DNA of 64,000 nt, taken from the NCBI RefSeq assembly GCF_000317515.1, contig NC_019738.1, forward strand, positions 6,102,001 through 6,166,000. The letters are read 5' to 3'. Shown here one piece after another: positions 1-64,000 of the stretch; the stretch's first letter is position 1; each line of letters starts with the position of its first letter. The DNA comes from Allocoleopsis franciscana PCC 7113 (GTDB lineage: Bacteria > Cyanobacteriota > Cyanobacteriia > Cyanobacteriales > Coleofasciculaceae). The notes beneath the pieces are model-generated. The model had not been told where the DNA came from. It saw only the letters and a list, made by a program, of their open reading frames with translations, and did no database searches. Made by a program: the position numbers and the translations under genes.

Positions 1-641
1 TTACTCATTGAATGAAGCGGCTATCGCCAATGATTCGGCTTTGGATGGAGTCTATATTATTCGGACTTCAGTCAAACCGGAGACTTTAGATGCGGCTCAA
101 ACGGTGAGAACCTATAAAAGCCTTTCTACTGTCGAACAAGCTTTCCGCAGTTATAAAACTATCGATTTGAAAGTACGTCCAATTTATCACCGTTTAGAAC
201 AGCGCGTCAAAGCTCACGTCTTCTTGTGTATGCTGGCTTATTATGTGGAGTGGCACATGAGGAAAGCTTTAGCTCCACTGCTGTTTGACGATGAAAAAGT
301 CACAGTTGAACCGGAGGGAAAAAGTTCAATTGTTGCTCCATCTAAGCGTTCAAAGAAAGCCCGCGCTAAGGCAGCGACTAAAAAGACACCTGAAAAGCTT
401 CCTGTCCATAGTTTTCGGACTTTAATGACTGATTTAGCAACGATTGTCAAAAATAAATTCCAGTCTAGTGGTCTGGAGACTTCTCTAATGTTTGAGAAAA
501 TTACTCAACCGACTCCACTCCAACAAAAAGCGTTAGATTTGTTAGAAGTTTCCTTAATTTGTACCCAGTAACAGCCGAGGAGTTGAGTCTCTCCCTCTCT
601 CACAGCATAGGTTGTAGTTTTTTGTCAAAGGGGAACTTCCG
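1..641 (+). mobile_element. IS1634-like element, right part (cut by window start)
   Basis: This is the right-hand part of an insertion sequence that begins before the window. From base 1 to 641 it is identical, base for base as far as I read it, to 7429-8069 of the second copy. It ends in the terminal inverted repeat GGGGAACTTCCG at 630-641, after which the two copies diverge. The base-level identity implies very recent transposition or gene conversion. The left end and left target duplication are outside the window; the six bases after the end are TTACAA. Confidence 0.85.
2..571 (+). CDS. IS1634-family transposase, C-terminal part (partial)
   Basis: The reading frame is open from the window edge and encodes the C-terminal ~190 residues of a DDE transposase of the IS1634 group. 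It includes the block around DGVYIIRTSV, the SLSTVEQAFRSYKTIDLKVRP segment with the glutamate typical of the third catalytic acid (YKSLSTVEQAFR), and a basic tail. It is identical to the C-terminus of the second copy in this window. Whether the upstream part is intact or carries the same internal deletion cannot be seen. Family assignment rests on recognised motifs, not on a search. Confidence 0.8.
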   Translation, partial: YSLNEAAIANDSALDGVYIIRTSVKPETLDAAQTVRTYKSLSTVEQAFRSYKTIDLKVRPIYHRLEQRVKAHVFLCMLAYYVEWHMRKALAPLLFDDEKVTVEPEGKSSIVAPSKRSKKARAKAATKKTPEKLPVHSFRTLMTDLATIVKNKFQSSGLETSLMFEKITQPTPLQQKALDLLEVSLICTQ

Positions 642-788
642 TTACAACAACCAAGCTCATGAATTTTTATAGCTGTCGCCATCAAGGTTAGGACTTTCGT
701 GAACGACTCAAACAAGCACGTACTAGTAATAAACATAAAAGCCCTCTGCCTCCTCGTATGAGCTCCGGTGCCTTTTGCTATATTGACA

Positions 789-818
789 GTTAAACTTAAG
801 ATTACCCCTTCTTAATTT
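789..818 (+). promoter_or_regulatory. Candidate Pho box upstream of phoX-type gene
   Basis: Three 8-base units spaced by 3 bases: GTTAAACT, GATTACCC and CTTAATTT. This gives the 11-base periodicity and the YTTAAYYW-like units of cyanobacterial PhoB (SphR) boxes. The site lies about 110 bases before the start of the PhoX-like phosphatase, where such a regulator would be expected. The match is by eye; the middle unit is degenerate. Confidence 0.5.
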
Positions 819-925
819 TGTGAGACTAGGATTTTAAAATTGTTTGAAACTCATCTTTTTTTATTTTTTCCTGCCATGATGTTTCAAGATTGTAATTCTT
901 GCGAGCTTAAACAAGAGAGAATTCG

Positions 926-3301
926 ATGTCCAATTTGACTCGGAGACAGCTCCTTATTTTTTTTGGAGCTAGTGCTGGTGCTGCTGTATTATCTCCTGCG
1001 TTCAAAGATAAAATTTTCGGTAGCCATCTTAATGTTGCCGAAGCGGTTCAGCCTCTGAAAATTACCCCCGTCCGTTTACCCCATCCTCTACCCATTTACC
1101 AACAGCAGGCAAGTTACCTGCCAACAGCAATTGAGCAGGGAACGGTATTAAATCCATCCAGCGATACTCGATTAGGTCAATACAATGTCTTAGATGACGT
1201 TGTCGTGCCTCCGGAATATGAACGTTATGTAATTGTGCGCTGGGGCGATCGCGTTTTCCCGAATCAAGAAGAATACTTTGGCTACAACTGCGACTATACC
1301 GGCTTTGTTCCTGTTAATGGAAACAACTCCAATGATGGCTATCTTTGGGTCAATCATGAATATATTTCCTACCCCTTTTCTGCACTCGCCCGATGGCAGC
1401 CCGATGATGTTGCTGGATTTCCTGAAAGCTACCCCTTGGTGATTGGGCAAACCTTACCGAATGACAAAACAAATATCCAAGTTTTAGGCGAATTTTATTA
1501 TAATCAGGGCGGCTCCATTGTTCGCATCTCCCGCTCAGGCCAAGGTGGAAAGTTTGCCGTTGTCAGCGATTCCAAGAATCGACGGATACATGGACTCTCC
1601 GGTTTAGGGATTAACAGCCAACGTTCTGATCAATATAAGAACATCATCTCTTGGGGTTCCAAAAGCTATCAGAAAGGAGACCAAAACTATCTAATCGGTA
1701 CCGGCCCCGCCGCAACTCAAGTCTTTACCAAATCTGCCGATGGATTGGGCAATAAAATTATTGGCACGGCTTACAACTGTTCGGGTGGGACAACGCCTTG
1801 GGGAAGAATTTTGTCTGCTGAAGAGAACTTCCAAGGCAGTGTAACGGAAGCTGTAAAGCCTGATGGCACTCAGACCGAGTATACCACCGGGACTTCAGGA
1901 GAAAAGTTTGGCTTAGTCGGGGAAAAATACGGTTGGATGGTAGAAATTGACCCCGCAGATCCCAATTACCGCCCTCACAAACACACCGCCTTGGGTCGTT
2001 TTCGCCATGAAAACATTGCCCTGCGAGTGGAAGCTAGGAAAAAATTAATTGCTTACATGGGTGATGATCGACGAGGGGGACATACTTGGAAATTTGTCAG
2101 TAAAGGTACTGTTTCTTCCCCCACCGACAAAAACAACAGTGCCTTATTTGAAGACGGAACGCTCTACGTTGCTCGCTACAACTCCGATGGTGCAGGCCGG
2201 TGGATTCCCCTCTCGTTAAATACGCGAACCGATCCCATTCCACCTTCGGTGATTGGCTCAAAAGAAATTACCGCCTTGGGTAAGGCGACGGAGAATGCTC
2301 TCTTGTCACTCCCCAAGCGTAACGGTATCGCTGGACAAACCTCTGATGGGGGTTCATTCAACGTCGATATCACCAACGAAGCCACCGCTTTACCCAGTTA
2401 CAAAGGCAAGAAGCTGTCCGATTTTTACACCAACCAAGGGGCAGTGTTAGTGGATGCTTTCTTAGCGGCTAATCTCGTGGGGGGAACACCGACGGCTCGT
2501 CCTGAGGATATTGAAATCCATCCCCGCACCCAGGAAGTATTCATCGCCTACACTGATGGTGAGCCTAGTAGCGATGGCTACCCCGATTCTCGAATCTTTG
2601 TGGTATCTAAGTACAGCAGTGATGTTAACGCCCCACAGCCATCGGGAGAACTGTTCAAGATTATTGAAAATAGTCCAGATGGCACAGGGACGACTTTCCG
2701 ATGGCAGCGACTGGCTAAAGGTGGGGAAGCCGGAGCCGAATCCGGAGATGGTTTTGCCAATGTGGATAACCTAGTATTTGACAGCCAAGGTCATCTCTGG
2801 GCTGTGACTGATATGTCTACTGGGGTGCACAATGGCTTCAGTACCGGAGCTAATCCCAGCCCAATACTGATAGACCATCGAGTCGTGGGCACTACATCTA
2901 CAGTTAGTACCGATTCTAATTTAAATGTTCAGACATCTAACTTGGCGGGAGTTTTTGGCAATAACTGGCTATTCTTGATTCCCACCCGTGGGCCGGATGC
3001 CGGAAAAATTGTACCTTTTGCTTATGGGCCACCCCGTTGCGAGATGACGGGGCCAACCTTCATTGGGGATACCCTGATCCTATCGGTGCAGCATCCCGGT
3101 GAAGATTGTCCGTTCAACCCTCAGCAAACCCTGAGCCGCACGATCGAGATGCTGAATTTGGATGGCTCTGTGTTTAATCAAACCCGCACGGTGCCTCATG
3201 GGAGTAATTGGCCGAGTAATATCGAGGGCAATCCTCAAGGCGCACCACGTCCTTCAGTGATTGGTATTCGCCGCAAGGACTCGAAAGGTCGGTTTGTTTA
3301 A
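926..3301 (+). CDS. PhoX-like (DUF839) alkaline phosphatase, Tat-exported
   Basis: Probable extracytoplasmic phosphatase of the PhoX/DUF839 family, which releases phosphate from organic esters with Ca/Fe cofactors. The 791-residue protein starts with a twin-arginine signal (TRRQLL at residues 5-10, then a short hydrophobic stretch with ASAGAAVL), so it should leave through Tat; tatC is at 38.3 kb. Family-like blocks include DRRGGHTWKFVS near residue 380, RPEDIEIHP near 524, a GDGFANVDNLVFDSQGHLW block near 610 and a C-terminal MTGPTFIGDTLILSVQHPGED block. An AGAG purine run precedes the ATG. It stands alone, with a candidate Pho box upstream that suggests induction by phosphate starvation. 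Substrate preference is not visible. Confidence 0.85.
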   Translation: MSNLTRRQLLIFFGASAGAAVLSPAFKDKIFGSHLNVAEAVQPLKITPVRLPHPLPIYQQQASYLPTAIEQGTVLNPSSDTRLGQYNVLDDVVVPPEYERYVIVRWGDRVFPNQEEYFGYNCDYTGFVPVNGNNSNDGYLWVNHEYISYPFSALARWQPDDVAGFPESYPLVIGQTLPNDKTNIQVLGEFYYNQGGSIVRISRSGQGGKFAVVSDSKNRRIHGLSGLGINSQRSDQYKNIISWGSKSYQKGDQNYLIGTGPAATQVFTKSADGLGNKIIGTAYNCSGGTTPWGRILSAEENFQGSVTEAVKPDGTQTEYTTGTSGEKFGLVGEKYGWMVEIDPADPNYRPHKHTALGRFRHENIALRVEARKKLIAYMGDDRRGGHTWKFVSKGTVSSPTDKNNSALFEDGTLYVARYNSDGAGRWIPLSLNTRTDPIPPSVIGSKEITALGKATENALLSLPKRNGIAGQTSDGGSFNVDITNEATALPSYKGKKLSDFYTNQGAVLVDAFLAANLVGGTPTARPEDIEIHPRTQEVFIAYTDGEPSSDGYPDSRIFVVSKYSSDVNAPQPSGELFKIIENSPDGTGTTFRWQRLAKGGEAGAESGDGFANVDNLVFDSQGHLWAVTDMSTGVHNGFSTGANPSPILIDHRVVGTTSTVSTDSNLNVQTSNLAGVFGNNWLFLIPTRGPDAGKIVPFAYGPPRCEMTGPTFIGDTLILSVQHPGEDCPFNPQQTLSRTIEMLNLDGSVFNQTRTVPHGSNWPSNIEGNPQGAPRPSVIGIRRKDSKGRFV

Positions 3302-3336
3302 GTTAGGGTGATTGTCACCAATTCTCTAGTCGGTAT

Positions 3337-4188
3337 CTACAAGTGAGTTGTGCCATCGGGCATCATGGCTCCCTGAAGGTTAGCTTTGTTCAGGTTAGTA
3401 CCTCGGAGATTAGCACCTCTTAGGTCAGCTCTTTCTAAATTAGCTTTGCTGAGGTTAGCGCCTCGGAGGTTAGCGCCCTTCAAGTCAGCTTCGCACAGGT
3501 TGGATCGGCTGAGATTAGCCCATCTTAAATCAGCCCTTTCTAGGTCAGCTTCCCGCAAATTCGCCCTAGAGAGGTAAGCTCCACTCAAGTGAGCCTCAGA
3601 TAGGTTCGCTTTCTGGAGTTCAGCCTTGTACAGGTAAGTCCCGATCAGTTCGGCTTCGTGGAGGTTAGCATTGCTCAGGTTCGTATGACTGAGGTTAGCC
3701 TGCACGAGTTTAGCCTCGCTGAGGTTCGTTCTTAATAGCTGTGCCCCACTCAAATCAGCTCCTTGGAGGTTAACCCGTCTCAGGTTAGTCCCAATCAGAT
3801 TAGCATCACTGAGATCGACGCCTTTAAGGTTAGCCCCGTAAAGGTCTGCCCCAATTAGGTTAGCACCCGTGAGTTCAGCATGACTGAGGTCAGCACTAAT
3901 CAGGGTTGTATCGATGAGGCAAGCTTCAACGAGGTTCGCTTCGTTGAGGGATGCATGGGAAAGGTTAGCCTGACTCAGGTTAGCACCTGTGAGGTTCGCT
4001 GCAATCAGGAGAGTATGATCCAGCAGTGCTTTTCTCAGGTTAGTCCCTTGCAGGTGAGCACCTCTGAGGTTCACCCCAATCAGGTTCGCTTCGCTCAAGT
4101 CGGGTTCTAATTGTGGGTTAAGAGTTCTCCACTTAATCCATCCAACGGCACCCTGATCGAGAAACGCTAGATGCTCTGCATTTGCCAT
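3337..4188 (-). CDS. Pentapeptide-repeat protein
   Basis: A 283-residue protein. After a ~30-residue non-repeat N-terminus (containing FLDQGAVGWIKWR), it is almost wholly A(D/N)LxX pentapeptides such as ANLSQ, ADLSH and ANLRG, about 45 in tandem. These should fold as a right-handed quadrilateral beta-helix. No signal peptide, membrane segment or catalytic domain is seen. Such proteins are abundant in cyanobacteria and mostly of unknown role; a few mimic DNA or act in thylakoid or lumen functions. The gene is monocistronic and convergent with the phosphatase gene (35-base gap). Function is not assigned. Confidence 0.9.
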   Translation of the reverse strand: MANAEHLAFLDQGAVGWIKWRTLNPQLEPDLSEANLIGVNLRGAHLQGTNLRKALLDHTLLIAANLTGANLSQANLSHASLNEANLVEACLIDTTLISADLSHAELTGANLIGADLYGANLKGVDLSDANLIGTNLRRVNLQGADLSGAQLLRTNLSEAKLVQANLSHTNLSNANLHEAELIGTYLYKAELQKANLSEAHLSGAYLSRANLREADLERADLRWANLSRSNLCEADLKGANLRGANLSKANLERADLRGANLRGTNLNKANLQGAMMPDGTTHL

Positions 4189-4320
4189 CTCTAGGTTTGG
4201 TAAAAAACTAAATTTAACGAGTCACTCTAACCATCATGCCTTTGAATCGGCATGGTGTTGAGGGGTTGTTTGTTCGGAGCTATCAGTAAAACGGCGATGG
4301 ATGGGAGTCAGGTGCGATCG

Positions 4321-4962
4321 CTATTGTGATTTTCCACTGTCAGGGTGAGCACGTCCAACCACATTTTCCAGCGCCACCAACACAGCCTGAGACGCGGCTA
4401 AAATATCCCGCTCGGCTCCCCCTAAGTAGAGGCGTCCGAAGATACCCACCGGGAGAATTTCCAGGATGTTAATGAAGGCTGCTTTCTCAGCTTCGTTCGC
4501 AGCGAGAGCCGCATAGGCAGCCGGCTGAACTTCCAAGACATATAACGTTTGTCCTGCCAAGAGCAGTTGTCCCTTGCGAGTGCGATTGATCAGTTGGGTG
4601 TGGTGGGCATCAATATTGCGGATAATCTGGCTGGAAACGACACGGGGTTTAAGACAATCTTGTTCTCGGGCACCCAGCGCCTCCAAAATCGCCTTAGCCG
4701 CCGCCCGCGTTTCCCCCTGGAAGCTGGAATGAACTTCTAGAAGTCCAAAAAGTCGTTCGACAACCTGCACCCCCGGACGAACAGAGGTAGATTTCAGGGC
4801 GATATCTGTAATCCGGTTAATTTCAATCCCAGGTGCGATTTCAATCCACAGGGATGAATCACCGGGTAAGGGCAAGAACCCTTGTGCCACTGTCCCCATG
4901 TAAGCCGCATGTTGGGGCTGTAAATTGTCTAGAAATACGTAACTACGCAGTTCTATACCCAA
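4321..4962 (-). CDS. ccmP: Carboxysome shell protein CcmP-like (tandem BMC)
   Basis: A 213-residue tandem bacterial-microcompartment-domain protein: first BMC-like half at about residues 1-100, second at about 110-213. The sequence ([79 protein letters not shown]) matches what I know of CcmP, the stacked pseudohexamer of the beta-carboxysome shell thought to gate larger metabolites such as RuBP or 3PGA. A longer frame starts with ATG at 5016, but homologues begin MG(I/V)ELRSY. The TTG at 4962, with GGAG 7 bases upstream, gives exactly that start and the usual length, so I chose it. It is away from any ccmKLMNO operon, which is normal for ccmP. Confidence 0.85.
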
Positions 4963-5075
4963 AGTTTTTTCTCCGTCGATTGGGGATATTAGGGCAAAAC
5001 AGGGATAACTTACCACTAGAGGGTACCCAGTGGTTCAGCTAATTCCGAAGAATGATACTATTTCGGATGTATCGA

Positions 5076-6131
5076 TTACTTTTTTAGACCCAAATGTTTC
5101 AAAATTAAGTTGGTCGATTCAACAATTCTCTCATCTCTCGGTCTGAGATCAGGTTCAAATCTCTTGCCACTGATATGCTGGATTGTTTCTATATATCTTA
5201 CAGCTACTTCTAATTCCTGTTTTGGACTGAGTAATCCTGTCTTGCTATCGAATTTCATCCCTCGCACAAACTCTTTAGAATAAGATTTTGGTCTGCCTTG
5301 CTCATCTAGCTCAAATGAACCTGATTCTAAATCCAGCTTCCATCTTCTGGTTGAATCTAGAGTAAAGACTTCATCCATGACCACAATTTCTCCTTTGTGG
5401 TTCCGTCCATGCTCCAGTTTGGTATCGACTGGAATCATTCCTTTTTTTCTATCGTGTTCTAAAATAATTCCAAATACTAGAATAGAATTATTGCGGATTT
5501 CCATATACTCTTGCTCAGTACATATTCCTTTATCAAATAAGTATTGAGGGCTTACAGACTCATCATTTTTAGCTTTTGTGGACGGGGTATCCATCAGGTA
5601 AGGAAGCTTCCCGTTTGGGCTGAGATTATTGGGTAATTTATGTCCACAAAATTCTCTTTCCCCAGATAACCAATGTTGATAGAGAGAAGTTGAAGTGCTA
5701 CTCTCTGCCATATAAAGCCTGAGAACATTCTCAAACTGAATCGGGGATAAATTTTCGGCTGCAATGACTGTTGAAGTGGGTGTTAAGTCAGGAATTTTAA
5801 ATTGAGAACTCCCCAGTATTCCCTTCACCAGCTCTAACATGAGATGATGATTTAGGGCTAAAACTTGGTCTTTAAAGGGTATCGTTCCTCGATGTTGGTC
5901 ATGGGTAGAAACTCGATTTGACCGATACATCAAACGAATGGGAATTCCGTCATTGGTTTTTAGGGTATCTCCATAAACACAATTGGAAACTTTGCCTTCA
6001 TAAATTTGGCAACCTTTCAACTCTGGGATTTCTCCGTCATTGATGAGTTCTTTTATGGTTCTGCCTTCATTCACTCTAGAGCCATAATCTTTAACTAATG
6101 CTTCAATTTCTTGCCTATCCATTAATCCCAT
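5076..6131 (-). CDS. SAICAR synthase (PurC), long divergent form
   Basis: Phosphoribosylaminoimidazole-succinocarboxamide synthase, which ligates aspartate to CAIR in purine synthesis. Recognisable family blocks are YEGKVSNCV (nucleotide-binding strand), VSTHDQHRGTIPFKDQVL, ESSTSTSLYQHWL, FCGHKLPNNLSPNGKLPYLMDTP(split block), IPVDTKLEHGRN and MDEVFTLDSTRRW. At 351 residues it is about 100 longer than the usual ~240-residue bacterial/cyanobacterial PurC and nearer to long forms known from eukaryotes and some bacteria. The stretch where most PurC read RRYLTGS reads RLYMAESSTSTS. It is a lone gene on the minus strand. It may be a second, transferred copy rather than the housekeeping enzyme; I cannot tell from this window. 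Confidence 0.75.
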   Translation of the reverse strand: MGLMDRQEIEALVKDYGSRVNEGRTIKELINDGEIPELKGCQIYEGKVSNCVYGDTLKTNDGIPIRLMYRSNRVSTHDQHRGTIPFKDQVLALNHHLMLELVKGILGSSQFKIPDLTPTSTVIAAENLSPIQFENVLRLYMAESSTSTSLYQHWLSGEREFCGHKLPNNLSPNGKLPYLMDTPSTKAKNDESVSPQYLFDKGICTEQEYMEIRNNSILVFGIILEHDRKKGMIPVDTKLEHGRNHKGEIVVMDEVFTLDSTRRWKLDLESGSFELDEQGRPKSYSKEFVRGMKFDSKTGLLSPKQELEVAVRYIETIQHISGKRFEPDLRPRDERIVESTNLILKHLGLKK

Positions 6132-6448
6132 TTTCTGTTCTTCACCCTAACCTACCCATCCTAAATGATTCGTGAAGGTGATCTCCCAGAGATACCCGAC
6201 TTGTTGAGAAATAGCATTACGGGTTATCTGGATAGTGGCGTCTATCAACCAGTTTAGGGTAAGGGTACGGTAGAATTCATCGGCAAATATCTTGACGGTG
6301 GTGTCCAGGATGGAATGTTGTAAAGATTAAGGTTCAGGTTCCGTCGCCTCAGTTGTGGCACCACTCTCACTCATTTGCCACTCAAATCCTCTCCGCCAAG
6401 GAGATTCCCTGTAGCTACTCTTAAGAGATCCCCTCAGCCCCCCTTGAC
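6132..6448. other. Intergenic region left of the IS insertion
   Basis: There is no convincing gene here. A 30-codon open stretch starting with ATG at 6165 (MIREGDLPEIPDLL...) could be a gene fragment, but I do not recognise it. The right end, about 6429-6448 (gatcccctcagcccccctt and following), resembles one edge of the cyanobacterial C-rich/G-rich palindromic repeat also seen at 20851 and inside cobB. The IS therefore seems to have landed in or beside such a repeat. Confidence 0.4.
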
Positions 6449-8069
6449 CGGAAGTTCCCCCGTACAGATGAACTACAAAGGGAGAAAAAGCTTGAGTGAC
6501 GGGAACTAGAGCCATTTACTCCCAGAAAGCCGTACCCATGTTTTTAAGAATTTTTTAAGATTTTGGCGGGGAGATTTCTGGGACAATAGTAGCCATGTAT
6601 ATTGAACGAGTCCCTAACAGAAATTCACCCCCCGCTGTCCTCCTACGAGAGTCCTATCGTGAAGGGGGTAAAATCCGTAAAAGAACTTTAGCTAACCTGT
6701 CAAAATTACCGGATACTGTCATTGATAACTTGAGAATAGTGCTCAAAGGCGGCGCAGCTATTGAAAATCTCTCCGAATCATTCTCTGTAGAAAGAAGTCT
6801 ACCTCATGGTCATGTAGCTGCGGTTTTAGGAACAATCAAAAAACTGTCTTTGCACCATCTAATCTCACCCTCAAATTCGAGAAAACGAGCTCTAGTTTTG
6901 GCGATGATCGTGGCGCGTCTCCTTGACCCTCGTTCCAAGTTAGCCACAGCGAGAGGATTGCACAGCGAAACGTGCAATTCATCGTTAAGTGAACTGTTGG
7001 GCTTAGAAAAAGCCGATGAGGATGAATTGTATGAAGCAATGGATTGGCTGGTATCCAAACAAGAATTAATCGAAAATGAGTTAGCCCTAAGACATCTATC
7101 CGAAGGAGCTTCGGAAACTTCTTGAACAAGAAGCTGTTCAACTCTCATTATTTGATGAAACTGACTTAGTAGAATTTTCTTGTTCTGATTACCCCAGTGA
7201 GCGGCTAATTGCTTGTCGCAACCCGATGCTTGCTCAAGAAAAGTCTTTGACTAGAATTGCTTTATTACAGGCGACACAGCAGGAACTCAATAAGATTGTT
7301 ATCGCCACTTCACGAGATAAACGCGCCCTCAAAGGAGCCGACCAGATTGGACTGAGAGTGGGGCGAGTTCTCAATGCTACATGTGTGGGGAAATACTTTA
7401 ATATTGCCATCACTGAGACAAGTTTTTCTTACTCATTGAATGAAGCGGCTATCGCCAATGATTCGGCTTTGGATGGAGTCTATATTATTCGGACTTCAGT
7501 CAAACCGGAGACTTTAGATGCGGCTCAAACGGTGAGAACCTATAAAAGCCTTTCTACTGTCGAACAAGCTTTCCGCAGTTATAAAACTATCGATTTGAAA
7601 GTACGTCCAATTTATCACCGTTTAGAACAGCGCGTCAAAGCTCACGTCTTCTTGTGTATGCTGGCTTATTATGTGGAGTGGCACATGAGGAAAGCTTTAG
7701 CTCCACTGCTGTTTGACGATGAAAAAGTCACAGTTGAACCGGAGGGAAAAAGTTCAATTGTTGCTCCATCTAAGCGTTCAAAGAAAGCCCGCGCTAAGGC
7801 AGCGACTAAAAAGACACCTGAAAAGCTTCCTGTCCATAGTTTTCGGACTTTAATGACTGATTTAGCAACGATTGTCAAAAATAAATTCCAGTCTAGTGGT
7901 CTGGAGACTTCTCTAATGTTTGAGAAAATTACTCAACCGACTCCACTCCAACAAAAAGCGTTAGATTTGTTAGAAGTTTCCTTAATTTGTACCCAGTAAC
8001 AGCCGAGGAGTTGAGTCTCTCCCTCTCTCACAGCATAGGTTGTAGTTTTTTGTCAAAGGGGAACTTCCG
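6449..8069 (+). mobile_element. IS1634-like element with internal deletion, 6-bp TSD
   Basis: The boundaries are well supported. The left terminal repeat CGGAAGTTCCCC (6449-6460) is the exact inverse of GGGGAACTTCCG (8058-8069), and the pair is flanked by identical 6-base direct repeats CTTGAC (6443-6448 and 8070-8075). The element is about 1.6 kb, short for the IS1634 group, because the transposase has lost an internal segment (see pseudogene). The intact target duplication means the element has not been rearranged at its ends since it inserted. It could be mobilised in trans if an intact copy exists. Confidence 0.92.
6595..7999 (+). pseudogene. IS1634-family transposase, internal deletion plus frameshift
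   Basis: The N-terminal frame (6595-7125, MYIERVPNRNSPP to LSEGASETS) stops just after the block that in full-length relatives leads into the first catalytic aspartate (LYDVTSTYFEG region). The downstream frame, shifted to frame 2, is readable from about 7103 (ELRKLLEQEAVQLSLFDETD) through 7999. The total span is about 468 codons against the ~550-590 usual for the group, so roughly 100 residues with the first DDE residues are missing. The junction lies within 7095-7112. The result is a non-autonomous element. The C-terminal part is identical to 1-571. Confidence 0.9.
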
Positions 8070-8107
8070 CTTGACTAAGGCAGGGCTGTTTCATTCTCCC
8101 GCAGTCC

Positions 8108-8344
8108 GCCCGGAGTTTAAACTCCGGGCTTATAGCTCAAGTCCATTGAAATGGACTAACAAGCCTCCTATTTCTTGCCATCGATTTCAACTAAGATGTT
8201 GCACCAGTGGCAACAAACCTCATAATCCGCCAACAGCTTAAGTTCTTGCCTAATAGCTCAAGTCTCCTAAAGTGGACTCAAACTCTTATCTAGTCCAGTC
8301 GTCTTTAGACGACTTTAGCTATGAGTCAGGGAATTAATTCCCTG
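8108..8344. repeat. Cluster of short palindromic intergenic repeats
   Basis: Four perfect or near-perfect hairpins lie in 240 bases: a 22-base palindrome centred on GGAGTTTAAACTCC (8108-8129), AGTCCATT/AATGGACT (8140-8157), AGTCGTC/GACGACT (8297-8314) and CAGGGAATTAATTCCCTG (8327-8344). The linking text TATAGCTCAAGTC and TTTAGCTATGAGTC recurs between them. This is the style of the small palindromes scattered through filamentous cyanobacterial genomes. I see no gene in 8070-8398. Confidence 0.8.
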
Positions 8345-8398
8345 GCGGATTTGGAGAAAACGAATCAGCCCTGCGCCCACGAGTATCCAACACAGAAC

Positions 8399-9835
8399 TT
8401 ACGCCTTTTCCGCCTTAATACACCCTTGCAGAAACCGAGCCGGAATCTCTGGACGCCCACCCCAATGCAGATGCACATAAGAAGCGTGCACCTGATGCCG
8501 TCGCCACCCCTCGGTTGCCGCCTTACCCTCACCTTTTTGGTCATATCCCCGTGTCTCAAACAACGGTTTCTCAGGCATTACCGTCAACTGAGAGTGATGA
8601 AACTCATGCCCCCAAACCCTTGCCCCAGCTTTTAACAATGGACTGTCTTGCAGTGCCGTTGCTTGCCGATATCCCACAGTAAGGCGCTTCCCCATCACTG
8701 TTGTTGTGGGCAATACCCCCACCATCGACCAAGATTGTCCCTCAAAATCCCTAATCTGCTCACACAAATACATCAGCCCCCCGCACTCTGCATAAGTTGG
8801 CATTCCTGTCAAGATAGCCAGTCGCACAGACTCACGCGCACAGGTATTTTCAGTTAATGGTTGGGCAAAGACTTCGGGAAAACCGCCGCCAAAGTACAAT
8901 CCCTGGACATCCGCAGGTAAAGCCGTATCGGTGAGGGGACTCCAAGGCACTAACTCAGCGCCCAGTTCTTGCAAAATATCCAGGTTGTCCTGATAGTAGA
9001 AACTAAAAGCGCGATCGCGTGCTACTGCCAGCCTAACTGGATCTCCCCCTAAATCCCCCATAACTTGGGGGACTTTGAATCTAGTTCCCCCCTTAATAAG
9101 CCGGAGCTTTAGTGAGGAGGCTAGGGGGGTGGAGGGTTGGGGGGGATCTGAATCTGAGGGGGAAGTCAGCAACGGAAATAACAGCTCCCAGTCGAAACAA
9201 CTCTCTGCCAGGTGGGCGAGTCTATCGATCAAGTCATCCAACTGAACCATCTCAGCCGTAGGCACTAAGCCCAGATGCCGAGCGGGAATCGTAATATTAT
9301 CCTGACGCCTCATGACTCCTAGTACAGGAATTTGTAAGGGTTCCAAGGCATCTTTGAGAAGTTCCAAGTGGCGATCGCTCCCCACGCGATTTAACACCAC
9401 ACCCGTTAGCTGTATCCTAGAGTCAAAGGTCTTGTAACCGTGTGCGATCGCAGCCACTGAACGAGACAACCGACTACAATCCAAAACCAATAGCACAGGC
9501 AATTCCAACAACCGCGCAATATGAGCCGTACTCGCCCAATCCTCTCGTCCTGATGCCCCATCAAACAACCCCATCACCCCTTCAACAAGAGCATAATTCA
9601 CCCCTTGCACATGACGGGTAAAACAGTCCTGGACGTAATTCTCCGAAGTCAGCACCGGGTCTAAATTCCGACAGGGACGCCCCGTAACCTGCTGATGGAA
9701 CATCGGATCGATGTAATCCGGGCCAACTTTGAACGATTGAACACTTTGCTTGTGCCGTGACAAAAACGACAATAGGGCGAGCGTAACCGTTGTCTTGCCC
9801 ACCCCACTGCGTTCACCCGCGATGACTAAAGCCAT
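8399..9835 (-). CDS. cobB: Cobyrinic acid a,c-diamide synthase (CobB/CbiA)
   Basis: This enzyme amidates the a and c side chains of cobyrinic acid (or hydrogenobyrinate) with glutamine and ATP in cobalamin synthesis. The 478-residue protein has an N-terminal P-loop (GERSGVGKTT, residues 7-16) and the KVGPDYIDPMFH and VEGVMGLFDGASG blocks of the CobB/CbiA/BioD fold. Its C-terminal class I glutaminase-like domain has the nucleophile region YAECGGLMYL near residue 347 and a terminal HLHWGG. Residues 224-265 are a low-complexity proline/serine and GG-rich insert that coincides with an intergenic-type repeat (separate entry), just before PVRLAVARDRAFSFYY. The gene is followed upstream by opcA, with which it is probably not functionally linked. 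It fits the B12-dependent NrdJ encoded nearby. Confidence 0.92.
   Translation of the reverse strand: MALVIAGERSGVGKTTVTLALLSFLSRHKQSVQSFKVGPDYIDPMFHQQVTGRPCRNLDPVLTSENYVQDCFTRHVQGVNYALVEGVMGLFDGASGREDWASTAHIARLLELPVLLVLDCSRLSRSVAAIAHGYKTFDSRIQLTGVVLNRVGSDRHLELLKDALEPLQIPVLGVMRRQDNITIPARHLGLVPTAEMVQLDDLIDRLAHLAESCFDWELLFPLLTSPSDSDPPQPSTPLASSLKLRLIKGGTRFKVPQVMGDLGGDPVRLAVARDRAFSFYYQDNLDILQELGAELVPWSPLTDTALPADVQGLYFGGGFPEVFAQPLTENTCARESVRLAILTGMPTYAECGGLMYLCEQIRDFEGQSWSMVGVLPTTTVMGKRLTVGYRQATALQDSPLLKAGARVWGHEFHHSQLTVMPEKPLFETRGYDQKGEGKAATEGWRRHQVHASYVHLHWGGRPEIPARFLQGCIKAEKA
9041..9166 (-). repeat. Palindromic C-rich/G-rich repeat inserted in frame in cobB
   Basis: Read on the minus strand, this segment runs from GATCCCCCCC through AACCCTCCACCCCCC, TTATTAAGGGGGGAAC and AAAGTCCCCC to GGGGGATTTAGGGGGAGATC. 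That is the architecture of the non-coding repeats common in cyanobacterial intergenic regions (compare 20851-20869). Here it is translated as residues 224-265 of CobB, between the CobB core and the conserved PVRLAVARD block. Its length, 126 bases, is a multiple of three, so the frame is kept. Confidence 0.65.
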
Positions 9836-9899
9836 AGTAATTGGTAATTGGTCATTGATGCTTGACTTTTATTCCCCATTACCCATTACCTAATACCTA

Positions 9900-11276
9900 T
9901 TACCCATTGGCTAATTTGAGCATCTCAGCCGTAACCGCCAGACTTTCTTCATAAAGCACCTCGCGACCCCAGCGTTGTAGTTGCTGACTTAACAGGTGTT
10001 CGGTCTTTTGGTCAAATAGCGGTGTTACCTGCTGAATCCGGCAAGCTTGGGCACCCCCACCGGCTTCCATCCGCATACAACCCGTCGTTTCGGAACACAA
10101 CACCGTACAGCAGTCTGCTTCGTTATTGGTCGAACCCAACCGCAGGCTGATCAAGTCACCTGGGATTTCTCCCACATCCGCGACGGGAATTCCTGCCAAC
10201 TCGGCTTCAATTGTATGTTGCTCTGGTGAGGTGAATCGAACACGCCGGATATCGTAATCACCCCCGTCTTTTTGATAAGAGACGGGACGCCACTTCAAAC
10301 GAGAGGCTAACCAACCCAAAAACATCAATGCCTGAGCTTGGTTCCCTTGCTCGTAATCAATGGTTACCTGATCAACTTCGTTGAGCGCCGCACGACGCTC
10401 TGGTGGGTCGAACGCCTCAGCCGTCAACTCTTGCCAAGGTGCTAACCGTCGCCAGTTAAGGTCAGCAATCCCTGTTCCGTGAGCAATCAGTTCGTATATC
10501 TGCAAAAGCTCTGGCTCTGTCTTATTGAAAGAACTAGAGTCAATGATGATGCTATTACTCTGGTTTGCCAGTCGCTTGAACAGACCATACTCAGGGTCAG
10601 GGGTTCCCTTCCACCAGAGGAACTTGGGAAGCTCTCCAATCATCAGCTCTGAAATCATCCCAGCGTTGCGCTCCAAAGCAGCAGCGGTGCCTCTGAGAGT
10701 AATGTATTCACAGCAGACCAGTGTACTCTGACTTTGCTTTTGCACAGGGCAAGAGGCAGAAACCTGAGCCGTCACGCCTTCATCTTCTCCTGCTATCGGA
10801 CAAAGAGCGATAATCCGACAGGGGTTGGAGGCTGCGATGGCATCCGCCAGCCCCGATCCTTCCAAGTCTGGCGAATACTGGAGCCGTTCAGCTTCTGCTG
10901 TAGTGCTTACTGCCCCATGTTTCAGTCGTTGTGTATATTCTTCGCGCACTCTGGCCTTGGTGGCCTCATCTGCCGTACCAGTTCTCGGCAGTCCATAAGC
11001 TTTTTGAGCCGCTTTCAGTGCCGCCACCATGCGCGGTCCGATAATACCATCAATCGGGCCTGTGTAATATCCCAATGCCGCTAAGAGTTGCTGGGTTTCT
11101 TCGGGTTCATAGATAATCAAACTAAACGTTGACGCCCGGATGGCGGAGGGAAAATCGCCGTATTCCCCAGAGCCACCATAGCTCTGCCAGATTTGACGAA
11201 GTTCCGCTTCGATATCACTAATCGAAACATCTTTGGGCCGTTGTATGGAGACTATTGGAGGAGATTGCGTTGCCAT
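9900..11276 (-). CDS. opcA: Glucose-6-phosphate dehydrogenase assembly protein OpcA
   Basis: OpcA is the allosteric partner of cyanobacterial Zwf; it promotes assembly and activation of G6PDH and links it to redox state. The 458-residue protein begins with the typical RPKDVSISDIEAELRQIW block. It then carries a small peptidoglycan-binding-like helical module (LLAALGYYTGPIDGIIGP to YGLPRTG, about residues 60-105). The OpcA core includes ELMIGELPKFLWWKG and the IADLNWRRLAPWQELTAEAF block. Cysteines occur in clusters (CPVQKQSQSTLVCC; ADCCTVLC) and could be redox-active, but that is inference. It lies directly downstream of zwf on the same strand (144-base gap), as usual in cyanobacteria. Confidence 0.95.
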   Translation of the reverse strand: MATQSPPIVSIQRPKDVSISDIEAELRQIWQSYGGSGEYGDFPSAIRASTFSLIIYEPEETQQLLAALGYYTGPIDGIIGPRMVAALKAAQKAYGLPRTGTADEATKARVREEYTQRLKHGAVSTTAEAERLQYSPDLEGSGLADAIAASNPCRIIALCPIAGEDEGVTAQVSASCPVQKQSQSTLVCCEYITLRGTAAALERNAGMISELMIGELPKFLWWKGTPDPEYGLFKRLANQSNSIIIDSSSFNKTEPELLQIYELIAHGTGIADLNWRRLAPWQELTAEAFDPPERRAALNEVDQVTIDYEQGNQAQALMFLGWLASRLKWRPVSYQKDGGDYDIRRVRFTSPEQHTIEAELAGIPVADVGEIPGDLISLRLGSTNNEADCCTVLCSETTGCMRMEAGGGAQACRIQQVTPLFDQKTEHLLSQQLQRWGREVLYEESLAVTAEMLKLANG

Positions 11277-11420
11277 ATCACTTACTTTGTTGTTTGTTGT
11301 GGGTTGGTTGTTGTTGCTTATTATTTGGGGGTTGTTAGTGCTTAGCTGTTAGCAATTTAACGACTTTTTATAACTCAACAATAAACACTAACCACTCCTC
11401 AGCGCATTGGGCGAAACACC

Positions 11421-12950
11421 CTACAATCTACGCCAACGGCGTCCATCCCGATTGATCAATAGTTCCGCCTCACTTGGCTCCCAGGTTCCCGCTTCGTACT
11501 GAGGAATAGACGCTGGATTAGCGGGTGCTTCCCAAGCCATAAGTGCCGGTGTCACCACTCGCCAAGCCTCTTCCACTTCATCGGCACGGGTGAACAGGGT
11601 TTGGTCTCCGAGCATACAATCGAGTAATAGGCGATCGTAAGCATCAGATGTAGACATGCCAAACGAAGAACCGTAGCTAAAGTCCATATCGACCGTGCGT
11701 GTCCGCAAGTTCGGTCCCGGCATTTTCCCTTCAAATCGTAGGGAAATCCCTTCATTTGGGTGAATCCGCAGGGTTAGCACATTGGGGTTTGCCTGTTGTG
11801 CGGCGGATTGGAAAATTAACAAAGGTACATCGCGAAACTGGATCGCAATTTCGCTCACCTTCTTCGGCAGCCGCTTACCCGTTCGCAGATAAAAGGGCAC
11901 ACCCTGCCAGCGCCAGTTATCGATCAGTAGCTTCATTGCCACGTAGGTGGCGGTTGTCGAGTTGGGGTTCACTCCTGGTTCCTCTCGATAACCAGGAACT
12001 CGCTTTCCTTTCATCCAACCGGCTGAATATTGACCCCTTACGGCTGAAGCTTCCAGGTTATTGATATCGGCTAGGTGGGTAGCCTGAAGTACCTTGACTT
12101 TTTCTGTGCGAATACTATCGGCGTCTAAGGAATTTGGCGGTTCCATCGCCGTCAGGCAAAACACTTGGAGGAGGTGATTTTGCACCATGTCTCGGAGTGC
12201 ACCAGAGGTTTCATAATAACCCGCTCTATCTTCGACGCCTACCGTTTCTGCCACTGTAATCTGGACGTGGTCAACAAACTGGCGATTCCAGAGCGGCTCA
12301 AAGATGGCGTTGGCGAAGCGAAACACCAACAAATTCTGAACGGTTTCTTTGCCTAAATAGTGGTCGATGCGGTAAACCTGTTCTTCTTTACAGACTTGTT
12401 GCACAACTCGGTTGAGCTTTTGAGCCGAACTCAAATCGGTACCGAAGGGTTTTTCAATCACCAAGCGGTTCCGAATCGGATCGCTCAACATTCCCGCACC
12501 GCCAAGCTGTCGGATGGCTTCTGGGAAAAATTTGGGAGAAACGGACAGGTAAAAGACTCGATTTCCTCGCGTCCCCCGTTTACCATCAAGTTCCCCTAAA
12601 AAGGCTTTCAGCTTCTCATAGCTTTCTGGCTTATCAATGTCACCCGGACAGTAGTACAACCCTCTGGCAAAATCTTCCCACAGTTCCTCGGCTCCAATGC
12701 CGTCGGCAAACTGCTCTATGCCCTCACGCATCTGCTCCCGAAAGTAGTCATGGCTCCATTCGCGACGTGCCACACCCACGATTGTCGTTTCGGGGGGTAA
12801 GCGTCGATCGCGTTTCATTTGGTAAATGGCGGGTACCAATTTGCGTTGCGTCAGGTCTCCCGACGCTCCAAAAATGACTAAAATCGCAGGTTCCGGTGTC
12901 CGTTCCTGTTGTAATCCAACGCGCAGAGGGTTTTCTAGCAGAGTCACCAT
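11421..12950 (-). CDS. zwf: Glucose-6-phosphate 1-dehydrogenase
   Basis: First enzyme of the oxidative pentose phosphate pathway: G6P + NADP to 6-phosphogluconolactone + NADPH. The 509-residue length is typical. It has the N-terminal Rossmann fingerprint [12 protein letters not shown] (about residues 28-39), the substrate site [13 protein letters not shown] (about 195) with catalytic His and Lys, and a [18 protein letters not shown] block. The gene sits between tal and opcA on the minus strand, in the order fbp-tal-zwf-opcA, a classic cyanobacterial cluster that supplies NADPH in the dark. Confidence 0.97.
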
Positions 12951-13051
12951 AGGAAGTTAAGAAAGATCAGAGATGAATAAGGATAATGCACAAGGGATGA
13001 AGCGTGAAGTATGGAATGTTTCACCCTTCACACTTCACACTTCATATTTTT

Positions 13052-14209
13052 TTACACAGTTGCCAACTTCTGGACTTTGTCCTCTAAGGATGCCATTAAG
13101 GACTCAAAAGGCTTGACAAATTTGTCAATTCCATCTAATAAAAGTTCCTCCATGACCTCGTCGATATTGATATCGATATCGGGTTCCTTGAGACTTTCCA
13201 TTAAGTGGTAGGCTTTGTCAACATCGGCCTCAACGCGATTGGCTGGAGAACAGTGATCGGCACAGGCTTCAATGGTGTTGGGTGGTAAGGTATTGACGGT
13301 ATCAGGGCCGATCAGCTCATCGACATACATCACATCGCTGTATTCGGGGTTCTTGGTGCTAGTGCTCGCCCACAGCAGCCGCTGGACTTTTGCTCCTTTT
13401 TCGGCTAAAGCTTTCCAGCGATCGCTCTGGATAATTTCTTTGTATTTCTGGTAGGCAATTTTGGCATTAGCGATCGCCACTTTGCCTTTCACGGCTTCCA
13501 ACTCGGCTTTCTTCTCGATCCGATCCACGCCTTCAGCGAGTTTAGCGTCAATCCGTCCATCAATATTGATATCAATCCGACTCAAGAAGAAACTCGCCAC
13601 AGAGGCAATGTTGCTGATGTCCTTGCCCTCGGCAACCCGCTTTTCCAAGCCTCGGATGTAAGACCAAGCCGTCTCAACATAGCTGTCTACGGAGAACAGC
13701 AAGGTAACATTAACATTGATTCCTTCGCTGATCACTTGCTCAACCGCAGGCAAGCCCATCTTCGTGCCAGGAATCTTGATCATTACGTTTTCCCGACCAA
13801 TTTGCTCATAATAGCGTCGGGCTTCATTAATCGTGCTTTGGGTATCGTCCGCCATGGTGGGTGGAACTTCGATACTCACGTAACCATCCAGTTTATTGGA
13901 CGACTCATAAACGGGTTTGAAGATATCGCAGGCATTCCGGATGTCATCAAACACGAGAGACTCATAAATTTCCAACACCGATTTCTGGGCACGGATACCG
14001 GCTTCAATATCGGCATCGTATATGGCATTCCCCACGATCGCTTTTTCAAAGATGGCGGGGTTGGAGGTAATTCCGACAATCCCTCGCTCCTCAATTAGCT
14101 GCTTGAGTTCGCCGGACTGGATAATTGAGCGGCTCAGATTATCCATCCAGATACTCTGACCGTAATTTTGTTCAATTTGGAAGATGGGATTGTTGGCTGT
14201 TGCTGTCAT
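13052..14209 (-). CDS. tal: Transaldolase
   Basis: Transfers a dihydroxyacetone unit between sugar phosphates in the non-oxidative pentose phosphate pathway. The 385-residue length matches the longer cyanobacterial transaldolases. Visible blocks are GQSIWMDNLSRSII at the N-terminus, GIVGITSNPAIFEKAI, NVMIKIPGTKMGLPAVE, VASFFLSRID and WASTSTKNPEYSD, where the lysine is the likely Schiff-base residue. The C-terminal LMASLEDKVQKLATV tail is charged. The start is well set by AGGAG 8 bases before the ATG. It lies between fbp (upstream) and zwf (downstream), with gaps of about 100 bases on each side, so the genes probably form one regulatory unit. Confidence 0.95.
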   Translation of the reverse strand: MTATANNPIFQIEQNYGQSIWMDNLSRSIIQSGELKQLIEERGIVGITSNPAIFEKAIVGNAIYDADIEAGIRAQKSVLEIYESLVFDDIRNACDIFKPVYESSNKLDGYVSIEVPPTMADDTQSTINEARRYYEQIGRENVMIKIPGTKMGLPAVEQVISEGINVNVTLLFSVDSYVETAWSYIRGLEKRVAEGKDISNIASVASFFLSRIDINIDGRIDAKLAEGVDRIEKKAELEAVKGKVAIANAKIAYQKYKEIIQSDRWKALAEKGAKVQRLLWASTSTKNPEYSDVMYVDELIGPDTVNTLPPNTIEACADHCSPANRVEADVDKAYHLMESLKEPDIDINIDEVMEELLLDGIDKFVKPFESLMASLEDKVQKLATV

Positions 14210-14316
14210 TCTGTAACTCCTAGTAATTGTGATGTATTCTGCTTATTGAAGGTTAGAGGCTGAGGGCTGATTGGTCATTAGGTTTTGGTCATAGACTCTT
14301 GACAAAAGACCCATGA

Positions 14317-15387
14317 TTAACCGGGTTTAGAAGCCATTGCCGCTTCTTCTGAGTCCCGCGCTCTCTCTTGAATAAAAGATTCGACAAGGGCTACATCTTC
14401 TTTACTCCCAATAATCAAGGGTGTTCTTTGATGCAACGCCTTGGGCACCACCTCCATCAGATTTTGGGTTCCCGTACTGGCTCTGCCACCCGCTTGCTCC
14501 ATCAAAAACGCAAGGGGAGCGGTTTCATAAAGTAGACGCAACTTTCCTTCCGGCTTCTTCAACGTACCGGGATAGAGAAAGACACCCCCCTGAGACAAAA
14601 TCCGATGAAAATCTCCGACTAAAGCCCCACTGTAGCGAGCGGTATATCCTTCATGGCGATGCACGTAGCGAATATAGTCCCGAATGGATTCGTCCCACTG
14701 CCAGAAGTTTCCTTCATTGACGCTATAAATCGGTCCATGGTCTGGCACCTGCATGTTTTCCTTAGAAAGGATAAACTCGCCTAAGCTGGGGTCAAGGGTA
14801 AAAGAATGAACTCCCGTACCGATAGAGTACACCAGCATCGTACTCGGCCCATAGAGAATGTAACCGGCAGCGATTTGTTTTTGACCGTTTTGCAGCAAAT
14901 CTTCGGCTTCGCCGTTTAAGTCGTCGCCTTCTTGCTTGCGAATCGAAAAAATTGAACCAATATTTAAGTTGATGTCTATATTTGAGGAGCCATCAATTGG
15001 GTCATACAGTAAGGTATAACGTCCAATGGGGCAGTTTTCTGGGATATAGTAGGGTTTTTCCATTTCCTCGGAGGCTAAGCGACAGACGAGACCGCTTTGC
15101 TTAAACACCGAGATAAACACGTCATTGGCATAGATATCCATCTTTTTGACAGACTCTCCCTGCACGTTGACAGTACCCGTCACGCCTAAGACTCCCTCAA
15201 CTAAACCAGCGCGGCTCAGGCGTCGAGAAATCAGCTTGGCTGCTAAGGCAATGCGAGTCATGAGCGCACTGAGGTCTTGCGCCTCTGCTGAGAAACTTTG
15301 CAGTTGCTGTAAAACGTGACGCGATAGCGTTGTACAATCACGATCCAGAGTCCGTTCCTGAGCTACAGGCTGATCTACATCTGCCAT
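14317..15387 (-). CDS. fbp: Fructose-1,6-bisphosphatase class I
   Basis: Hydrolyses fructose-1,6-bisphosphate to fructose-6-phosphate in gluconeogenesis and the Calvin cycle. The metal/phosphate site [17 protein letters not shown] is unmistakable, preceded by the ASEEME acidic motif, with the substrate block [15 protein letters not shown] and the C-terminal [11 protein letters not shown]. Two in-frame ATGs compete (15396 and 15387). GGGAGGG sits directly against the first but about 9 bases before the second, so I chose 15387 (356 residues). The gene is the first of the fbp-tal-zwf-opcA group and divergent from pfkA with a 268-base intergenic region. Confidence 0.95.
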
Positions 15388-15655
15388 AATTTTCATCCCT
15401 CCCTATCGGGTAACGCATTCTGACAAGAGGTCAGTTGCTCATGAAACTGCCCTCAAGCCAGCCGAATGCCTTATCCTCTTTAATTTCTATCTTAGGGAGG
15501 CATTTGGGCTGCGGCTTCTAACTTTAGGAGAACTAAAGAAACTTTAGATGAACTACAGAAAGAGCCATAAAATCTTCATACTGCCTTCCTTGTCTATAAA
15601 CTCTGTCTGAGTTCAAATCTATTAGGAAGCTCACGATTTAAGTATCAAAAGGGAT

Positions 15656-16738
15656 ATGGGAGAACATAAACGCATTGGAATTCTCACCAGTGGTGGCGAT
15701 TGTGCTGGGCTGAATGCGGTGATTCGAGCGGTAACTCATCGAGCTGTAGGGACTTATGGCTGGGATGTAATGGGTATCTATCGAGCAACTCAGGGGTTGA
15801 TGAGTCGTCCTGTGCAAGCGATCGAGCTGGATCTTGACAAGGTTGATAGCATTCTGACCAAGGGTGGCACCATGCTGGGTACGACGAATAAAGGTAACCC
15901 CTTTGCTTTCCCGATGCCGGATGGGACGTTCCACGACTGCTCGGAAGACATCATCGAAGGGTACCGCCAACTGGGGTTGGATGCTCTGATTGGGATTGGG
16001 GGAGATGGAAGCTTAGCCATTCTTCGCAAAATTGCTCAGCAAGGTAATCTCAACTTTGTGGCCATTCCTAAAACAATTGATAATGACGTTGGGATCACTG
16101 AGCGTTCGATTGGGTTTGATACGGCGGTGAATATTGCGACTGAAGCGCTAGATCGCTTACACTTTACGGCCGCCAGTCACGACCGGGTCATGATTTTGGA
16201 AGTGATGGGTCGCGATGCGGGTCACATTGCGATCTCAGCAGGCATTGCAGGGGGTGCTGATGTCATCCTGATCCCAGAAATTCCTTACACCCTGGATAAC
16301 GTCTGCCGCAAGATTCAAGAGCATCAGGCACAGGGGCGGAATTTCTCTTTAGTGGTGGTTTCAGAGGCGGTTTGTACAGAACAAGGTGAAACGGTCACCT
16401 GGAGCGATCGCTTCGGCGAATGTCGCTTAGGTGGCATTGGTCAATACTTAGCTGACCGCCTTTCGACTTGTACAGGTGCTGAGACACGCGTCACAGTTTT
16501 GGGGCATACTCAGCGGGGTGGTATCCCTTCCCCCCTTGACCGCTTAATTGCCTCTGCCTTTGGCGTGGCAGCGGTTGATTTAATTGCCGATGAAAAATAT
16601 GACCACATGGTCACTTGGCAACAGCGTCAGGTGGTGTATGTGCCGATTCAAGAGGCTCTGGGTCACTATCAAGCCGTAGATCCCCAAGGCACTCTAGTCA
16701 AAACCGCTAGAGGGCTACAGATTTGCCTCGGAGATTAG
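15656..16738 (+). CDS. pfkA: 6-phosphofructokinase
   Basis: Phosphorylates fructose-6-phosphate. The 360-residue protein has the N-terminal GILTSGGDCAGLNAVIRA, the GIGGDGS loop, the catalytic PKTIDNDVGITERSIGF block, LEVMGRDAGHIA, and VTVLGHTQRGGIPSPLDR near the C-terminus. The Gly in GGDG with Lys in PKTIDND is the mixed signature of the group III enzymes found in actinobacteria and cyanobacteria. These are mostly ATP-dependent; pyrophosphate users carry GGDD. The ATG at 15656 follows a weak AAAAGG. It is divergent from fbp, the opposing enzyme, so both sides of the fructose-phosphate cycle could be controlled from the shared region 15388-15655. Confidence 0.95.
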   Translation: MGEHKRIGILTSGGDCAGLNAVIRAVTHRAVGTYGWDVMGIYRATQGLMSRPVQAIELDLDKVDSILTKGGTMLGTTNKGNPFAFPMPDGTFHDCSEDIIEGYRQLGLDALIGIGGDGSLAILRKIAQQGNLNFVAIPKTIDNDVGITERSIGFDTAVNIATEALDRLHFTAASHDRVMILEVMGRDAGHIAISAGIAGGADVILIPEIPYTLDNVCRKIQEHQAQGRNFSLVVVSEAVCTEQGETVTWSDRFGECRLGGIGQYLADRLSTCTGAETRVTVLGHTQRGGIPSPLDRLIASAFGVAAVDLIADEKYDHMVTWQQRQVVYVPIQEALGHYQAVDPQGTLVKTARGLQICLGD

Positions 16739-16773
16739 ACTGGCTTTCTTTTAGGTAGCTCAAGCCCAATCAG

Positions 16774-16807
16774 ACGAGGAGGGTCGTGATTTATGACCCT
16801 CCTTCGT
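16774..16807 (+). terminator. Hairpin terminator after pfkA
   Basis: An inverted repeat with arms ACGAGGAGGGTC and GACCCTCCTTCGT (one bulged T) and a 9-base loop lies 35 bases beyond the pfkA stop, between two convergent genes. It has no long T tract, so it may act in both directions. Confidence 0.6.
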
Positions 16808-16898
16808 CTATCTACCCTATGGGGAAATGCTCAGATTGGGTAGGGCAGATTAGGGCTAAGGCGTCTTTTTACCTCTATCCTAGGGTCGAGATAGAGCT

Positions 16899-17192
16899 TT
16901 AGAATCGATTATTACTGCGCCTTGCTCCACCCTCACTACTGCGATTATCTTCTTTCGGTCTTGCTTTATTGACTCTCAATTGACGTCCCATCCACTCGGC
17001 ACCATCCAATTCGGAGATGGCGGAATCTTCTTGGGTTTCTTCTGTCATTTCAACAAAGGCAAAGCCACGCATTCGACCCGTTTCACGGTCTGTAGGTAAC
17101 ACCACTCGCTTGACGGTGCCGTAATCGGCAAATACTGTTCTCAAGTCTTCTTCGGTGGCTTGGTAAGACAGGTTTCCGACGTAAATGGTCAT
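16899..17192 (-). CDS. RRM-domain RNA-binding protein (Rbp family)
   Basis: A 97-residue protein with a single RNA-recognition motif: RNP2 IYVGNL (residues 3-8), RNP1 RGFAFVEM (about 43-50), then a short C-terminal SSEGGARRSNNRF tail, less glycine-rich than the cold-induced Rbp proteins. Cyanobacterial Rbp proteins bind U-rich RNA and several are cold-induced or help localise photosystem mRNAs. ATG 17192 gives the usual MTIYVGNL start; the upstream TTG at 17201 is less likely. A hairpin just ahead of the start (CTGAACA/TGTTCAG, about 17213-17235) could affect translation. Confidence 0.93.
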   Translation of the reverse strand: MTIYVGNLSYQATEEDLRTVFADYGTVKRVVLPTDRETGRMRGFAFVEMTEETQEDSAISELDGAEWMGRQLRVNKARPKEDNRSSEGGARRSNNRF

Positions 17193-17532
17193 GTCGATCA
17201 ATAAAGCTGAACAAAGGACTGCTGTTCAGATTCACAGACCAGAGTTTGGCACTGGAAGCTGCTGAACGTCTTGTCTGAGTTAACCGTTGGTCAATTTTTA
17301 AGAACTCACCATGCCCAAGGCGATCGCTTTATGAGACCTCCAAGGGATCATCGCCAAACCTCAAAAATCTAACCCAAGGTAGAACTGAACTTTTACTTTC
17401 GTTTTATGATAACCTACCTATTTGCTTGTTCGTCGTTACCTACCTCACATTTCTAGCCACACATTAGTAAACTTGGGTCTACTTTGATTGAGCAGACCCC
17501 AAGGTTTCAGGCGGATTCCCTTAAATTGGGTC
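17193..17532 (-). other. Long leader/intergenic region upstream of the RRM gene
   Basis: No gene is seen in these 340 bases. Cyanobacterial rbp genes often have long 5' leaders that mediate cold control, so much of this may be transcribed leader; that is inference. One GCGATCGC (HIP1) site occurs near 17320. Confidence 0.35.
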
Positions 17533-17751
17533 TTATTCAATCGAAATCGATTGAGGGCCGCTAGTTTTACCATTTTCACTGCCACTGCTAGCAGATGTAT
17601 AGGGAGTAGAGCCTGTTTGCTGATCCAACCAGCTTTTCACGGGATCATCGGCGAGGTTGAGTCGAAACACTCCTGAAAAAAATCCTCCCAAGAAAGCAAC
17701 AGGCTGCTGAGCTAGTTCTTTGACAATGGGTGTCAATTCATCGAGAAACAT
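17533..17751 (-). CDS. Small conserved cyanobacterial/plastid protein (UPF0426-like)
   Basis: A 72-residue protein with MFLDELTPIVKELAQQPVAFLGGFFSGVFRL(split) followed by NLADDPVKSWLDQQ and a Ser/Gly-rich tail. The N-terminal half could be an amphipathic or short membrane-associated helix. I recall the LNLxDDPVKSWLDQQ pattern as a small family of unknown function shared by cyanobacteria and plant chloroplasts (UPF0426); I could not check this. It is on the same strand as nrdJ, about 110 bases downstream of it, but separated by a strong hairpin. Confidence 0.7.
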   Translation of the reverse strand: MFLDELTPIVKELAQQPVAFLGGFFSGVFRLNLADDPVKSWLDQQTGSTPYTSASSGSENGKTSGPQSISIE

Positions 17752-17816
17752 CTGGGTGTCTCCTTGTGCTACAGGACATTGATAATGAGTGATTCTTCTC
17801 GAATCCTAACGTGTCT

Positions 17817-17856
17817 GTCCAGGAGTAACCCCTTGGAGGCATGATTACTCCTGGAC
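17817..17856 (-). terminator. Strong hairpin after nrdJ
   Basis: A perfect 12-base stem, GTCCAGGAGTAA/TTACTCCTGGAC, with a 16-base loop lies 9 bases beyond the nrdJ stop on the minus strand. It lacks a T run but is the strongest hairpin in the gap. It probably ends or stabilises the nrdJ transcript. Confidence 0.65.
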
Positions 17857-17864
17857 GATCCCGA

Positions 17865-20624
17865 TTATTTCTCTGGAAACAGACATTTATCCGAGTCACA
17901 ACCGGCAGGTCCTGCTTCGGCTAATTCGCCTACATTGTAACGACTGAGTGCCAGATGGAAGTCATTGATTTGACGCCGCGTTACGACTTGCTGCATTAGC
18001 TGTTCGTACTGATGACGGTCTATCGGCTCAAAGGGCAAACGCGGGAAGGTTTGATGATCATCAAAGCGTGCGAGCAAAGCCGCAGAGATGTAGCCTTGAT
18101 CATCTCGGATCGCCTCGTAAATCCGAGTCCCCAGAGATTCGATTTCCGCCTCGCGCAGCTCAATGGTAGCGCTGGTGTTGTGTCGAGTATAGAAATTTTG
18201 GACTTGCATGTAAAAGTCCATTTGAGCCAATGCACTAAATTGGCTAATGTCTATTTGATCAGCCCCCGGTAAGTCAGCCCAAGGTACGGCAACCGGAATT
18301 TCCACCAGCCATTCCGAGCAACGGGAATCGAAGGGGTCATTCAACAGGTTTCCATTTTCATCTTTATCGGATTGAGAAGGGATGACATTATATCCGTAAT
18401 CGATACAAGCCAATGCTACAGGGTCATTTTTGCGGAACGTAATCCGTCGGATAAAACGCTGGGCTTTGGGCGGATGCCAACCGGGTGAGGCTCCTGTCAG
18501 GAGAGACTTGGTTCCTGAAGGTTGGACAGTGGTGCAGCGGTTGGGGCGTTTGAGGCCATGTCGATTGCAATAATCCCACACTACTCGATGCACGATTTCT
18601 CGCCAACGAGTCAAGTATTCTTGCTCCTGTAACTTAAACTGAACGCCTGCGGTTGTATCGGGTCGTCCTTCTTGCCACCAACGCAACCAATCGACTCCAA
18701 AGGCGTTCACAAAGAAGTCGAACAAGCCGGTGAAGGATACACCGACGATGGGATCGAGTTCCCTAGACTTCCGGTAGCGTTCCTCAACAAATTGGTGATT
18801 CAGAAGCACGGCGACTGAAAGCGCTCCTGCTGTGAAAGCCTCCTCTTGTTCTTTGTAGTTGAAGGGATCGATTTGGTTAAGATGAATCTCAGCCAAATTG
18901 CAGTGAAAGTTAGAACCAATGATTTCCAGTTTTGTTACCCTAAAGGCTTTTTATCCTTTAGTTCTACAGGTTCGGTTTTCCCTGTAGCTCGGCGTACATT
19001 TTCTTCCTAACAGAGGAAGCCCCACACTCTTGGAGCTACACGAAAAGGTGTAGGAGGTATTACCTCGGATTATAGTCTTTGTAAATTGTATTTTTTGACT
19101 CCTTTTCAATTTACAAAGTTTCACCCTCTACGCTCTACGGTGGTAAAGGCTTTTTAGTTCCTCTACTTACCTCGGTATTAACAGGCTACTAAATAGGTAG
19201 TTATTTCGACTTGTCCGCAGGTTTAAAACCGATGCCTTCAAGATGGAATGTAGAGCAAAAACCTCAAGTTTTTGTCTTTTATTTCGGCTAAAACTACTTT
19301 TGACAACGCTAGTATAGTAGTTTTATTTTACCAAATTTAGCAATCTATATCTCAGCTTCTACCGATTTTGCGGGGTTTTTAAAGTGAGGCAAAGTTACTT
19401 ACCACACGGATTTAAACCAACACGAGCTAACCGATGCTCTATTTCATCAGGAAGTAGCATTTGATAGTGTTCTTGCAACCATTGTTTTGCTCTTCCTTGT
19501 TCGTAAGATTTCAGGAAATCTTTTCTTAGCTCTTGAGTTGGCAGCAAATCGCAATTAGATCTAGCTACTGCTTCGCCCGCCCATTGAATCGCACCTTCAC
19601 CACTGTAATATTGCTTTCGGACTACTTCAATACATTCTTGCTCAGAGGGTTTTCGTGAGAAAATTCGGGTATGGTTTGCCATCCGAAGCGCATCTCGTTC
19701 AGGATCGATACGCCAGTTTCCCTGTTCATCTTGTTGCCAAAGATTTGTCTTGGCATTAGCGCCTAATTCATCGCTGGAATCGAACTGGCGTATTCCTGCA
19801 CTCCTGCGAATATTTCCAGCAACAATGGTGATAGCTGCTTCATCAATTAATAGACAGCACTCAACTGAATTTAATTGCCGCCCTACAGCTTTATTCAAAA
19901 TTGCTGCACCACGCTGATAAAGTTCCGACAACTTAACAGGATTGGCAACCCCTCCAAAGCCTTTGAGAGACTCTCCCGCCGGACGAACATCACTTAAGTC
20001 AATAAAAACTTCTACTGACGCGGAAAATTGCTCATCACTGGATAATTCCAGCAGGGTTTGGTAAGACTTAACCCAACCTTGGCGAGAGTCTCCTACGTTG
20101 ATGTAGACTTGATTTCCCTCAATCTTAACTTCTGTGTATTCGCGGCGTTCTGCAATTGGGGTAGAGCCAATCTCTCCTTGTACATGGACTGTAAGCTGGT
20201 TCCGAATGGGGGGGAGTTGGTTGATGTACTTGGGTTCGAGGACAGCGCCTGTCCCACAGCCCATCATTGCCAGATCCATCATCAAGCCAAAAGCTTGCCA
20301 ATCTACCGCATTTGTGCTAGTGCAATTGTAGGCTCCGGAGAAATTCTCTGGTTTCTCAATCCAGTCGGTACCGCCAACCCACATCCATCGCCCTGAGGGG
20401 AGACTCTTGAGCTGGCTCATCATCCGATAGAGTAGGGTTGCTTCGCTCTGGGTCAGCTTTCCAAGTTTGGTCAATCCCTGGGTGGTGCGATCGCATACTT
20501 CCTGCCACGTCTCCCGTCCCCTTTCTGTCCGACGGCTGTATGTTCTAAAAAATACGGGATTAGCCGCTGGTGCCGTTTCAGGGAACTGCGTCGTCTCGCC
20601 TCTGTGCTCAAGTTCTCGAACCAT
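17865..20624 (-). CDS. nrdJ: B12-dependent ribonucleoside-triphosphate reductase, split by an intron
   Basis: Class II ribonucleotide reductase of the monomeric RTPR type, which makes dNTPs with adenosylcobalamin as radical source. The coding sequence is join of 20624-19401 (408 codons) and 18926-17865 (353 codons), giving 761 residues, close to the ~740 known for RTPR. Exon 1 carries GRWMWVGGTDW and GLMMDLAMMGCGTGAV and ends ...N405-P-C407-G408. Exon 2 resumes E409-IIGSNFHC417NLAEIH. Thus the catalytic Cys and Glu of the NPCGE motif are encoded on different exons. The C-terminal redox pair CDSDKC (751, 756) is intact. Without splicing, exon 1 runs one codon into the intron and stops. Exon 2 could only start at a weak TTG, so function depends on RNA splicing. 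CobB upstream and a possible B12-type transporter are relevant context. Confidence 0.92.
18927..19400 (-). ncRNA. Group I-like self-splicing intron in nrdJ (no ORF)
   Basis: A 474-base insertion whose exact removal restores NPCGEIIGSN. Group I hallmarks: exon 1 ends in T, the intron ends in G (ACTG), and a P1 helix can form between the exon end GUGUGGU and an internal guide GCCUCAC (19390-19384), with a 10-base loop and a U-G wobble at the splice site (one internal mismatch). The rest is highly structured: an 11-bp stem TTTGTAAATTG/CAATTTACAAA, CTACAC/GTGTAG, CTTCCT/AGGAAG, CTACAGG/CCTGTAG and a last CTAAAGG/CCTTTAG. It has no GUGYG start, AY end or reverse-transcriptase gene, which argues against group II. 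I could not place P3 and P7 with certainty. Confidence 0.72.
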
Positions 20625-20850
20625 AGATTCAAATGAGTCTCGCTGTCTCAGATATAGTGGTTAAAACTCTACAAGGAGTCAATACTACCCTATAACTAGA
20701 AAGGGATTCATGCTCGTCTCGACGGGTCAAGCCTGACCGTTGCCTGCCCGAAAAGCACTGAGGTTAAGGCTTTTCTTAGGGTGGACTGACTTTTTCTTGG
20801 GATATGTAAGACCAATTTCCTAAAATAGCGCTACACATCGACCCCCCCAG

Positions 20851-20869
20851 CCCCCCTTATTAAGGGGGG
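20851..20869. repeat. C-rich/G-rich palindrome
   Basis: CCCCCCTTATTAAGGGGGG lies in the ~300-base gap between divergent nrdJ and the PPOX gene. It is the same type of repeat as found inside cobB and beside the IS at 6443. I see no cobalamin-riboswitch core in this gap. Confidence 0.8.
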
Positions 20870-20923
20870 AGCCAGAACAGAATCTGTAGCAAACATTTAT
20901 GAAATTGGTATAAGACCTAATTT

Positions 20924-21520
20924 GTGATCCAACAATGTATGACAGCTCCCTGGCGATCGCTTCTCGCTCGTGCCCTCCACAAAAATCGTAGCCTGCCTGA
21001 TGCGCGTTACTTCCAACTGGCTACCGTTCGTCTCGATGGACTCCCTGCGAATCGCACGGTTGTGTTTCGGGGGTTTTTAGACGATACTAACCAACTCAAA
21101 ATCATTACCGATTCCCGTAGCCAGAAAGCCGAGCAAATTAATCAGAACTCTTGGGGAGAAGCGTGCTGGTACTTTCCCAAAACTCGTGAGCAATTCCGTT
21201 TGGCGGGTGAATTAACTCTGGTTGGAGTTGAGCATCCTAACCGATTGTTCCAACAAGCACGTCAGACCACTTGGCAAGACCTTTCTGATGCGGCTCGTTT
21301 ACAATTTGCGTGGCCTCATCCGGGTGAACCCAGAGTTGAAAACGGCGGTGCTTTTTCGCCACCGCCGCCACCCTTAGAGCAACCATTACCCAATTTTTGT
21401 CTGTTACTGCTAGACCCGATACAGGTCGATCACCTAGAGTTGCGAGGCGAACCCCAAAACCGGGTCTTTTATCAAAAAAACAGCTTTCATGACTGGTCAA
21501 CGCAAGCCGTCAATCCTTAA
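20924..21520 (+). CDS. FMN-dependent PPOX-type flavoprotein (pyridoxamine oxidase-like)
   Basis: A 198-residue protein of the split-barrel pyridoxamine-5'-phosphate-oxidase superfamily, in the cyanobacterial/plant subgroup typified by Alr4036 and Npun_F5749. Visible blocks are ARYFQLATVRLDGLPANRTVVFRGF, where FMN phosphate contacts are expected, TDSRSQKAEQINQN, and EACWYFPKTREQFRLAGE. A WPHPGEPR segment precedes the C-terminus. It is probably a soluble FMN enzyme; the natural substrate of this subgroup is unknown, and pyridoxamine phosphate oxidase activity should not be assumed. The start could also be the second Met (MTAPWRSLLARAL). It is convergent with cysE (18-base gap). Confidence 0.85.
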   Translation: MIQQCMTAPWRSLLARALHKNRSLPDARYFQLATVRLDGLPANRTVVFRGFLDDTNQLKIITDSRSQKAEQINQNSWGEACWYFPKTREQFRLAGELTLVGVEHPNRLFQQARQTTWQDLSDAARLQFAWPHPGEPRVENGGAFSPPPPPLEQPLPNFCLLLLDPIQVDHLELRGEPQNRVFYQKNSFHDWSTQAVNP

Positions 21521-21538
21521 AAAGGTTGAAAATAGCGG

Positions 21539-22321
21539 TCAAATCCCAGACCCATCAAAAAACTCCTGAATCGCTTTGTCCTTGAGGTTGCAAGACTGGG
21601 CAACAGTTGCAGTTACTGGGGGAGTGGGCAATTCAAAAGTTGAAGACCCAGCATGAACTAAGACGGGCATGGAAGAGAGTGGATTGACTTGCTCTTGTAA
21701 TTCTTGTAATTGTTGCTCTAGAGCCTCAATTCGGTCTACTAAAGTGCGAATTACAGTGGCCTCTGAATCAGGCAGGTTGCCATGTTCTAAGGGATCGACT
21801 CGAACACCGGCGCGATAAATAATCCGACCCGGAACACCCACAACCGTACAATCGGCCGGCACATCTCGCAACACCACTGAACCGGCTCCAATGCGGACAT
21901 TGTGACCGATTTGGATGTTACCCAAAACTTTGGAACCCGCACCAACTACGACATTTTCTCCCAAAGTAGGATGCCGCTTACCACACTCTTTACCTGTACC
22001 CCCCAGAGTAACCCCTTGGTAAATCAGGCTGTAGTCTCCGACAATAGCGGTTTCTCCAATCACTACACCCATGCCGTGATCGATGAAGACCCCTTTGCCA
22101 ATCGTGGCACCAGGATGAATTTCAATGCCAGTCAAAAAGCGGCAGAACTGAGAAATAACCCTGGGAATTAAGGGAATTCCTAAAGCATATAACCCGTGGC
22201 AAATGCGGTGGAACAGCAGTGCCTGAAGACCCGGATAGCAGAACAAAACCTCCAGCCAATTACGGGCTGCTGGGTCACGCTCAAAGATGATTCGGAAGTC
22301 AGCAAGAAGCGCAGATAGCAC
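21539..22321 (-). CDS. cysE: Serine O-acetyltransferase
   Basis: Makes O-acetylserine from serine and acetyl-CoA, the first step of cysteine synthesis. The 260-residue protein has an N-terminal helical domain (DPAARNWLEVLFCYPGLQALL) and a left-handed beta-helix of hexapeptide repeats with GATIGKGVFIDHGMGVVIGE (catalytic His region) and GGTGKECGKRHPTLG. It ends with a ~70-residue extension (EQQLQELQEQ coiled stretch, then a Ser/Pro/Val tail) beyond the core. The start is a GTG at 22321. No clear Shine-Dalgarno sequence is seen, so the start is less certain than the family. Confidence 0.93.
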   Translation of the reverse strand: MLSALLADFRIIFERDPAARNWLEVLFCYPGLQALLFHRICHGLYALGIPLIPRVISQFCRFLTGIEIHPGATIGKGVFIDHGMGVVIGETAIVGDYSLIYQGVTLGGTGKECGKRHPTLGENVVVGAGSKVLGNIQIGHNVRIGAGSVVLRDVPADCTVVGVPGRIIYRAGVRVDPLEHGNLPDSEATVIRTLVDRIEALEQQLQELQEQVNPLSSMPVLVHAGSSTFELPTPPVTATVAQSCNLKDKAIQEFFDGSGI

Positions 22322-22377
22322 AAAGAGTTACCCAATTATAATGGTAAGATACACTACAACTATCTTACCTTCCTTCT

Positions 22378-22839
22378 CTATTGTCGAACCGTCAAGGTGT
22401 AATTCCACCGTTGACCTGCCTTTAGGGTACCCACCCAAACGCTGTATTCTCCGGGTGGTAAATTGGCAGCTTCTACGCTAGCATCTTTGCTGGTCTTGGT
22501 ATCATCACCGCAAAGAATTAAGTTATTTGGCCCTCGGATAACTAAGGTAGTATCTTTACCGCTATTGACTTCCACGGCTAGCTTAGGAAAGTTGCTTTCC
22601 AATACCATGATGTGATCGGGAGTTTCAGAGCCATAGCCGATACAGGGCTTTTTTTGGCGATCGCTATTAGCAATTGACGATAAGGAGTAAGTTCCTCCTG
22701 TACGACCTGAAGCTTGTCCCGCAGATGGAGAAAAACCAGATGATAGTTTTAACTTACCGAAATTTGCTTGGGAGAAAGCGGGTGTAGCGCTTAAAGCAAC
22801 TGCCAAAGCGACCCAAACTCGACTGTGTAACCACCGCAT
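22378..22839 (-). CDS. Exported protein of unknown function
   Basis: A 153-residue protein with an N-terminal signal peptide (MRWLHSRVWVALAVALSATPAFS, cleavage likely after AFS). The mature part holds two cysteines (PCIGYG and ILCGDD) and the block VLESNFPKLAVEVNSGKDTTLVI(split), then GEYSVWVGTLKAGQRWNYTLTV. This resembles a small beta-sandwich of the pre-peptidase C-terminal type seen in cyanobacterial periplasmic proteins. A longer frame reaches 22986, but ATG 22839 is preceded by AGGAGGG at good spacing and gives the signal peptide. It is on the same strand as, and 56 bases upstream of, cysE. No function is assigned. Confidence 0.75.
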   Translation of the reverse strand: MRWLHSRVWVALAVALSATPAFSQANFGKLKLSSGFSPSAGQASGRTGGTYSLSSIANSDRQKKPCIGYGSETPDHIMVLESNFPKLAVEVNSGKDTTLVIRGPNNLILCGDDTKTSKDASVEAANLPPGEYSVWVGTLKAGQRWNYTLTVRQ

Positions 22840-23027
22840 TGCCAAGACCCTCCTTAAAAGACTGGGAATCAATATTCTTTCCCCAGTTGAGTACGGAATG
22901 CAGATCAGACTGCCTAGTATTGTCTTATCTGACTTTGGGCCGTTGAAGAGTGAAAGACGTGACAGTAAACTATCTGCCCTAGTCAAAAGTTAAGTTTTTC
23001 CAGTTTTATGAGTATGTTGGAGATAAT

Positions 23028-23192
23028 ATGCCCTCCATTATCTTGATTTTGTTGCTGCTTCTGGTCGGTTTGATGTTTACAGAAGTTCTAGTGTTTTTTC
23101 CCCTAGAAATCGTGAATTCCTTCAGACCTCTGACTTCCTTGAGTTTGGTCGTGGTCTTGCTCGTCTTCTTGTGGTGTTTTGGAGGGGATTGA
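23028..23192 (+). CDS. Small hydrophobic membrane protein (54 aa)
   Basis: A short frame MPSIILILLLLLVGLMFTEV... ending ...LVVVLLVFLWCFGGD. It encodes two hydrophobic helices (residues ~3-25 and ~38-52) around a short polar loop (EIVNSFRP). A GGAG lies 7 bases before the ATG. It sits alone in the gap between the exported protein and rimM. It looks like a real two-helix membrane mini-protein, but there is no family evidence. Confidence 0.5.
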   Translation: MPSIILILLLLLVGLMFTEVLVFFPLEIVNSFRPLTSLSLVVVLLVFLWCFGGD

Positions 23193-23284
23193 CACTCCTA
23201 CACCTATCGTATCCTTTTAGGTGTGGGATATCAGGCGTTTCTATAAGGCGGTCGCCACGTATAATTAAAGATTAAAAACAAAGA

Positions 23285-23923
23285 ATGGCTAATGACGACT
23301 GGCTAGAAATTGGCACCATTGTTGCCCCCCAAGGTCTAAACGGGGAGTTGCGTGTCTATCCGAATTCTGATTTTCCGGAACGGTTTGAAGAACCCGGAAA
23401 GCGGTTTCTCAAGCGCTCAGGTGAGACTGAACCTCAACCGATAGAATTGCTCAGTGGACGTTATGTTCCCGGTAAAGACTTATACCTCGTGAAGCTAGCC
23501 GGGGTTGAAAATCGCGACCAGGCAGAGGCATTGCGCGATTCTGTACTCTTGGTACCAGCCAGCGATCGCCCAGAACTAGGGGAAGATGAATATCATGTAA
23601 TGGACTTGATCGATCTGGAAGTTTTTAATCAACTGACCAGCGAATTAGTCGGTGTTGTCGTGGATGTGATTCCTGCGGGGAACAGTCTTTTGGAGGTTAA
23701 GCTACACGAGCAACCCGAACCCGAACCCGCCAAACCCGAAGCAGCACCTCCCACCCGAACCAGTAAAATCCGTAAGCTCAAGCGTAAGAAAGAAAAGAAG
23801 CCAGTAACAGTTTTGATTCCCTTTGTCAAAGCGATCGCGCCTGTCGTCGATCTCCAGAGGGGTCGGATTGAAATTACACCACCTCCTGGTTTGTTAGAAG
23901 TTAATGAAAATATCGCTGAGTAA
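23285..23923 (+). CDS. rimM: Ribosome maturation factor RimM
   Basis: Assists 30S maturation by binding S19 and the 16S 3' domain. The RimM N-domain is seen as [27 protein letters not shown] (split) and the PRC-barrel domain as [15 protein letters not shown]...[16 protein letters not shown]. The final [27 protein letters not shown] is the usual RimM end. At 212 residues it is about 40 longer than E. coli RimM. The extra is a Pro/Glu then Lys/Arg-rich insert ([19 protein letters not shown] to RKKEKK, about residues 140-178) in the PRC barrel, as in other cyanobacteria. The gene stands alone. Confidence 0.95.
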
Positions 23924-24049
23924 GAACGTGCAATAGCAAGATATGTAGAGGGGCACAACAATGTCATGCCCCCAGCAAGGAAAGATCAAGCGAAACAGTA
24001 TTACGAGTTTGGGTTTATTGCCTTATTTCTGCAAAAAGAGTGGGTAATT

Positions 24050-24586
24050 TTACCAAAGTGCTCTCACAGGCTCAGACTGCTCAGTTGACTGTGGAGTGGA
24101 TTGTTCAACGGTAGGAGCCGATGTCGCGTCAGGAGTCGTTGTGCGAGTCGGAGTCGGTGTAGTTTGATTGATTGTCCTTTGTTGAATTGTTCGTTCTTCG
24201 CGACGAATGGTATTGGTACGATTGGTATCGGTTGAATCGTTCATCGTACCCGTACTAGGGGTATTATTCGTATCGGTTGAATCGTTCATCGTACCCGTAC
24301 TAGGGGTATTATTCGTATCGGTTGAATCGTTCATCGTACCCGTACTAGGGGTATTATTCGTATCGGTTGGATTGGTAGGATTGGTATCTGTTAAATCGTT
24401 AGTGGGAGCGGTATTGGGTGCATCCGTCGTATCTGTCGTATTGTTGCGATTCGTATCTGTCTGACTCAGCCATTGTTCTGAACCTGCTTCCCCTAAAGGA
24501 CGAGCGTTCGCCGGATATACTGATACGGCTGAAATTAGCACAGACAGCATCACACCCGTTAACATTTCTAGGTTTTGAAGACGCAT
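24050..24586 (-). CDS. Exported Thr/Asn/Asp-rich repeat protein
   Basis: A 178-residue low-complexity protein. The signal peptide is MRLQNLEMLTGVMLSVLISA followed by VSVYPANA; the mature chain is almost entirely T, N, D, P and S. It includes three identical 15-residue repeats (STDTNNTPSTGTMND type) encoded by perfect 45-bp repeats, and a final RTIQQRTINQTTPTPTRTTT stretch. A GAGG before ATG 24586 sets the start; the frame extends to 24619 without support. It is probably disordered and periplasmic or surface-exposed, possibly wall-associated. No function can be assigned. Confidence 0.7.
   Translation of the reverse strand: MRLQNLEMLTGVMLSVLISAVSVYPANARPLGEAGSEQWLSQTDTNRNNTTDTTDAPNTAPTNDLTDTNPTNPTDTNNTPSTGTMNDSTDTNNTPSTGTMNDSTDTNNTPSTGTMNDSTDTNRTNTIRREERTIQQRTINQTTPTPTRTTTPDATSAPTVEQSTPQSTEQSEPVRALW
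24226..24360. repeat. 45-bp tandem repeat, three identical copies
   Basis: Units at 24226-24270, 24271-24315 and 24316-24360 are identical. The unit begins TATCGGTTGAATCGTTCATC on the plus strand, and a fourth partial unit starts at 24361. The repeats are in frame within the Thr-rich exported protein, so copy number could vary between strains without breaking the gene. Confidence 0.95.
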
Positions 24587-24860
24587 AATAACCTCACTTT
24601 CAAAAGATTTGAGTAACAAACCAAGCTAATGCTGGAGTCTTGGTGGGCAAGACTCTTGATAGAGGCAAAAGAACTTCCAAATCCTAACGGCTGCTATTTT
24701 GAGATTAATCTACCTAAATATATAATTCCTTTGAAGTGGAATTGTGCTAGTTCAAATATATGGCTTTTTGAGGAGCCAACTTACTGAAGCAAGCCAGTTA
24801 AATATGACACATTGGCTGCTTTTAAAGTAAGTGTTTATCATTAAGTAATTATCAGAAAAA

Positions 24861-25493
24861 ATGATAATAAAAATGAGGGTTAAATTCCCTGAACAACGCG
24901 TCATATTCCTTTGTTTAAGTGCAGCCCTTTTGGCAACCAGTGTTCAGCGGCAAGCCGCCGCTTCCAGCGTTCTAGCCGACAACAGTACAATCAACCAACC
25001 CCCCTCTGAAAACCTCTCCCCTTTTGCAGAACCTGAGATGCCCCCTGTGGGAGAGCCTTCTCTGTATCTTCCCTCACCAGAAACCGAGCCAACCAGTACG
25101 ATTGACAACACGTCTTTAGTGATTAAATTAAGTCAGCGTCGGGTCTATGTTTATCAAGACGATAATTTGAAAGGGAGTTATCCGATCGCAGTCGGTAAGG
25201 CGGGATGGGAAACCCCTACAGGACGTTATCAAGTCATCGATATGCGACGCCACCCCGCTTGGGAGCATCCCTGGAATGGTAAAGTCATCCCTCCAGGGAG
25301 AGATAATCCCTTAGGAGTGAGATGGATTGGTTTTTGGACGGATGGACGTAACTTTATTGGATTTCATGGCACCCCTGACGAGTCGTTAGTGGGACAAGCG
25401 GTTTCTCACGGCTGTATCCGGATGCGTAATCAAGATGTCCTTGCCTTGTACGCGCTGGTAAAGATTGGTACACCGGTTACGGTGGAGCCTTGA
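24861..25493 (+). CDS. L,D-transpeptidase (YkuD/ErfK family)
   Basis: A periplasmic enzyme forming 3-3 peptidoglycan cross-links or anchoring proteins. The 210-residue protein has an N-terminal signal sequence (VIFLCLSAALLATSVQRQAAA), a Pro-rich linker, and a YkuD domain from about residue 85 (VIKLSQRRVYVYQDDNLKGS). The catalytic motif near residue 180 is HGTPDESLVG...SHGCIRM with the nucleophilic Cys. The upstream gap (24587-24860) shows nothing more. It is convergent with pepA across a likely bidirectional terminator. The start could be either of two ATGs 12 bases apart. Confidence 0.92.
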   Translation: MIIKMRVKFPEQRVIFLCLSAALLATSVQRQAAASSVLADNSTINQPPSENLSPFAEPEMPPVGEPSLYLPSPETEPTSTIDNTSLVIKLSQRRVYVYQDDNLKGSYPIAVGKAGWETPTGRYQVIDMRRHPAWEHPWNGKVIPPGRDNPLGVRWIGFWTDGRNFIGFHGTPDESLVGQAVSHGCIRMRNQDVLALYALVKIGTPVTVEP

Positions 25494-25513
25494 TACACAG
25501 GAGTGGGAGAGTG

Positions 25514-25539
25514 GGGGAGAATTCTTTGAGTCTCTCCCC
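25514..25539. terminator. Terminator-like hairpin between convergent genes
   Basis: GGGGAGA (25514-25520) and TCTCCCC (25533-25539) pair across a 12-base loop, in the 90-base gap between the L,D-transpeptidase and pepA stops. There is no strong T tract on either side. Confidence 0.45.
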
Positions 25540-25583
25540 ATCTTCTGTCCTACCGATCTAATATCTTTGAACGCAACTCGGTA

Positions 25584-27062
25584 TCAAGCGTCGGTGAGTA
25601 CCCAATTCACCAGGGTGCGAACTGGGTAGCCTGTAGCACCGGCATTGTTGCAGCCGTCTTCTTTATCAGCCCAAACGGGGCCTGCAACATCTAAGTGTGC
25701 CCAAGGCGTTTCTTTGACAAACTGCTTTAAGAACAAAGCGGCTGTAATTGAACCCCCCGCACGTGGGCCGGTGTTTTTCATGTCGGCAATGGGTGACTTC
25801 AAACCCTCGAAGTATTTCTCTTCCATCGGCATTTGCCAGAATTTTTCACCGGCGGCTTCCGCAGCGGCTTTCAACTGAGAAGCCACGGTATCATCGGTTG
25901 CCCAGATGCCGCCGATATCATTGCCCAAGGCTACAATGCAAGCACCGGTTAGCGTGGCTAAATCAACGATCGCATCCACGCCTAATTTTTCGGCAAACAC
26001 CAAGGCATCGGCTAGCGTCAGGCGTCCTTCAGCATCGGTGTTGTTAACTTCAATCGTCTTACCATTAGAGGCGGTGAGGATGTCGCCTGGGTGCATCGCT
26101 GTGCCACTAATCATGTTTTCCGTGGCTGCACTGATAAAGTGAACTTCAACATCTGGCTTCAGGTGCCCAATTGCTTTTGCCGCACCCAGGGTTGCCGCTG
26201 CGCCTCCCATATCCATCTTCATCGTCTCGATGCCGCTACCTGCACCTTTGATGTTCAAGCCACCGGAGTCAAAGGTAAGTCCCTTCCCGACAATGGCGAG
26301 TTTACGCTTGGCTGTCCCTTCTGGCTTGTAGGTGAGATGAATAAACTTTGGGGGCATTTCTGACGCTTGGGCGACACCTAAGAAAGCACCCATCCCCAAC
26401 TTCTCACAATCTTCCCATTCTAACACTTCCAGGGAAAGACCGTATTGGGATGCGATCGCCTCTGCGGTTTCCGCTAAACTAATTGGCGTCACTATATTCG
26501 CCGGTGCCGCCACTAATTCCCGTGCCAAAATCACACCCGAACAAATCCCATGAGCACGGTTAATGGCCGTTTCTTGATTGCCCAGTCCCAGCAACTCAAC
26601 CTGTTCTAATTTGGCTCCTTTGTCTTCCGGTTCAGATTTAAAGCGATTATCCTGGTGCAGGGCGAGTACAATACCTTCAGTAATCGCTTGTGTGGTTGCT
26701 GCTTGGTCTTCATTGACCACGGGCAAACTAATGCCCAAGGTTTTGATTTTTTGCTGTTTGGCGGTGCGTGCGATCGCTGCCGCCGCACGGCGCAAGCTAT
26801 TTAAGCTTAGGGTGTCTGGTTTACCCAGCCCCACCAGTATAATTTTACGAATTGAGCTACCGACACCCACGCGCGTTACAGCAGTGCTGCCAGCGCTTCC
26901 TTTAAATTCTGTTTCTTCAATGAGTTCCTGGAGCGTACCGCCAAGCTTCTCATCCAGTTGGGCTAAATCGCCAGTGAGCGTCGTAGCCTCTTCCAATAAA
27001 CCAACAGCTAGTGCATCGCCAGTCCACTCTATGCGGGGTGTATCCGTTGCTCGAATTTCCAT
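25584..27062 (-). CDS. pepA: Leucyl aminopeptidase (M17)
   Basis: A cytosolic two-metal aminopeptidase that trims N-terminal residues. The 492-residue length is typical. The C-terminal catalytic domain has the metal-binding lysine and aspartate in [31 protein letters not shown], and the signature [14 protein letters not shown]. The N-terminal regulatory domain is intact. The ATG at 27062 is preceded by AAGGA. Next to it, divergent, is a transglycosylase gene; no operon is apparent. Confidence 0.95.
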
Positions 27063-27350
27063 TCCTTGTTCTATCGATTATGAGTACCTGATCTACAAGT
27101 GTATTGCTCAAAAACCAAAAAAAACCACGATTCTAGCCCCATGAGCAGGTCTACTTGTACAGAGAAACTTTTATTAATAAGTAGTGTCGCAGATGACAAG
27201 GCACCGCCCCCTTAAGGAGTAAAAGCAAGCTAGAATCTTCCCGATCAGATCTGAAGGACTTGAGCCTGAACAGAGCGCATACTGACTGAAAACTGAAATT
27301 AGCTGACAAACTAAAAAAAGATTGTGCCAATCTTGGGCAAACGAGGAGTA

Positions 27351-29549
27351 ATGCTAAAGGGACGAATCAACAAAATTCCTGTGGCGGTAGGGGCTGGATT
27401 ACTACTATTCGCCCTACTAGGCTCATCAATTTTAGCCGTAAAAATGACCGGTCTACTCGATCAATGGACTGGAAATGGACAAACTCAAAGTCAATTCAAA
27501 CTCACTCCAAAACAGGAAAAATCAGAAGTTTTGCCACTGGTGTCGTTGCCACCTCAAGCAAGAGCCTCAAAACTAGAAGCAATTGCCTCTGGGTCAAAAT
27601 CTCTCGACCAGCAACGTGCCCGTTATCTGTTAGCCTCGGATTTGATTGAGCAAAAACAGGGGGAAAAGGCGCTCAAATGGCTGGAAGGGCTGGATACAGA
27701 ATATTCCGTATTGGCATCCCAGATCAGCGTAAAACGCGCCCAAGCTTATGAACTGATGGGGGATAAAGCAAAAGCCGAAGCCGCTTGGAATGCTATCCTG
27801 ACCAACCATCCGACTCAGCCAGTCGCAGCCGAAGCCTTGTATGCCTTAGGTGAATCCAATCCGGAGTACTGGAATCAGGCGATCGCCAAATTCCCCTCTC
27901 ATCCCAGCACCCACGAAATTATTCGCCAACGGTTGAGTAAGAACCCTAAGCAATCGGCGTTGCTCTTAGTCTTAGCCAAATCTAACCCTGAAGGCCAAGG
28001 GATGGGGGCAATTCGTGAGCGCTTAGTCAACGAGTTTGCAGCTCAACTCAAGCCAGAAGACTGGGAAGCGATCGCTTTTGGCTATTGGGAAACGATGGAG
28101 TATGAAAGAGCAGCTCAAGCCTATGCCAAAGCGCCCCGTACCCCCCTCACTGCCTATCGGGTGGGTCGCGGGTATCAATTGAGGGGAAAAAGGATAGAGG
28201 CTAAAGCCGCCTATCAACAGCTACTCAGGGACTTCCCGGATGCCAAGGAAACCGGACTGGGATTACGGCGTCTCGCCAGTCTCTCCAAATCCGACGAGGC
28301 GATGCAATATCTCGATTTGGCAATTAAAAAGTTTCCAGATGAAGCCGCTGAGGCATTGCTCACTAAAGCCAATATTCTAGAGGCGAAGGGAAGTGCCACC
28401 TCCGCCAGCGACGCCCGTAAGTCGGTGTTGACCCAATATAAAACCTCAGATGCGGCAGCGGAGTATCGCTGGAAAATTGCCAAAACCATGGCAGCGGCGA
28501 GAAAGTATAAAGAAGCATGGCAATGGGCACAACCGATCACCACTAACAATCCCGATAGTCCACTGGCTCCGGAAGCGGCGTTTTGGGTCGGTCGGTGGGC
28601 GGCTCAAATGGGGCGTCCAAAAGATGCGACAGCCGCCTTTGAGCATGTGTTGGCTCACTATCCCGAATCATTTTATGCATGGCGGTCGGCTCATTCATTG
28701 GGCTGGAATGTGGGAGACTTTACCACCGTGCGAGACTTGAAACCGGAGATTGTGTCCCCACAAGTACGGCCTACGCCCCCCACTGGTTCGGCAGCCTTAA
28801 AAGAACTGTATCAATTGGGACAGAATCAGAGTGCTTGGACACTGTGGCAAGCCGAATTTAAGAATCGGCTCAAACCAACCGTTGCTGAGCAATTTACGGA
28901 TGGTTTGATCAACTTAGGCATCGGCCGGCACCAAATTGGGATTAATAAAATTTGGTATCTCAGCCTACGAGATACTCCAGAAGAGCGATCGCAATGGAAA
29001 GATCTACGCCAAGAACCCGCTTACTGGCAGGCTCTGTTTCCCCTACCTTTCCTAGAATCCATTATTAGCTGGTCTGGACAGCGTCAACTCAATCCCTTCC
29101 TGGTGGCAGGTTTAATTCGACAAGAGTCTCGATTTGAACCGAAAATTCGCTCGGTTGCGGGCGCTAAAGGATTGATGCAGGTGATGCCAGGAACCGGCAC
29201 TTGGATTGCCGAAAAAATCCAGCTCAAGGACTACAATCTGGAAAATCCGGATGACAACATTAAACTCGGCACCTGGTATCTCGACCACACCCACCAAGAG
29301 TACAGTAATAACTCCTTATTAGCGGTTGCTAGTTACAATGCTGGCCCTGGCAACGTGTCTAAATGGATTAGCAAATATGGGTTCAATGACCCGGATGCGT
29401 TTATTGAAATGATTCCATTTGGGGAAACGAAGGGTTATGTAGAATCCGTTTTTGCTAATTATTGGAATTATTTGCGAATCTACAATCCGGAGATTGCTCA
29501 GTCGTTAGCCAAATATTCTCCTGCTCAATCTGTTGTTTCCCGCCAGTAA
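27351..29549 (+). CDS. Slt70-like lytic murein transglycosylase with TPR repeats
   Basis: Cleaves peptidoglycan glycan strands with 1,6-anhydro ring formation. The 732-residue protein has an N-terminal membrane anchor or signal (VAVGAGLLLFALLGSSILAV), a long helical superhelix with TPR-like repeats (about residues 80-520), and a C-terminal SLT domain (about 570-700). The SLT domain shows RQESRFEPKIRSVAGAKGLM (catalytic Glu), QVMPGTG and ASYNAGPGNVSKW. GTG 27324 opens the frame, but GAGGAG at good distance favours ATG 27351. It is probably periplasmic and works on the same wall as the L,D-transpeptidase 2 kb upstream. Confidence 0.93.
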   Translation: MLKGRINKIPVAVGAGLLLFALLGSSILAVKMTGLLDQWTGNGQTQSQFKLTPKQEKSEVLPLVSLPPQARASKLEAIASGSKSLDQQRARYLLASDLIEQKQGEKALKWLEGLDTEYSVLASQISVKRAQAYELMGDKAKAEAAWNAILTNHPTQPVAAEALYALGESNPEYWNQAIAKFPSHPSTHEIIRQRLSKNPKQSALLLVLAKSNPEGQGMGAIRERLVNEFAAQLKPEDWEAIAFGYWETMEYERAAQAYAKAPRTPLTAYRVGRGYQLRGKRIEAKAAYQQLLRDFPDAKETGLGLRRLASLSKSDEAMQYLDLAIKKFPDEAAEALLTKANILEAKGSATSASDARKSVLTQYKTSDAAAEYRWKIAKTMAAARKYKEAWQWAQPITTNNPDSPLAPEAAFWVGRWAAQMGRPKDATAAFEHVLAHYPESFYAWRSAHSLGWNVGDFTTVRDLKPEIVSPQVRPTPPTGSAALKELYQLGQNQSAWTLWQAEFKNRLKPTVAEQFTDGLINLGIGRHQIGINKIWYLSLRDTPEERSQWKDLRQEPAYWQALFPLPFLESIISWSGQRQLNPFLVAGLIRQESRFEPKIRSVAGAKGLMQVMPGTGTWIAEKIQLKDYNLENPDDNIKLGTWYLDHTHQEYSNNSLLAVASYNAGPGNVSKWISKYGFNDPDAFIEMIPFGETKGYVESVFANYWNYLRIYNPEIAQSLAKYSPAQSVVSRQ

Positions 29550-29599
29550 AGTTAACTTGAGAATGTTGAATTTGCAAACGATCAACCAACGAGGGTGCT

Positions 29600-29631
29600 A
29601 AAATCCAAAATCCAAAATCCAAAATCCAAAA
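29600..29631 (+). repeat. Heptanucleotide tandem repeat (AAAATCC)4
   Basis: Four exact AAAATCC units and a partial fifth lie directly before the FecCD permease start. This is the short tandemly repeated (STRR) type common in filamentous cyanobacteria. It lies between the slt stop and the fecCD ATG and could alter leader length as copy number changes. Confidence 0.9.
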
Positions 29632-29635
29632 GGGT

Positions 29636-30619
29636 ATGAGCTACCGAGTGTGGCAAGCTTGTTTGCTCTTAGGCGGCGGCTTGCTTTTGGCAGTTGGAAT
29701 TTCCCTGTCTCAGGGTGCCGTTTATCTCAATTTCTCCCAGTTGTGGCAAGCATTACTTTATCAAGGCGATCCAATCAACCAAACGATTCTGTGGGACTTG
29801 CGTTTGCCTCGAACTATCGCAGCATTAATTGTGGGGTCAGCTTTAGGGATGTCCGGTGCCTTGTTACAGGGAATGTTGCGGAATGGATTGGCTGATCCGT
29901 TTTTATTGGGAATTTCTGCGGGTGCCGGTTTGGTGGCGGTGGGGTTGGTGACTCTGGGGCTATTTCAAGCGTGGTTACCCCTAGCCGCTTGGGTTGGTGC
30001 TATTGTGACAACGATATTGGTTTATATTCTGGCTCGCACCAGTATCGGTGTGTCTGTGGAACGGTTGATTTTAGGGGGAGTGGCGGTGAGTTCCCTGTTT
30101 GGCGCGATTCAGTCAACCATGCTCCTGTTAGCTGATGATGGTCGAGTTCAAGCGGCTCTTAATTGGCTCATTGGTAGTCTGAATGGGCGAGGATGGTCAG
30201 AAGTAATGGTGGCTGGCCCTTATGTCCTGGTGGCACTGCTGGGTGGTTGTTTACTCGCTCGCTCCGTTAATATTTTGAATTTAGGCGATGAGTTGGCGGT
30301 GGGGTTGGGATTTTCCTTGATGCGATCGCGCTTTTTAATTGGAGGAGTCGCTACCCTACTCGCCGCCGGGGCTGTTAGTGTCGGCGGATTAATTGGATTT
30401 GTGGGTTTAATTGTCCCTCATGGCGTGCGGCTACTGGTAGGCACAGATTACCGTTGGGTGCTGCCGCTTTCTGCCATTGGGGGTGCCTTAGTCCTGTTGT
30501 TCGCGGATATTGTATCCCGCTTGGGGGCGGTAGAGTTACCCGTGGGGGCGGTTACGGCACTTCTGGGATCGCCTTTGTTTGTCTGGTTGCTTTCTCGGCG
30601 ATCGGCGGCTTCTGGTTAG
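29636..30619 (+). CDS. FecCD-family ABC transporter permease
   Basis: A 327-residue polytopic protein of the BtuC/FecCD family, with about 9-10 membrane helices, the family loop LRLPRTIAALIVGSALGMSG, DPFLLGISAGAGL, and the coupling/gate region GLIGFVGLIVPHGVRLLVGTDYRW. It imports iron-siderophore, heme or cobalamin in complex with an ATPase and binding protein. These lie downstream at 36.2-38.0 kb on the same strand but separated by the 5.2-kb CHAT gene. Substrate is not visible; no B12 riboswitch or Fur box was recognised upstream. Confidence 0.92.
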   Translation: MSYRVWQACLLLGGGLLLAVGISLSQGAVYLNFSQLWQALLYQGDPINQTILWDLRLPRTIAALIVGSALGMSGALLQGMLRNGLADPFLLGISAGAGLVAVGLVTLGLFQAWLPLAAWVGAIVTTILVYILARTSIGVSVERLILGGVAVSSLFGAIQSTMLLLADDGRVQAALNWLIGSLNGRGWSEVMVAGPYVLVALLGGCLLARSVNILNLGDELAVGLGFSLMRSRFLIGGVATLLAAGAVSVGGLIGFVGLIVPHGVRLLVGTDYRWVLPLSAIGGALVLLFADIVSRLGAVELPVGAVTALLGSPLFVWLLSRRSAASG

Positions 30620-30638
30620 AAGCACCATTCTCAATAGG

Positions 30639-30775
30639 GCGGTTGAAACCGCAGCTACACAAACAAAATCCTCACTAAAGCTCCGGTGCCTACGCAGGTT
30701 TCACAACTCTTGATTTTCCTCCAGTCCGCGCAGGCGGACTTTGGTTTTATAGCCGCGAATTCCATTCGCCAGGGC
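30639..30775. repeat. Composite palindromic repeat in a 370-base gap
   Basis: Hairpins GCGGTT/AACCGC (30639-30652) and AGTCCGC/GCGGACT (30723-30740) are followed by TATAGCCGCGAATTCCATTC and CGCCAGGGC. The text CTCACTAAAGCTCCGG at 30671-30686 also occurs (minus strand) inside the cobB repeat near 9100-9117. I recognise these as dispersed cyanobacterial repeats. I see no gene in 30620-30989. Confidence 0.75.
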
Positions 30776-30989
30776 TTGTTGCTTGTGTGTACACAGTAGC
30801 TTATCAAGGACAGGGAATTAATTTTCCTGTAAAAATACCTATTATCTTCAATTTTTTTTCGCCCCTTGTCAGCAGGCTGAGCCGTTACTAAATATAACAA
30901 TCTGGTGTCTTATTTTAGGAAAATTTCTATAATTTCTTGAGAAATTACTGCTTTCAAATAACTAATTTTTCTCTATTCAACAAAATATT

Positions 30990-33900
30990 ATGAAGCCAGT
31001 TGCTGGAGTCGTTGCTTCCTTGCTAACCAGTCTCCTGTTGGTTAGATTGTCTGAACCCGAACTAGCCTGGGCACAGCCTATTCAAGCGGCGGATGACGGC
31101 ACTGGTACTCAAGTTACCCTGGATGGAAATCGCTTTGATATCCAAGGTGGTACGCTTTCTCAAAATGGCGCTAATTTATTTCATAGTTTTACGCAATTTG
31201 GACTCAATTCTCAGCAAATTGCTAATTTTTTAGCCAATGATTCAATTCAGAATATTTTAGCGCGAGTGATTGGCGGTGACCCTTCTGTAATTAACAGTTT
31301 AATTCAGGTAACTGGAGGGCAATCGAACTTATTTTTGATGAATCCGGCGGGAATTGTGTTTGGTACGGGTGCCAGTCTCAATGTCCCAGCTTCGTTTACC
31401 GCGACGACAGCGACAGGAATTGGTTTTGCTGGGAATCAATGGTTTAATGCCGTTGGCAACAATGACTATCAGACGTTAATCGGTACTCCCAGTCTGTTTG
31501 CTTTTGATAATCAACAACTAGGTGTAATTGTTAATGCGGGCAATTTGGTAGTGGGAGAAGGGCAGAATTTAACTTTACTGGGTGGCAATGTTGTCAATAC
31601 TGGCTCACTGAAAGCCGCATCGGGAAGTATTATGATTGCTGCGGTGCAGGATGAAGGTCTAGTTAGGATTAGTCAATCTGGACATTTGTTGAGTTTGGAG
31701 ATTAAACCTCCTCGTACAGTTGATGGACAACAATTAGCAATTTCTCCCCAAGATTTACCCACTTTGCTGACGGGAACGCATGGAAGTGTAGAGACGGGGT
31801 TGAAGGTTTCTCCAACGGGTACGGTGCAACTAATTAGTTCTGGGTTAACGATTCCCCATGAGGCGGGAATGACTATTGTGTCGGGTACTCTGGATGTTTC
31901 CTCTGTAGGGGCAACACATGTGTCGCCCCTACCAGCGACGGGTGGGAATGTGTTCGTATTGGGCGACAAGGTGGGTTTGTTCGGTGCCAATATCAACGCT
32001 TCGGGTACCAATGGCGGTGGCACGGTGTTGATTGGTGGGGATTTTCAGGGACAGGGAAACGTCCCGAATTCGTTAGAAACGTTTGTGAGTAACGACTCGG
32101 TAGTGTCCGCCGATGCGCTGCTCAATGGTAATGGCGGAAAAGTTATTGCTTTTTCCGATAAGACTGCTAGCATTCACGGGATACTGACGGCACGGGGAGG
32201 AAGTGTATCTGGGAATGGTGGATTAATTGAAACCTCTGGTAAGCAGTCTCTCAGCCTTACCAGTATCCCCAATGCTAGTGCTTTTAATGGTATGGGTGGT
32301 ACCTGGCTAATTGACCCGACAAATATCACAATTGTAAATGGTGGGGGCGGTGCGATCGGTACGAATCAGGTTGATGTTGGCAACATTAATACTGCACTAA
32401 ATACTGGCACAAACGTTACCATCACTACAGATATTGGCGGGGCTGAGGAAGGCAATATCACTCAGAATGCTAATGCACTCATCAACAAGACAGCAGGTGG
32501 AGACGCTACCCTCACATTGCTAGCTGCTAATGACATTACTCTGAATGGGGGAATCTCTTCGAGTAGCGGCAGATTGAATGTTAACCTCAATGCTGATGCT
32601 GATAACAGTGGGGCAGGTGCTATTGGTATTTTTAATGCGGTGATTAATACCAACGGCGGCAATGTTACTGGGACTGGTAAAGGAAGTACCACTGTAGTGG
32701 ATGGCATATCACTCAACAACAGCAACATCAATGCTGGAGGAGGCAATATTGCACTCATCGGTACAGGAGGAGATGACAACTCTGGCAATCACAGAGGTAT
32801 CTTTCTTGGCAATAGTGTAGTAGAAACCAGTGGGACGGGAACGATTACCCTAACTGGTACGGGTGGAAATGGGACAAATTTTAATCGAGGAATTTTTCTC
32901 AATCAGTCAAGCATTGTCAGAGCAGTTGAGGGAAATATCGCCATGTTCGGCACAGGCGGGAACGGAACTGGCGGCGATAACAATGGTATTCATATTATTG
33001 GCGTAGTGGAAACAACCGGGACTGGAAGCATTACTCTCACTGGCGCTGGTGGAAATGGGACGGCTCGGAATAGGGGAATTTTTGTTGATCGCGCAGCTAT
33101 TAGAACCACTAGTGGGAATATTACCTTGACAGGCACGGGCGGAAACGGGACGGGTGCGGATAATCAAGGAATCAGAATTAGTGATTTGGGCGAAGTCAGA
33201 ACTACTGATGGAGCGATTAACCTCAATGGCACAGGTGGCACTGGAACTATTTTTAATATTGGAGTATCAGTTGCGCTTGACTCTAGGGTGAGTTCAGTCA
33301 ATGGAAATATCAACCTGCTTGGTGTAGGAAACGGAACTGAAGGTGGTAACTATGGCATTGCTTTTGGCTTAAGCAGCGTTGTAGAAACAACCGGGACAGG
33401 TAACATCACCATTGAAGGTATAAGTAGTGCTGGGACTGATACAAACTTCGGGATTCGGATTGCTCAACCTGGTATGAGAGTCAGTACAGTCGATGGCAAT
33501 ATTACCCTCACTGGAACGAGTAGGGGGACTGGGAGCAACAATGAAGGCATTAATATGGATGCTCGCAGTGTTGTCGAATCTACAGGAACGGGAAATATAA
33601 CGCTGGTTGGTACTGCTGGAAACGGAACAGATGAAAATATCGGTATACGTTTGAGAGAGTTTGCGGGAAACGCTAGTTTTATCAGATCAGTTGATGGAAA
33701 TATTACGCTAACAGGAATTGGGAATGGTACTGGCGTTGGCAATACAGGGATTCAGCTTGATGCTGGCAGTGCCGTAACTTCGACTGGAACAGGTAATATC
33801 ACCCTGACAGGCACAGGGGTTGCTAGTGCTGGAGATACGAGCCTCGATATTTTACTCAAAGACGGAAGCTTGTTGCAATCAACTGGAGGTGGAAATATCA

Positions 33901-36173
33901 GCCTCCTCGCCAACCAAAACATTATCACTGACAATATCGTCAGCTCAGGTGGAGCGATCGCCATAACTAGCAACAATGGAAATATAGATACAACTACCGG
34001 AATCCTTAGTTCGGCTTCTCAAACGGGCGATGGCGGTGCAATTAACCTATCTGCAAATAATGGCAGTATCACTACAGATGTTCTCGGTTCGTTAGGAAAT
34101 AATACTGGTGGTGCGATCGCACTTAATGCAGCAGGTAATATCACGACAAATGCGCTTGTATCCAGTGGCGGTAATGGGGATGGCGGAACAATCAAGATTA
34201 ATAGCGGTGGCGCAATTACTATCAACAATGACAACAGTATTGCTGGGGTGAGTGGGGTAAGTTCCGGTTCCTTGAATGGCAATGGCGGTGATATTGTGTT
34301 CAATGCTGCCAGCCATATTACTGTCGGTTCTCGTCCAATCTTCTCCAGTTCCGCTATTAGCAATGCAGGCGATATTACCCTCAATTCTGCCAGTGGCAAC
34401 ATCCAAGTCGCTGGAATTCAAGCAGAAGGGGGTACGGGTGGCACGGGTGGAGATGTTGATATTACGACAACCCAATTTTTCCGAGCAACGGATTCTTTCC
34501 TCAATCAAGATGGAACAACAGCCAGCATTGCAACGGGTGGAGTTACGGGGGGAGGCTCGATTATTATCCGCCACGGGGGACAGGGGATTACACCTTTTAT
34601 TGTGGGGGATGCTACTACAAACGGGACGGCAGGAGCTATTACTACAGGAAATGCGTTTCCCATCCAAACCATCTCCCCCAATCAAGAATTTTTGAACACC
34701 CATACCCAAGAAAGAATTCAAATTATCTCTGTTCCTGGGCAAACCTTACCCCCTCCACCCCTACTGCCAATCGGCTCAAACAGAGCAGATGTAGTGCCTC
34801 AAGATGCGATCGCCAATCTACTTGGTATTCTGATTGGAGTACCAACAACTGTCAACCAAGACCCTACAAGTAGCAACTCTAGCTATAGTTGGACGATTCC
34901 CGGTTACGGAACTCTAGAGACAGGTTACATTAATCTGCAAAACCTTCTAGCTCAAGGGAATCTCAATCAAGCCATCACTCAAATTGACGAAGTATTTGAG
35001 GAAGAATTTGAGAACTATTTGGGAGAAAAATTACCCCATGAAACCGTTACTGTCGAAGGCATTAGAACGGTTTTAAAAACAATTAAAAGCGAAACCAAAA
35101 CTCAGCCTGCAATCGTCTACGCCCTCTCAACACCCCAACAACTGGAACTGGTGCTAATCATGCCGGATGGTTCTCCCATCCGTAAGGTAGTGCCAGAAGC
35201 GAATGCGGCTGCCCTCAAGAAAACCTTAACCGAGTTCCGTAGCGCCGTTACCGATGTCACAAGCACCCGTGGCTATCTTGCCTCAGCACAACAGCTATAC
35301 CAATGGATGATTGCTCCCCTCGAATCCGAGCTGGAATCATTGGGAATTGACACTCTCATCTTTTGTATGGATGCAGGCTTGCGCCTCGTCCCAATGGCAG
35401 CATTGCACGATGGGCAGCAGTTTTTGGTAGAAAAGTATAGCCTCGGTTCTATTCCTAGCGTCAGTCTTACCAATAGCCGCTACAAGGCTGTGAAAGATGC
35501 CCAAGTTTTAGGTATGGGAGCATCAGAATTTCAAGAACTGGCACCGTTGCCTGCTGTACCAACGGAATTGAACGTAATTACCCAGCAGTTATGGACAGGG
35601 AAATCTTTCCTCAATGAAGAATTTACTGAGAAGAATTTCAAATCCCAGCGTCAGCCGTTCGGTATCATCCACTTAGCCACCCACGCCGACTTTAAGCCAG
35701 GAAACGCGGATAATTCCTACATTCAGTTATGGGATAGCCAACTCAAGGTGAATCAACTGCGGCAGATGGGTTGGCATCAGCCTCCTCAAGTCGAACTGTT
35801 AGTTTTAAGCGCCTGTCGCACTGCCTTGGGAGATATCGATGCAGAATTGGGTTTTGCTGGGTTAGCCGTGCAAGCGGGAGTGAAGTCCGCCTTGGCAAGT
35901 CTTTGGTATGTCAGTGATGAAGGGACACTGGCAATTATGGGTGGATTTTATCAGCACTTGCGCCAACCCGACGTGACCATCAAAGCCGAGGCACTGCGGC
36001 GTGCTCAACTGGCGATGCTGCAAAAGCAAGTACGTGTGGAAAATGGTGAACTGCAAGGGTTTGACAAACTGGGTAGTATCCCCTTACCCCCAGAACTTGC
36101 CGCACAGAGCAGTCATGATTTCTCTCATCCTTATTACTGGGCAGCGTTTACGATGATTGGTAGCCCATGGTAA
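30990..36173 (+). CDS. Two-partner-secretion passenger fused to CHAT caspase-like protease
   Basis: A 1,727-residue giant. Residues 1-28 are a signal peptide ([14 protein letters not shown], cleavage near AWA). Residues ~30-270 are a filamentous-hemagglutinin N-terminal (TPS) domain with [16 protein letters not shown] and [17 protein letters not shown]. Residues ~290-1,330 are beta-helix-like repeats rich in [16 protein letters not shown]. After a Pro-rich hinge ([12 protein letters not shown]), residues ~1,380-1,727 form a CHAT domain with the catalytic dyad His1565 (HLATH) and Cys1609 (LSACRT), ending [14 protein letters not shown] domains are caspase-clan cysteine proteases. The architecture implies export by a TpsB outer-membrane partner, which is not in this window, with a protease tip. 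It interrupts the FecCD transporter locus. A paralogous protease is at 44.7 kb. The target is unknown. Confidence 0.9.
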
Positions 36174-36249
36174 GCGCATTAAAAGTTAAAAATTAACCTG
36201 AAAAATTCCGCTCAAAATCCTTGCAAAATCTACATTGCTCCATTCGCTC

Positions 36250-37038
36250 ATGCCTTTAGAAGCTCAAAACTTGGTCGGTGGTTACAGCACTACACCCATT
36301 ATTCACGGCATTAACTTAGCCCTGCAACAAGGCGAGTGGCTGAGCCTGGTGGGTGCCAATGGTTCCGGCAAGTCCACATTGCTCAAACTCCTCAGCCGCA
36401 TCCTGTCACCCCACAAGGGTACGGTAATTCTGGATGGGAAAGCCATTCACAACCAACCTGCCCAAGTCGTCGCTCAAAAACTGGCAATTTTGCCCCAACA
36501 ACAAACAGTTCCCACTGGGTTAACCGTGCGGCAACTGGTGAGTTTGGGGCGAAGTCCTCATCAACCTTGGTGGCAGTGGGAATTAGATGCACAAGATCGG
36601 ACAAAAGTCGAGGAAGCGATTGTGGAGACGGGGATTGAATCGTTGAGCGATCGCCTCGTTGAACATCTCTCCGGTGGTGAACGACAACGTGCCTTCCTGG
36701 CACTGGCACTGGCACAAGCCCCACAAGTTCTGCTGTTAGATGAACCCACCACTTATCTGGATATTCACTATCAGCTACAACTGCTGGAATTGCTTAAACA
36801 GCTCAATCAGAAGCGAGGGCTATCGATTATCACAGTGCTACATGAAGTGAATTTAGCTGCACGGTATAGCGATCGCATCGCCATGCTCAAGCAAGGGAAT
36901 CTTTGGGATATCGGTACACCCGCCGCCGTACTCACGCCCGAAAATCTTGCCCAAGTCTTTGGCGTTGAAGTGATTGTCCTCCAGACACCAGTGGGGGTGC
37001 AAATTTGTGCGATCGCTCCTGCGGTGGTGGAAGATTGA
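36250..37038 (+). CDS. FecE-type ABC transporter ATPase
   Basis: A 262-residue ATP-binding subunit of a metal-chelate or B12 importer. Walker A is GANGSGKST (near residue 38), the signature LSGGERQRA (about 142), Walker B VLLLDEPT (about 165), and the switch His is in VLHEVN. The frame opens with a TTG at 36235, but ATG 36250 gives the normal MPLEAQNLVGGY start. It is followed 75 bases later by the binding-protein gene. The matching permease is 5.6 kb upstream, beyond the CHAT gene. Confidence 0.93.
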   Translation: MPLEAQNLVGGYSTTPIIHGINLALQQGEWLSLVGANGSGKSTLLKLLSRILSPHKGTVILDGKAIHNQPAQVVAQKLAILPQQQTVPTGLTVRQLVSLGRSPHQPWWQWELDAQDRTKVEEAIVETGIESLSDRLVEHLSGGERQRAFLALALAQAPQVLLLDEPTTYLDIHYQLQLLELLKQLNQKRGLSIITVLHEVNLAARYSDRIAMLKQGNLWDIGTPAAVLTPENLAQVFGVEVIVLQTPVGVQICAIAPAVVED

Positions 37039-37113
37039 AGGTTGAAAGTTGGCGATCTTCCTTACTATGTTGATGTACCAGCCTGAAGACAGGGTTGAAA
37101 CGAGGAGTTGTTT

Positions 37114-37995
37114 ATGTTTCGTCGTTGGGGAATAGCGATCGCCACAATTGTATTGAGCTTGGTTTTAATCGCGTGCAATACTGCCACTAACCAGCCAACC
37201 GCCAACTCTACCCCCCCTCAAAAAGCAGCAGAACGAGTTGTCACCCTCACCTCCTTGTCTTCTGATATTGTCTACCAACTTGATAAAACCAAACTCGTCG
37301 GCATTACAGGCAGCAAGTTATTTGATAAAGATGCCCGATTTCAAGGAATCACACAAGTAAGCAAAGGGCAAGCCCCCCCCAACTTGGAGAAAATCGTTGC
37401 TCTCAAACCCGATCTTGTAGTTGGGAACCAAGACTTTCACGCCCAAGCCCTGGCAAAATTAAAAGATTTGGGCATTGCCACCCTTGCCACTAAAATTGAT
37501 AAATGGGATGACCTCACAGATATTACCAAACAGCTAGCTCAAGCCATTGGTGCCAACCCTGACCCACTGTTGAAACGTTACCAAACTTTTTTAGGTAAAG
37601 CCGTCAGCCAAGCGCCATCAACTCTCGTACTCGTGAGTCGTCAACCCATCCTGGCACCCAATAAAAACAGTTGGGCAGGAGACTTGCTCAGTAAATTTGG
37701 GGCAAAAAATGTCGTGGCAGACTTACAGAGTCAAAGTCCAACAGGCGGGTATGTCACCCTTTCGGCTGAAAAAATCCTACAGGCAAATCCAGATGTTCTG
37801 CTAGTGGTGAATACCGAGCAAACCAGTGCAGAGCAGTTCAAATCCGAGCCTTTCTGGAATAAACTAAAAGCCACAAAAAACAAACAGGTCTATGTTTTTG
37901 ACTATTATGGGTTGGTTAATCCGGGCAGTCTCGACAAGATCGAAGAAGCTTGTACCCGATTGAGAGAAGTACTCTCAGCCAAGGCAAAAGTCTAG
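37114..37995 (+). CDS. Periplasmic binding lipoprotein (FepB/BtuF-like)
   Basis: A 293-residue substrate-binding protein. Its N-terminus is a lipoprotein signal with lipobox LIAC (Cys about residue 21) and a Pro/Thr linker. The class III periplasmic-binding fold follows: ERVVTLTSLSSDIVYQL at the start, NLEKIVALKPDLVVGNQDF, and the C-terminal KILQANPDVLLVVN. It is anchored to the periplasmic membrane face and delivers ligand to the FecCD permease. GAGGAG before ATG 37114 sets the start. The ligand (ferric siderophore, heme or cobalamin) cannot be told from sequence. Confidence 0.92.
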   Translation: MFRRWGIAIATIVLSLVLIACNTATNQPTANSTPPQKAAERVVTLTSLSSDIVYQLDKTKLVGITGSKLFDKDARFQGITQVSKGQAPPNLEKIVALKPDLVVGNQDFHAQALAKLKDLGIATLATKIDKWDDLTDITKQLAQAIGANPDPLLKRYQTFLGKAVSQAPSTLVLVSRQPILAPNKNSWAGDLLSKFGAKNVVADLQSQSPTGGYVTLSAEKILQANPDVLLVVNTEQTSAEQFKSEPFWNKLKATKNKQVYVFDYYGLVNPGSLDKIEEACTRLREVLSAKAKV

Positions 37996-38042
37996 ATGAG
38001 GTGAGGCGATTCACCGGATTTAGAATTTTGGCACTGGCATAA

Positions 38043-38180
38043 GAGCCTTGAAATAAATTTCAGGCTCAGAGCTAAAACCTGTTTTAACAGGTTCAAACTC
38101 CTATCCGGTAAGTCTTTTAGTCAGTTTTAACTGACTTTAGCTTTTAGCCCGTTCGCGAAGCGTTCCCAAAGGGTACTTTA
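38043..38180. repeat. Hairpin repeats upstream of tatC
   Basis: Three near-perfect hairpins lie in this 304-base gap: GAGCC(T)TGAAAT/ATTTCAGGCTC (38043-38067), AACCTGTT/AACAGGTT (38076-38093) and AGTCAGTT/AACTGACT (38119-38136). After them comes CGTTCGCGAAGCGTTCCC, another dispersed cyanobacterial repeat type. I see no gene in 37996-38299. Confidence 0.75.
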
Positions 38181-38299
38181 GTTCAGGGCTTAAGTCGGTG
38201 CTATTCGATTTAGGATGAATGCCACTGCCAGCCCCTCCAACTTCAGCCCTGTGACTGACATCGATACAATAGTTAGCGTGTCCCGAACTGACCAAACCG

Positions 38300-39085
38300 A
38301 TGACCCCTTCCTCAGACGTAGAAACTGCATCCCAGAGAAGCTTAGAAGATTTAGAAAACGACTACCTCGACGATGACGACTTGCCGAATGATGTCGAGAT
38401 GTCGCTATTCGACCACTTAGAAGAGTTGCGGCGGCGGATTTTCTACTCGCTGATTGCTGTAGCTGTGTGCGCCATTGGCTGCTTTGCGGCAGTTAAGCCC
38501 ATTGTCAAGTTACTAGAAGTTCCAGCGCAGGGTGTCAAGTTTCTACAACTGAAGCCAGGAGAATTCTTTTTTGTCTCCTTGCAAGTTGCTGGGTACAGTG
38601 CATTATTAGTAGCTAGTCCCTTTATTCTTTACCAAATTATCCAGTTTGTTCTGCCAGGACTGACGCGCCGCGAACGACGCCTCATTGGCCCTGTGGTATT
38701 GGGTTCGAGTATCCTATTTTTCACGGGTTTAGGATTTGCCTACGTTGCTTTGATTCCGGCTGCCATGAACTTCTTTATTAGTTATGGCGCAGAGGTTGTT
38801 GAACAACGATGGTCGATTGACTCTTATTTTGGCACGGTTCTGCTACTGATGTTTAGTACTGGATTGGCTTTTCAAGTTCCAATTATTCAGCTTCTATTGG
38901 GTCATTTAGGAATTGTATCTTCGCAGCAAATGCTATCAGGTTGGCGTGTAATTATCCTCGGTGCCACTGTATTGGGAGCCGTGCTAACCCCTTCTACCGA
39001 CCCTCTTACCCAAAGCTTACTGGCGGGTGCTGTGATTGGTCTTTACTTTGGAGGTATTGGTTTAGTTAAACTCTCAGGAAAATGA
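38300..39085 (+). CDS. tatC: Twin-arginine translocase subunit TatC
   Basis: The core Tat receptor, which recognises RR signal peptides of folded proteins. The 261-residue protein has an acidic N-terminal extension ([17 protein letters not shown]), the hallmark [17 protein letters not shown], six membrane helices and the conserved [24 protein letters not shown](split) and [18 protein letters not shown] regions. PhoX (926) and the Rieske protein (40653) in this window both carry plausible RR signals. Convergent with a hydrolase gene 12 bases away. Confidence 0.96.
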
Positions 39086-39097
39086 TGGTTTTAAACG

Positions 39098-40012
39098 TTA
39101 CCTCTGCCGAGAACGAGTAAGCTCTACTAAAGAGCGAATCGCGTGACGATATCGAATATTGTTAAAGAAGCTATCTCCATTATTGTGTTTGGCTTCGGAA
39201 ACTAGCAGTAGTTGTTTAGGTTGAGGAGCTTTTGTATACAATGTTTTGCTCATAGCTGCTGGAATATAAGGGTCAGCCGTGCCATGAACGAACAGAACAG
39301 GCATCTTTAAGGATTTAACTTTAGCTACCGAGTCAAATCGTTGGGTTAGGAGTAGCTTTACCGGAAAGAGCCTAAATTTAGGTTGTCGTTCTACCATCTG
39401 CTGCATTGAAGTAAAGGAGCTTTGTACAATAAGTCCGGCGGCTTCTGGATGCCGTCGTGCTAGTTCAATGGCAACTGCACCGCCTAAAGAATGACCATAC
39501 AAGTAAATTTGGCTGGCAGGAACACGCCGTTTTTTAACTAAATAATTCCAGGCGGTTTGAGCATCCTGATACATCCGAGATTCGCTAGGAATACCACCTT
39601 CACTACGACCATAACCTCGGTAATCCATTAACAATACCGAAAACCCCATTTGCCCAAAGCGTCGAGCCTGATTGACATTCGCTCCGATGTTGATTCCATT
39701 TCCATGCAAATACAACAAGGTTCCCAATTTCGGTTTATTTGTAGGAATCCACCAGCCATGAATTCGTTCTACTTTGCCGAAGCCAGTTTGAATGGGTAAC
39801 CAAACTTCTTGGTAACGAAGATTCAAGTCTGTAGGCGTCTTTTGAATTACATAGGTTGGCTTGAAAATCAAGTGTTTTTGTACCACAAGCAGGACTAGAC
39901 AAGCCAGTATGTAGACACTCGCCAAGCCTCCCATCAGGATGATTGTCAAGCGTCTTCCTAGAGGTAACAGTCGCCGCACGAGAAGAGGGTGTCGCAGGTT
40001 TCGTCTGCCCAT
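39098..40012 (-). CDS. Membrane-anchored alpha/beta hydrolase
   Basis: A 304-residue serine-hydrolase-fold protein. It has an N-terminal basic region and one membrane helix (TIILMGGLASVYILACLVLLVV, split from LRHPLLVRRL). The oxyanion block is LYLHGNGINIG, followed by MDYRGYGRSEG, the nucleophile elbow YGHSLGG (about residue 167), the acid in VHGTADPYIP and the catalytic His in SEAKHNNGD. The type resembles BEM46/FrsA-like hydrolases. The active domain could face the periplasm or lumen. Substrate unknown. Confidence 0.88.
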   Translation of the reverse strand: MGRRNLRHPLLVRRLLPLGRRLTIILMGGLASVYILACLVLLVVQKHLIFKPTYVIQKTPTDLNLRYQEVWLPIQTGFGKVERIHGWWIPTNKPKLGTLLYLHGNGINIGANVNQARRFGQMGFSVLLMDYRGYGRSEGGIPSESRMYQDAQTAWNYLVKKRRVPASQIYLYGHSLGGAVAIELARRHPEAAGLIVQSSFTSMQQMVERQPKFRLFPVKLLLTQRFDSVAKVKSLKMPVLFVHGTADPYIPAAMSKTLYTKAPQPKQLLLVSEAKHNNGDSFFNNIRYRHAIRSLVELTRSRQR

Positions 40013-40095
40013 TCCAGCACTAGGGGGTAAGGTGAAGAATCAACTTGAACGGTTTGATTTCTAGCTACAAGCTCTACCACCCTAATTTCATACGG

Positions 40096-40413
40096 CTAAA
40101 AATCTTCCAACATCCATTCGGATGCCCTCTCACCCATTTCCAGCGGAATACTCACCGCTTTACCCAGGCGCGGACGTTCGCGAGTTTCCTGGATATAAGT
40201 TTGTACCTGTGCTACTCCGCCCCAAGCATTGAGATAATGAGCCACTGTATCTAAATGCTCTAGGTAATCAGCCTCAGATAAGGGAAAAGACGCCTGTTCC
40301 AGGTATTTCCACATAACCTGCACAAAAATCTTACCCTGAGTCCGTCGGATTTGAATGTCATAAGAGCGTCCCCACTTATAGAGCAGGAGTTGGCGCAAGT
40401 CCTGTCCTGTCAT
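40096..40413 (-). CDS. DUF3067 family protein
   Basis: A 105-residue cyanobacterial/chloroplast-conserved protein of unknown function, recognised by MTGQDLRQLLLYKWGRSYDI, VQVMWKYLEQASFPLSE and HLDTVAHYLNAWG. It is soluble and acidic at the C-terminus (ERASEWMLEDF). ATG 40413 gives the family start; an upstream start at 40434 would add seven residues. It is divergent from petC with about 240 bases between. Confidence 0.85.
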   Translation of the reverse strand: MTGQDLRQLLLYKWGRSYDIQIRRTQGKIFVQVMWKYLEQASFPLSEADYLEHLDTVAHYLNAWGGVAQVQTYIQETRERPRLGKAVSIPLEMGERASEWMLEDF

Positions 40414-40652
40414 AGCCCTGTTTACCTTAACCATTGGTTTACATTTCGTTACAAATCTGACGCTTCTTTACTTTATGATACGGTGTTAAAGAATGTAATA
40501 ATACTCATAGATCAAGCCGTGAATCCTTGTGCTGCAAGGATTTTGGCAACCCTGCTAGCTATTGAATTGCTCTACATTCTTAGAGCGGGGTTTATAAATT
40601 CTGGGAAAATGACCAGAGTTGTTAAAAAAAATATACCGTTAGGCGTTTAGTT

Positions 40653-41195
40653 ATGGCTCAAGTTTCTGGCTCGGCTGATGTTCCTGATATGGGGCGTCGT
40701 CAATTTATGAACCTCTTGGCATTTGGTACCATAACGGGCACATTTGTCGGAGCGCTCTATCCCATTGTCAAGTTTTTCATTCCTCCCTCCAGTGGGGGTG
40801 TCGGCGGTGGTGTTACAGCCAAAGACGCTTTAGGCAATGACATTATCGTCAGTAGTTTTGTCGCGAGCCATAGTTCAGGCGATCGCACCTTAGCCCAAGG
40901 ACTCAAAGGAGACCCCACCTACGTGGTGATCACCGAAGATAAAGCGATCGCAGACTACGGGATCAACGCCGTATGCACCCACCTCGGATGTGTCGTTCCC
41001 TGGAACGCCAGCGAGAACAAGTTCATGTGCCCTTGTCATGGTTCTCAGTACAACAATGAGGGCAAGGTGGTGCGAGGCCCCGCGCCCCTATCGTTGGCAT
41101 TGGTTCATGCCACCGTCACCGAAGATGATAAGCTCTCCTTTACCCAGTGGACAGAGACCGACTTCCGTACCGGCGAAGCTCCTTGGTGGGCTTAA
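40653..41195 (+). CDS. petC: Cytochrome b6f Rieske iron-sulfur protein
   Basis: Carries the 2Fe-2S centre that oxidises plastoquinol in the b6f complex. The 180-residue protein has an N-terminal Tat-type anchor ([20 protein letters not shown]), a Gly-rich hinge (SSGGVGGGV), and the two cluster boxes CTHLGC (about residue 109) and CPCHGS (about 128), with [12 protein letters not shown] after. It is followed by petA at a short distance, the standard cyanobacterial petCA operon. A hairpin AATCCTTG/CAAGGATT at 40522-40541 lies upstream and might be a leader element. Confidence 0.98.
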
Positions 41196-41317
41196 GAGTT
41201 AAAGGTTGAAGGTTTAACGGTTGATAGCGTAGCGGTAGCGAGCCTGCAAACGTCAGGTTTTCCACACCGGCAACCCCCAAGATTAGCTTAATGAGTTTTG
41301 AGTTTTTTGGCTTAAAG

Positions 41318-42310
41318 ATGAGAACACCTTCGTTATCGGTGATGTGCAACGTCCTCAGCAAGCGGATAATCACCAGAACCCTTGTGCTTGCTTTGGCAAC
41401 CCTGGCATTTTTCTTGATTAGTGATCTATCGCTTCCCCAGTCAGCAGCAGCTTATCCCTTCTGGGCGCAGCAAACCGCTCCGGAAACTCCTCGCGAAGCC
41501 ACTGGGCGCATTGTTTGTGCCAACTGTCACTTGGCAGCTAAACCTACAGAAGTAGAAATTCCCCAATCTGTAAAGCCAGATACTGTATTTGAGGCTGTCG
41601 TTAAGATTCCCTACGACTTGAGTTCACAGCAAGTCTTGGGTGATGGCTCCAAAGGCGGTCTGAATGTGGGTGCAGTGGTCATGTTGCCCGAAGGCTTCAA
41701 GATTGCCCCTGAAGACCGAATTCCTGAAGAAATGAAGGAAAAGGTTGGCGGACTTTACTTCCAACCCTACAAAGATGGTGAGGACAATGTAGTTATTGTT
41801 GGTCCTCTACCCGGTGAGCAATATCAAGAAATTGTTTTCCCTGTCCTTTCTCCGAATCCCAAAACCGATAAAGGGATTTACTTCGGTAAGTACCCCGTTC
41901 ACGTCGGCGCTAACCGAGGACGGGGTCAAGTTTACCCCACTGGCGACAAGAGCAATAACACCGTCTACAACGCTTCTAAAGCGGGTACGATTTCTCAAAT
42001 TGCCAAGGTTGAAGAAGGTGGCTATGAAGTTACCATTCAGACCGAAGATGGATCAACCGTGGTTGATACAATTCCACCTGGCCCAGAGTTAATTGTCTCC
42101 GAAGGGCAGAAAGTGGTAGCCAACGAGCTTCTAACCAGTAATCCTAATGTGGGTGGATTTGGTCAGGCTGACAAAGAAGTCGTCTTACAAGACCCCAATC
42201 GAGTGAAGTGGTTGATGCTCTTCATCGGTGCAATTATGCTGTCTCAAACCCTGCTGGTTCTGAAGAAGAAGCAGATTGAGAAGGTACAAGCGGCTGAGAT
42301 GAACTTCTAA
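41318..42310 (+). CDS. petA: Cytochrome f (apocytochrome f)
   Basis: The c-type cytochrome of b6f that passes electrons to plastocyanin or cytochrome c6. Its signal peptide ends QSAAA, with the mature N-terminus YPFWAQQ whose Tyr is the axial heme ligand. The heme site is CANCH. The large lumenal domain includes [16 protein letters not shown] and [14 protein letters not shown], and the C-terminal anchor is [20 protein letters not shown]. Frames open at 41291; ATG 41318 (MRTPSLS...) gives a 330-residue protein nearest the usual length. Second gene of petCA, closed by a good terminator. Confidence 0.97.
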
Positions 42311-42336
42311 ATTTTCTCCGCTAAATTCCTAATTGT

Positions 42337-42367
42337 AAGGATAGACTTTTGGGTCTGTCCTTTTTTT
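42337..42367 (+). terminator. Rho-independent terminator of petCA
   Basis: Stem AAGGATAGAC/GTCTGTCCTT (with one T-G pair) across a short TTTTGG loop, immediately followed by seven T residues. It lies 27 bases after the petA stop. Confidence 0.9.
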
Positions 42368-42391
42368 GTTGTCTGTAGTCTCAATGGAGTC

Positions 42392-42500
42392 GTAAATATG
42401 AACTACCCTCGGACAACGCTAGGGCTACGTCCGGGGTTTCTGACGTTTCATCGCAGAAAGTTGGCTAAAGCCTCCGCATTTCTTTGGGGTTTTAGCTAGA
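42392..42500 (-). ncRNA. Candidate omega-RNA 3' part / right end of TnpB element
   Basis: The end of the tnpB frame and the following bases form a hairpin (CCCCGGAC against GTCCGAGGG, 42406-42436) and then GTTCATATTTAC ending at 42392. TnpB guide RNAs in IS200/IS605-type elements overlap the 3' end of tnpB in just this way, with the guide starting after the element end. If so, the guide would begin in the petA-distal sequence near 42391. The boundary is inferred from position and fold, not from a model. Confidence 0.4.
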
Positions 42501-43666
42501 GCTTTCTGCTCTACGTCTAGGACGTTGGTTCCCAACGCCCAGTTGAGACAAACAAGCGCGGATGCCACATCCCTATCGGCTGTGTATCCGCACTTTTCGC
42601 ATTGATGAATACGTTCGCTCAACTCTTTTTTCTTCTGTGCCAAGCATTTGGGGCAAGTTTGACTTGGTTTTATTTTTTGGGCTGGGACTTCGAGAAAGTT
42701 GCCTCCAGCCTCTTCTACTTTGTACTTGATAGCACTTCGCAGCATTCCAAATCCTACGTCTAAGATTGAGCGATTCAATCCAGTTTTTTGACGTTTTCTC
42801 TTGCCCTTCTTGGCTTTCGCTGTCATATTTTTGACATTCAATGTCTCAGTAGCAACCAAGCTATTAGCGCTAGTTATTTGTGCGGCTACTTTGTGAGTCC
42901 AGTCCTGTCGTCTATTGGCTACTTTGTTCTGGAGCTGAGAAACCTTTTTTCTAGCTTTCTTCCATCTTCTTGAAGCCTTGAACTTGCGCTTCTCAGGTTT
43001 ACGCTTCCGGCGAAGTTCCTTTGACGCTTTCCTGATATCGGATTTCGCGATGGCTAGAAATCGAGGATTATCAATCTTGTCTCCGTTATCGAAAGCTACA
43101 GCCGTTAAGGTACCAATATCAATGCCAACAGCTCCAGTTCCAGTCTGACGCTGAACCTCGCACTTAACTGTTATCGAGGCCAACCATTTATTGTTTTTCC
43201 AAACAATAGTGCAAGTTGTTGGTACTCCCCAACTTCTTGCTTTGCCGCGCATTTGAATCTTACCTAGATTTGATATTTCTAGATGTCCATTACCTCCATT
43301 TGTATGCACTTTCCATCCAGCAACTCCCGGATAAGTCCATCCTCGGTAATAGCAAAATGACTTGAATCTAGGGTATTTTCCCAATCCTTGAAAGAAACGC
43401 TGAAAACCGTAATCAACACGCTTTACAGTGGCTTGTAGAGCTTGGGAACCTAACGGCTTATACTCTTCCCAGTTCTCTTTGAATTTGGGCAAAGCATTCT
43501 GCTGGTCAAAGTAATTAATAGAGCGACCTTCACGCTTATATGCTGTCTTCCTCTCGGCAAGACAAGCATTGAACAAATCCTTATGAAGCCTTCGCCAATA
43601 GTGCATCTTGACTTCTTGGGACTTGTTTGGATATAAGCGAAAAGTGACTCTACGTGTTACTATCAT
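42425..43666 (-). CDS. tnpB: TnpB RNA-guided nuclease (IS200/IS605 type)
   Basis: A 413-residue TnpB, ancestor type of Cas12. RuvC residues appear in order: GIDIGTLTAVAF (Asp), VATETLNVKNM (Glu) and TADRDVASAL (Asp). The zinc ribbon CPKC...CEKCGY sits between the last two. A basic bridge (ELRRKRKPEKRKFKASRRWK) follows the first RuvC block. All catalytic residues are present, so it is probably an active omega-RNA-guided DNA nuclease. No TnpA is adjacent, so the element depends on one in trans. ATG 43666 (MIVTRRVTFRLYP) is the usual start rather than the 43687 codon. No left-end hairpin was identified in 43667-43935. Confidence 0.93.
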   Translation of the reverse strand: MIVTRRVTFRLYPNKSQEVKMHYWRRLHKDLFNACLAERKTAYKREGRSINYFDQQNALPKFKENWEEYKPLGSQALQATVKRVDYGFQRFFQGLGKYPRFKSFCYYRGWTYPGVAGWKVHTNGGNGHLEISNLGKIQMRGKARSWGVPTTCTIVWKNNKWLASITVKCEVQRQTGTGAVGIDIGTLTAVAFDNGDKIDNPRFLAIAKSDIRKASKELRRKRKPEKRKFKASRRWKKARKKVSQLQNKVANRRQDWTHKVAAQITSANSLVATETLNVKNMTAKAKKGKRKRQKTGLNRSILDVGFGMLRSAIKYKVEEAGGNFLEVPAQKIKPSQTCPKCLAQKKKELSERIHQCEKCGYTADRDVASALVCLNWALGTNVLDVEQKALAKTPKKCGGFSQLSAMKRQKPRT

Positions 43667-43935
43667 GCTTGAAAAAATACCATTCACATGATACTAAATG
43701 CACCCCTCCCTCCGAAATAGTTCTCATGCTGTATACTGAATTCACTTGCATCTTGTGCTTGTTACTAAGTACAGACGCAAGGTAATCACTTCAGAAATAC
43801 TCCAAAGATTGGAGCAAATTATTTCTGAACTGTGTCAAGAGCATTAAATATTGTCTCAAAAGGATGCGATCGCCTCGGTTAAGGGAAATCTAACATTAGA
43901 CCAGACCGCAGAGCAAAAAACGGGAGAGTAGGGAA

Positions 43936-44394
43936 ATGGCATCCAATGACTTCCAACCTGAACCAATTGTTGCTACAGAGCAAGAGCAGACTCAGTTGGC
44001 AAAATTAGACGAGATTTTAAGCATCCCGCTTGAGGGAGAAATGGCATCATTGCCACGGCTGTGTACCTCAACCGGTGAGCAAGTCGAACTGCCTGAATCG
44101 GTCTTTCATTTGCTACGTCAACTGGTGCATCAGTTACTCTTAAGCAAGGGAGTGGCTCTAACAACTTTTCATCAGCCCTTAACCATCTGGGAAGCTGCGA
44201 CTTTACTTAATGTCCAATCGAAAGAGGTAGAGCAACTCCTCGATACAGGAACAATCCCTTTCTCTCAGGCGGGTATGCGACGCCGGATTAGAGTTGAGGA
44301 TCTAATGATGTACAAAAAGCAGCAGGCAAACTTGCGGCGGCAAGAATTCGCAGAACGGACGCCGATAAGCCAAGAGTTTAAGCCCGGTGAATAA
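43936..44394 (+). CDS. Excisionase-type HTH protein (orphan antitoxin-like)
   Basis: A 152-residue protein with a small winged-helix/excisionase domain at about residues 78-132 (PLTIWEAATLLNVQSKEVEQ, then LLDTGTIPFSQAGMRRRIRV) and an acidic N-terminal region (PEPIVATEQEQTQLAKLDEI). In cyanobacteria such proteins often precede a PIN-domain toxin gene as antitoxin. Here the next 270 bases hold no gene, so it is an orphan. A good GGGAGAG-type ribosome site precedes the ATG. DNA binding is likely; the target is unknown. Confidence 0.8.
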   Translation: MASNDFQPEPIVATEQEQTQLAKLDEILSIPLEGEMASLPRLCTSTGEQVELPESVFHLLRQLVHQLLLSKGVALTTFHQPLTIWEAATLLNVQSKEVEQLLDTGTIPFSQAGMRRRIRVEDLMMYKKQQANLRRQEFAERTPISQEFKPGE

Positions 44395-44472
44395 CTAACA
44401 GCGATCGCTTTCTGAATAGGGAGCAAAAGCACCTAGTGCATGACGGCAAAAGTTTCTGACCACCTCTGTGCA

Positions 44473-44506
44473 AGCAGGGGAGCGGGGGAGCGGGGGAGCA
44501 GGGGAG
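44473..44506. repeat. G-rich GGGGAGC tandem repeat
   Basis: Imperfect tandem units GCAGGGGA/GCGGGGGA run through 34 bases in the 271-base gap between the HTH gene and the CHAT gene. This simple repeat recurs in cyanobacterial intergenic DNA and could form G-rich structures. There is no other feature in 44395-44665. Confidence 0.8.
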
Positions 44507-44665
44507 ATTTTAGCTGGTCAGTTATTTCTGCCACCCTAGTCTAGGCACATCTTAAATAATGCGAGATACTCACAAAGGTCGATACCCCTGAGAGAGAATC
44601 GGAGGATAGTTGATTTAGGGGAAGGCGTTGTCGATTTGTAGTTAGACTTCTGCCGTGAGGTGCCT

Positions 44666-46081
44666 ATGAAATCAGTAGTGAGTCGCATTAGCTTATTGCT
44701 GGCAGCATTACAGCTTACAGGAACGCTGGGTGCAGCACCTGTGCAGGGACGAACCATCAACCCACAATCTGACTCGCGTCGCACCCATTCCCTGACTCAA
44801 GGGCAAATTCTTCAAGCCCAAACAGAGATTCCTGTTGTTCCCACACACTTATTTGCTCTTGATCGAGATAATCTGTCTGTTGCGGTGCCCCTAATTGAGC
44901 AAACCTGGGAAAAAGATTTTGAGGGATACTTTGGCGCTAATTTCTCAAATGACTCAATGACAGTCCAGAAAATTGGCGATACTCTCTCGCAAATTGCGAC
45001 TCAAACGGGGAAAAAACCTGCTCTAATTTACATGGTTCCTCGCCCGCAACAACTAGAACTGATACTCATTACTCCCGATGGTGAACCGATTCATAAGCGT
45101 GTCGTAGCAGCGAATCGCGATGAGTTGCTACGGCAGGCACAAGAGATGACCCGATTTCTGATCAACCCTGTGTTCAGGGACACTAACCAATATCGAGCAC
45201 CAGCCCAGCAACTTTATCAGTGGATGATTGCCCCACTAGAGGCAGACCTGCAAGCTCAAAAAATTGACACGCTGATCTTTTGTGTGGGTGGCGGTTTGCG
45301 GACTTTACCCCTAGCGGCTTTGCATGATGGGAAGCAGTTTCTGGTAGAAAAGTATAGCTTCTCTCGCATCCCAGCTTTCAAACTAATTAATAAAGTCTAC
45401 ACCGATTTGAGGAAGTCGCCTGTACTAGCGATGGGTGCGTCGGAATTTAAAGACCAAAATCCCTTGCCCGCTGTACCGATAGAATTATCGACAATTACGA
45501 CAAGCCTAGGGCAAGGGAAATCCTTCCTCAATCAAGAGTTCACCCTGACCAATCTCCAATCGCAACAAGCCTCACAGCCCTATCAGATTATTCACTTAGC
45601 CACTCATGCCGCCTTCCAACCCGGAGAACCCAAAAACTCTTACATTCAGTTTTGGGACAAGAAGCTAACGTTGGATCAGATGGGGCAGTTCCCTTGGAAC
45701 AAGACACCCCTAGAATTATTAGTGTTGAGTGCTTGTGAGACAGCGATCGGAGATAAACAAGCCGAATTAGGCTTTGCCGGGTTAGCCGTGCAGGCCAGAG
45801 CGAAGTCCGCGATCGCTAGTTTGTGGCAGGTCAGCGATGCCGGAACATTGGGGCTAATGACACAACTTTATCAGGAGCTGAAAACCGCCCCCATTAAAGC
45901 CGAGGCTCTTCGTCAAGCTCAGATCGCGATGCTCAAAGGACAGGTGCGATGGGAAGGGGGTCAGTTGCACACCCCCACAGAGACGGTTCCTTTACCCTCA
46001 GAACTCGTCATGATGGGGCATGAGGATTTTTCCTCTCCCTACTATTGGGCGGCTTTTACTATGGTCGGTAGTCCTTGGTAG
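44666..46081 (+). CDS. Exported CHAT-domain caspase-like protease
   Basis: A 471-residue protein with a signal peptide (MKSVVSRISLLLAALQLTGT, cleavage near VQG) and a C-terminal CHAT domain from about residue 165. The catalytic His314 (HLATH) and Cys357 (LSACET) are intact, and the end is AAFTMVGSPW. The whole region from EKDFEGYFG to the C-terminus aligns by eye with residues ~1,370-1,727 of the giant protein at 31-36 kb, sharing [31 protein letters not shown] and VLAMGASEFK. So this is the protease module alone, with its own export signal. GAGG before ATG 44666 sets the start. Substrate and cell role are unknown. Confidence 0.9.
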   Translation: MKSVVSRISLLLAALQLTGTLGAAPVQGRTINPQSDSRRTHSLTQGQILQAQTEIPVVPTHLFALDRDNLSVAVPLIEQTWEKDFEGYFGANFSNDSMTVQKIGDTLSQIATQTGKKPALIYMVPRPQQLELILITPDGEPIHKRVVAANRDELLRQAQEMTRFLINPVFRDTNQYRAPAQQLYQWMIAPLEADLQAQKIDTLIFCVGGGLRTLPLAALHDGKQFLVEKYSFSRIPAFKLINKVYTDLRKSPVLAMGASEFKDQNPLPAVPIELSTITTSLGQGKSFLNQEFTLTNLQSQQASQPYQIIHLATHAAFQPGEPKNSYIQFWDKKLTLDQMGQFPWNKTPLELLVLSACETAIGDKQAELGFAGLAVQARAKSAIASLWQVSDAGTLGLMTQLYQELKTAPIKAEALRQAQIAMLKGQVRWEGGQLHTPTETVPLPSELVMMGHEDFSSPYYWAAFTMVGSPW

Positions 46082-46130
46082 CTCTAAAGTACGGGCCAGA
46101 TAGGGATTGGCAAGAATAAATAAACTAGCG

Positions 46131-47321
46131 ATGAGCCAGCCTCTGCGGATTCTACAAATTATTCCTTCGATTTCCCTGGTTTACGGTGGCCCTAGTCAGA
46201 TGGTAAAAGGGCTTTCATCCGCATTAGCCTCTCAGGGGGTAAACGTTACAGTGCTCACAACGGACTCGAATGGAGATGTGGGACAACTACCTCTGGATGT
46301 TCCCCTAAATCAACCCGTAGAGCAAGATGGCTATCAAGTGCGATACTTTCGCTGTTCTCCCTTCCGCCGCTATAAGTTTTCTCTTGACCTTTTGCGCTGG
46401 TTATGGCAGGAAGCAAGAGAATTTGATCTGGCTCATATTCATGCTTTATTTTCGCCAGTGAGTACGGCAGCGGCTGCGATCGCACGACACAAAAACCTAC
46501 CCTATATTTTGCGTCCCTTAGGTACCCTTGATCCAGCAGACTTACAAAAGAAACGACAACTCAAGCAAATCTATGCCGCACTGTGGGAACGATCCAACTT
46601 AGCCCGGGCGGCAGGCATTCACTTCACGAGTGCCCAAGAAGCCAAGATTTCGGAACGCTTTGGCATTCAGACACGAGATTTGGTGATTCCGCTAGGAGTG
46701 ACGCCGTTAGTGATGCCCCCGAAAGGAGAATCGCGGCGTCAATTGGGTATTTCAGAACACACGCCTTTGCTGCTATTCATGTCCCGAATTGACCCCAAAA
46801 AAGGTCTAAAATTGCTCATACCAGCACTGGAAAAACTGTTAGCCGAGGGAATCAATTTTCACTTTGTGCTAGCAGGAACCAATCCTCAAGACCCAGATTA
46901 TGAAAGCCAGATTACCGAACAAATTAAGACTTCTCCTCTGTTCTCCTGCACGACAATTACAGGTTTTGTAAAGGGGGAATTGAAGGCGGCGTTATTGCAA
47001 GATGCGGATTTATTTGTCCTACCTTCTTACTACGAAAACTTTGGCATTGCGGTGGCAGAAGCGATGGTTGCTGGAACACCTGTAGTGATTTCTGACCAAG
47101 TTCATATTTGGGAAGAAGTTAAAAGTACTCAGGCAGGATGGGTTTGTGCTTGTGAGGTGAATGCTTTAACGGAGTGCTTACGGGAGTCACTTCAGGATGC
47201 TGGGGAACGGCAGCACCGAGGGAGGAAGGGTCAAGAGTATGCTTTGAAGAATTATAGTTGGGATGCGATCGCGCAGCAGACGATTCAGGTTTATCGGCAA
47301 ATTCTGGAAAATCAACACTGA
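46131..47321 (+). CDS. Glycosyltransferase family 4
   Basis: A 396-residue GT-B fold retaining glycosyltransferase. The N-terminal acceptor domain opens LRILQIIPSISLVYGGPSQM, where GGPSQM is typical of the loop binding donor or acceptor. The C-terminal donor domain has FMSRIDPKKGLKLLIPAL and the E-x7-E motif ENFGIAVAEAMVAGTPVV. A TTG opens the frame at 46107, but ATG 46131 is the natural start. It probably builds a surface polysaccharide or glycolipid. It stands apart from the large polysaccharide cluster at 52-64 kb. Confidence 0.9.
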   Translation: MSQPLRILQIIPSISLVYGGPSQMVKGLSSALASQGVNVTVLTTDSNGDVGQLPLDVPLNQPVEQDGYQVRYFRCSPFRRYKFSLDLLRWLWQEAREFDLAHIHALFSPVSTAAAAIARHKNLPYILRPLGTLDPADLQKKRQLKQIYAALWERSNLARAAGIHFTSAQEAKISERFGIQTRDLVIPLGVTPLVMPPKGESRRQLGISEHTPLLLFMSRIDPKKGLKLLIPALEKLLAEGINFHFVLAGTNPQDPDYESQITEQIKTSPLFSCTTITGFVKGELKAALLQDADLFVLPSYYENFGIAVAEAMVAGTPVVISDQVHIWEEVKSTQAGWVCACEVNALTECLRESLQDAGERQHRGRKGQEYALKNYSWDAIAQQTIQVYRQILENQH

Positions 47322-47479
47322 GTACACGACACTGTTGTCAAAGATAAATTTAATTAAAAAAACAATCCATAATAGCAAGAAAGGTGTAGGCTTCCAGTAG
47401 CTAGAACCCAGCCACTCTTCATGTTGGTATTGAACGCAGACGATTCAACATCCTCGATGCCTGTCGAGAGGAGTTTCCC

Positions 47480-47935
47480 ATGAAACATATCAAATGGTGG
47501 CAGAAAATATTAGCCCTAATGGTGTCTGTTTTCGTGGTGATTACTGTTTTTACTGCGCCAGCTTTTGGTAACCAAATTTGCTATGTAAAAGGATATCCCG
47601 TGGGTACAACCCTCAAGGAATTGAAAGCGGCTATTTATGCTAGTCCCTCTTTAAGTTCAAGAGTACTCGGTTTCGCCCCAGACGGTACAGAGATACGGGT
47701 AATAGGTACCTCGCGAGACCAATCCGGTACTAGTCAGGAGTGGGCAAAGTATAAAACCAGCCTTCCAGGTAGCGGTGGAGTGGCTTATATTCCTTTTTCT
47801 AGTCTCCAAAATTGCAAAACGGCTAGTGGTTCTACCGGAAATAATTGCAAAGACACCTACGATCGAGGCTACAAAGAGGGTTACGATCGAGGCTACCAAG
47901 CTGGTCTTGAGGCGGCGAGGAGAAGGCTAGAGTGA
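47480..47935 (+). CDS. Exported SH3-like small protein
   Basis: A 151-residue protein with signal peptide (ILALMVSVFVVITVFTAPAFG), then an SH3b-like module (IYASPSLSSRVLGFAPDGTE, IRVIG, WAKYKTSLPGSGGVAYIPFS). A C-terminal Tyr/Asp/Gly repeat follows (YDRGYKEGYDRGYQAG) before a basic helix. Bacterial SH3b domains often bind cell-wall peptides. The GAGGAG before the ATG is strong. The tail repeat is of the DRGYxxGY type found in secreted proteins. Function not assigned. Confidence 0.8.
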   Translation: MKHIKWWQKILALMVSVFVVITVFTAPAFGNQICYVKGYPVGTTLKELKAAIYASPSLSSRVLGFAPDGTEIRVIGTSRDQSGTSQEWAKYKTSLPGSGGVAYIPFSSLQNCKTASGSTGNNCKDTYDRGYKEGYDRGYQAGLEAARRRLE

Positions 47936-48031
47936 CCTTGGTCTAATCCTAGGGGAGAGAGGGGAGATAATAAGGCGGTTGAATCCCAGCTTCTTTTTCC
48001 TCCTCTCTCTTCTCTTCTGTTGTTCAAATCC

Positions 48032-49003
48032 CTAGATGGCAGCATGACCAAGCGCTAAACCGGCAACTAACATTCCCAACACTAAAAAAGGTTGAGCACT
48101 CGCTTGATACTTCACATCATTTTTTAAGGGATCGCGGAGAAAATACATGTCCTGAAACGTGATTTGAGGAATAATTAACAACAACAAAATTGCCGCATAG
48201 AGATTTTGGTGGATGCTAATTAAATAACCCGCAATTCCCGCTTGGAATATATCAATCATCAGGACACAAATCCAAGCGGCTGTGCCAATACCGAACATGA
48301 CAGGCAGTGATTTTAAACCCAGTTGGCGATCGCCTTCTACACTCTTAAAGTCATTAACGACAGCAATTCCTAATCCCGCAAGGCTATAGAACAAGGTCAA
48401 AACGACAATTGTCCAATTGAGTTGACCGAACAACGCATGACCCGCCCACCAGGGTAGGGCAATGTAACTCGAACCGAGGGCATAATTTCCCAGCCAGCCG
48501 TTCTTTTTCAGTTTCAGGGGTGGGGCCGAGTAAATGTAAGCAATAAAAGCACCGCCCAAGGTTAAACAGGTGAGGTTCGGAAATTCATGACCCGCCCAAA
48601 GGTCTAAGAGGTAAGCTATCCCAACACCCGAAAATAGGAGTACTAAAATCTGGGTGATAACCTGGGGGATAGAAATGGCACCGGAAGGGATAGGGCGATA
48701 AGGTTCATTAATCGCGTCGATTTCGCGGTCATAAAAGTCATTCAGGGTTTGGGTATAACCCGCCATCAGAGGCCCGGAAAGCAACATACAGGCAGCCGCC
48801 TTGAGAATGTCTTCCAGTGTCCAGCTATATCCACCCGAAGAAGCCGCACCACAGACAACTCCCCAGATTAGAGGAATCCAGGTAATCGGCTTCATTAACT
48901 GGAGGCGAATTTTCCAAATCGAGGTTTCACCTGGGGCAGCACCTTTCATCCCCAGTAGCTGCCGAGTTTTGGCGCTACGTTCGGCGGAGTTGTCACTTGT
49001 CAT
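48032..49003 (-). CDS. chlG: Chlorophyll a synthase
   Basis: Esterifies chlorophyllide a with phytyl or geranylgeranyl diphosphate, the last step of chlorophyll synthesis. The 323-residue UbiA-fold membrane protein has both prenyl-diphosphate motifs: NDFYDREIDAINEPYRPIPS (first) and NDFKSVEGDRQLGLKSLPVM (second). The N-terminal SAKTRQLLGMKGA is typical of ChlG. GTG 49021 opens the frame, but ATG 49003 preceded by GAAGGA is the better start. It directly follows the Get3d-like ATPase gene, so the two are probably cotranscribed. Confidence 0.97.
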   Translation of the reverse strand: MTSDNSAERSAKTRQLLGMKGAAPGETSIWKIRLQLMKPITWIPLIWGVVCGAASSGGYSWTLEDILKAAACMLLSGPLMAGYTQTLNDFYDREIDAINEPYRPIPSGAISIPQVITQILVLLFSGVGIAYLLDLWAGHEFPNLTCLTLGGAFIAYIYSAPPLKLKKNGWLGNYALGSSYIALPWWAGHALFGQLNWTIVVLTLFYSLAGLGIAVVNDFKSVEGDRQLGLKSLPVMFGIGTAAWICVLMIDIFQAGIAGYLISIHQNLYAAILLLLIIPQITFQDMYFLRDPLKNDVKYQASAQPFLVLGMLVAGLALGHAAI

Positions 49004-49020
49004 TCGCCATTCGTCCTTCA

Positions 49021-50121
49021 CTAAAACGATATTGTCAAATAATTGTTTTGGAATTTAGCACCCTTGACCGATTGACCCCTTAATTGTGGGGGCAGCACGA
49101 TATTACGCCGTTGGTCACCGGCTTCAATGGTGACTTCTGGGCCGTATTGGGTGAGTTTGACCTGCTTTTTGTCAAAACTAGGCAGGAACAATTGGACTTG
49201 ACGAGTAGAGGTATCTATGGTAATAGGTCGGGGTACCTGTGTGGCTTGTTTGAAATCGGGCAGGGCGTCGATTAAGGGTTCCCACTCATCGCCAGAGGAT
49301 AGTTTGGGAAGGGCGCTGATGCCCAAAGGTGCAAATTCAGCCGCTAATGGTTCCGTTGCCGGGATTTGGTTGAGTAGCACACCACCGACGGTTAAACCGA
49401 CTTGTTGAGAACTGCCCCAAAGGTATTTGGCAGTGGCAAGGGCTGCTGTATCACCACTGGTGACTAAGTAGGCAGCAACACGATTGGGGTCAGCGATCGC
49501 GGCTGTTCCCTGTTCGAGTATTGTATTCGCCTGCTGGGTGGGTTCTTTAGCAAAACTCTCTCCCGTCCAGGACACATTTAGGACAGCACTGGTGACGGGT
49601 TGGACGAAGGGGGATAAGGATTTCCAAACGTCGGAATCTTCTACGACTTTCCGGAATCGACGGATGTACCAGCTTAAAACCTCTGGCATTCCCAGCATCC
49701 GCAGGGTGGCTTGGTCACCACTGCCGTCGTAGATGATCACATCATAGTGACCGCTTTTGTCATACTCCCGAATCGCGTTCAGCGCCAAGGCCGTGTCCAT
49801 CCCCGGTAAAATGCCCAGTTCTTGACCAAAGACATTTTTCAGAGTGGGCGATCGCAAATATTGCGCTTCTAAGTTTTTGACCTCTTCCCAAGCCCGTTCC
49901 AACAGCAATGTACTGTGTAACTGTACGACTTTGAGGTTAGCGCCAATTTCCTGAGGGTCGGGACTGGTGGCGACTCCCAGTAAAAGCCCGAAGGCGGGAC
50001 CTGGGTCTTGTCCGACTAAAAGGACACGTTGACCGAGGCTGGACAGCTTTTTGGCGGCTGCGATCGCAATTGTCGTGCGACCGGTGCCGCCTTTGCCCAA
50101 GAAGGTAAGGATCAGGGACAT
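49021..50121 (-). CDS. Get3d-like ArsA/Get3 ATPase with alpha-crystallin tail
   Basis: A 366-residue P-loop ATPase of the ArsA/Get3 family. The N-terminal Walker A reads GKGGTGRTT (family usual GKGGVGKTT), so the signature lysine is kept but the second Lys is Arg. VIIYDGSGDQATLRML is the switch region. A C-terminal alpha-crystallin-like strand block follows (LFLPSFDKKQVKLTQYGPEV, LPPQLRGQSVKGAKF, NNYLTISF). This fused tail matches the plastid/cyanobacterial Get3d type, proposed to handle membrane or hydrophobic clients. It lies immediately upstream of chlG on the same strand, suggesting a role around chlorophyll or thylakoid protein handling; this is inference. Confidence 0.85.
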   Translation of the reverse strand: MSLILTFLGKGGTGRTTIAIAAAKKLSSLGQRVLLVGQDPGPAFGLLLGVATSPDPQEIGANLKVVQLHSTLLLERAWEEVKNLEAQYLRSPTLKNVFGQELGILPGMDTALALNAIREYDKSGHYDVIIYDGSGDQATLRMLGMPEVLSWYIRRFRKVVEDSDVWKSLSPFVQPVTSAVLNVSWTGESFAKEPTQQANTILEQGTAAIADPNRVAAYLVTSGDTAALATAKYLWGSSQQVGLTVGGVLLNQIPATEPLAAEFAPLGISALPKLSSGDEWEPLIDALPDFKQATQVPRPITIDTSTRQVQLFLPSFDKKQVKLTQYGPEVTIEAGDQRRNIVLPPQLRGQSVKGAKFQNNYLTISF

Positions 50122-50124
50122 TGT

Positions 50125-50322
50125 TTAGTTGTCTACGGGTTTGAGTTCGTCTTCAAAAAACCAGGTTGTGTAGTTGTCGTCAAATTTAACAACAACACCA
50201 ACGCCGCTACCATCCGTCATTTTGAATTCTTGGATGGTGCCGACTTTCCCTAGTTTACTCACAGTCGCCGGAGACACCCGATCTCTCAGGCGATAGACTT
50301 TTACTTTTTGCCCGATCTCCAT
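50125..50322 (-). CDS. DUF2862 small protein
   Basis: A 65-residue protein recognised by MEIGQKVKVYRLRDRVSPAT, VGTIQEFKMTDGSGVGVVVKF and WFFEDEL. It is a small SH3-barrel-like cyanobacterial family of unknown function, also present in plastid-bearing organisms. ATG 50322 gives the family start. It is 3 bases upstream of the Get3d-like gene, so it starts the DUF2862-get3d-chlG unit on the minus strand. Confidence 0.88.
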   Translation of the reverse strand: MEIGQKVKVYRLRDRVSPATVSKLGKVGTIQEFKMTDGSGVGVVVKFDDNYTTWFFEDELKPVDN

Positions 50323-50481
50323 TATCGTTTCCGTTACGATGAACCATTCCACAGTGTAGCGGAATCAGGGGCTTTACAATAAATGGGGGAGTTTGATCTA
50401 GGACGAAGACAATCCAGACATACCTCGACATTTACTGACATTTTGGATATACAAGGGTAAATAATAGTCAAGGCATCCAAG

Positions 50482-51087
50482 ATGTCGAACAACAAAAATC
50501 ATGTACCACCAAGAGTCGCTGCTGCCCGATTGGGAGTCAGCACCAAAACGCTCGAAAGATGGCTTGAAGCAGGAAAAATCAAGGCGTTCATCACTCCAGG
50601 AGGGCAACGACGATACGACCTGGATTCAATTATCCCTGCTGGAGATACCGAAAGAATCAGCATCATATATGCGAGAGTTTCAAGCCGCTCTCAAAAAAAT
50701 GACTTGCTTACACAGATTGACTTTCTACAGTCTCACTACCCAAACGCCAAAATTATCCAAGACATCGGGAGCGGACTCAACTACAGAAGAAAAGGCTTTT
50801 TATCCTTATTGGAACGAATTCTCTCAAATGATGTCGGATTGGTTGTCGTTGCCCACAAAGACCGACTTTGTAGATTTGGGTTCGATCTTGTCGCATGGTT
50901 GTGCGAAAGACAAAAATGTGAATTACTGGTTCTCAACCAATCGCACCTTAGCCCAGAACGAGAGATGGTTGAGGACATCCTCGCAATCATCCATGTATTC
51001 AGTTGTAGACTGTACGGACTCAGAAAGTACAAAAAGCAAATCACTGAAGACCGTGAGCTATCGAGTATACCCAGTAAAAGCCCTTGA
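50482..51087 (+). CDS. tnpA: IS607-family serine recombinase TnpA
   Basis: A 201-residue transposase. The N-terminal MerR-like HTH (PRVAAARLGVSTKTLERWLE, ITPGGQRRYDLDSI) is followed by a small serine-recombinase catalytic domain. The nucleophile is in YARVSSRSQKNDL, with GSGLNYRRKGF and VVVAHKDRLCRFG as the arginine-bearing active-site blocks. Everything needed for activity is visible. It overlaps the start of tnpB. Confidence 0.95.
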   Translation: MSNNKNHVPPRVAAARLGVSTKTLERWLEAGKIKAFITPGGQRRYDLDSIIPAGDTERISIIYARVSSRSQKNDLLTQIDFLQSHYPNAKIIQDIGSGLNYRRKGFLSLLERILSNDVGLVVVAHKDRLCRFGFDLVAWLCERQKCELLVLNQSHLSPEREMVEDILAIIHVFSCRLYGLRKYKKQITEDRELSSIPSKSP

Positions 51088-52276
51088 AAAGATTTGGAAG
51101 CAATGGGTAGCGGCTGTTCGCAAAGTCTATAACGTGAGCATCGCCTATCTTAACGAACATCAAAAGTTCCCAAAACCTCTTAAAGAAAAAGGTGGGAAAT
51201 TAGGGGGAAAGATGGGATTCAAGAAGTTCTTAAAAGCTTCAGGATTAATCGCTGGCTGGTGTAAAGAGCTAGGAATATCAAAGCTATTAGACAATGCATC
51301 TATGGAAGCTTATGTAGCATGGTCTCAAACCGATAAATGTCCAAACTTCATAGGGAAAGGTAAGTCGAGAAAGGTTCATCCTCAAGCCGGATTAAAAATA
51401 GCCAGATTCCGTAGTGTTCGAGACCAAAAGTTAACCCTCCAGTTTGACCCGACAACTTACAAGAACGGTCATTGGATGGTTTCAGCGACCAAGCAATTTC
51501 CTGTCCCAGAATTTGCCGGACATAATTTCTGCATTCTCACTGATGGTGCAACCGAGCTAACTTACAACAAAGGAAGATGGTTTGCCCATTTCCCTGTAGA
51601 AGTAGAAGACGGTGCTGATGTTACTCAAACACAAAAGCTTATTGCTCTTGACCCTGGAGTAAGAACATTTGTGACAGGCTTTGATGGTAATGAGTTTAAG
51701 GAGTTTGGTAATAATGACTTCGCCAGAATAGCTAAACTATGTTCTCATCTCGATAAGATGAAATCTCGGCATGATCAAGCCAAGGGTCGTAGCTTCAAGA
51801 GACTACGGTATTGTCTCAAAATAGCAATGGCTCATCTCAGAACTAAGATTAAAAACCTTCGCTCTGAGCTACACAAACAAGTCGCATCCTATTTGGCAAA
51901 GAACTATGATGTTATATTTTTCCCCACGTTTGAAACATCCCAAATGGTTGTTCGTAAAAGGCGAAAGCTGAAGAACAAAACCGCTAGAGCAATGATAACG
52001 TGGGCTTTTTATCAGTTCTCTCAAACTCTTGAACACTTGTGTAATCGATACGGCTCCAAGTTGGTGCGAGTAACTGAAGAATATACCTCAAAGACTTGCA
52101 CTAAATGCGGTCATGTTCATCGCAAACTAGGGGGTGCGAAAATGTTTAAATGTCCAGAGTGTGGACACCAAATCCCTCGCGATTTTAATGGAGCCTTGGG
52201 GATTTTCCTCAAGGCGTTGTGGGATACCACCTTTCTGTCTGATGTTCAGGAACAGAATGTTGTACTCGATGTCTGA
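50993..52276 (+). CDS. tnpB: IS607-associated TnpB nuclease
   Basis: A TnpB of about 427 residues. RuvC Asp is in ALDPGVRTFVTGF, Glu in FPTFETSQM, and the final Asp in IPRDFNGALGIF. The zinc ribbon is CTKCGHVHRKLGG...CPECGH. ATG 50993 or GTG 51053 (MSYRVYPVKALEKIW) are both plausible starts. The frame stays open back to 50501, but that part lies over tnpA in another frame and looks non-coding. It overlaps tnpA by 35-95 bases. It is probably an active RNA-guided nuclease that helps keep the element in place. Confidence 0.9.
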   Translation: MYSVVDCTDSESTKSKSLKTVSYRVYPVKALEKIWKQWVAAVRKVYNVSIAYLNEHQKFPKPLKEKGGKLGGKMGFKKFLKASGLIAGWCKELGISKLLDNASMEAYVAWSQTDKCPNFIGKGKSRKVHPQAGLKIARFRSVRDQKLTLQFDPTTYKNGHWMVSATKQFPVPEFAGHNFCILTDGATELTYNKGRWFAHFPVEVEDGADVTQTQKLIALDPGVRTFVTGFDGNEFKEFGNNDFARIAKLCSHLDKMKSRHDQAKGRSFKRLRYCLKIAMAHLRTKIKNLRSELHKQVASYLAKNYDVIFFPTFETSQMVVRKRRKLKNKTARAMITWAFYQFSQTLEHLCNRYGSKLVRVTEEYTSKTCTKCGHVHRKLGGAKMFKCPECGHQIPRDFNGALGIFLKALWDTTFLSDVQEQNVVLDV

Positions 52277-52411
52277 GCTTGTCTCAAATGTCGCGGTTAA
52301 AAGTATCAGTTGAAAGTATTAATCCTAACTGACAAATGGGATGTTCCCAGCCAACATCCAGAAAAATCTCCTGGACATCAGTGTTGAGCTGAGGTTTTCC
52401 CTCTCTTAAGC

Positions 52412-53473
52412 TTACTTTTCGGACAAGCTATAAGCGCTGGGCAATGGTTCTATTTTTGATGAACGAGTAGGAACACGATGTGAGCGCAAATATTTTTCGC
52501 CGATTGCAATTCCCACGACTACTCCAATCGCGCTTAACCCGCTACCGATCAGGCCAAAATTGATAATCGCTAAAATGACAATACCTGTAGCCACCATATA
52601 GGTACTTGCCACTTGAGCATGAGACCAACCCGCTTGTTGGAGGCGTTGGTAAAGATGGCTGCGATGGGCTTTGAAGATATTTTCGCCATGCCTCAGACGA
52701 CGGATGAGGGTATACATGGCATCGCCAAGCAAGGGTAAAGTAACGGCTAGGGCTGACCAAGCTTGGATTGGGTTGTGGTTTGTATTGAGTAAAGCGATCG
52801 CGATACTAGCGCCTAAAACGGTGCTGCCAGCATCACCCATAAAGATTTTGGCAGGAGACCAATTCCACCACAGAAAGCCCAGCAAGGCGGCTGCCAAAAG
52901 CCAGAACAGGGGTTGATTGAGGTAATACCCCAAAAAAGCAAATTGTACGGCAGTGACACCTGCTACAAGACCATCTAGACCGTCCATGAAGTTGTAGAAG
53001 TTGATCAGGGCAGTCATGCCGATCAGGGTGAGCGCAACTGCTGTAATTTGACCCACTAAACCGAAGGGAGTGAGCCAAGGTAGGGGAAACGAGCCAAAAT
53101 AAGCGATCGCTATTCCAGCCACTGTAAGCTGAACCAAATACCGAATACTAGCTGGAACACCACGCTGGTCGTCAATGATGCCAATAACGGCTAGGGGAAT
53201 CAGGATAAGCCAAAGAAAGCCGAAATTTGGAGTCGTGAGTTGGCTAGGTAAAAGTTGGGGAAAATAGTGGGTTAGGACGGAAGCCATTGTTCCGGTAATG
53301 GCAAAGGCGATGATAAAGCCCAAGCCACCCCCACAAGGAGTCGGTTGTGTATGGGAACTGCGATGATTAGGGATATCGAGTAACTTTTGGCTGAAGCGTT
53401 GTTTGATAAAGCCAACACAAAGGATGCTAAGCACAAAGCTGGCAATCGCAAGCAAAAAAACGGCAAAATTCAT
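52412..53473 (-). CDS. WecA-like polyprenyl-phosphate sugar-1-phosphate transferase
   Basis: Starts lipid-linked polysaccharide synthesis by moving a (probably N-acetylhexosamine) phosphate to undecaprenyl phosphate. The 353-residue protein has about 10-11 membrane helices. Family motifs are IGIIDDQRG (DD), NFYNFMDGLDGL, IFMGDAGST (catalytic Asp region) and the terminal loop AHRSHLYQRL. Its amino terminus has HRSSHTQPTPCGGGLG. It is a member of the WecA/MraY/TagO family, not MraY itself. It is the last gene of the polysaccharide cluster by transcription and follows the epimerase. Confidence 0.92.
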   Translation of the reverse strand: MNFAVFLLAIASFVLSILCVGFIKQRFSQKLLDIPNHRSSHTQPTPCGGGLGFIIAFAITGTMASVLTHYFPQLLPSQLTTPNFGFLWLILIPLAVIGIIDDQRGVPASIRYLVQLTVAGIAIAYFGSFPLPWLTPFGLVGQITAVALTLIGMTALINFYNFMDGLDGLVAGVTAVQFAFLGYYLNQPLFWLLAAALLGFLWWNWSPAKIFMGDAGSTVLGASIAIALLNTNHNPIQAWSALAVTLPLLGDAMYTLIRRLRHGENIFKAHRSHLYQRLQQAGWSHAQVASTYMVATGIVILAIINFGLIGSGLSAIGVVVGIAIGEKYLRSHRVPTRSSKIEPLPSAYSLSEK

Positions 53474-53498
53474 GGTTCAGGTCACACTCACACTCACA

Positions 53499-54398
53499 CT
53501 AAATAATTCCTTCGCTTCGCAGCAGTTCTACTTCTTGCTGGAGTCCAGTTTCAAGCGAACGGGGAAAAAAGTCTAGGTCGTGTTGAGCCGCCTCATGAGG
53601 ATAAGCTTTGTCTTCTTGCAGGCGAAGAATTTGTTCCCGTCGCACGGGTGATTTAGCCCCAAGAATTTTCTCCGCAAGGGTCGCCGCCCAGACTCCCGCG
53701 TTTAGAGGAAAGTAGATAGGACGTACTGGTTTGCCCAGATGTTTCTCCACAATAGCTAGAAGCTCTCGGAATGTGACAATGCTACCACCAGAAAGGTCAT
53801 ATGTCCCGTGAATGGCTGGGCGCTGCCAAACCGCAAGAATTGCTTTGGCTAAGTCATCGGCATGAATGGGTTGTACAAGGCAATGACCTGAACCAAAAAC
53901 AGGAAAAAAGCCGTAGCGATCGCAAAATTTAATCAGTTTGTGTAGGTTCTTGTCGCGGTGGGAACCATAAATCATGGTCGGACGCAGGAGACAGTGGGAA
54001 CCTGGATACTGAGCTAGCTGCTCTTCAATGCCTTTGTAATCCTGAGAATATTGATTGTATTTGGAATAAACGCCCGTGGTACCGACTACTATTAATTGGG
54101 GATTCTGCCTAGCTGTTTTCAGGCTGTTGAGAATAACAGGAATATGGCGAATTGAGGCGATGTGAATAATCGTTTCGGGTGTGTACTGAGATAGAATTTC
54201 ATCCCAGGTTTCGCTGGTTGAACTATCTCCAGTCAAGTAGCTGAGATTGAGGTTGAGATGTTGTAGAGGGGTGCGATCGCTAGTAGGACGCACGAGGCAA
54301 TGAATCTCTGTACCAGGGCTAGTGTTAGCCAGATGGTTGAGGAGCAGAGTCCCTGTTAAACCTGTTCCACCTGTGAGTACTACGTTTATTTTGGCCAT
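53499..54398 (-). CDS. NAD-dependent sugar epimerase/dehydratase-like (extended SDR)
   Basis: A 299-residue extended short-chain dehydrogenase. GGTGLTGTLLLNHLA is the nucleotide-binding GxxGxxG, followed by IHIASIRHIP, VVGTTGVYSKYN, LRPTMIYGSHRDKN and PIHADDLAKAIL. The usual YxxxK active pair is not clear (YSQDYK spacing is off by one), so it may bind NAD without ordinary epimerase chemistry. It overlaps the upstream glycosyltransferase by 13 bases. Confidence 0.8.
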   Translation of the reverse strand: MAKINVVLTGGTGLTGTLLLNHLANTSPGTEIHCLVRPTSDRTPLQHLNLNLSYLTGDSSTSETWDEILSQYTPETIIHIASIRHIPVILNSLKTARQNPQLIVVGTTGVYSKYNQYSQDYKGIEEQLAQYPGSHCLLRPTMIYGSHRDKNLHKLIKFCDRYGFFPVFGSGHCLVQPIHADDLAKAILAVWQRPAIHGTYDLSGGSIVTFRELLAIVEKHLGKPVRPIYFPLNAGVWAATLAEKILGAKSPVRREQILRLQEDKAYPHEAAQHDLDFFPRSLETGLQQEVELLRSEGII

Positions 54399-55558
54399 AC
54401 ATCCAAATCTTTATAAGCAGTTTGCAGACGCTCAAAGACAATACGCTCATCATATTCAGCTTCAACACGCTTGCGTCCAGCTTTACCATAAGCTTGTCGC
54501 AGATCCTGGTTCGATAGCAGCTTTGATAAAGCCTCTGCTAACTTTTCACTGTTTTGAGGGGGGATAATTAAGCCAGTTTCTTCATGGACAATTGCTTCTC
54601 GACAACCTCGAATATCTGTCGCGACAACAGGCAAACTCATCGACATCGCTTCCAAGATAGAGCGGGGTAGTCCTTCATGAGTAAAAGTGGGCAGTGTGAA
54701 GATGTCTAGTAAGCCCAAAAGTTCTGGCGTGTCTTCGCGGTAACCTGTGAGTGTGACATGGTTTTCAATTCCGAGTTTTTGAATTCGTTCAACTAGTTCT
54801 AGTTGAAATGGCTCAGGGTCTGTGTTCAGCTGACCCCCAATTACCAAAATATGAAGGTTGGGGAACTGAGTTAATAGTTTCGCAGCAGCTTCAATAAGGT
54901 ATTCACTGCCTTTTTTACGAGTTAGGCGTCCAATTGTGCCAACAATCAAATTCGCTGTATTGGGGATACCCAAGGATGCACGTAGTTGAGCTTGTTCAGC
55001 AGTGTTGAGGCGATCACGGTTAAAGCGATCAATATCTACGCCGTTGCCAAGGTAACGTATTTTCTCAGGAGGACAGAGTCCAGATTTCTGAGCTTTAATA
55101 ACATCTTCATAACTCTGACTCAGAATTAAGTCAGTCAACAGGGCGCTGAATTTCTCGACATTAAAGTAAAAGCGATATTGGCTTTTTGAGGACTGATCGT
55201 GAAAGGGAAAGCCATGTGCTGTGTATATAATACGCTTGACGCCAGCAAGTTTAGCCGCAATACGACCTAAAACAGCAGCAATTGGGGTATGAACGTGGAC
55301 TAGATCATAGTGACGTTCTCGCATCAGTTGTGCTAACTGATAGACGCTTGATAGATTAGAAACGGGGTCAATTCGCCGCTCAGTCTGAATTGTGTGGATG
55401 ATGTATCCCTGTTGTTGTAGTTGCTCAACTTCTAACCCAGGAGAACAAGCAACTTCAACCGAAAGACCTTTGGATAGGAAGTAATTAATTTGAGGCTTTA
55501 GGAGATTTTTAACCGTAAATCCAACTGCACAAACATGTAAAATTTTCATTGAATTCAT
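54386..55558 (-). CDS. Glycosyltransferase family 4
   Basis: A 390-residue GT-B enzyme. The N-terminal VHVHTPIAAVLGRIAAKLAG and IYTAHGFPFH blocks and the C-terminal IGRLTRKKGSEYLIEAAAKL and FTHEGLPRSILEAMSMSLPV (E-x7-E) are clear. This style is common in PglA/WfgS-like transferases, which add the second sugar to lipid-linked oligosaccharides; that is inference. The start could be Met4 (MKILHVCAVG). Part of the minus-strand cluster; overlaps the epimerase gene. Confidence 0.9.
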   Translation of the reverse strand: MNSMKILHVCAVGFTVKNLLKPQINYFLSKGLSVEVACSPGLEVEQLQQQGYIIHTIQTERRIDPVSNLSSVYQLAQLMRERHYDLVHVHTPIAAVLGRIAAKLAGVKRIIYTAHGFPFHDQSSKSQYRFYFNVEKFSALLTDLILSQSYEDVIKAQKSGLCPPEKIRYLGNGVDIDRFNRDRLNTAEQAQLRASLGIPNTANLIVGTIGRLTRKKGSEYLIEAAAKLLTQFPNLHILVIGGQLNTDPEPFQLELVERIQKLGIENHVTLTGYREDTPELLGLLDIFTLPTFTHEGLPRSILEAMSMSLPVVATDIRGCREAIVHEETGLIIPPQNSEKLAEALSKLLSNQDLRQAYGKAGRKRVEAEYDERIVFERLQTAYKDLDVWPK

Positions 55559-55621
55559 TCAAATTTTATGATGTTTTTTTATTTTTGATAAGTTAAACAA
55601 TAATTACTTTTTTGAAAATCA

Positions 55622-56482
55622 TTACACAGGTTTTAATATTACACTAAAGTCTAAGACACAAAGTTCTTCTTCAGGAAGATTTTGAAAGATTTTATGCAAT
55701 TTTTCTTTTGGCGTTGGCGGACTATTCCACCGATTGACGTGCATAACCTCTACACTAAAGCCCGCTTTTTGAAACAGAACAAGCATTTCTGAGTAACGAA
55801 TCCTGTTTGTATAAAAACCAGATTGTGCCATAAAATCAGATTCCCAAGTTTTCTCAGAAAATCTAAGATTGTTGAGCGCTCCGCCTAAATGGTCTCTCAA
55901 GTCTATTTGGTGCGAACATACTCCACTGCTCCGAATTATCCGACGCAGTTCTCGCATAGTCTCAAGAAAATCTGCCCGTCTAATATGTTCGAGAACGGCA
56001 CTAGACCATATAAAATCTACCGATTGTTCGGGAATCTCTCGCAGCGATAACAACCCCGAAGTTTTGTAATCTGCACCACAAGCAACAAGCATCTCTTCTA
56101 TAGACTTGAACTTATCTGCCCTAATGGTTGGTAGCCCTTTGTCCGCCAGAAAACTTGACATATTTCGATATAGCTGCAAATCTCTATTGGCAAATGCTCC
56201 GACATCGACAAGATATGAGGCAGAGCAACCAAAAGCTCGACTGAGCATAGCTGAAACAAGAGAGTCACCCGGTCCGAGTTCTAAGCTTACAAATCCTTCT
56301 TTTAAGCCTTCAACTCGGTCAAAGTGTTGTTTGAATACCTCATAAGCATAACTAGGCCGATCCATATAGCCATGTTCAAATAATGCTAATTTCTTCCAAA
56401 ACTGGTACTTAATTGGTAAACGAGATAGCAACAATTTAGCGGCGATTTTACTCCACCAAGGAAGGAATTGCTTGACGAGCAT
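55622..56482 (-). CDS. Class I SAM-dependent methyltransferase
   Basis: A 286-residue protein with SAM motif I LELGPGDSLVSAML near residue 72. SVDFIWSSAVLEHI is the post-motif II/III helix, and LRRIIRSSGVCSHQIDLRDH (after RE) resembles sugar or lipid methyltransferases. The N-terminal RLPIKYQFWKKLALFEHGYM is an extension. It lies between the glycosyltransferase and asnB, so it probably methylates a sugar or intermediate of the cluster. Confidence 0.85.
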   Translation of the reverse strand: MLVKQFLPWWSKIAAKLLLSRLPIKYQFWKKLALFEHGYMDRPSYAYEVFKQHFDRVEGLKEGFVSLELGPGDSLVSAMLSRAFGCSASYLVDVGAFANRDLQLYRNMSSFLADKGLPTIRADKFKSIEEMLVACGADYKTSGLLSLREIPEQSVDFIWSSAVLEHIRRADFLETMRELRRIIRSSGVCSHQIDLRDHLGGALNNLRFSEKTWESDFMAQSGFYTNRIRYSEMLVLFQKAGFSVEVMHVNRWNSPPTPKEKLHKIFQNLPEEELCVLDFSVILKPV

Positions 56483-56505
56483 AATTTTGTTTGTGTTTTT
56501 AGTAG

Positions 56506-58461
56506 TTAAAAATCTTTACGTTCATCTAGCCATGCCTGGAACATGAGTACATCCCAGAGATAGTACTGCCAGTTGCGATCGCCTGCAAGATGTTCTGCCC
56601 ACTTCTGGCGAATCGGTTGAGGATTGAAAAACCCTTCCTGCCGCAGACGCCGTTCGTCGATCAAGTCTTCTGCCCAGTCTCGCAGCTTGTCACGCAACCA
56701 AGCATCAATGGGAACACCAAAACCCATCTTGGGACGTTCGATTAAATTTGGCGGCACATACTTGTACAAAACTTGGCGCAGCAGCCATTTACCTTGACCA
56801 TCACGAATTTTCATAGATAGGGGAATCTGCCAAGCCAATTCCACAACACGGTGATCTAACAGCGGAACACGGGCTTCTAAGCTAACCCCCATTGTGGCTC
56901 TATCCACTTTGACCAAAATATCATCAGGTAGATAGCTGACAGTATCGAGATACATCATGCGCTGAGTAAAATCTGGCAAGTTTGCCCAGCCTTGGGGATT
57001 CGTTAAAGCTGTGAGCGGTTCAGAACTACCCAGTACAACGGCTTCTGGTTCTTTCCAATGGGAAACCAAACCCTTGTACATTGCTTCTGGACTTTCAAGG
57101 GCTAAAACTTCTGCCAGTTTGTGCAGCTTATCACCGGGGTTTTGTTGTTTGAAGGAAGTTGGTAACAGTGGCTGAAGGCTAGTCAAGGTTTGGTTCCATG
57201 CTTGAGGCGATCGCATGGTCAAAGCACTAGCGGCAGCATTTCGCAAGGGGTAGGGTATCCAACCGATCTGCTGCCAAATGCGACGCCCCCAAAAGTAACG
57301 GTTATAACCGGCAAACAGTTCATCTCCTGCATCTCCGGAAAGACTAACCGTAACGTGCTGTCTGGCAAGTTGGGCAACTAGGAAAGTCGGAATTTGGGAG
57401 GAGTCAGCAAAGGGTTCGTCATAAAGGGTAGGCAATTTGGGAATGACCGCGATCGCTTCAGCCGGAGTGACGTAGAATTCTGTGTGGTCGGTTCCCAAGT
57501 GTTGGGCAACAGCTTTGGCATACTTGGCTTCGTTGTAACTGTCTTCGTAGAAGCCAATACTGAAGGTTTTGACTGGCTGATTACTTTGAGCCTGCATTAG
57601 CGCGACGACAGTCGAGGAATCGATGCCACCGGATAAAAAGGCTCCCAGTGGCACATCGGCTACCATGCGTAAATTGACAGCCTCTCGTAAGAGGGCGTCA
57701 AGTTGAGCGATCGCATCTGTTTCTGAACCAGTAAAGGGTTGAGCAATACCTGCTTCAGCAATGGATTGTGCAGACCAATAGGGTATAGGTTGGGTTGTGT
57801 TTCCCCCAGGTTGTACTGTCAAGATACAGGCTGGTGGTAGCTTATAAACGTCTTGGTAAATCGAGTAAGGTGCTGGGATGTAGTTATTACGCAGGTAGAG
57901 AGCTAAAGCGTTGCGATTGATTTCGGGGTTGAAGTTGGGATAAGCTCTCAGAGCTTTCAGTTCTGAGGCAAAGAGAAAGGTTTGACCGAACCAACTATAG
58001 TAGAGAGGTTTTTCTCCCAAGCGATCGCGCCCTAAATGCAAAACTCGCTCTTGCCTATCCCATAAGGCAAAGGCAAACATTCCATTGAAGCTTCTAACTG
58101 CTGCATCTAACCCCCACTGGCTAAATGCTGCCAGCATCACTTCTGTATCGGAATGACCCCGAAATCGATGTCCGAGTTGTTCCAACTGGCGGCGGAGTTC
58201 TACGAAGTTATAAATCTCGCCATTAAAGACAATGACATAGCGACCCTCAGCAGACACCATCGGTTGATGTCCTTCTGGAGAGAGGTCTACAATGGCAAGT
58301 CGCCGATGACCTAAAGCAATTCCCGCTTCTGCATCCACCCAGGTGCCACCATCATCTGGACCCCGATGGAGTAGTGTATCTGACATCCGTTGCACCATTG
58401 GTACAAGTTGGTCAGTATTGAGCTGTTGAGAGTTGTCCCAGAAGCCGACTATGCCACACAT
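56506..58461 (-). CDS. asnB: Asparagine synthetase, glutamine-hydrolysing (AsnB)
   Basis: A 651-residue amidotransferase. N-terminal Ntn glutaminase with Cys2 (MCGIVGF), RLAIVDLSPEGHQPM and the LLHRGPDDGGT block. The C-terminal synthetase carries the PP-loop FLSGGIDSSTVVALM near residue 260 and VSLSGDAGDELFAGYNRYFW. In polysaccharide clusters such homologues often amidate a sugar acid rather than make asparagine; this one is immediately downstream of a methyltransferase stop (no gap). Which substrate applies is not visible. Confidence 0.93.
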   Translation of the reverse strand: MCGIVGFWDNSQQLNTDQLVPMVQRMSDTLLHRGPDDGGTWVDAEAGIALGHRRLAIVDLSPEGHQPMVSAEGRYVIVFNGEIYNFVELRRQLEQLGHRFRGHSDTEVMLAAFSQWGLDAAVRSFNGMFAFALWDRQERVLHLGRDRLGEKPLYYSWFGQTFLFASELKALRAYPNFNPEINRNALALYLRNNYIPAPYSIYQDVYKLPPACILTVQPGGNTTQPIPYWSAQSIAEAGIAQPFTGSETDAIAQLDALLREAVNLRMVADVPLGAFLSGGIDSSTVVALMQAQSNQPVKTFSIGFYEDSYNEAKYAKAVAQHLGTDHTEFYVTPAEAIAVIPKLPTLYDEPFADSSQIPTFLVAQLARQHVTVSLSGDAGDELFAGYNRYFWGRRIWQQIGWIPYPLRNAAASALTMRSPQAWNQTLTSLQPLLPTSFKQQNPGDKLHKLAEVLALESPEAMYKGLVSHWKEPEAVVLGSSEPLTALTNPQGWANLPDFTQRMMYLDTVSYLPDDILVKVDRATMGVSLEARVPLLDHRVVELAWQIPLSMKIRDGQGKWLLRQVLYKYVPPNLIERPKMGFGVPIDAWLRDKLRDWAEDLIDERRLRQEGFFNPQPIRQKWAEHLAGDRNWQYYLWDVLMFQAWLDERKDF

Positions 58462-59292
58462 TTATTTTCTGTAACCTACTGCACACCAATAGGGAGCGCG
58501 ATCACTAAAGACAAGATTTTCTAATCCAGCCCGCTCCATCATCTGAGATATTTCAGTTTTTGTGAAGCGTTTCTCTAACTTTGTCCCAAACCGATCTAAA
58601 GCATCCGTTCGCATTACATAAAAACTACGATGCCTATAAAACGAAAGAGGAATAGCATCAACATCAAATCCCAACTTCTCCAAAATTAATGCCGTTCTGG
58701 CAAGTGGCAGATAAACGATCAGAGCGATGATTTGACTGAGAAAGTAACGGATAGCATAAGGCAATCTAGAAATAAAAAAGCGACCCATTTCACTAGCTTG
58801 CCAAATTTGCCTAAACCACCAAGATCTATTGTCAAATCTATAGTACAAGTAGAGAAGAAATGGAGCGCCTTTTTTTAACTTAGATACACAGCATTTAATT
58901 CCTGTTTCGGTATTGGGAATATGGTGTAATACTCCCAAAGCATATCCAAAATCAGCAGATTCATCTTTTAGGGGAATTGAGTCAACGCTTGCTAAGTGAA
59001 ACTGACAGTTTTGGTAGCTAGATAAATTTTTTTTAGCAACCTCTAAGGCAGCAGTACTAGGATCTATACAGTCTAATCGACCTACTCTTGGTGCAACTAA
59101 CTTCGCCCAACGACCACTACCGCAGCCCAGATCGAAACCAACAGCATTATTAGGTAGTTTCGACCAAGGGAAAATCCTAAAATAGGAGTTAAACATTTCT
59201 ATCTGGTCTGATTCGGATAGCTGAGATTGATCGAATCTAGTCCATTCATCGCCAAATGCTTCAACAACTTCTAGGTCAATATTGTTCTCCAT
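58462..59292 (-). CDS. Class I SAM-dependent methyltransferase
   Basis: A 276-residue protein with motif I VGFDLGCGSGRWAKLVAPRV near residue 48, then DCIDPSTAALEVAKKNL and DFGYALGVLHHIPNTE. A hydrophobic stretch (FLSQIIALIVYLPLARTALI) suggests membrane association. It is translationally coupled: it overlaps the upstream glycosyltransferase by 17 bases and abuts asnB. Likely target is a polysaccharide intermediate. Confidence 0.85.
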   Translation of the reverse strand: MENNIDLEVVEAFGDEWTRFDQSQLSESDQIEMFNSYFRIFPWSKLPNNAVGFDLGCGSGRWAKLVAPRVGRLDCIDPSTAALEVAKKNLSSYQNCQFHLASVDSIPLKDESADFGYALGVLHHIPNTETGIKCCVSKLKKGAPFLLYLYYRFDNRSWWFRQIWQASEMGRFFISRLPYAIRYFLSQIIALIVYLPLARTALILEKLGFDVDAIPLSFYRHRSFYVMRTDALDRFGTKLEKRFTKTEISQMMERAGLENLVFSDRAPYWCAVGYRK

Positions 59293-60442
59293 AAATCACC
59301 TCCTGATAAAGCTGTTCATAGTTTTGAACAATCTGGTCTAATGAAAATAACTCTTCAATTCGCTGCCTTGCTCTGACACCTAGATCGCGCCGCGCTTCAA
59401 CTCCCATATCAATGAATTTTAGCCAACCAGCACATAAAGCTTCTGAGTTTTGTGGCGGTACAACTTGTCCTGTATTTCCTACAATCCAAGCAGAATCTCC
59501 TACATCTGTAACAACACATGGTACTTCACACGACATCGCCTCTCCAATCACATTGGGGAAGCCTTCGCCATAAAAAGAAGAATTAGTAGCAATGTCCAAA
59601 GCAGCAGTTAGGAAGGGAATGTCTGTTCGTTCCCCCAGTAAGTGAACTTGCTTTGAAAGGTTTAGTTCCAAGATTAGGTTCTGCAAAATTTGATTATTTT
59701 TATCAACAGCTTTTCCAGCCATTACAAAATTTACGTAAGGTTCTTTTTGTATTATTTTTTTTGCAGCCTTGAGAAAACTAGAGTGGTCTTTCATTGGATT
59801 AAAACGTCCAATGAGACCGATTAAAAATGTATCTTTAGCAACACCTAACTCTAGTCTAATTTTGCTTCTGGCTTCTACCGATGGAGCAAATAAGCATGTA
59901 TCAAATCCATTAGGAATAATGTAAGCTTTGTCTGAACTATAACCAATTCTTTTATGTTCTTCTGCTCCTGTTTTAGAGTTATAAATAATTTTTATTGGTA
60001 AGTGGGATAAGTACGAAAGGAGTTTAATAATCAAAAGAGTTCCAGCTCTCTCATCAATTTTTGATAGAGTAGAGTGACGAACATTCCAGAGAACAGGTAC
60101 CTTTTTTCCTATAAAAGTGCTAGCTAATTGTGAAGCCAGATTACCGTGAGTCATCCAACCCTGAATTATATCGGGCTGGAGTTTACGAACAAGGCTAATC
60201 AACTGCAAAATGGATGCTGGTGTAGGCTTTCCCGATTTCATACCAATAGTGTGGATAGGGATGCCTAGACTTCTGATGCGATCGCCAACTGTCCCCCGAT
60301 CCATCAGAGAAATCACTACAGAATCAAATTGCTCCCGGTTGATACGAGACAGCAGCTTGTAGAGCATCATTTCTGCTCCACCTGTATTTAGTCCAGTGAT
60401 AATAAACGCTATTCGCTTCGGGGCTTTATCAACTGCTTTCAT
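59276..60442 (-). CDS. Glycosyltransferase family 4
   Basis: A 388-residue GT-B enzyme with IAFIITGLNTGGAEMMLYKL (nucleotide-sugar glycosyltransferase start), GWMTHGNLASQLAS, GLIGRFNPMKDHSSFLKAA and the E-x7-E in YGEGFPNVIGEAMSCEVPCV. The closest style is GlcNAc/Gal transferases of capsule loci. It overlaps the upstream membrane protein by 4 bases (ATGA) and the downstream methyltransferase by 17. Confidence 0.9.
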   Translation of the reverse strand: MKAVDKAPKRIAFIITGLNTGGAEMMLYKLLSRINREQFDSVVISLMDRGTVGDRIRSLGIPIHTIGMKSGKPTPASILQLISLVRKLQPDIIQGWMTHGNLASQLASTFIGKKVPVLWNVRHSTLSKIDERAGTLLIIKLLSYLSHLPIKIIYNSKTGAEEHKRIGYSSDKAYIIPNGFDTCLFAPSVEARSKIRLELGVAKDTFLIGLIGRFNPMKDHSSFLKAAKKIIQKEPYVNFVMAGKAVDKNNQILQNLILELNLSKQVHLLGERTDIPFLTAALDIATNSSFYGEGFPNVIGEAMSCEVPCVVTDVGDSAWIVGNTGQVVPPQNSEALCAGWLKFIDMGVEARRDLGVRARQRIEELFSLDQIVQNYEQLYQEVIYGEQY

Positions 60443-61746
60443 TTGTGACTTATAGAGGACTGATAACTAGGGACAATTGACCGACGCCTTCCAAGATAAA
60501 GTAACAGACCAAGCAGAATTGGTAATATTTGCAATTTGAAGCGTACTGCTGCCCCTAAATTTTGGAAAGAGATGAAGCTATAAACAGTTGCCCAAGTCAG
60601 TACCAGTAGAGTAGCCCAAAGGACAATAGGGTTTTTGAAATCTTTCCTACGAGTCCTTAAAGCTGCAAGACACAACAGGAATAACAGCAGCAGGTTTTCT
60701 AAGCCAGCCAACAAACCGAATGGATTCAAAACTTCTCCCGGTAGAGGACGAAATAAAGCTGTAAACGCTCCAAAAGGAATAAAGGTAATCAGTTGATCGA
60801 TCTGGGTAAAATCTGTGCTAATTACTTGGGCAGAACCTCCATAGTTCCAGAGACGAGATAAGGTATTCAGAGAAACCAACAAGTCTTGAAGAGAGGCGAT
60901 TTCAAAAACATTTTGAATTCGATTGATCGCAAAGCCGATGCCAATCCCTACTACAATTGTCAGGATTATTTTAGTGAAGGTGCTTTGTCTACATAGCATT
61001 AAAATCACTGTAACTGGTATCAGCAGAATTGGGCTTATCCAAAAGCGAATGTATGTAGCGATCGCGACCCCAACTGCTAACACCCACAAGTAGCACGATT
61101 GCTTGCGTCGATACCACCCAATCATTCCATAAGTGTAAAGTCCTATTCCTAGAAGAGCCATCGGTTCTTTTCCGATAATTGATGTCCAGAATAAGATAGA
61201 GGGAAAAAGAGCCAGTACATACAGAATCGATATTTCTTCTCTTTTTAGAAAAATTACTACAGCTCGGTAGAAAATATAGATTGCCACTAAACCTGTCATG
61301 GCAAAACTGACCTTAAGAGCATGGTAGGACTGTGGCAGAAGCTGATTGTGCAGCCACACTAGTCTCAGAATATTTCCTGTTCCGTCTGTAATCTTAAATC
61401 CAGTCCAGATAAAGTCAGGTTGCCTCGGAGTATCAAAATAATAATAACTATCTAAGGTAGAATAGTAAGCCTCAAACACCAACATGAAGCCTAAAGTGAC
61501 TAGCGACTTAACTAGCCAAAGACTTAAGAGCGCAGGTTTATCTTTATTAGGAATAGGCCAAACGAGAATACTTGCCCCTAAAGTGATAGACCACAACAGC
61601 CCAATTGTATAATCCAAGAGTAAGTTTTGCTGCGGAATGTTTTGTCCTAGTCTAACTATGGAATTCGTAACCAGTAGAGCTAGCATTCCTATTCCAGCAA
61701 TGCCAACAGCAATTTGGAAAATTAACCATGCTTTTTTCTTAAACAC
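60439..61746 (-). CDS. Polytopic membrane protein, possible polymerase
   Basis: A 435-residue protein with roughly 10-12 predicted membrane helices (e.g. IAVGIAGIGMLALLVTNSIV, LLLLFLLCLAALRTRRK, LILPVTVILMLC-like runs). A soluble loop DYYFDTPRQPDFIWTGFKITDGTGNILRLVWLH (split here: YYSTLDSYYYFD then TGFKITDGTG) follows helix 3-4. There is no family motif I am sure of. In a Wzx/Wzy-type locus lacking other candidates, a Wzy-like polymerase or O-antigen ligase is the natural guess, but it is inference from position and topology only. Confidence 0.7.
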   Translation of the reverse strand: MFKKKAWLIFQIAVGIAGIGMLALLVTNSIVRLGQNIPQQNLLLDYTIGLLWSITLGASILVWPIPNKDKPALLSLWLVKSLVTLGFMLVFEAYYSTLDSYYYFDTPRQPDFIWTGFKITDGTGNILRLVWLHNQLLPQSYHALKVSFAMTGLVAIYIFYRAVVIFLKREEISILYVLALFPSILFWTSIIGKEPMALLGIGLYTYGMIGWYRRKQSCYLWVLAVGVAIATYIRFWISPILLIPVTVILMLCRQSTFTKIILTIVVGIGIGFAINRIQNVFEIASLQDLLVSLNTLSRLWNYGGSAQVISTDFTQIDQLITFIPFGAFTALFRPLPGEVLNPFGLLAGLENLLLLFLLCLAALRTRRKDFKNPIVLWATLLVLTWATVYSFISFQNLGAAVRFKLQILPILLGLLLYLGRRRSIVPSYQSSISHK

Positions 61747-61776
61747 TGTCAGTTCCTACTCTGTTGCAATGTCCTG

Positions 61777-62625
61777 TCATAGAGCGTTTTCTTTAAGGAA
61801 TACAAATTCATTACAGCCTTGCTTACCTGCACAAGTCTTCAAATTCAATAAGTGAAATCCTTGCCGACGATAAAATATACAAATTTCTTCCGGTTTAGCT
61901 ACTTCAAATGGATAGCCACCCAACCAATCAAGCATGTCGAACCAAATAGACATCCCTCGCTCATTTTTCAGCCTTCCTGTAATCGCTCTGACCAGAAACC
62001 GAAGCAAGAATAGATAAGGCAAATGAACAAAAATAGTTATTAATTGCAAACCTATATTTTTATTATAAAATTCTTTAACTTTTTTCCAGTAATTACTGAT
62101 CCATCCTTGTTGATTGTAAATTGCGACAAAAAGCAATCCTCTACGAGAAACTGGTAAACTCGCATTCTCTAGAGCCTGCCACATAGCACCTGTGTGATGC
62201 AAAACTCCCCAGGAGTAAACAATATCAAACTCTCCTAGAGATTTTATATAATCAGTATCTAAAACCGAACCTTGTTCAATAATCCAATGAGAATCGTTAG
62301 GAAAATATTGGGATTTTAATTCTTGAGTGCAAGCGACTGAATCAGGATCGTAATCAAAAGAATGCACTTTTGCCCCGAGTCGACGAGCAGCCAGAGAAAA
62401 TAAACCACTGCCGGAACCAATGTCCAGGAATCTTTTGCCTTGTAAATGCTCTATTTCTAGCATTTGTTGAAGTGATTTCTCTGCTTCTGCAATGCGTTCA
62501 TCGTTGAGAATTTTTAAAAAGCGCTGCCAGTTTTTTCCAAATTGGAAGCGCTCACCGCGTTTTACTTCTAATTCAGCTTGATCGACGGTTTTCAAAACTT
62601 CCATAATATTACTACATGGTTTCAA
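61777..62625 (-). CDS. Class I SAM-dependent methyltransferase
   Basis: A 282-residue protein with motif I FLDIGSGSGLFSLAARRLGA near residue 65, then VHSFDYDPDSVACTQELK and FDIVYSWGVLHHTGAMWQAL. It carries an SM-type C-terminal GGYPFEVAKPEEICIFYRRQ domain seen in sugar methyltransferases of capsule loci. It is 30 bases upstream of the membrane protein gene. The target is unknown. Confidence 0.87.
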   Translation of the reverse strand: MKPCSNIMEVLKTVDQAELEVKRGERFQFGKNWQRFLKILNDERIAEAEKSLQQMLEIEHLQGKRFLDIGSGSGLFSLAARRLGAKVHSFDYDPDSVACTQELKSQYFPNDSHWIIEQGSVLDTDYIKSLGEFDIVYSWGVLHHTGAMWQALENASLPVSRRGLLFVAIYNQQGWISNYWKKVKEFYNKNIGLQLITIFVHLPYLFLLRFLVRAITGRLKNERGMSIWFDMLDWLGGYPFEVAKPEEICIFYRRQGFHLLNLKTCAGKQGCNEFVFLKENAL

Positions 62626-62777
62626 TTGATAGCCAGTTTAAATGCATTGTAAAACTATCCACTCTCTCTATTATCTTTGTTCTCTGTTCTCTGTGTCTCT
62701 GTGGTTTATTATTTTTACGAATAATTTAGACTAACTCTAGTAGGCATCGATAATTGCCCTAATGGTTCGACATCATC

Positions 62778-63584
62778 TTAAGATTCCAATTTTAAAGCTA
62801 CACAACATATATACGGGGAGGTTATCTTATTGGGGCTTAGCCTCCCTATTTTAATTTCAAAATACCAAATAATGACTGAAAAACTAATTAAAAACAAAAG
62901 TATAACTTTTTTGATAAACCATTCTATTGATTTTGTCGGAATTCCATTTAAGTTACACACACCAAAATGAGTACTCATAAAATAGCTGCAATCCCTAACT
63001 TGAAAGCTAGAAAGCTTGTGAGATTCCGCCAAATCCTGTGAATCTAACAAGACATGTATATCAAAAACAGGTCGGTTAATTAGTTTCTGAATCCAACCGA
63101 TTAATCCAACCATATTAGGAATAATAGTAATCATTATTCCATTGGGTTTGAGAAATTTTGAAAATGCTTGGACGCAAGCTGTTGTATCCTCAAAGTGTTC
63201 TGCAACTCCAAAAGATATGACTACATCAAATTCTTCTAAAATGGCTTCTGGAGGTGAAAAAAAATCAACACAAATTATCTCACCTTCAACGCCGGCTTCT
63301 GATAATATTTGCTTTTCCTGCTGACAACCGATTTCTGAATAATCAAGTCCAAAGATTTTGAACCCGAACTCTTTGGCAAAGTAAGGAAGCCACACTGAGT
63401 TGGCACAGCCAATCTCTAGTAGCTTCATCTTCCCAGTTTCCATCCCAGAAAATACATCACAAAAATATTGATGCCAGTAGCGTTTAGGGTAATTTTTTAA
63501 TCCTGGTTGGTATGGGACAACAAAATTAGGTATTTTGTTGGTTGCCCAAGAATCATCCCAGTATTTTTTGCTTACTTTCTCCAT
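62778..63584 (-). CDS. Class I SAM-dependent methyltransferase
   Basis: A 268-residue protein with motif I LLEIGCANSVWLPYFAKEFG (about residue 53), IFGLDYSEIGCQQEKQIL and VVISFGVAEHFEDTTACVQA. The C-terminus ends in a hydrophobic segment (VILLFLISFSVIIWYFEIKI), so it is probably membrane-tethered. Its gene is AT-rich relative to the rest of the window. The gap to the next gene (62626-62777) is noncoding. Confidence 0.83.
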   Translation of the reverse strand: MEKVSKKYWDDSWATNKIPNFVVPYQPGLKNYPKRYWHQYFCDVFSGMETGKMKLLEIGCANSVWLPYFAKEFGFKIFGLDYSEIGCQQEKQILSEAGVEGEIICVDFFSPPEAILEEFDVVISFGVAEHFEDTTACVQAFSKFLKPNGIMITIIPNMVGLIGWIQKLINRPVFDIHVLLDSQDLAESHKLSSFQVRDCSYFMSTHFGVCNLNGIPTKSIEWFIKKVILLFLISFSVIIWYFEIKIGRLSPNKITSPYICCVALKLES

Positions 63585-63596
63585 GATTAAACATGA

Positions 63597-64000
63597 TTAA
63601 TGTTTGGTGGCAATATAAGTAACGATGCCATAGCTCTTTGAAAGCATCTGATATTTCTCAAAAAGAGGCATAAGCATTATATCTACTAAAGTAAATGGAT
63701 TTTGGGAAACAGCATACTGAAGATTTGACCATAAGTTTTTATTGAGTTTGTTTTTATTGAAATACTCTATTCTAGTCAAGGGAATATCTTCCCATTTTAA
63801 GTTATGTTTTTTCAAGTAACGATAGACATAATAACGTAACCAGTTGACAGGTCGCATTGAGTATATTTGGTCACTGTAGTCGCTTCTAAGAAGTTCAAGT
63901 CCAGACTTTTCTAAATATTCCTTAACCGTTTTTTCTGTAAAAAAGTATAAGTGCCTTGGCAAATCTTCCCGAAAAAGGTTTTTAGAGGAGATGCTTTCAA
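63597..64000 (-). CDS. Methyltransferase-like protein, C-terminal part (runs off window)
   Basis: An open frame from the window edge (ESISSKNLFRED...) through PRHLYFFTEKTVKEYLEKSG to the stop at 63597. The PRHLYFFTEKTVKEYLEKSGLE (block of a Methyltransf_23-type protein) shape, with the H-x-x-x-F-x-T segment, is seen C-terminal to the core in class I methyltransferases of this kind. The N-terminal SAM-binding part is outside the window. It is on the same strand as, and 12 bases from, the next methyltransferase gene. Confidence 0.65.
   Translation of the reverse strand, partial: ESISSKNLFREDLPRHLYFFTEKTVKEYLEKSGLELLRSDYSDQIYSMRPVNWLRYYVYRYLKKHNLKWEDIPLTRIEYFNKNKLNKNLWSNLQYAVSQNPFTLVDIMLMPLFEKYQMLSKSYGIVTYIATKH

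Follow-up and report, generated by a model that had tools for sequence, protein, structure and literature searches.

A probable self-splicing group I intron, without an endonuclease gene, in the catalytic motif of the only ribonucleotide reductase gene of Allocoleopsis franciscana PCC 7113

Introduction

A group I intron in a cyanobacterial ribonucleotide reductase (RNR) gene is already known, in that the RNR (RIR) gene of Nostoc punctiforme PCC 73102 contains one that is reported to splice (Meng, Zhang and Liu, 2007, J Bacteriol 189:2150, as cited in PMC12702839 and PMC1995217). By its title, that work concerns an intron carrying an insertion sequence, which the intron described here lacks, and the two are set side by side by description, as given in the citing papers. 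Group I introns are also found in phage RNR genes, such as Twort nrdE and SPbeta bnrdE, where they lie near conserved RNR residues and often contain endonucleases (PMC3653736). A third group of related elements are the IStrons, in which a group IA2 intron is fused to an insertion sequence (PMC4227781). That RNR genes can hold several inteins and introns is already on record, judging from the reference list of PMC4649490, and a preference of introns and inteins for conserved target positions is a general pattern (PMC2814812).

Herein we analyze a 474-nt insert in the nrdJ gene of Allocoleopsis franciscana PCC 7113, which lies in a stretch of 64,000 nt referred to as the window (all coordinates are window positions). 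In contrast to the phage introns, its host is a cyanobacterial chromosome and the interrupted gene is the sole RNR gene, encoding a monomeric class II enzyme. It resembles the IStrons at the 3′ end and apparently also in IA2-type features, with additional hairpins located between P7 and P3′ and pairings within domain 9, but IStrons carry a transposase while this intron has none and its same-site relatives carry homing endonucleases. In the open-licence papers searched we found no count of independent elements at the codon junction concerned (NPCG^E), no report of locked synonymous codons at that junction, and none of two endonuclease types in one intron.

Results

The insert occupies 19400-18927 on the minus strand and lies between the codons for Gly408 and Glu409 of nrdJ. 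Excision of exactly these bases, which are those proposed in a first-pass annotation of this DNA, gives a 761-residue frame (...LNPCG|EIIGSNFHCNL...) in which the catalytic motif NPCGE is restored. Exon 1 (19401..20624, minus strand), defined by its open reading frame and the splice junction, encodes codons 1-408 and ends in NPCG with the last nine bases CCG TGT GGT, and exon 2 (17865..18926, minus strand), defined by tblastn and the joined frame, runs from Glu409 (EIIGSNFHC) to the stop codon. The codons for the catalytic residues Cys407 and Glu409 are thus on separate exons, also as annotated earlier, and without splicing translation ends two codons into the intron (NPCGK*). The joined protein belongs to TIGR02505, the monomeric adenosylcobalamin (B12)-dependent ribonucleoside-triphosphate reductase (RTPR; NCBIfam, 789 bits against a cut-off of 340), and the closest named nrdJ genes are from Coleofasciculus (88 and 85% over exon 2).

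The first-pass annotation had seen no other RNR gene in the window, and this now extends to the whole genome (7.97 Mb, 9 contigs, completeness rating 100%), in which there are no matches to PF02867, PF00268 or PF13597 and hence no further RNR family was found. As PF02867 scores NrdJ itself weakly (19 bits), this search covers class I and the large class II enzymes, while further RTPR copies were covered by a separate nrdJ search, which found a single nrdJ. Ribonucleotide reduction is essential, and since the genome contains no other RNR family, the nrdJ transcript would have to be spliced for the cell to live.

The insert was recognized as a group I intron through its relatives rather than by a direct match. 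Rfam at its gathering threshold and at E 10 returned only chance matches in the window (for example, SAM_alpha at 14 bits), so that the earlier suggestion of checking the insert against the Rfam group I model (Intron_gpI, RF00028) gave no match for the window copy at the gathering score or even at E 10. Searching with the intron by blastn revealed conserved blocks in further cyanobacteria, which tblastn placed in nrdJ exactly at codons 408/409, and one of these same-site homologs (locus L013) matches RF00028 (31.5 bits, E 3e-4; gathering score 50) and supplied the register of the structure. In an alignment of 25 introns (A1), the same-site homologs fold as a canonical group I intron with P1, P3-P9.1, P10 and the interleaved P3/P7 pseudoknot, giving 64 pairs in which 98.8% of 1592 cells are paired and 34 of the 64 pairs change on both sides. 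The covariation score is 0.486 compared to 0.152 when shuffled, none of 500 shuffles reached any of the five measures, and pairing falls to 35-46% when partner strands are slid; a single member (L006) served as the template for drawing the structure, the consensus being known at the time, and this favors the drawn over the slid versions but has no bearing on the two-sided changes. In both P3 and P7 all cells are paired and changes occur on both sides, every one of the 25 introns has G-C at the guanosine site and A as the bulged base, and the pair beyond the guanosine-site pair swaps between C-G (13) and G-C (12). The splice-site U-G pair in P1 is likewise invariant (25/25), and every listed core pair is formed in the window copy.

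The elements of the window intron (18927..19400, minus strand; no ORF) can be assigned as follows, in most cases from covariation together with intact pairs in this copy. P1 (19383..19408) pairs exon bases 19408-19401 with an internal guide at 19390-19383. This helix was described in the first-pass annotation with a U-G wobble at the splice site, and that pair (U19401-G19390) stands, but the helix as drawn there must be corrected for a U-U mismatch (19404/19387, at the wobble base of Cys407) and for the loss of the outermost pair (19408/19383). The P10 5′ strand, UUU at 19391..19393, pairs with exon 2 bases 18926-18924 (GAA), and covaries with them in relatives, where CUU is found with GAG. 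The P3 5′ strand (19370..19375) pairs with the 3′ strand at 19025-19020 (19020..19025), and all six pairs change on both sides across relatives. P4 (19365-19360/19177-19172) and P5 (19357-19355/19182-19180) together span 19172..19365, and P6 (19171-19169/19141-19139) and P6a (19166-19160/19149-19143) span 19139..19171. The P7 5′ strand, GAGCGUA at 19129..19135 with A19134 bulged, pairs with UACGCC at 18991..18996, in which G19133-C18992 is the guanosine-site pair. The remaining helices are P8 (19019-19014/19008-19003; 19003..19019) and P9 (18987-18982/18969-18964) and P9.1 (18961-18955/18946-18940), which span 18940..18987. The intron ends in G18927, a terminal G having been noted before.

Between P7 and P3′, a stem designated P7.1a (19118-19107/19088-19077; 19077..19118), of 12 bp in the window copy, is supported by covariation and a second hairpin is predicted in this copy, while no P9.0 or P9.2 was assigned; the extra hairpins would agree with the class IA2 features that PMC4227781 gives for IStron introns. 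The P5 loop is expanded to 172 nt (19183..19354), contains no ORF, and is common only to the intron of another genome of the same genus (L036). This insert was considered as a mobile remnant, which was rejected as there is no second copy in the genome and it folds no better than its shuffles (z -0.95). Taken on the comparative evidence, the insert is a group I intron, apparently of class IA (IA2-like), in keeping with its first description as group I-like. It is the fold itself that defines group I membership, and RF00028 covers this subclass poorly; the case shows that Rfam's general group I model misses this common class. The only other group I match in this genome (61.8 bits) is at G000:C1:2186047-2186295 (L001), where ARAGORN finds no tRNA.

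The same-site intron is widespread but patchy among cyanobacterial nrdJ genes. In a sample of 117 distinct exon-2 sequences, which is biased toward relatives of the window gene, 55 have the same-site intron, 45 do not, 15 have an intein before Cys407 and two have another group I intron. Contiguous NPCGE verifies 39 of the 45 scored as uninterrupted, the remainder being less sure, as locus L118 was first scored in this way and holds an intron. On the exon tree the presence of the intron requires 28 changes, gains and losses being indistinguishable in this count, of which at least 13 are forced by well-supported branches, compared to 39.1 in shuffles (none of 500 being as low). The intron therefore seems to have been inherited in part and to have been gained or lost often. 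Within the same taxonomic family six genomes, including that of the window, carry it, and others are intron-less or have an intein. The same-site intron of L036 is 502 nt and about 85% identical to that of the window, and as dozens of other genomes also have an insertion at the identical site, the assembly error that the first-pass annotation had allowed for is very unlikely.

CCG TGT GGT (CCGTGTGGT) directly precedes the intron in all 54 distinct intron-bearing genes, compared to five of 39 intron-less genes, which otherwise use other synonymous codons (Fisher 2e-20, a value that is overstated given that the genes are related). Both P1 pairing and co-conversion during homing would produce such locked codons. 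Other elements occupy the same junction. In L083 and L086 a different group I intron (RF00028, 75.1 and 81.5 bits) is inserted at the same nucleotide, with the exon sequence CCTTGCGGT and the guide GCCGCC. In L041, L042, L044 and 12 more distinct loci an in-frame intein precedes the catalytic Cys407, a single codon before the intron site, and no locus was seen with both this intein and the intron. In addition, a further in-frame intein-like insertion (VSGDTLLITKD) is present after FHC, near codon 415, in L011, L016, L018, L110, L145, L147, L153 and L155, all of which have the group I intron as well.

A scan of viral contigs for CCGTGTGGT with TTGCCTCAC at most 25 bases downstream gave nine loci, all directly after an in-frame NPCG. 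In family searches exon 1 is RTPR in L184 and L186 and NrdJ_Z in L183, L187, L190 and L191, and the 3′ splice site, resolved at five of the viral loci, precedes Glu in each. The intron of L184 shares 79% identity with one from a cyanobacterium and keeps 57 of 61 pairs, and that of L183 keeps 56 of 61. Those of L186, L190 and L191 match RF00028 and have a different core, yet they have a P1-region segment in common with the cyanobacterial introns that goes beyond the letters of the pattern, although the scan selects for P1 and this similarity is partly built in. The P9.1 consensus GGATAAAAAGCCTYTAGGRTAACA is found in at least 120 viral stretches, and hence the class of the window intron is common in phages. 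On balance we favor the view that the NPCG^E junction is a frequent point of insertion across the RNR families. At least two different classes of group I intron, alike in their P1/guide segment, as well as the inteins located a codon before the junction, would have invaded it in separate events, in the nrdJ genes of cyanobacteria and in the RTPR and NrdJ_Z genes of phages, and the introns would restrict the exon to CCG TGT GGT among the synonymous possibilities.

The window intron contains no ORF and no endonuclease gene, as the first-pass annotation had stated, but its relatives contain two types. A PD-(D/E)XK-like protein (motif KPDF...VEIKG) is encoded in P8 of introns L015/L125, L131, L135, L082/L084 and L112, with a NUMOD3 match just under the cut-off and its Pfam matches below curated cut-offs, and fragments of it are kept in L010, L012 and L118. 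A GIY-YIG protein is encoded in P7.1 of L140 from Anabaena sp. UHCC 0204 (41.1 bits, cut-off 22.6). Active homing by either endonuclease is suggested by these domain matches. Within P7.1a of the window intron, 19107-19080 (19080..19107, minus strand) resembles the 3′ end of the GIY-YIG coding sequence in L140 (Smith-Waterman score 26; 3 of 500 shuffles score as high), and L097 resembles the same end more strongly (0 of 200 shuffles). It is likely but not certain that 19107-19080 is the scar of a lost GIY-YIG gene, given that the match is weak and the stretch doubles as a ribozyme stem. Homologs of both endonucleases are absent from the window's genome at E 1e-8, which makes present trans-mobilization by these enzymes unlikely, and it was rejected. 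The earlier description of the intron as old, immobile or trans-mobilized can therefore be refined to that of an endonuclease-less member of a mobile family.

Discussion

It is very probable that the insert is a self-splicing group I (IA2-like) intron in the only RNR gene of this genome, belonging to a family that spreads by endonuclease homing, and that the window copy has lost its endonuclease gene. After transcription, the ribosome would halt two codons into the intron, at a UAA. The RNA would fold, and a guanosine held at G19133-C18992 in P7 would attack after U19401. The freed exon U would then attack after G18927, joining GGT to GAA and restoring NPCGE. Spread of the family would occur through endonucleases that home to the conserved P-C-G-E codons of the catalytic motif, while the window copy, having lost its endonuclease gene, would now be inherited together with nrdJ.

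The intron could instead have been domesticated, such that regulated splicing gates dNTP supply through the only RNR gene. The location in the sole RNR gene and an intact core kept without an endonuclease both speak for this, but mere survival already demands an intact core, and conservation of the target accounts for the position. Moreover, the presence of the intron is patchy, with many intron-less relatives even within the same family, Rfam recognizes no added sensor domain in the window intron, the P5-loop insert has the ordinary folding noted above, and none of the results supports a regulatory role. Domestication is therefore very improbable. An origin as the ORF-less remnant of an IStron is slightly less probable again. 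The 3′ end of the intron is similar to a stretch of a Clostridioides difficile plasmid, IStron introns are of class IA2 (PMC4227781), and an insertion sequence accompanies the RNR intron reported for N. punctiforme (according to the title cited in PMC1995217). However, there is no transposase gene beside the matched place in C. difficile, the same 3′ consensus in at least 120 viral contigs marks it as a property of the ribozyme class, and the same-site relatives carry homing endonucleases, with no transposase in the intron loci examined. The IStron origin was rejected on the C. difficile context and on the wide occurrence of the 3′ consensus in viral contigs.

Far less credible is a group II intron or its remnant. 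Such introns do occur elsewhere in cyanobacterial nrdJ, as domain V matches to RF00029 lie upstream in the gene in L020 (517-594, 59 bits) and L117 (204-281, 48 bits), but the window region has no group II (domain V) match at E 10, a finding that the first-pass annotation would have counted against a group I intron had it been otherwise, the ends do not fit, and covariation fully supports the group I P3/P7 core and so refutes a group II identity. The chance of an assembly error or decayed pseudogene, as the two separate ORFs annotated mechanically might suggest, is just as negligible, since the same insertion recurs in the same-genus genome and in dozens of further genomes, neither exon is damaged and this genome has no other RNR.

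The preferred reading, an endonuclease-less member of a homing family, makes this an ordinary element, but a clear case of selfish introns exploiting the most constrained codons of an essential gene, in which the NPCGE target cannot drift and imprecise loss of the intron is lethal. The locked CCG TGT GGT allows one to test whether splicing or homing constrains synonymous codons, and the introns at this site, some with a complete endonuclease, some with part of it deleted and some with none, offer together with their intron-less sisters a natural series in which gain, decay and loss can be tested. Among the endonuclease-containing introns, the PD-(D/E)XK frame in the 3′ part of L112, L082 and L125 continues through P7′, P9 and P9.1 (VRGATGNIEPVELEDKKPLG), such that the ribozyme core and the end of the protein overlap. 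The L140 intron looks chimeric, in that its ends are about 95% identical to Nostocaceae introns while its middle, with the GIY-YIG gene and P7.1-P7.2, is nearer to the window intron.
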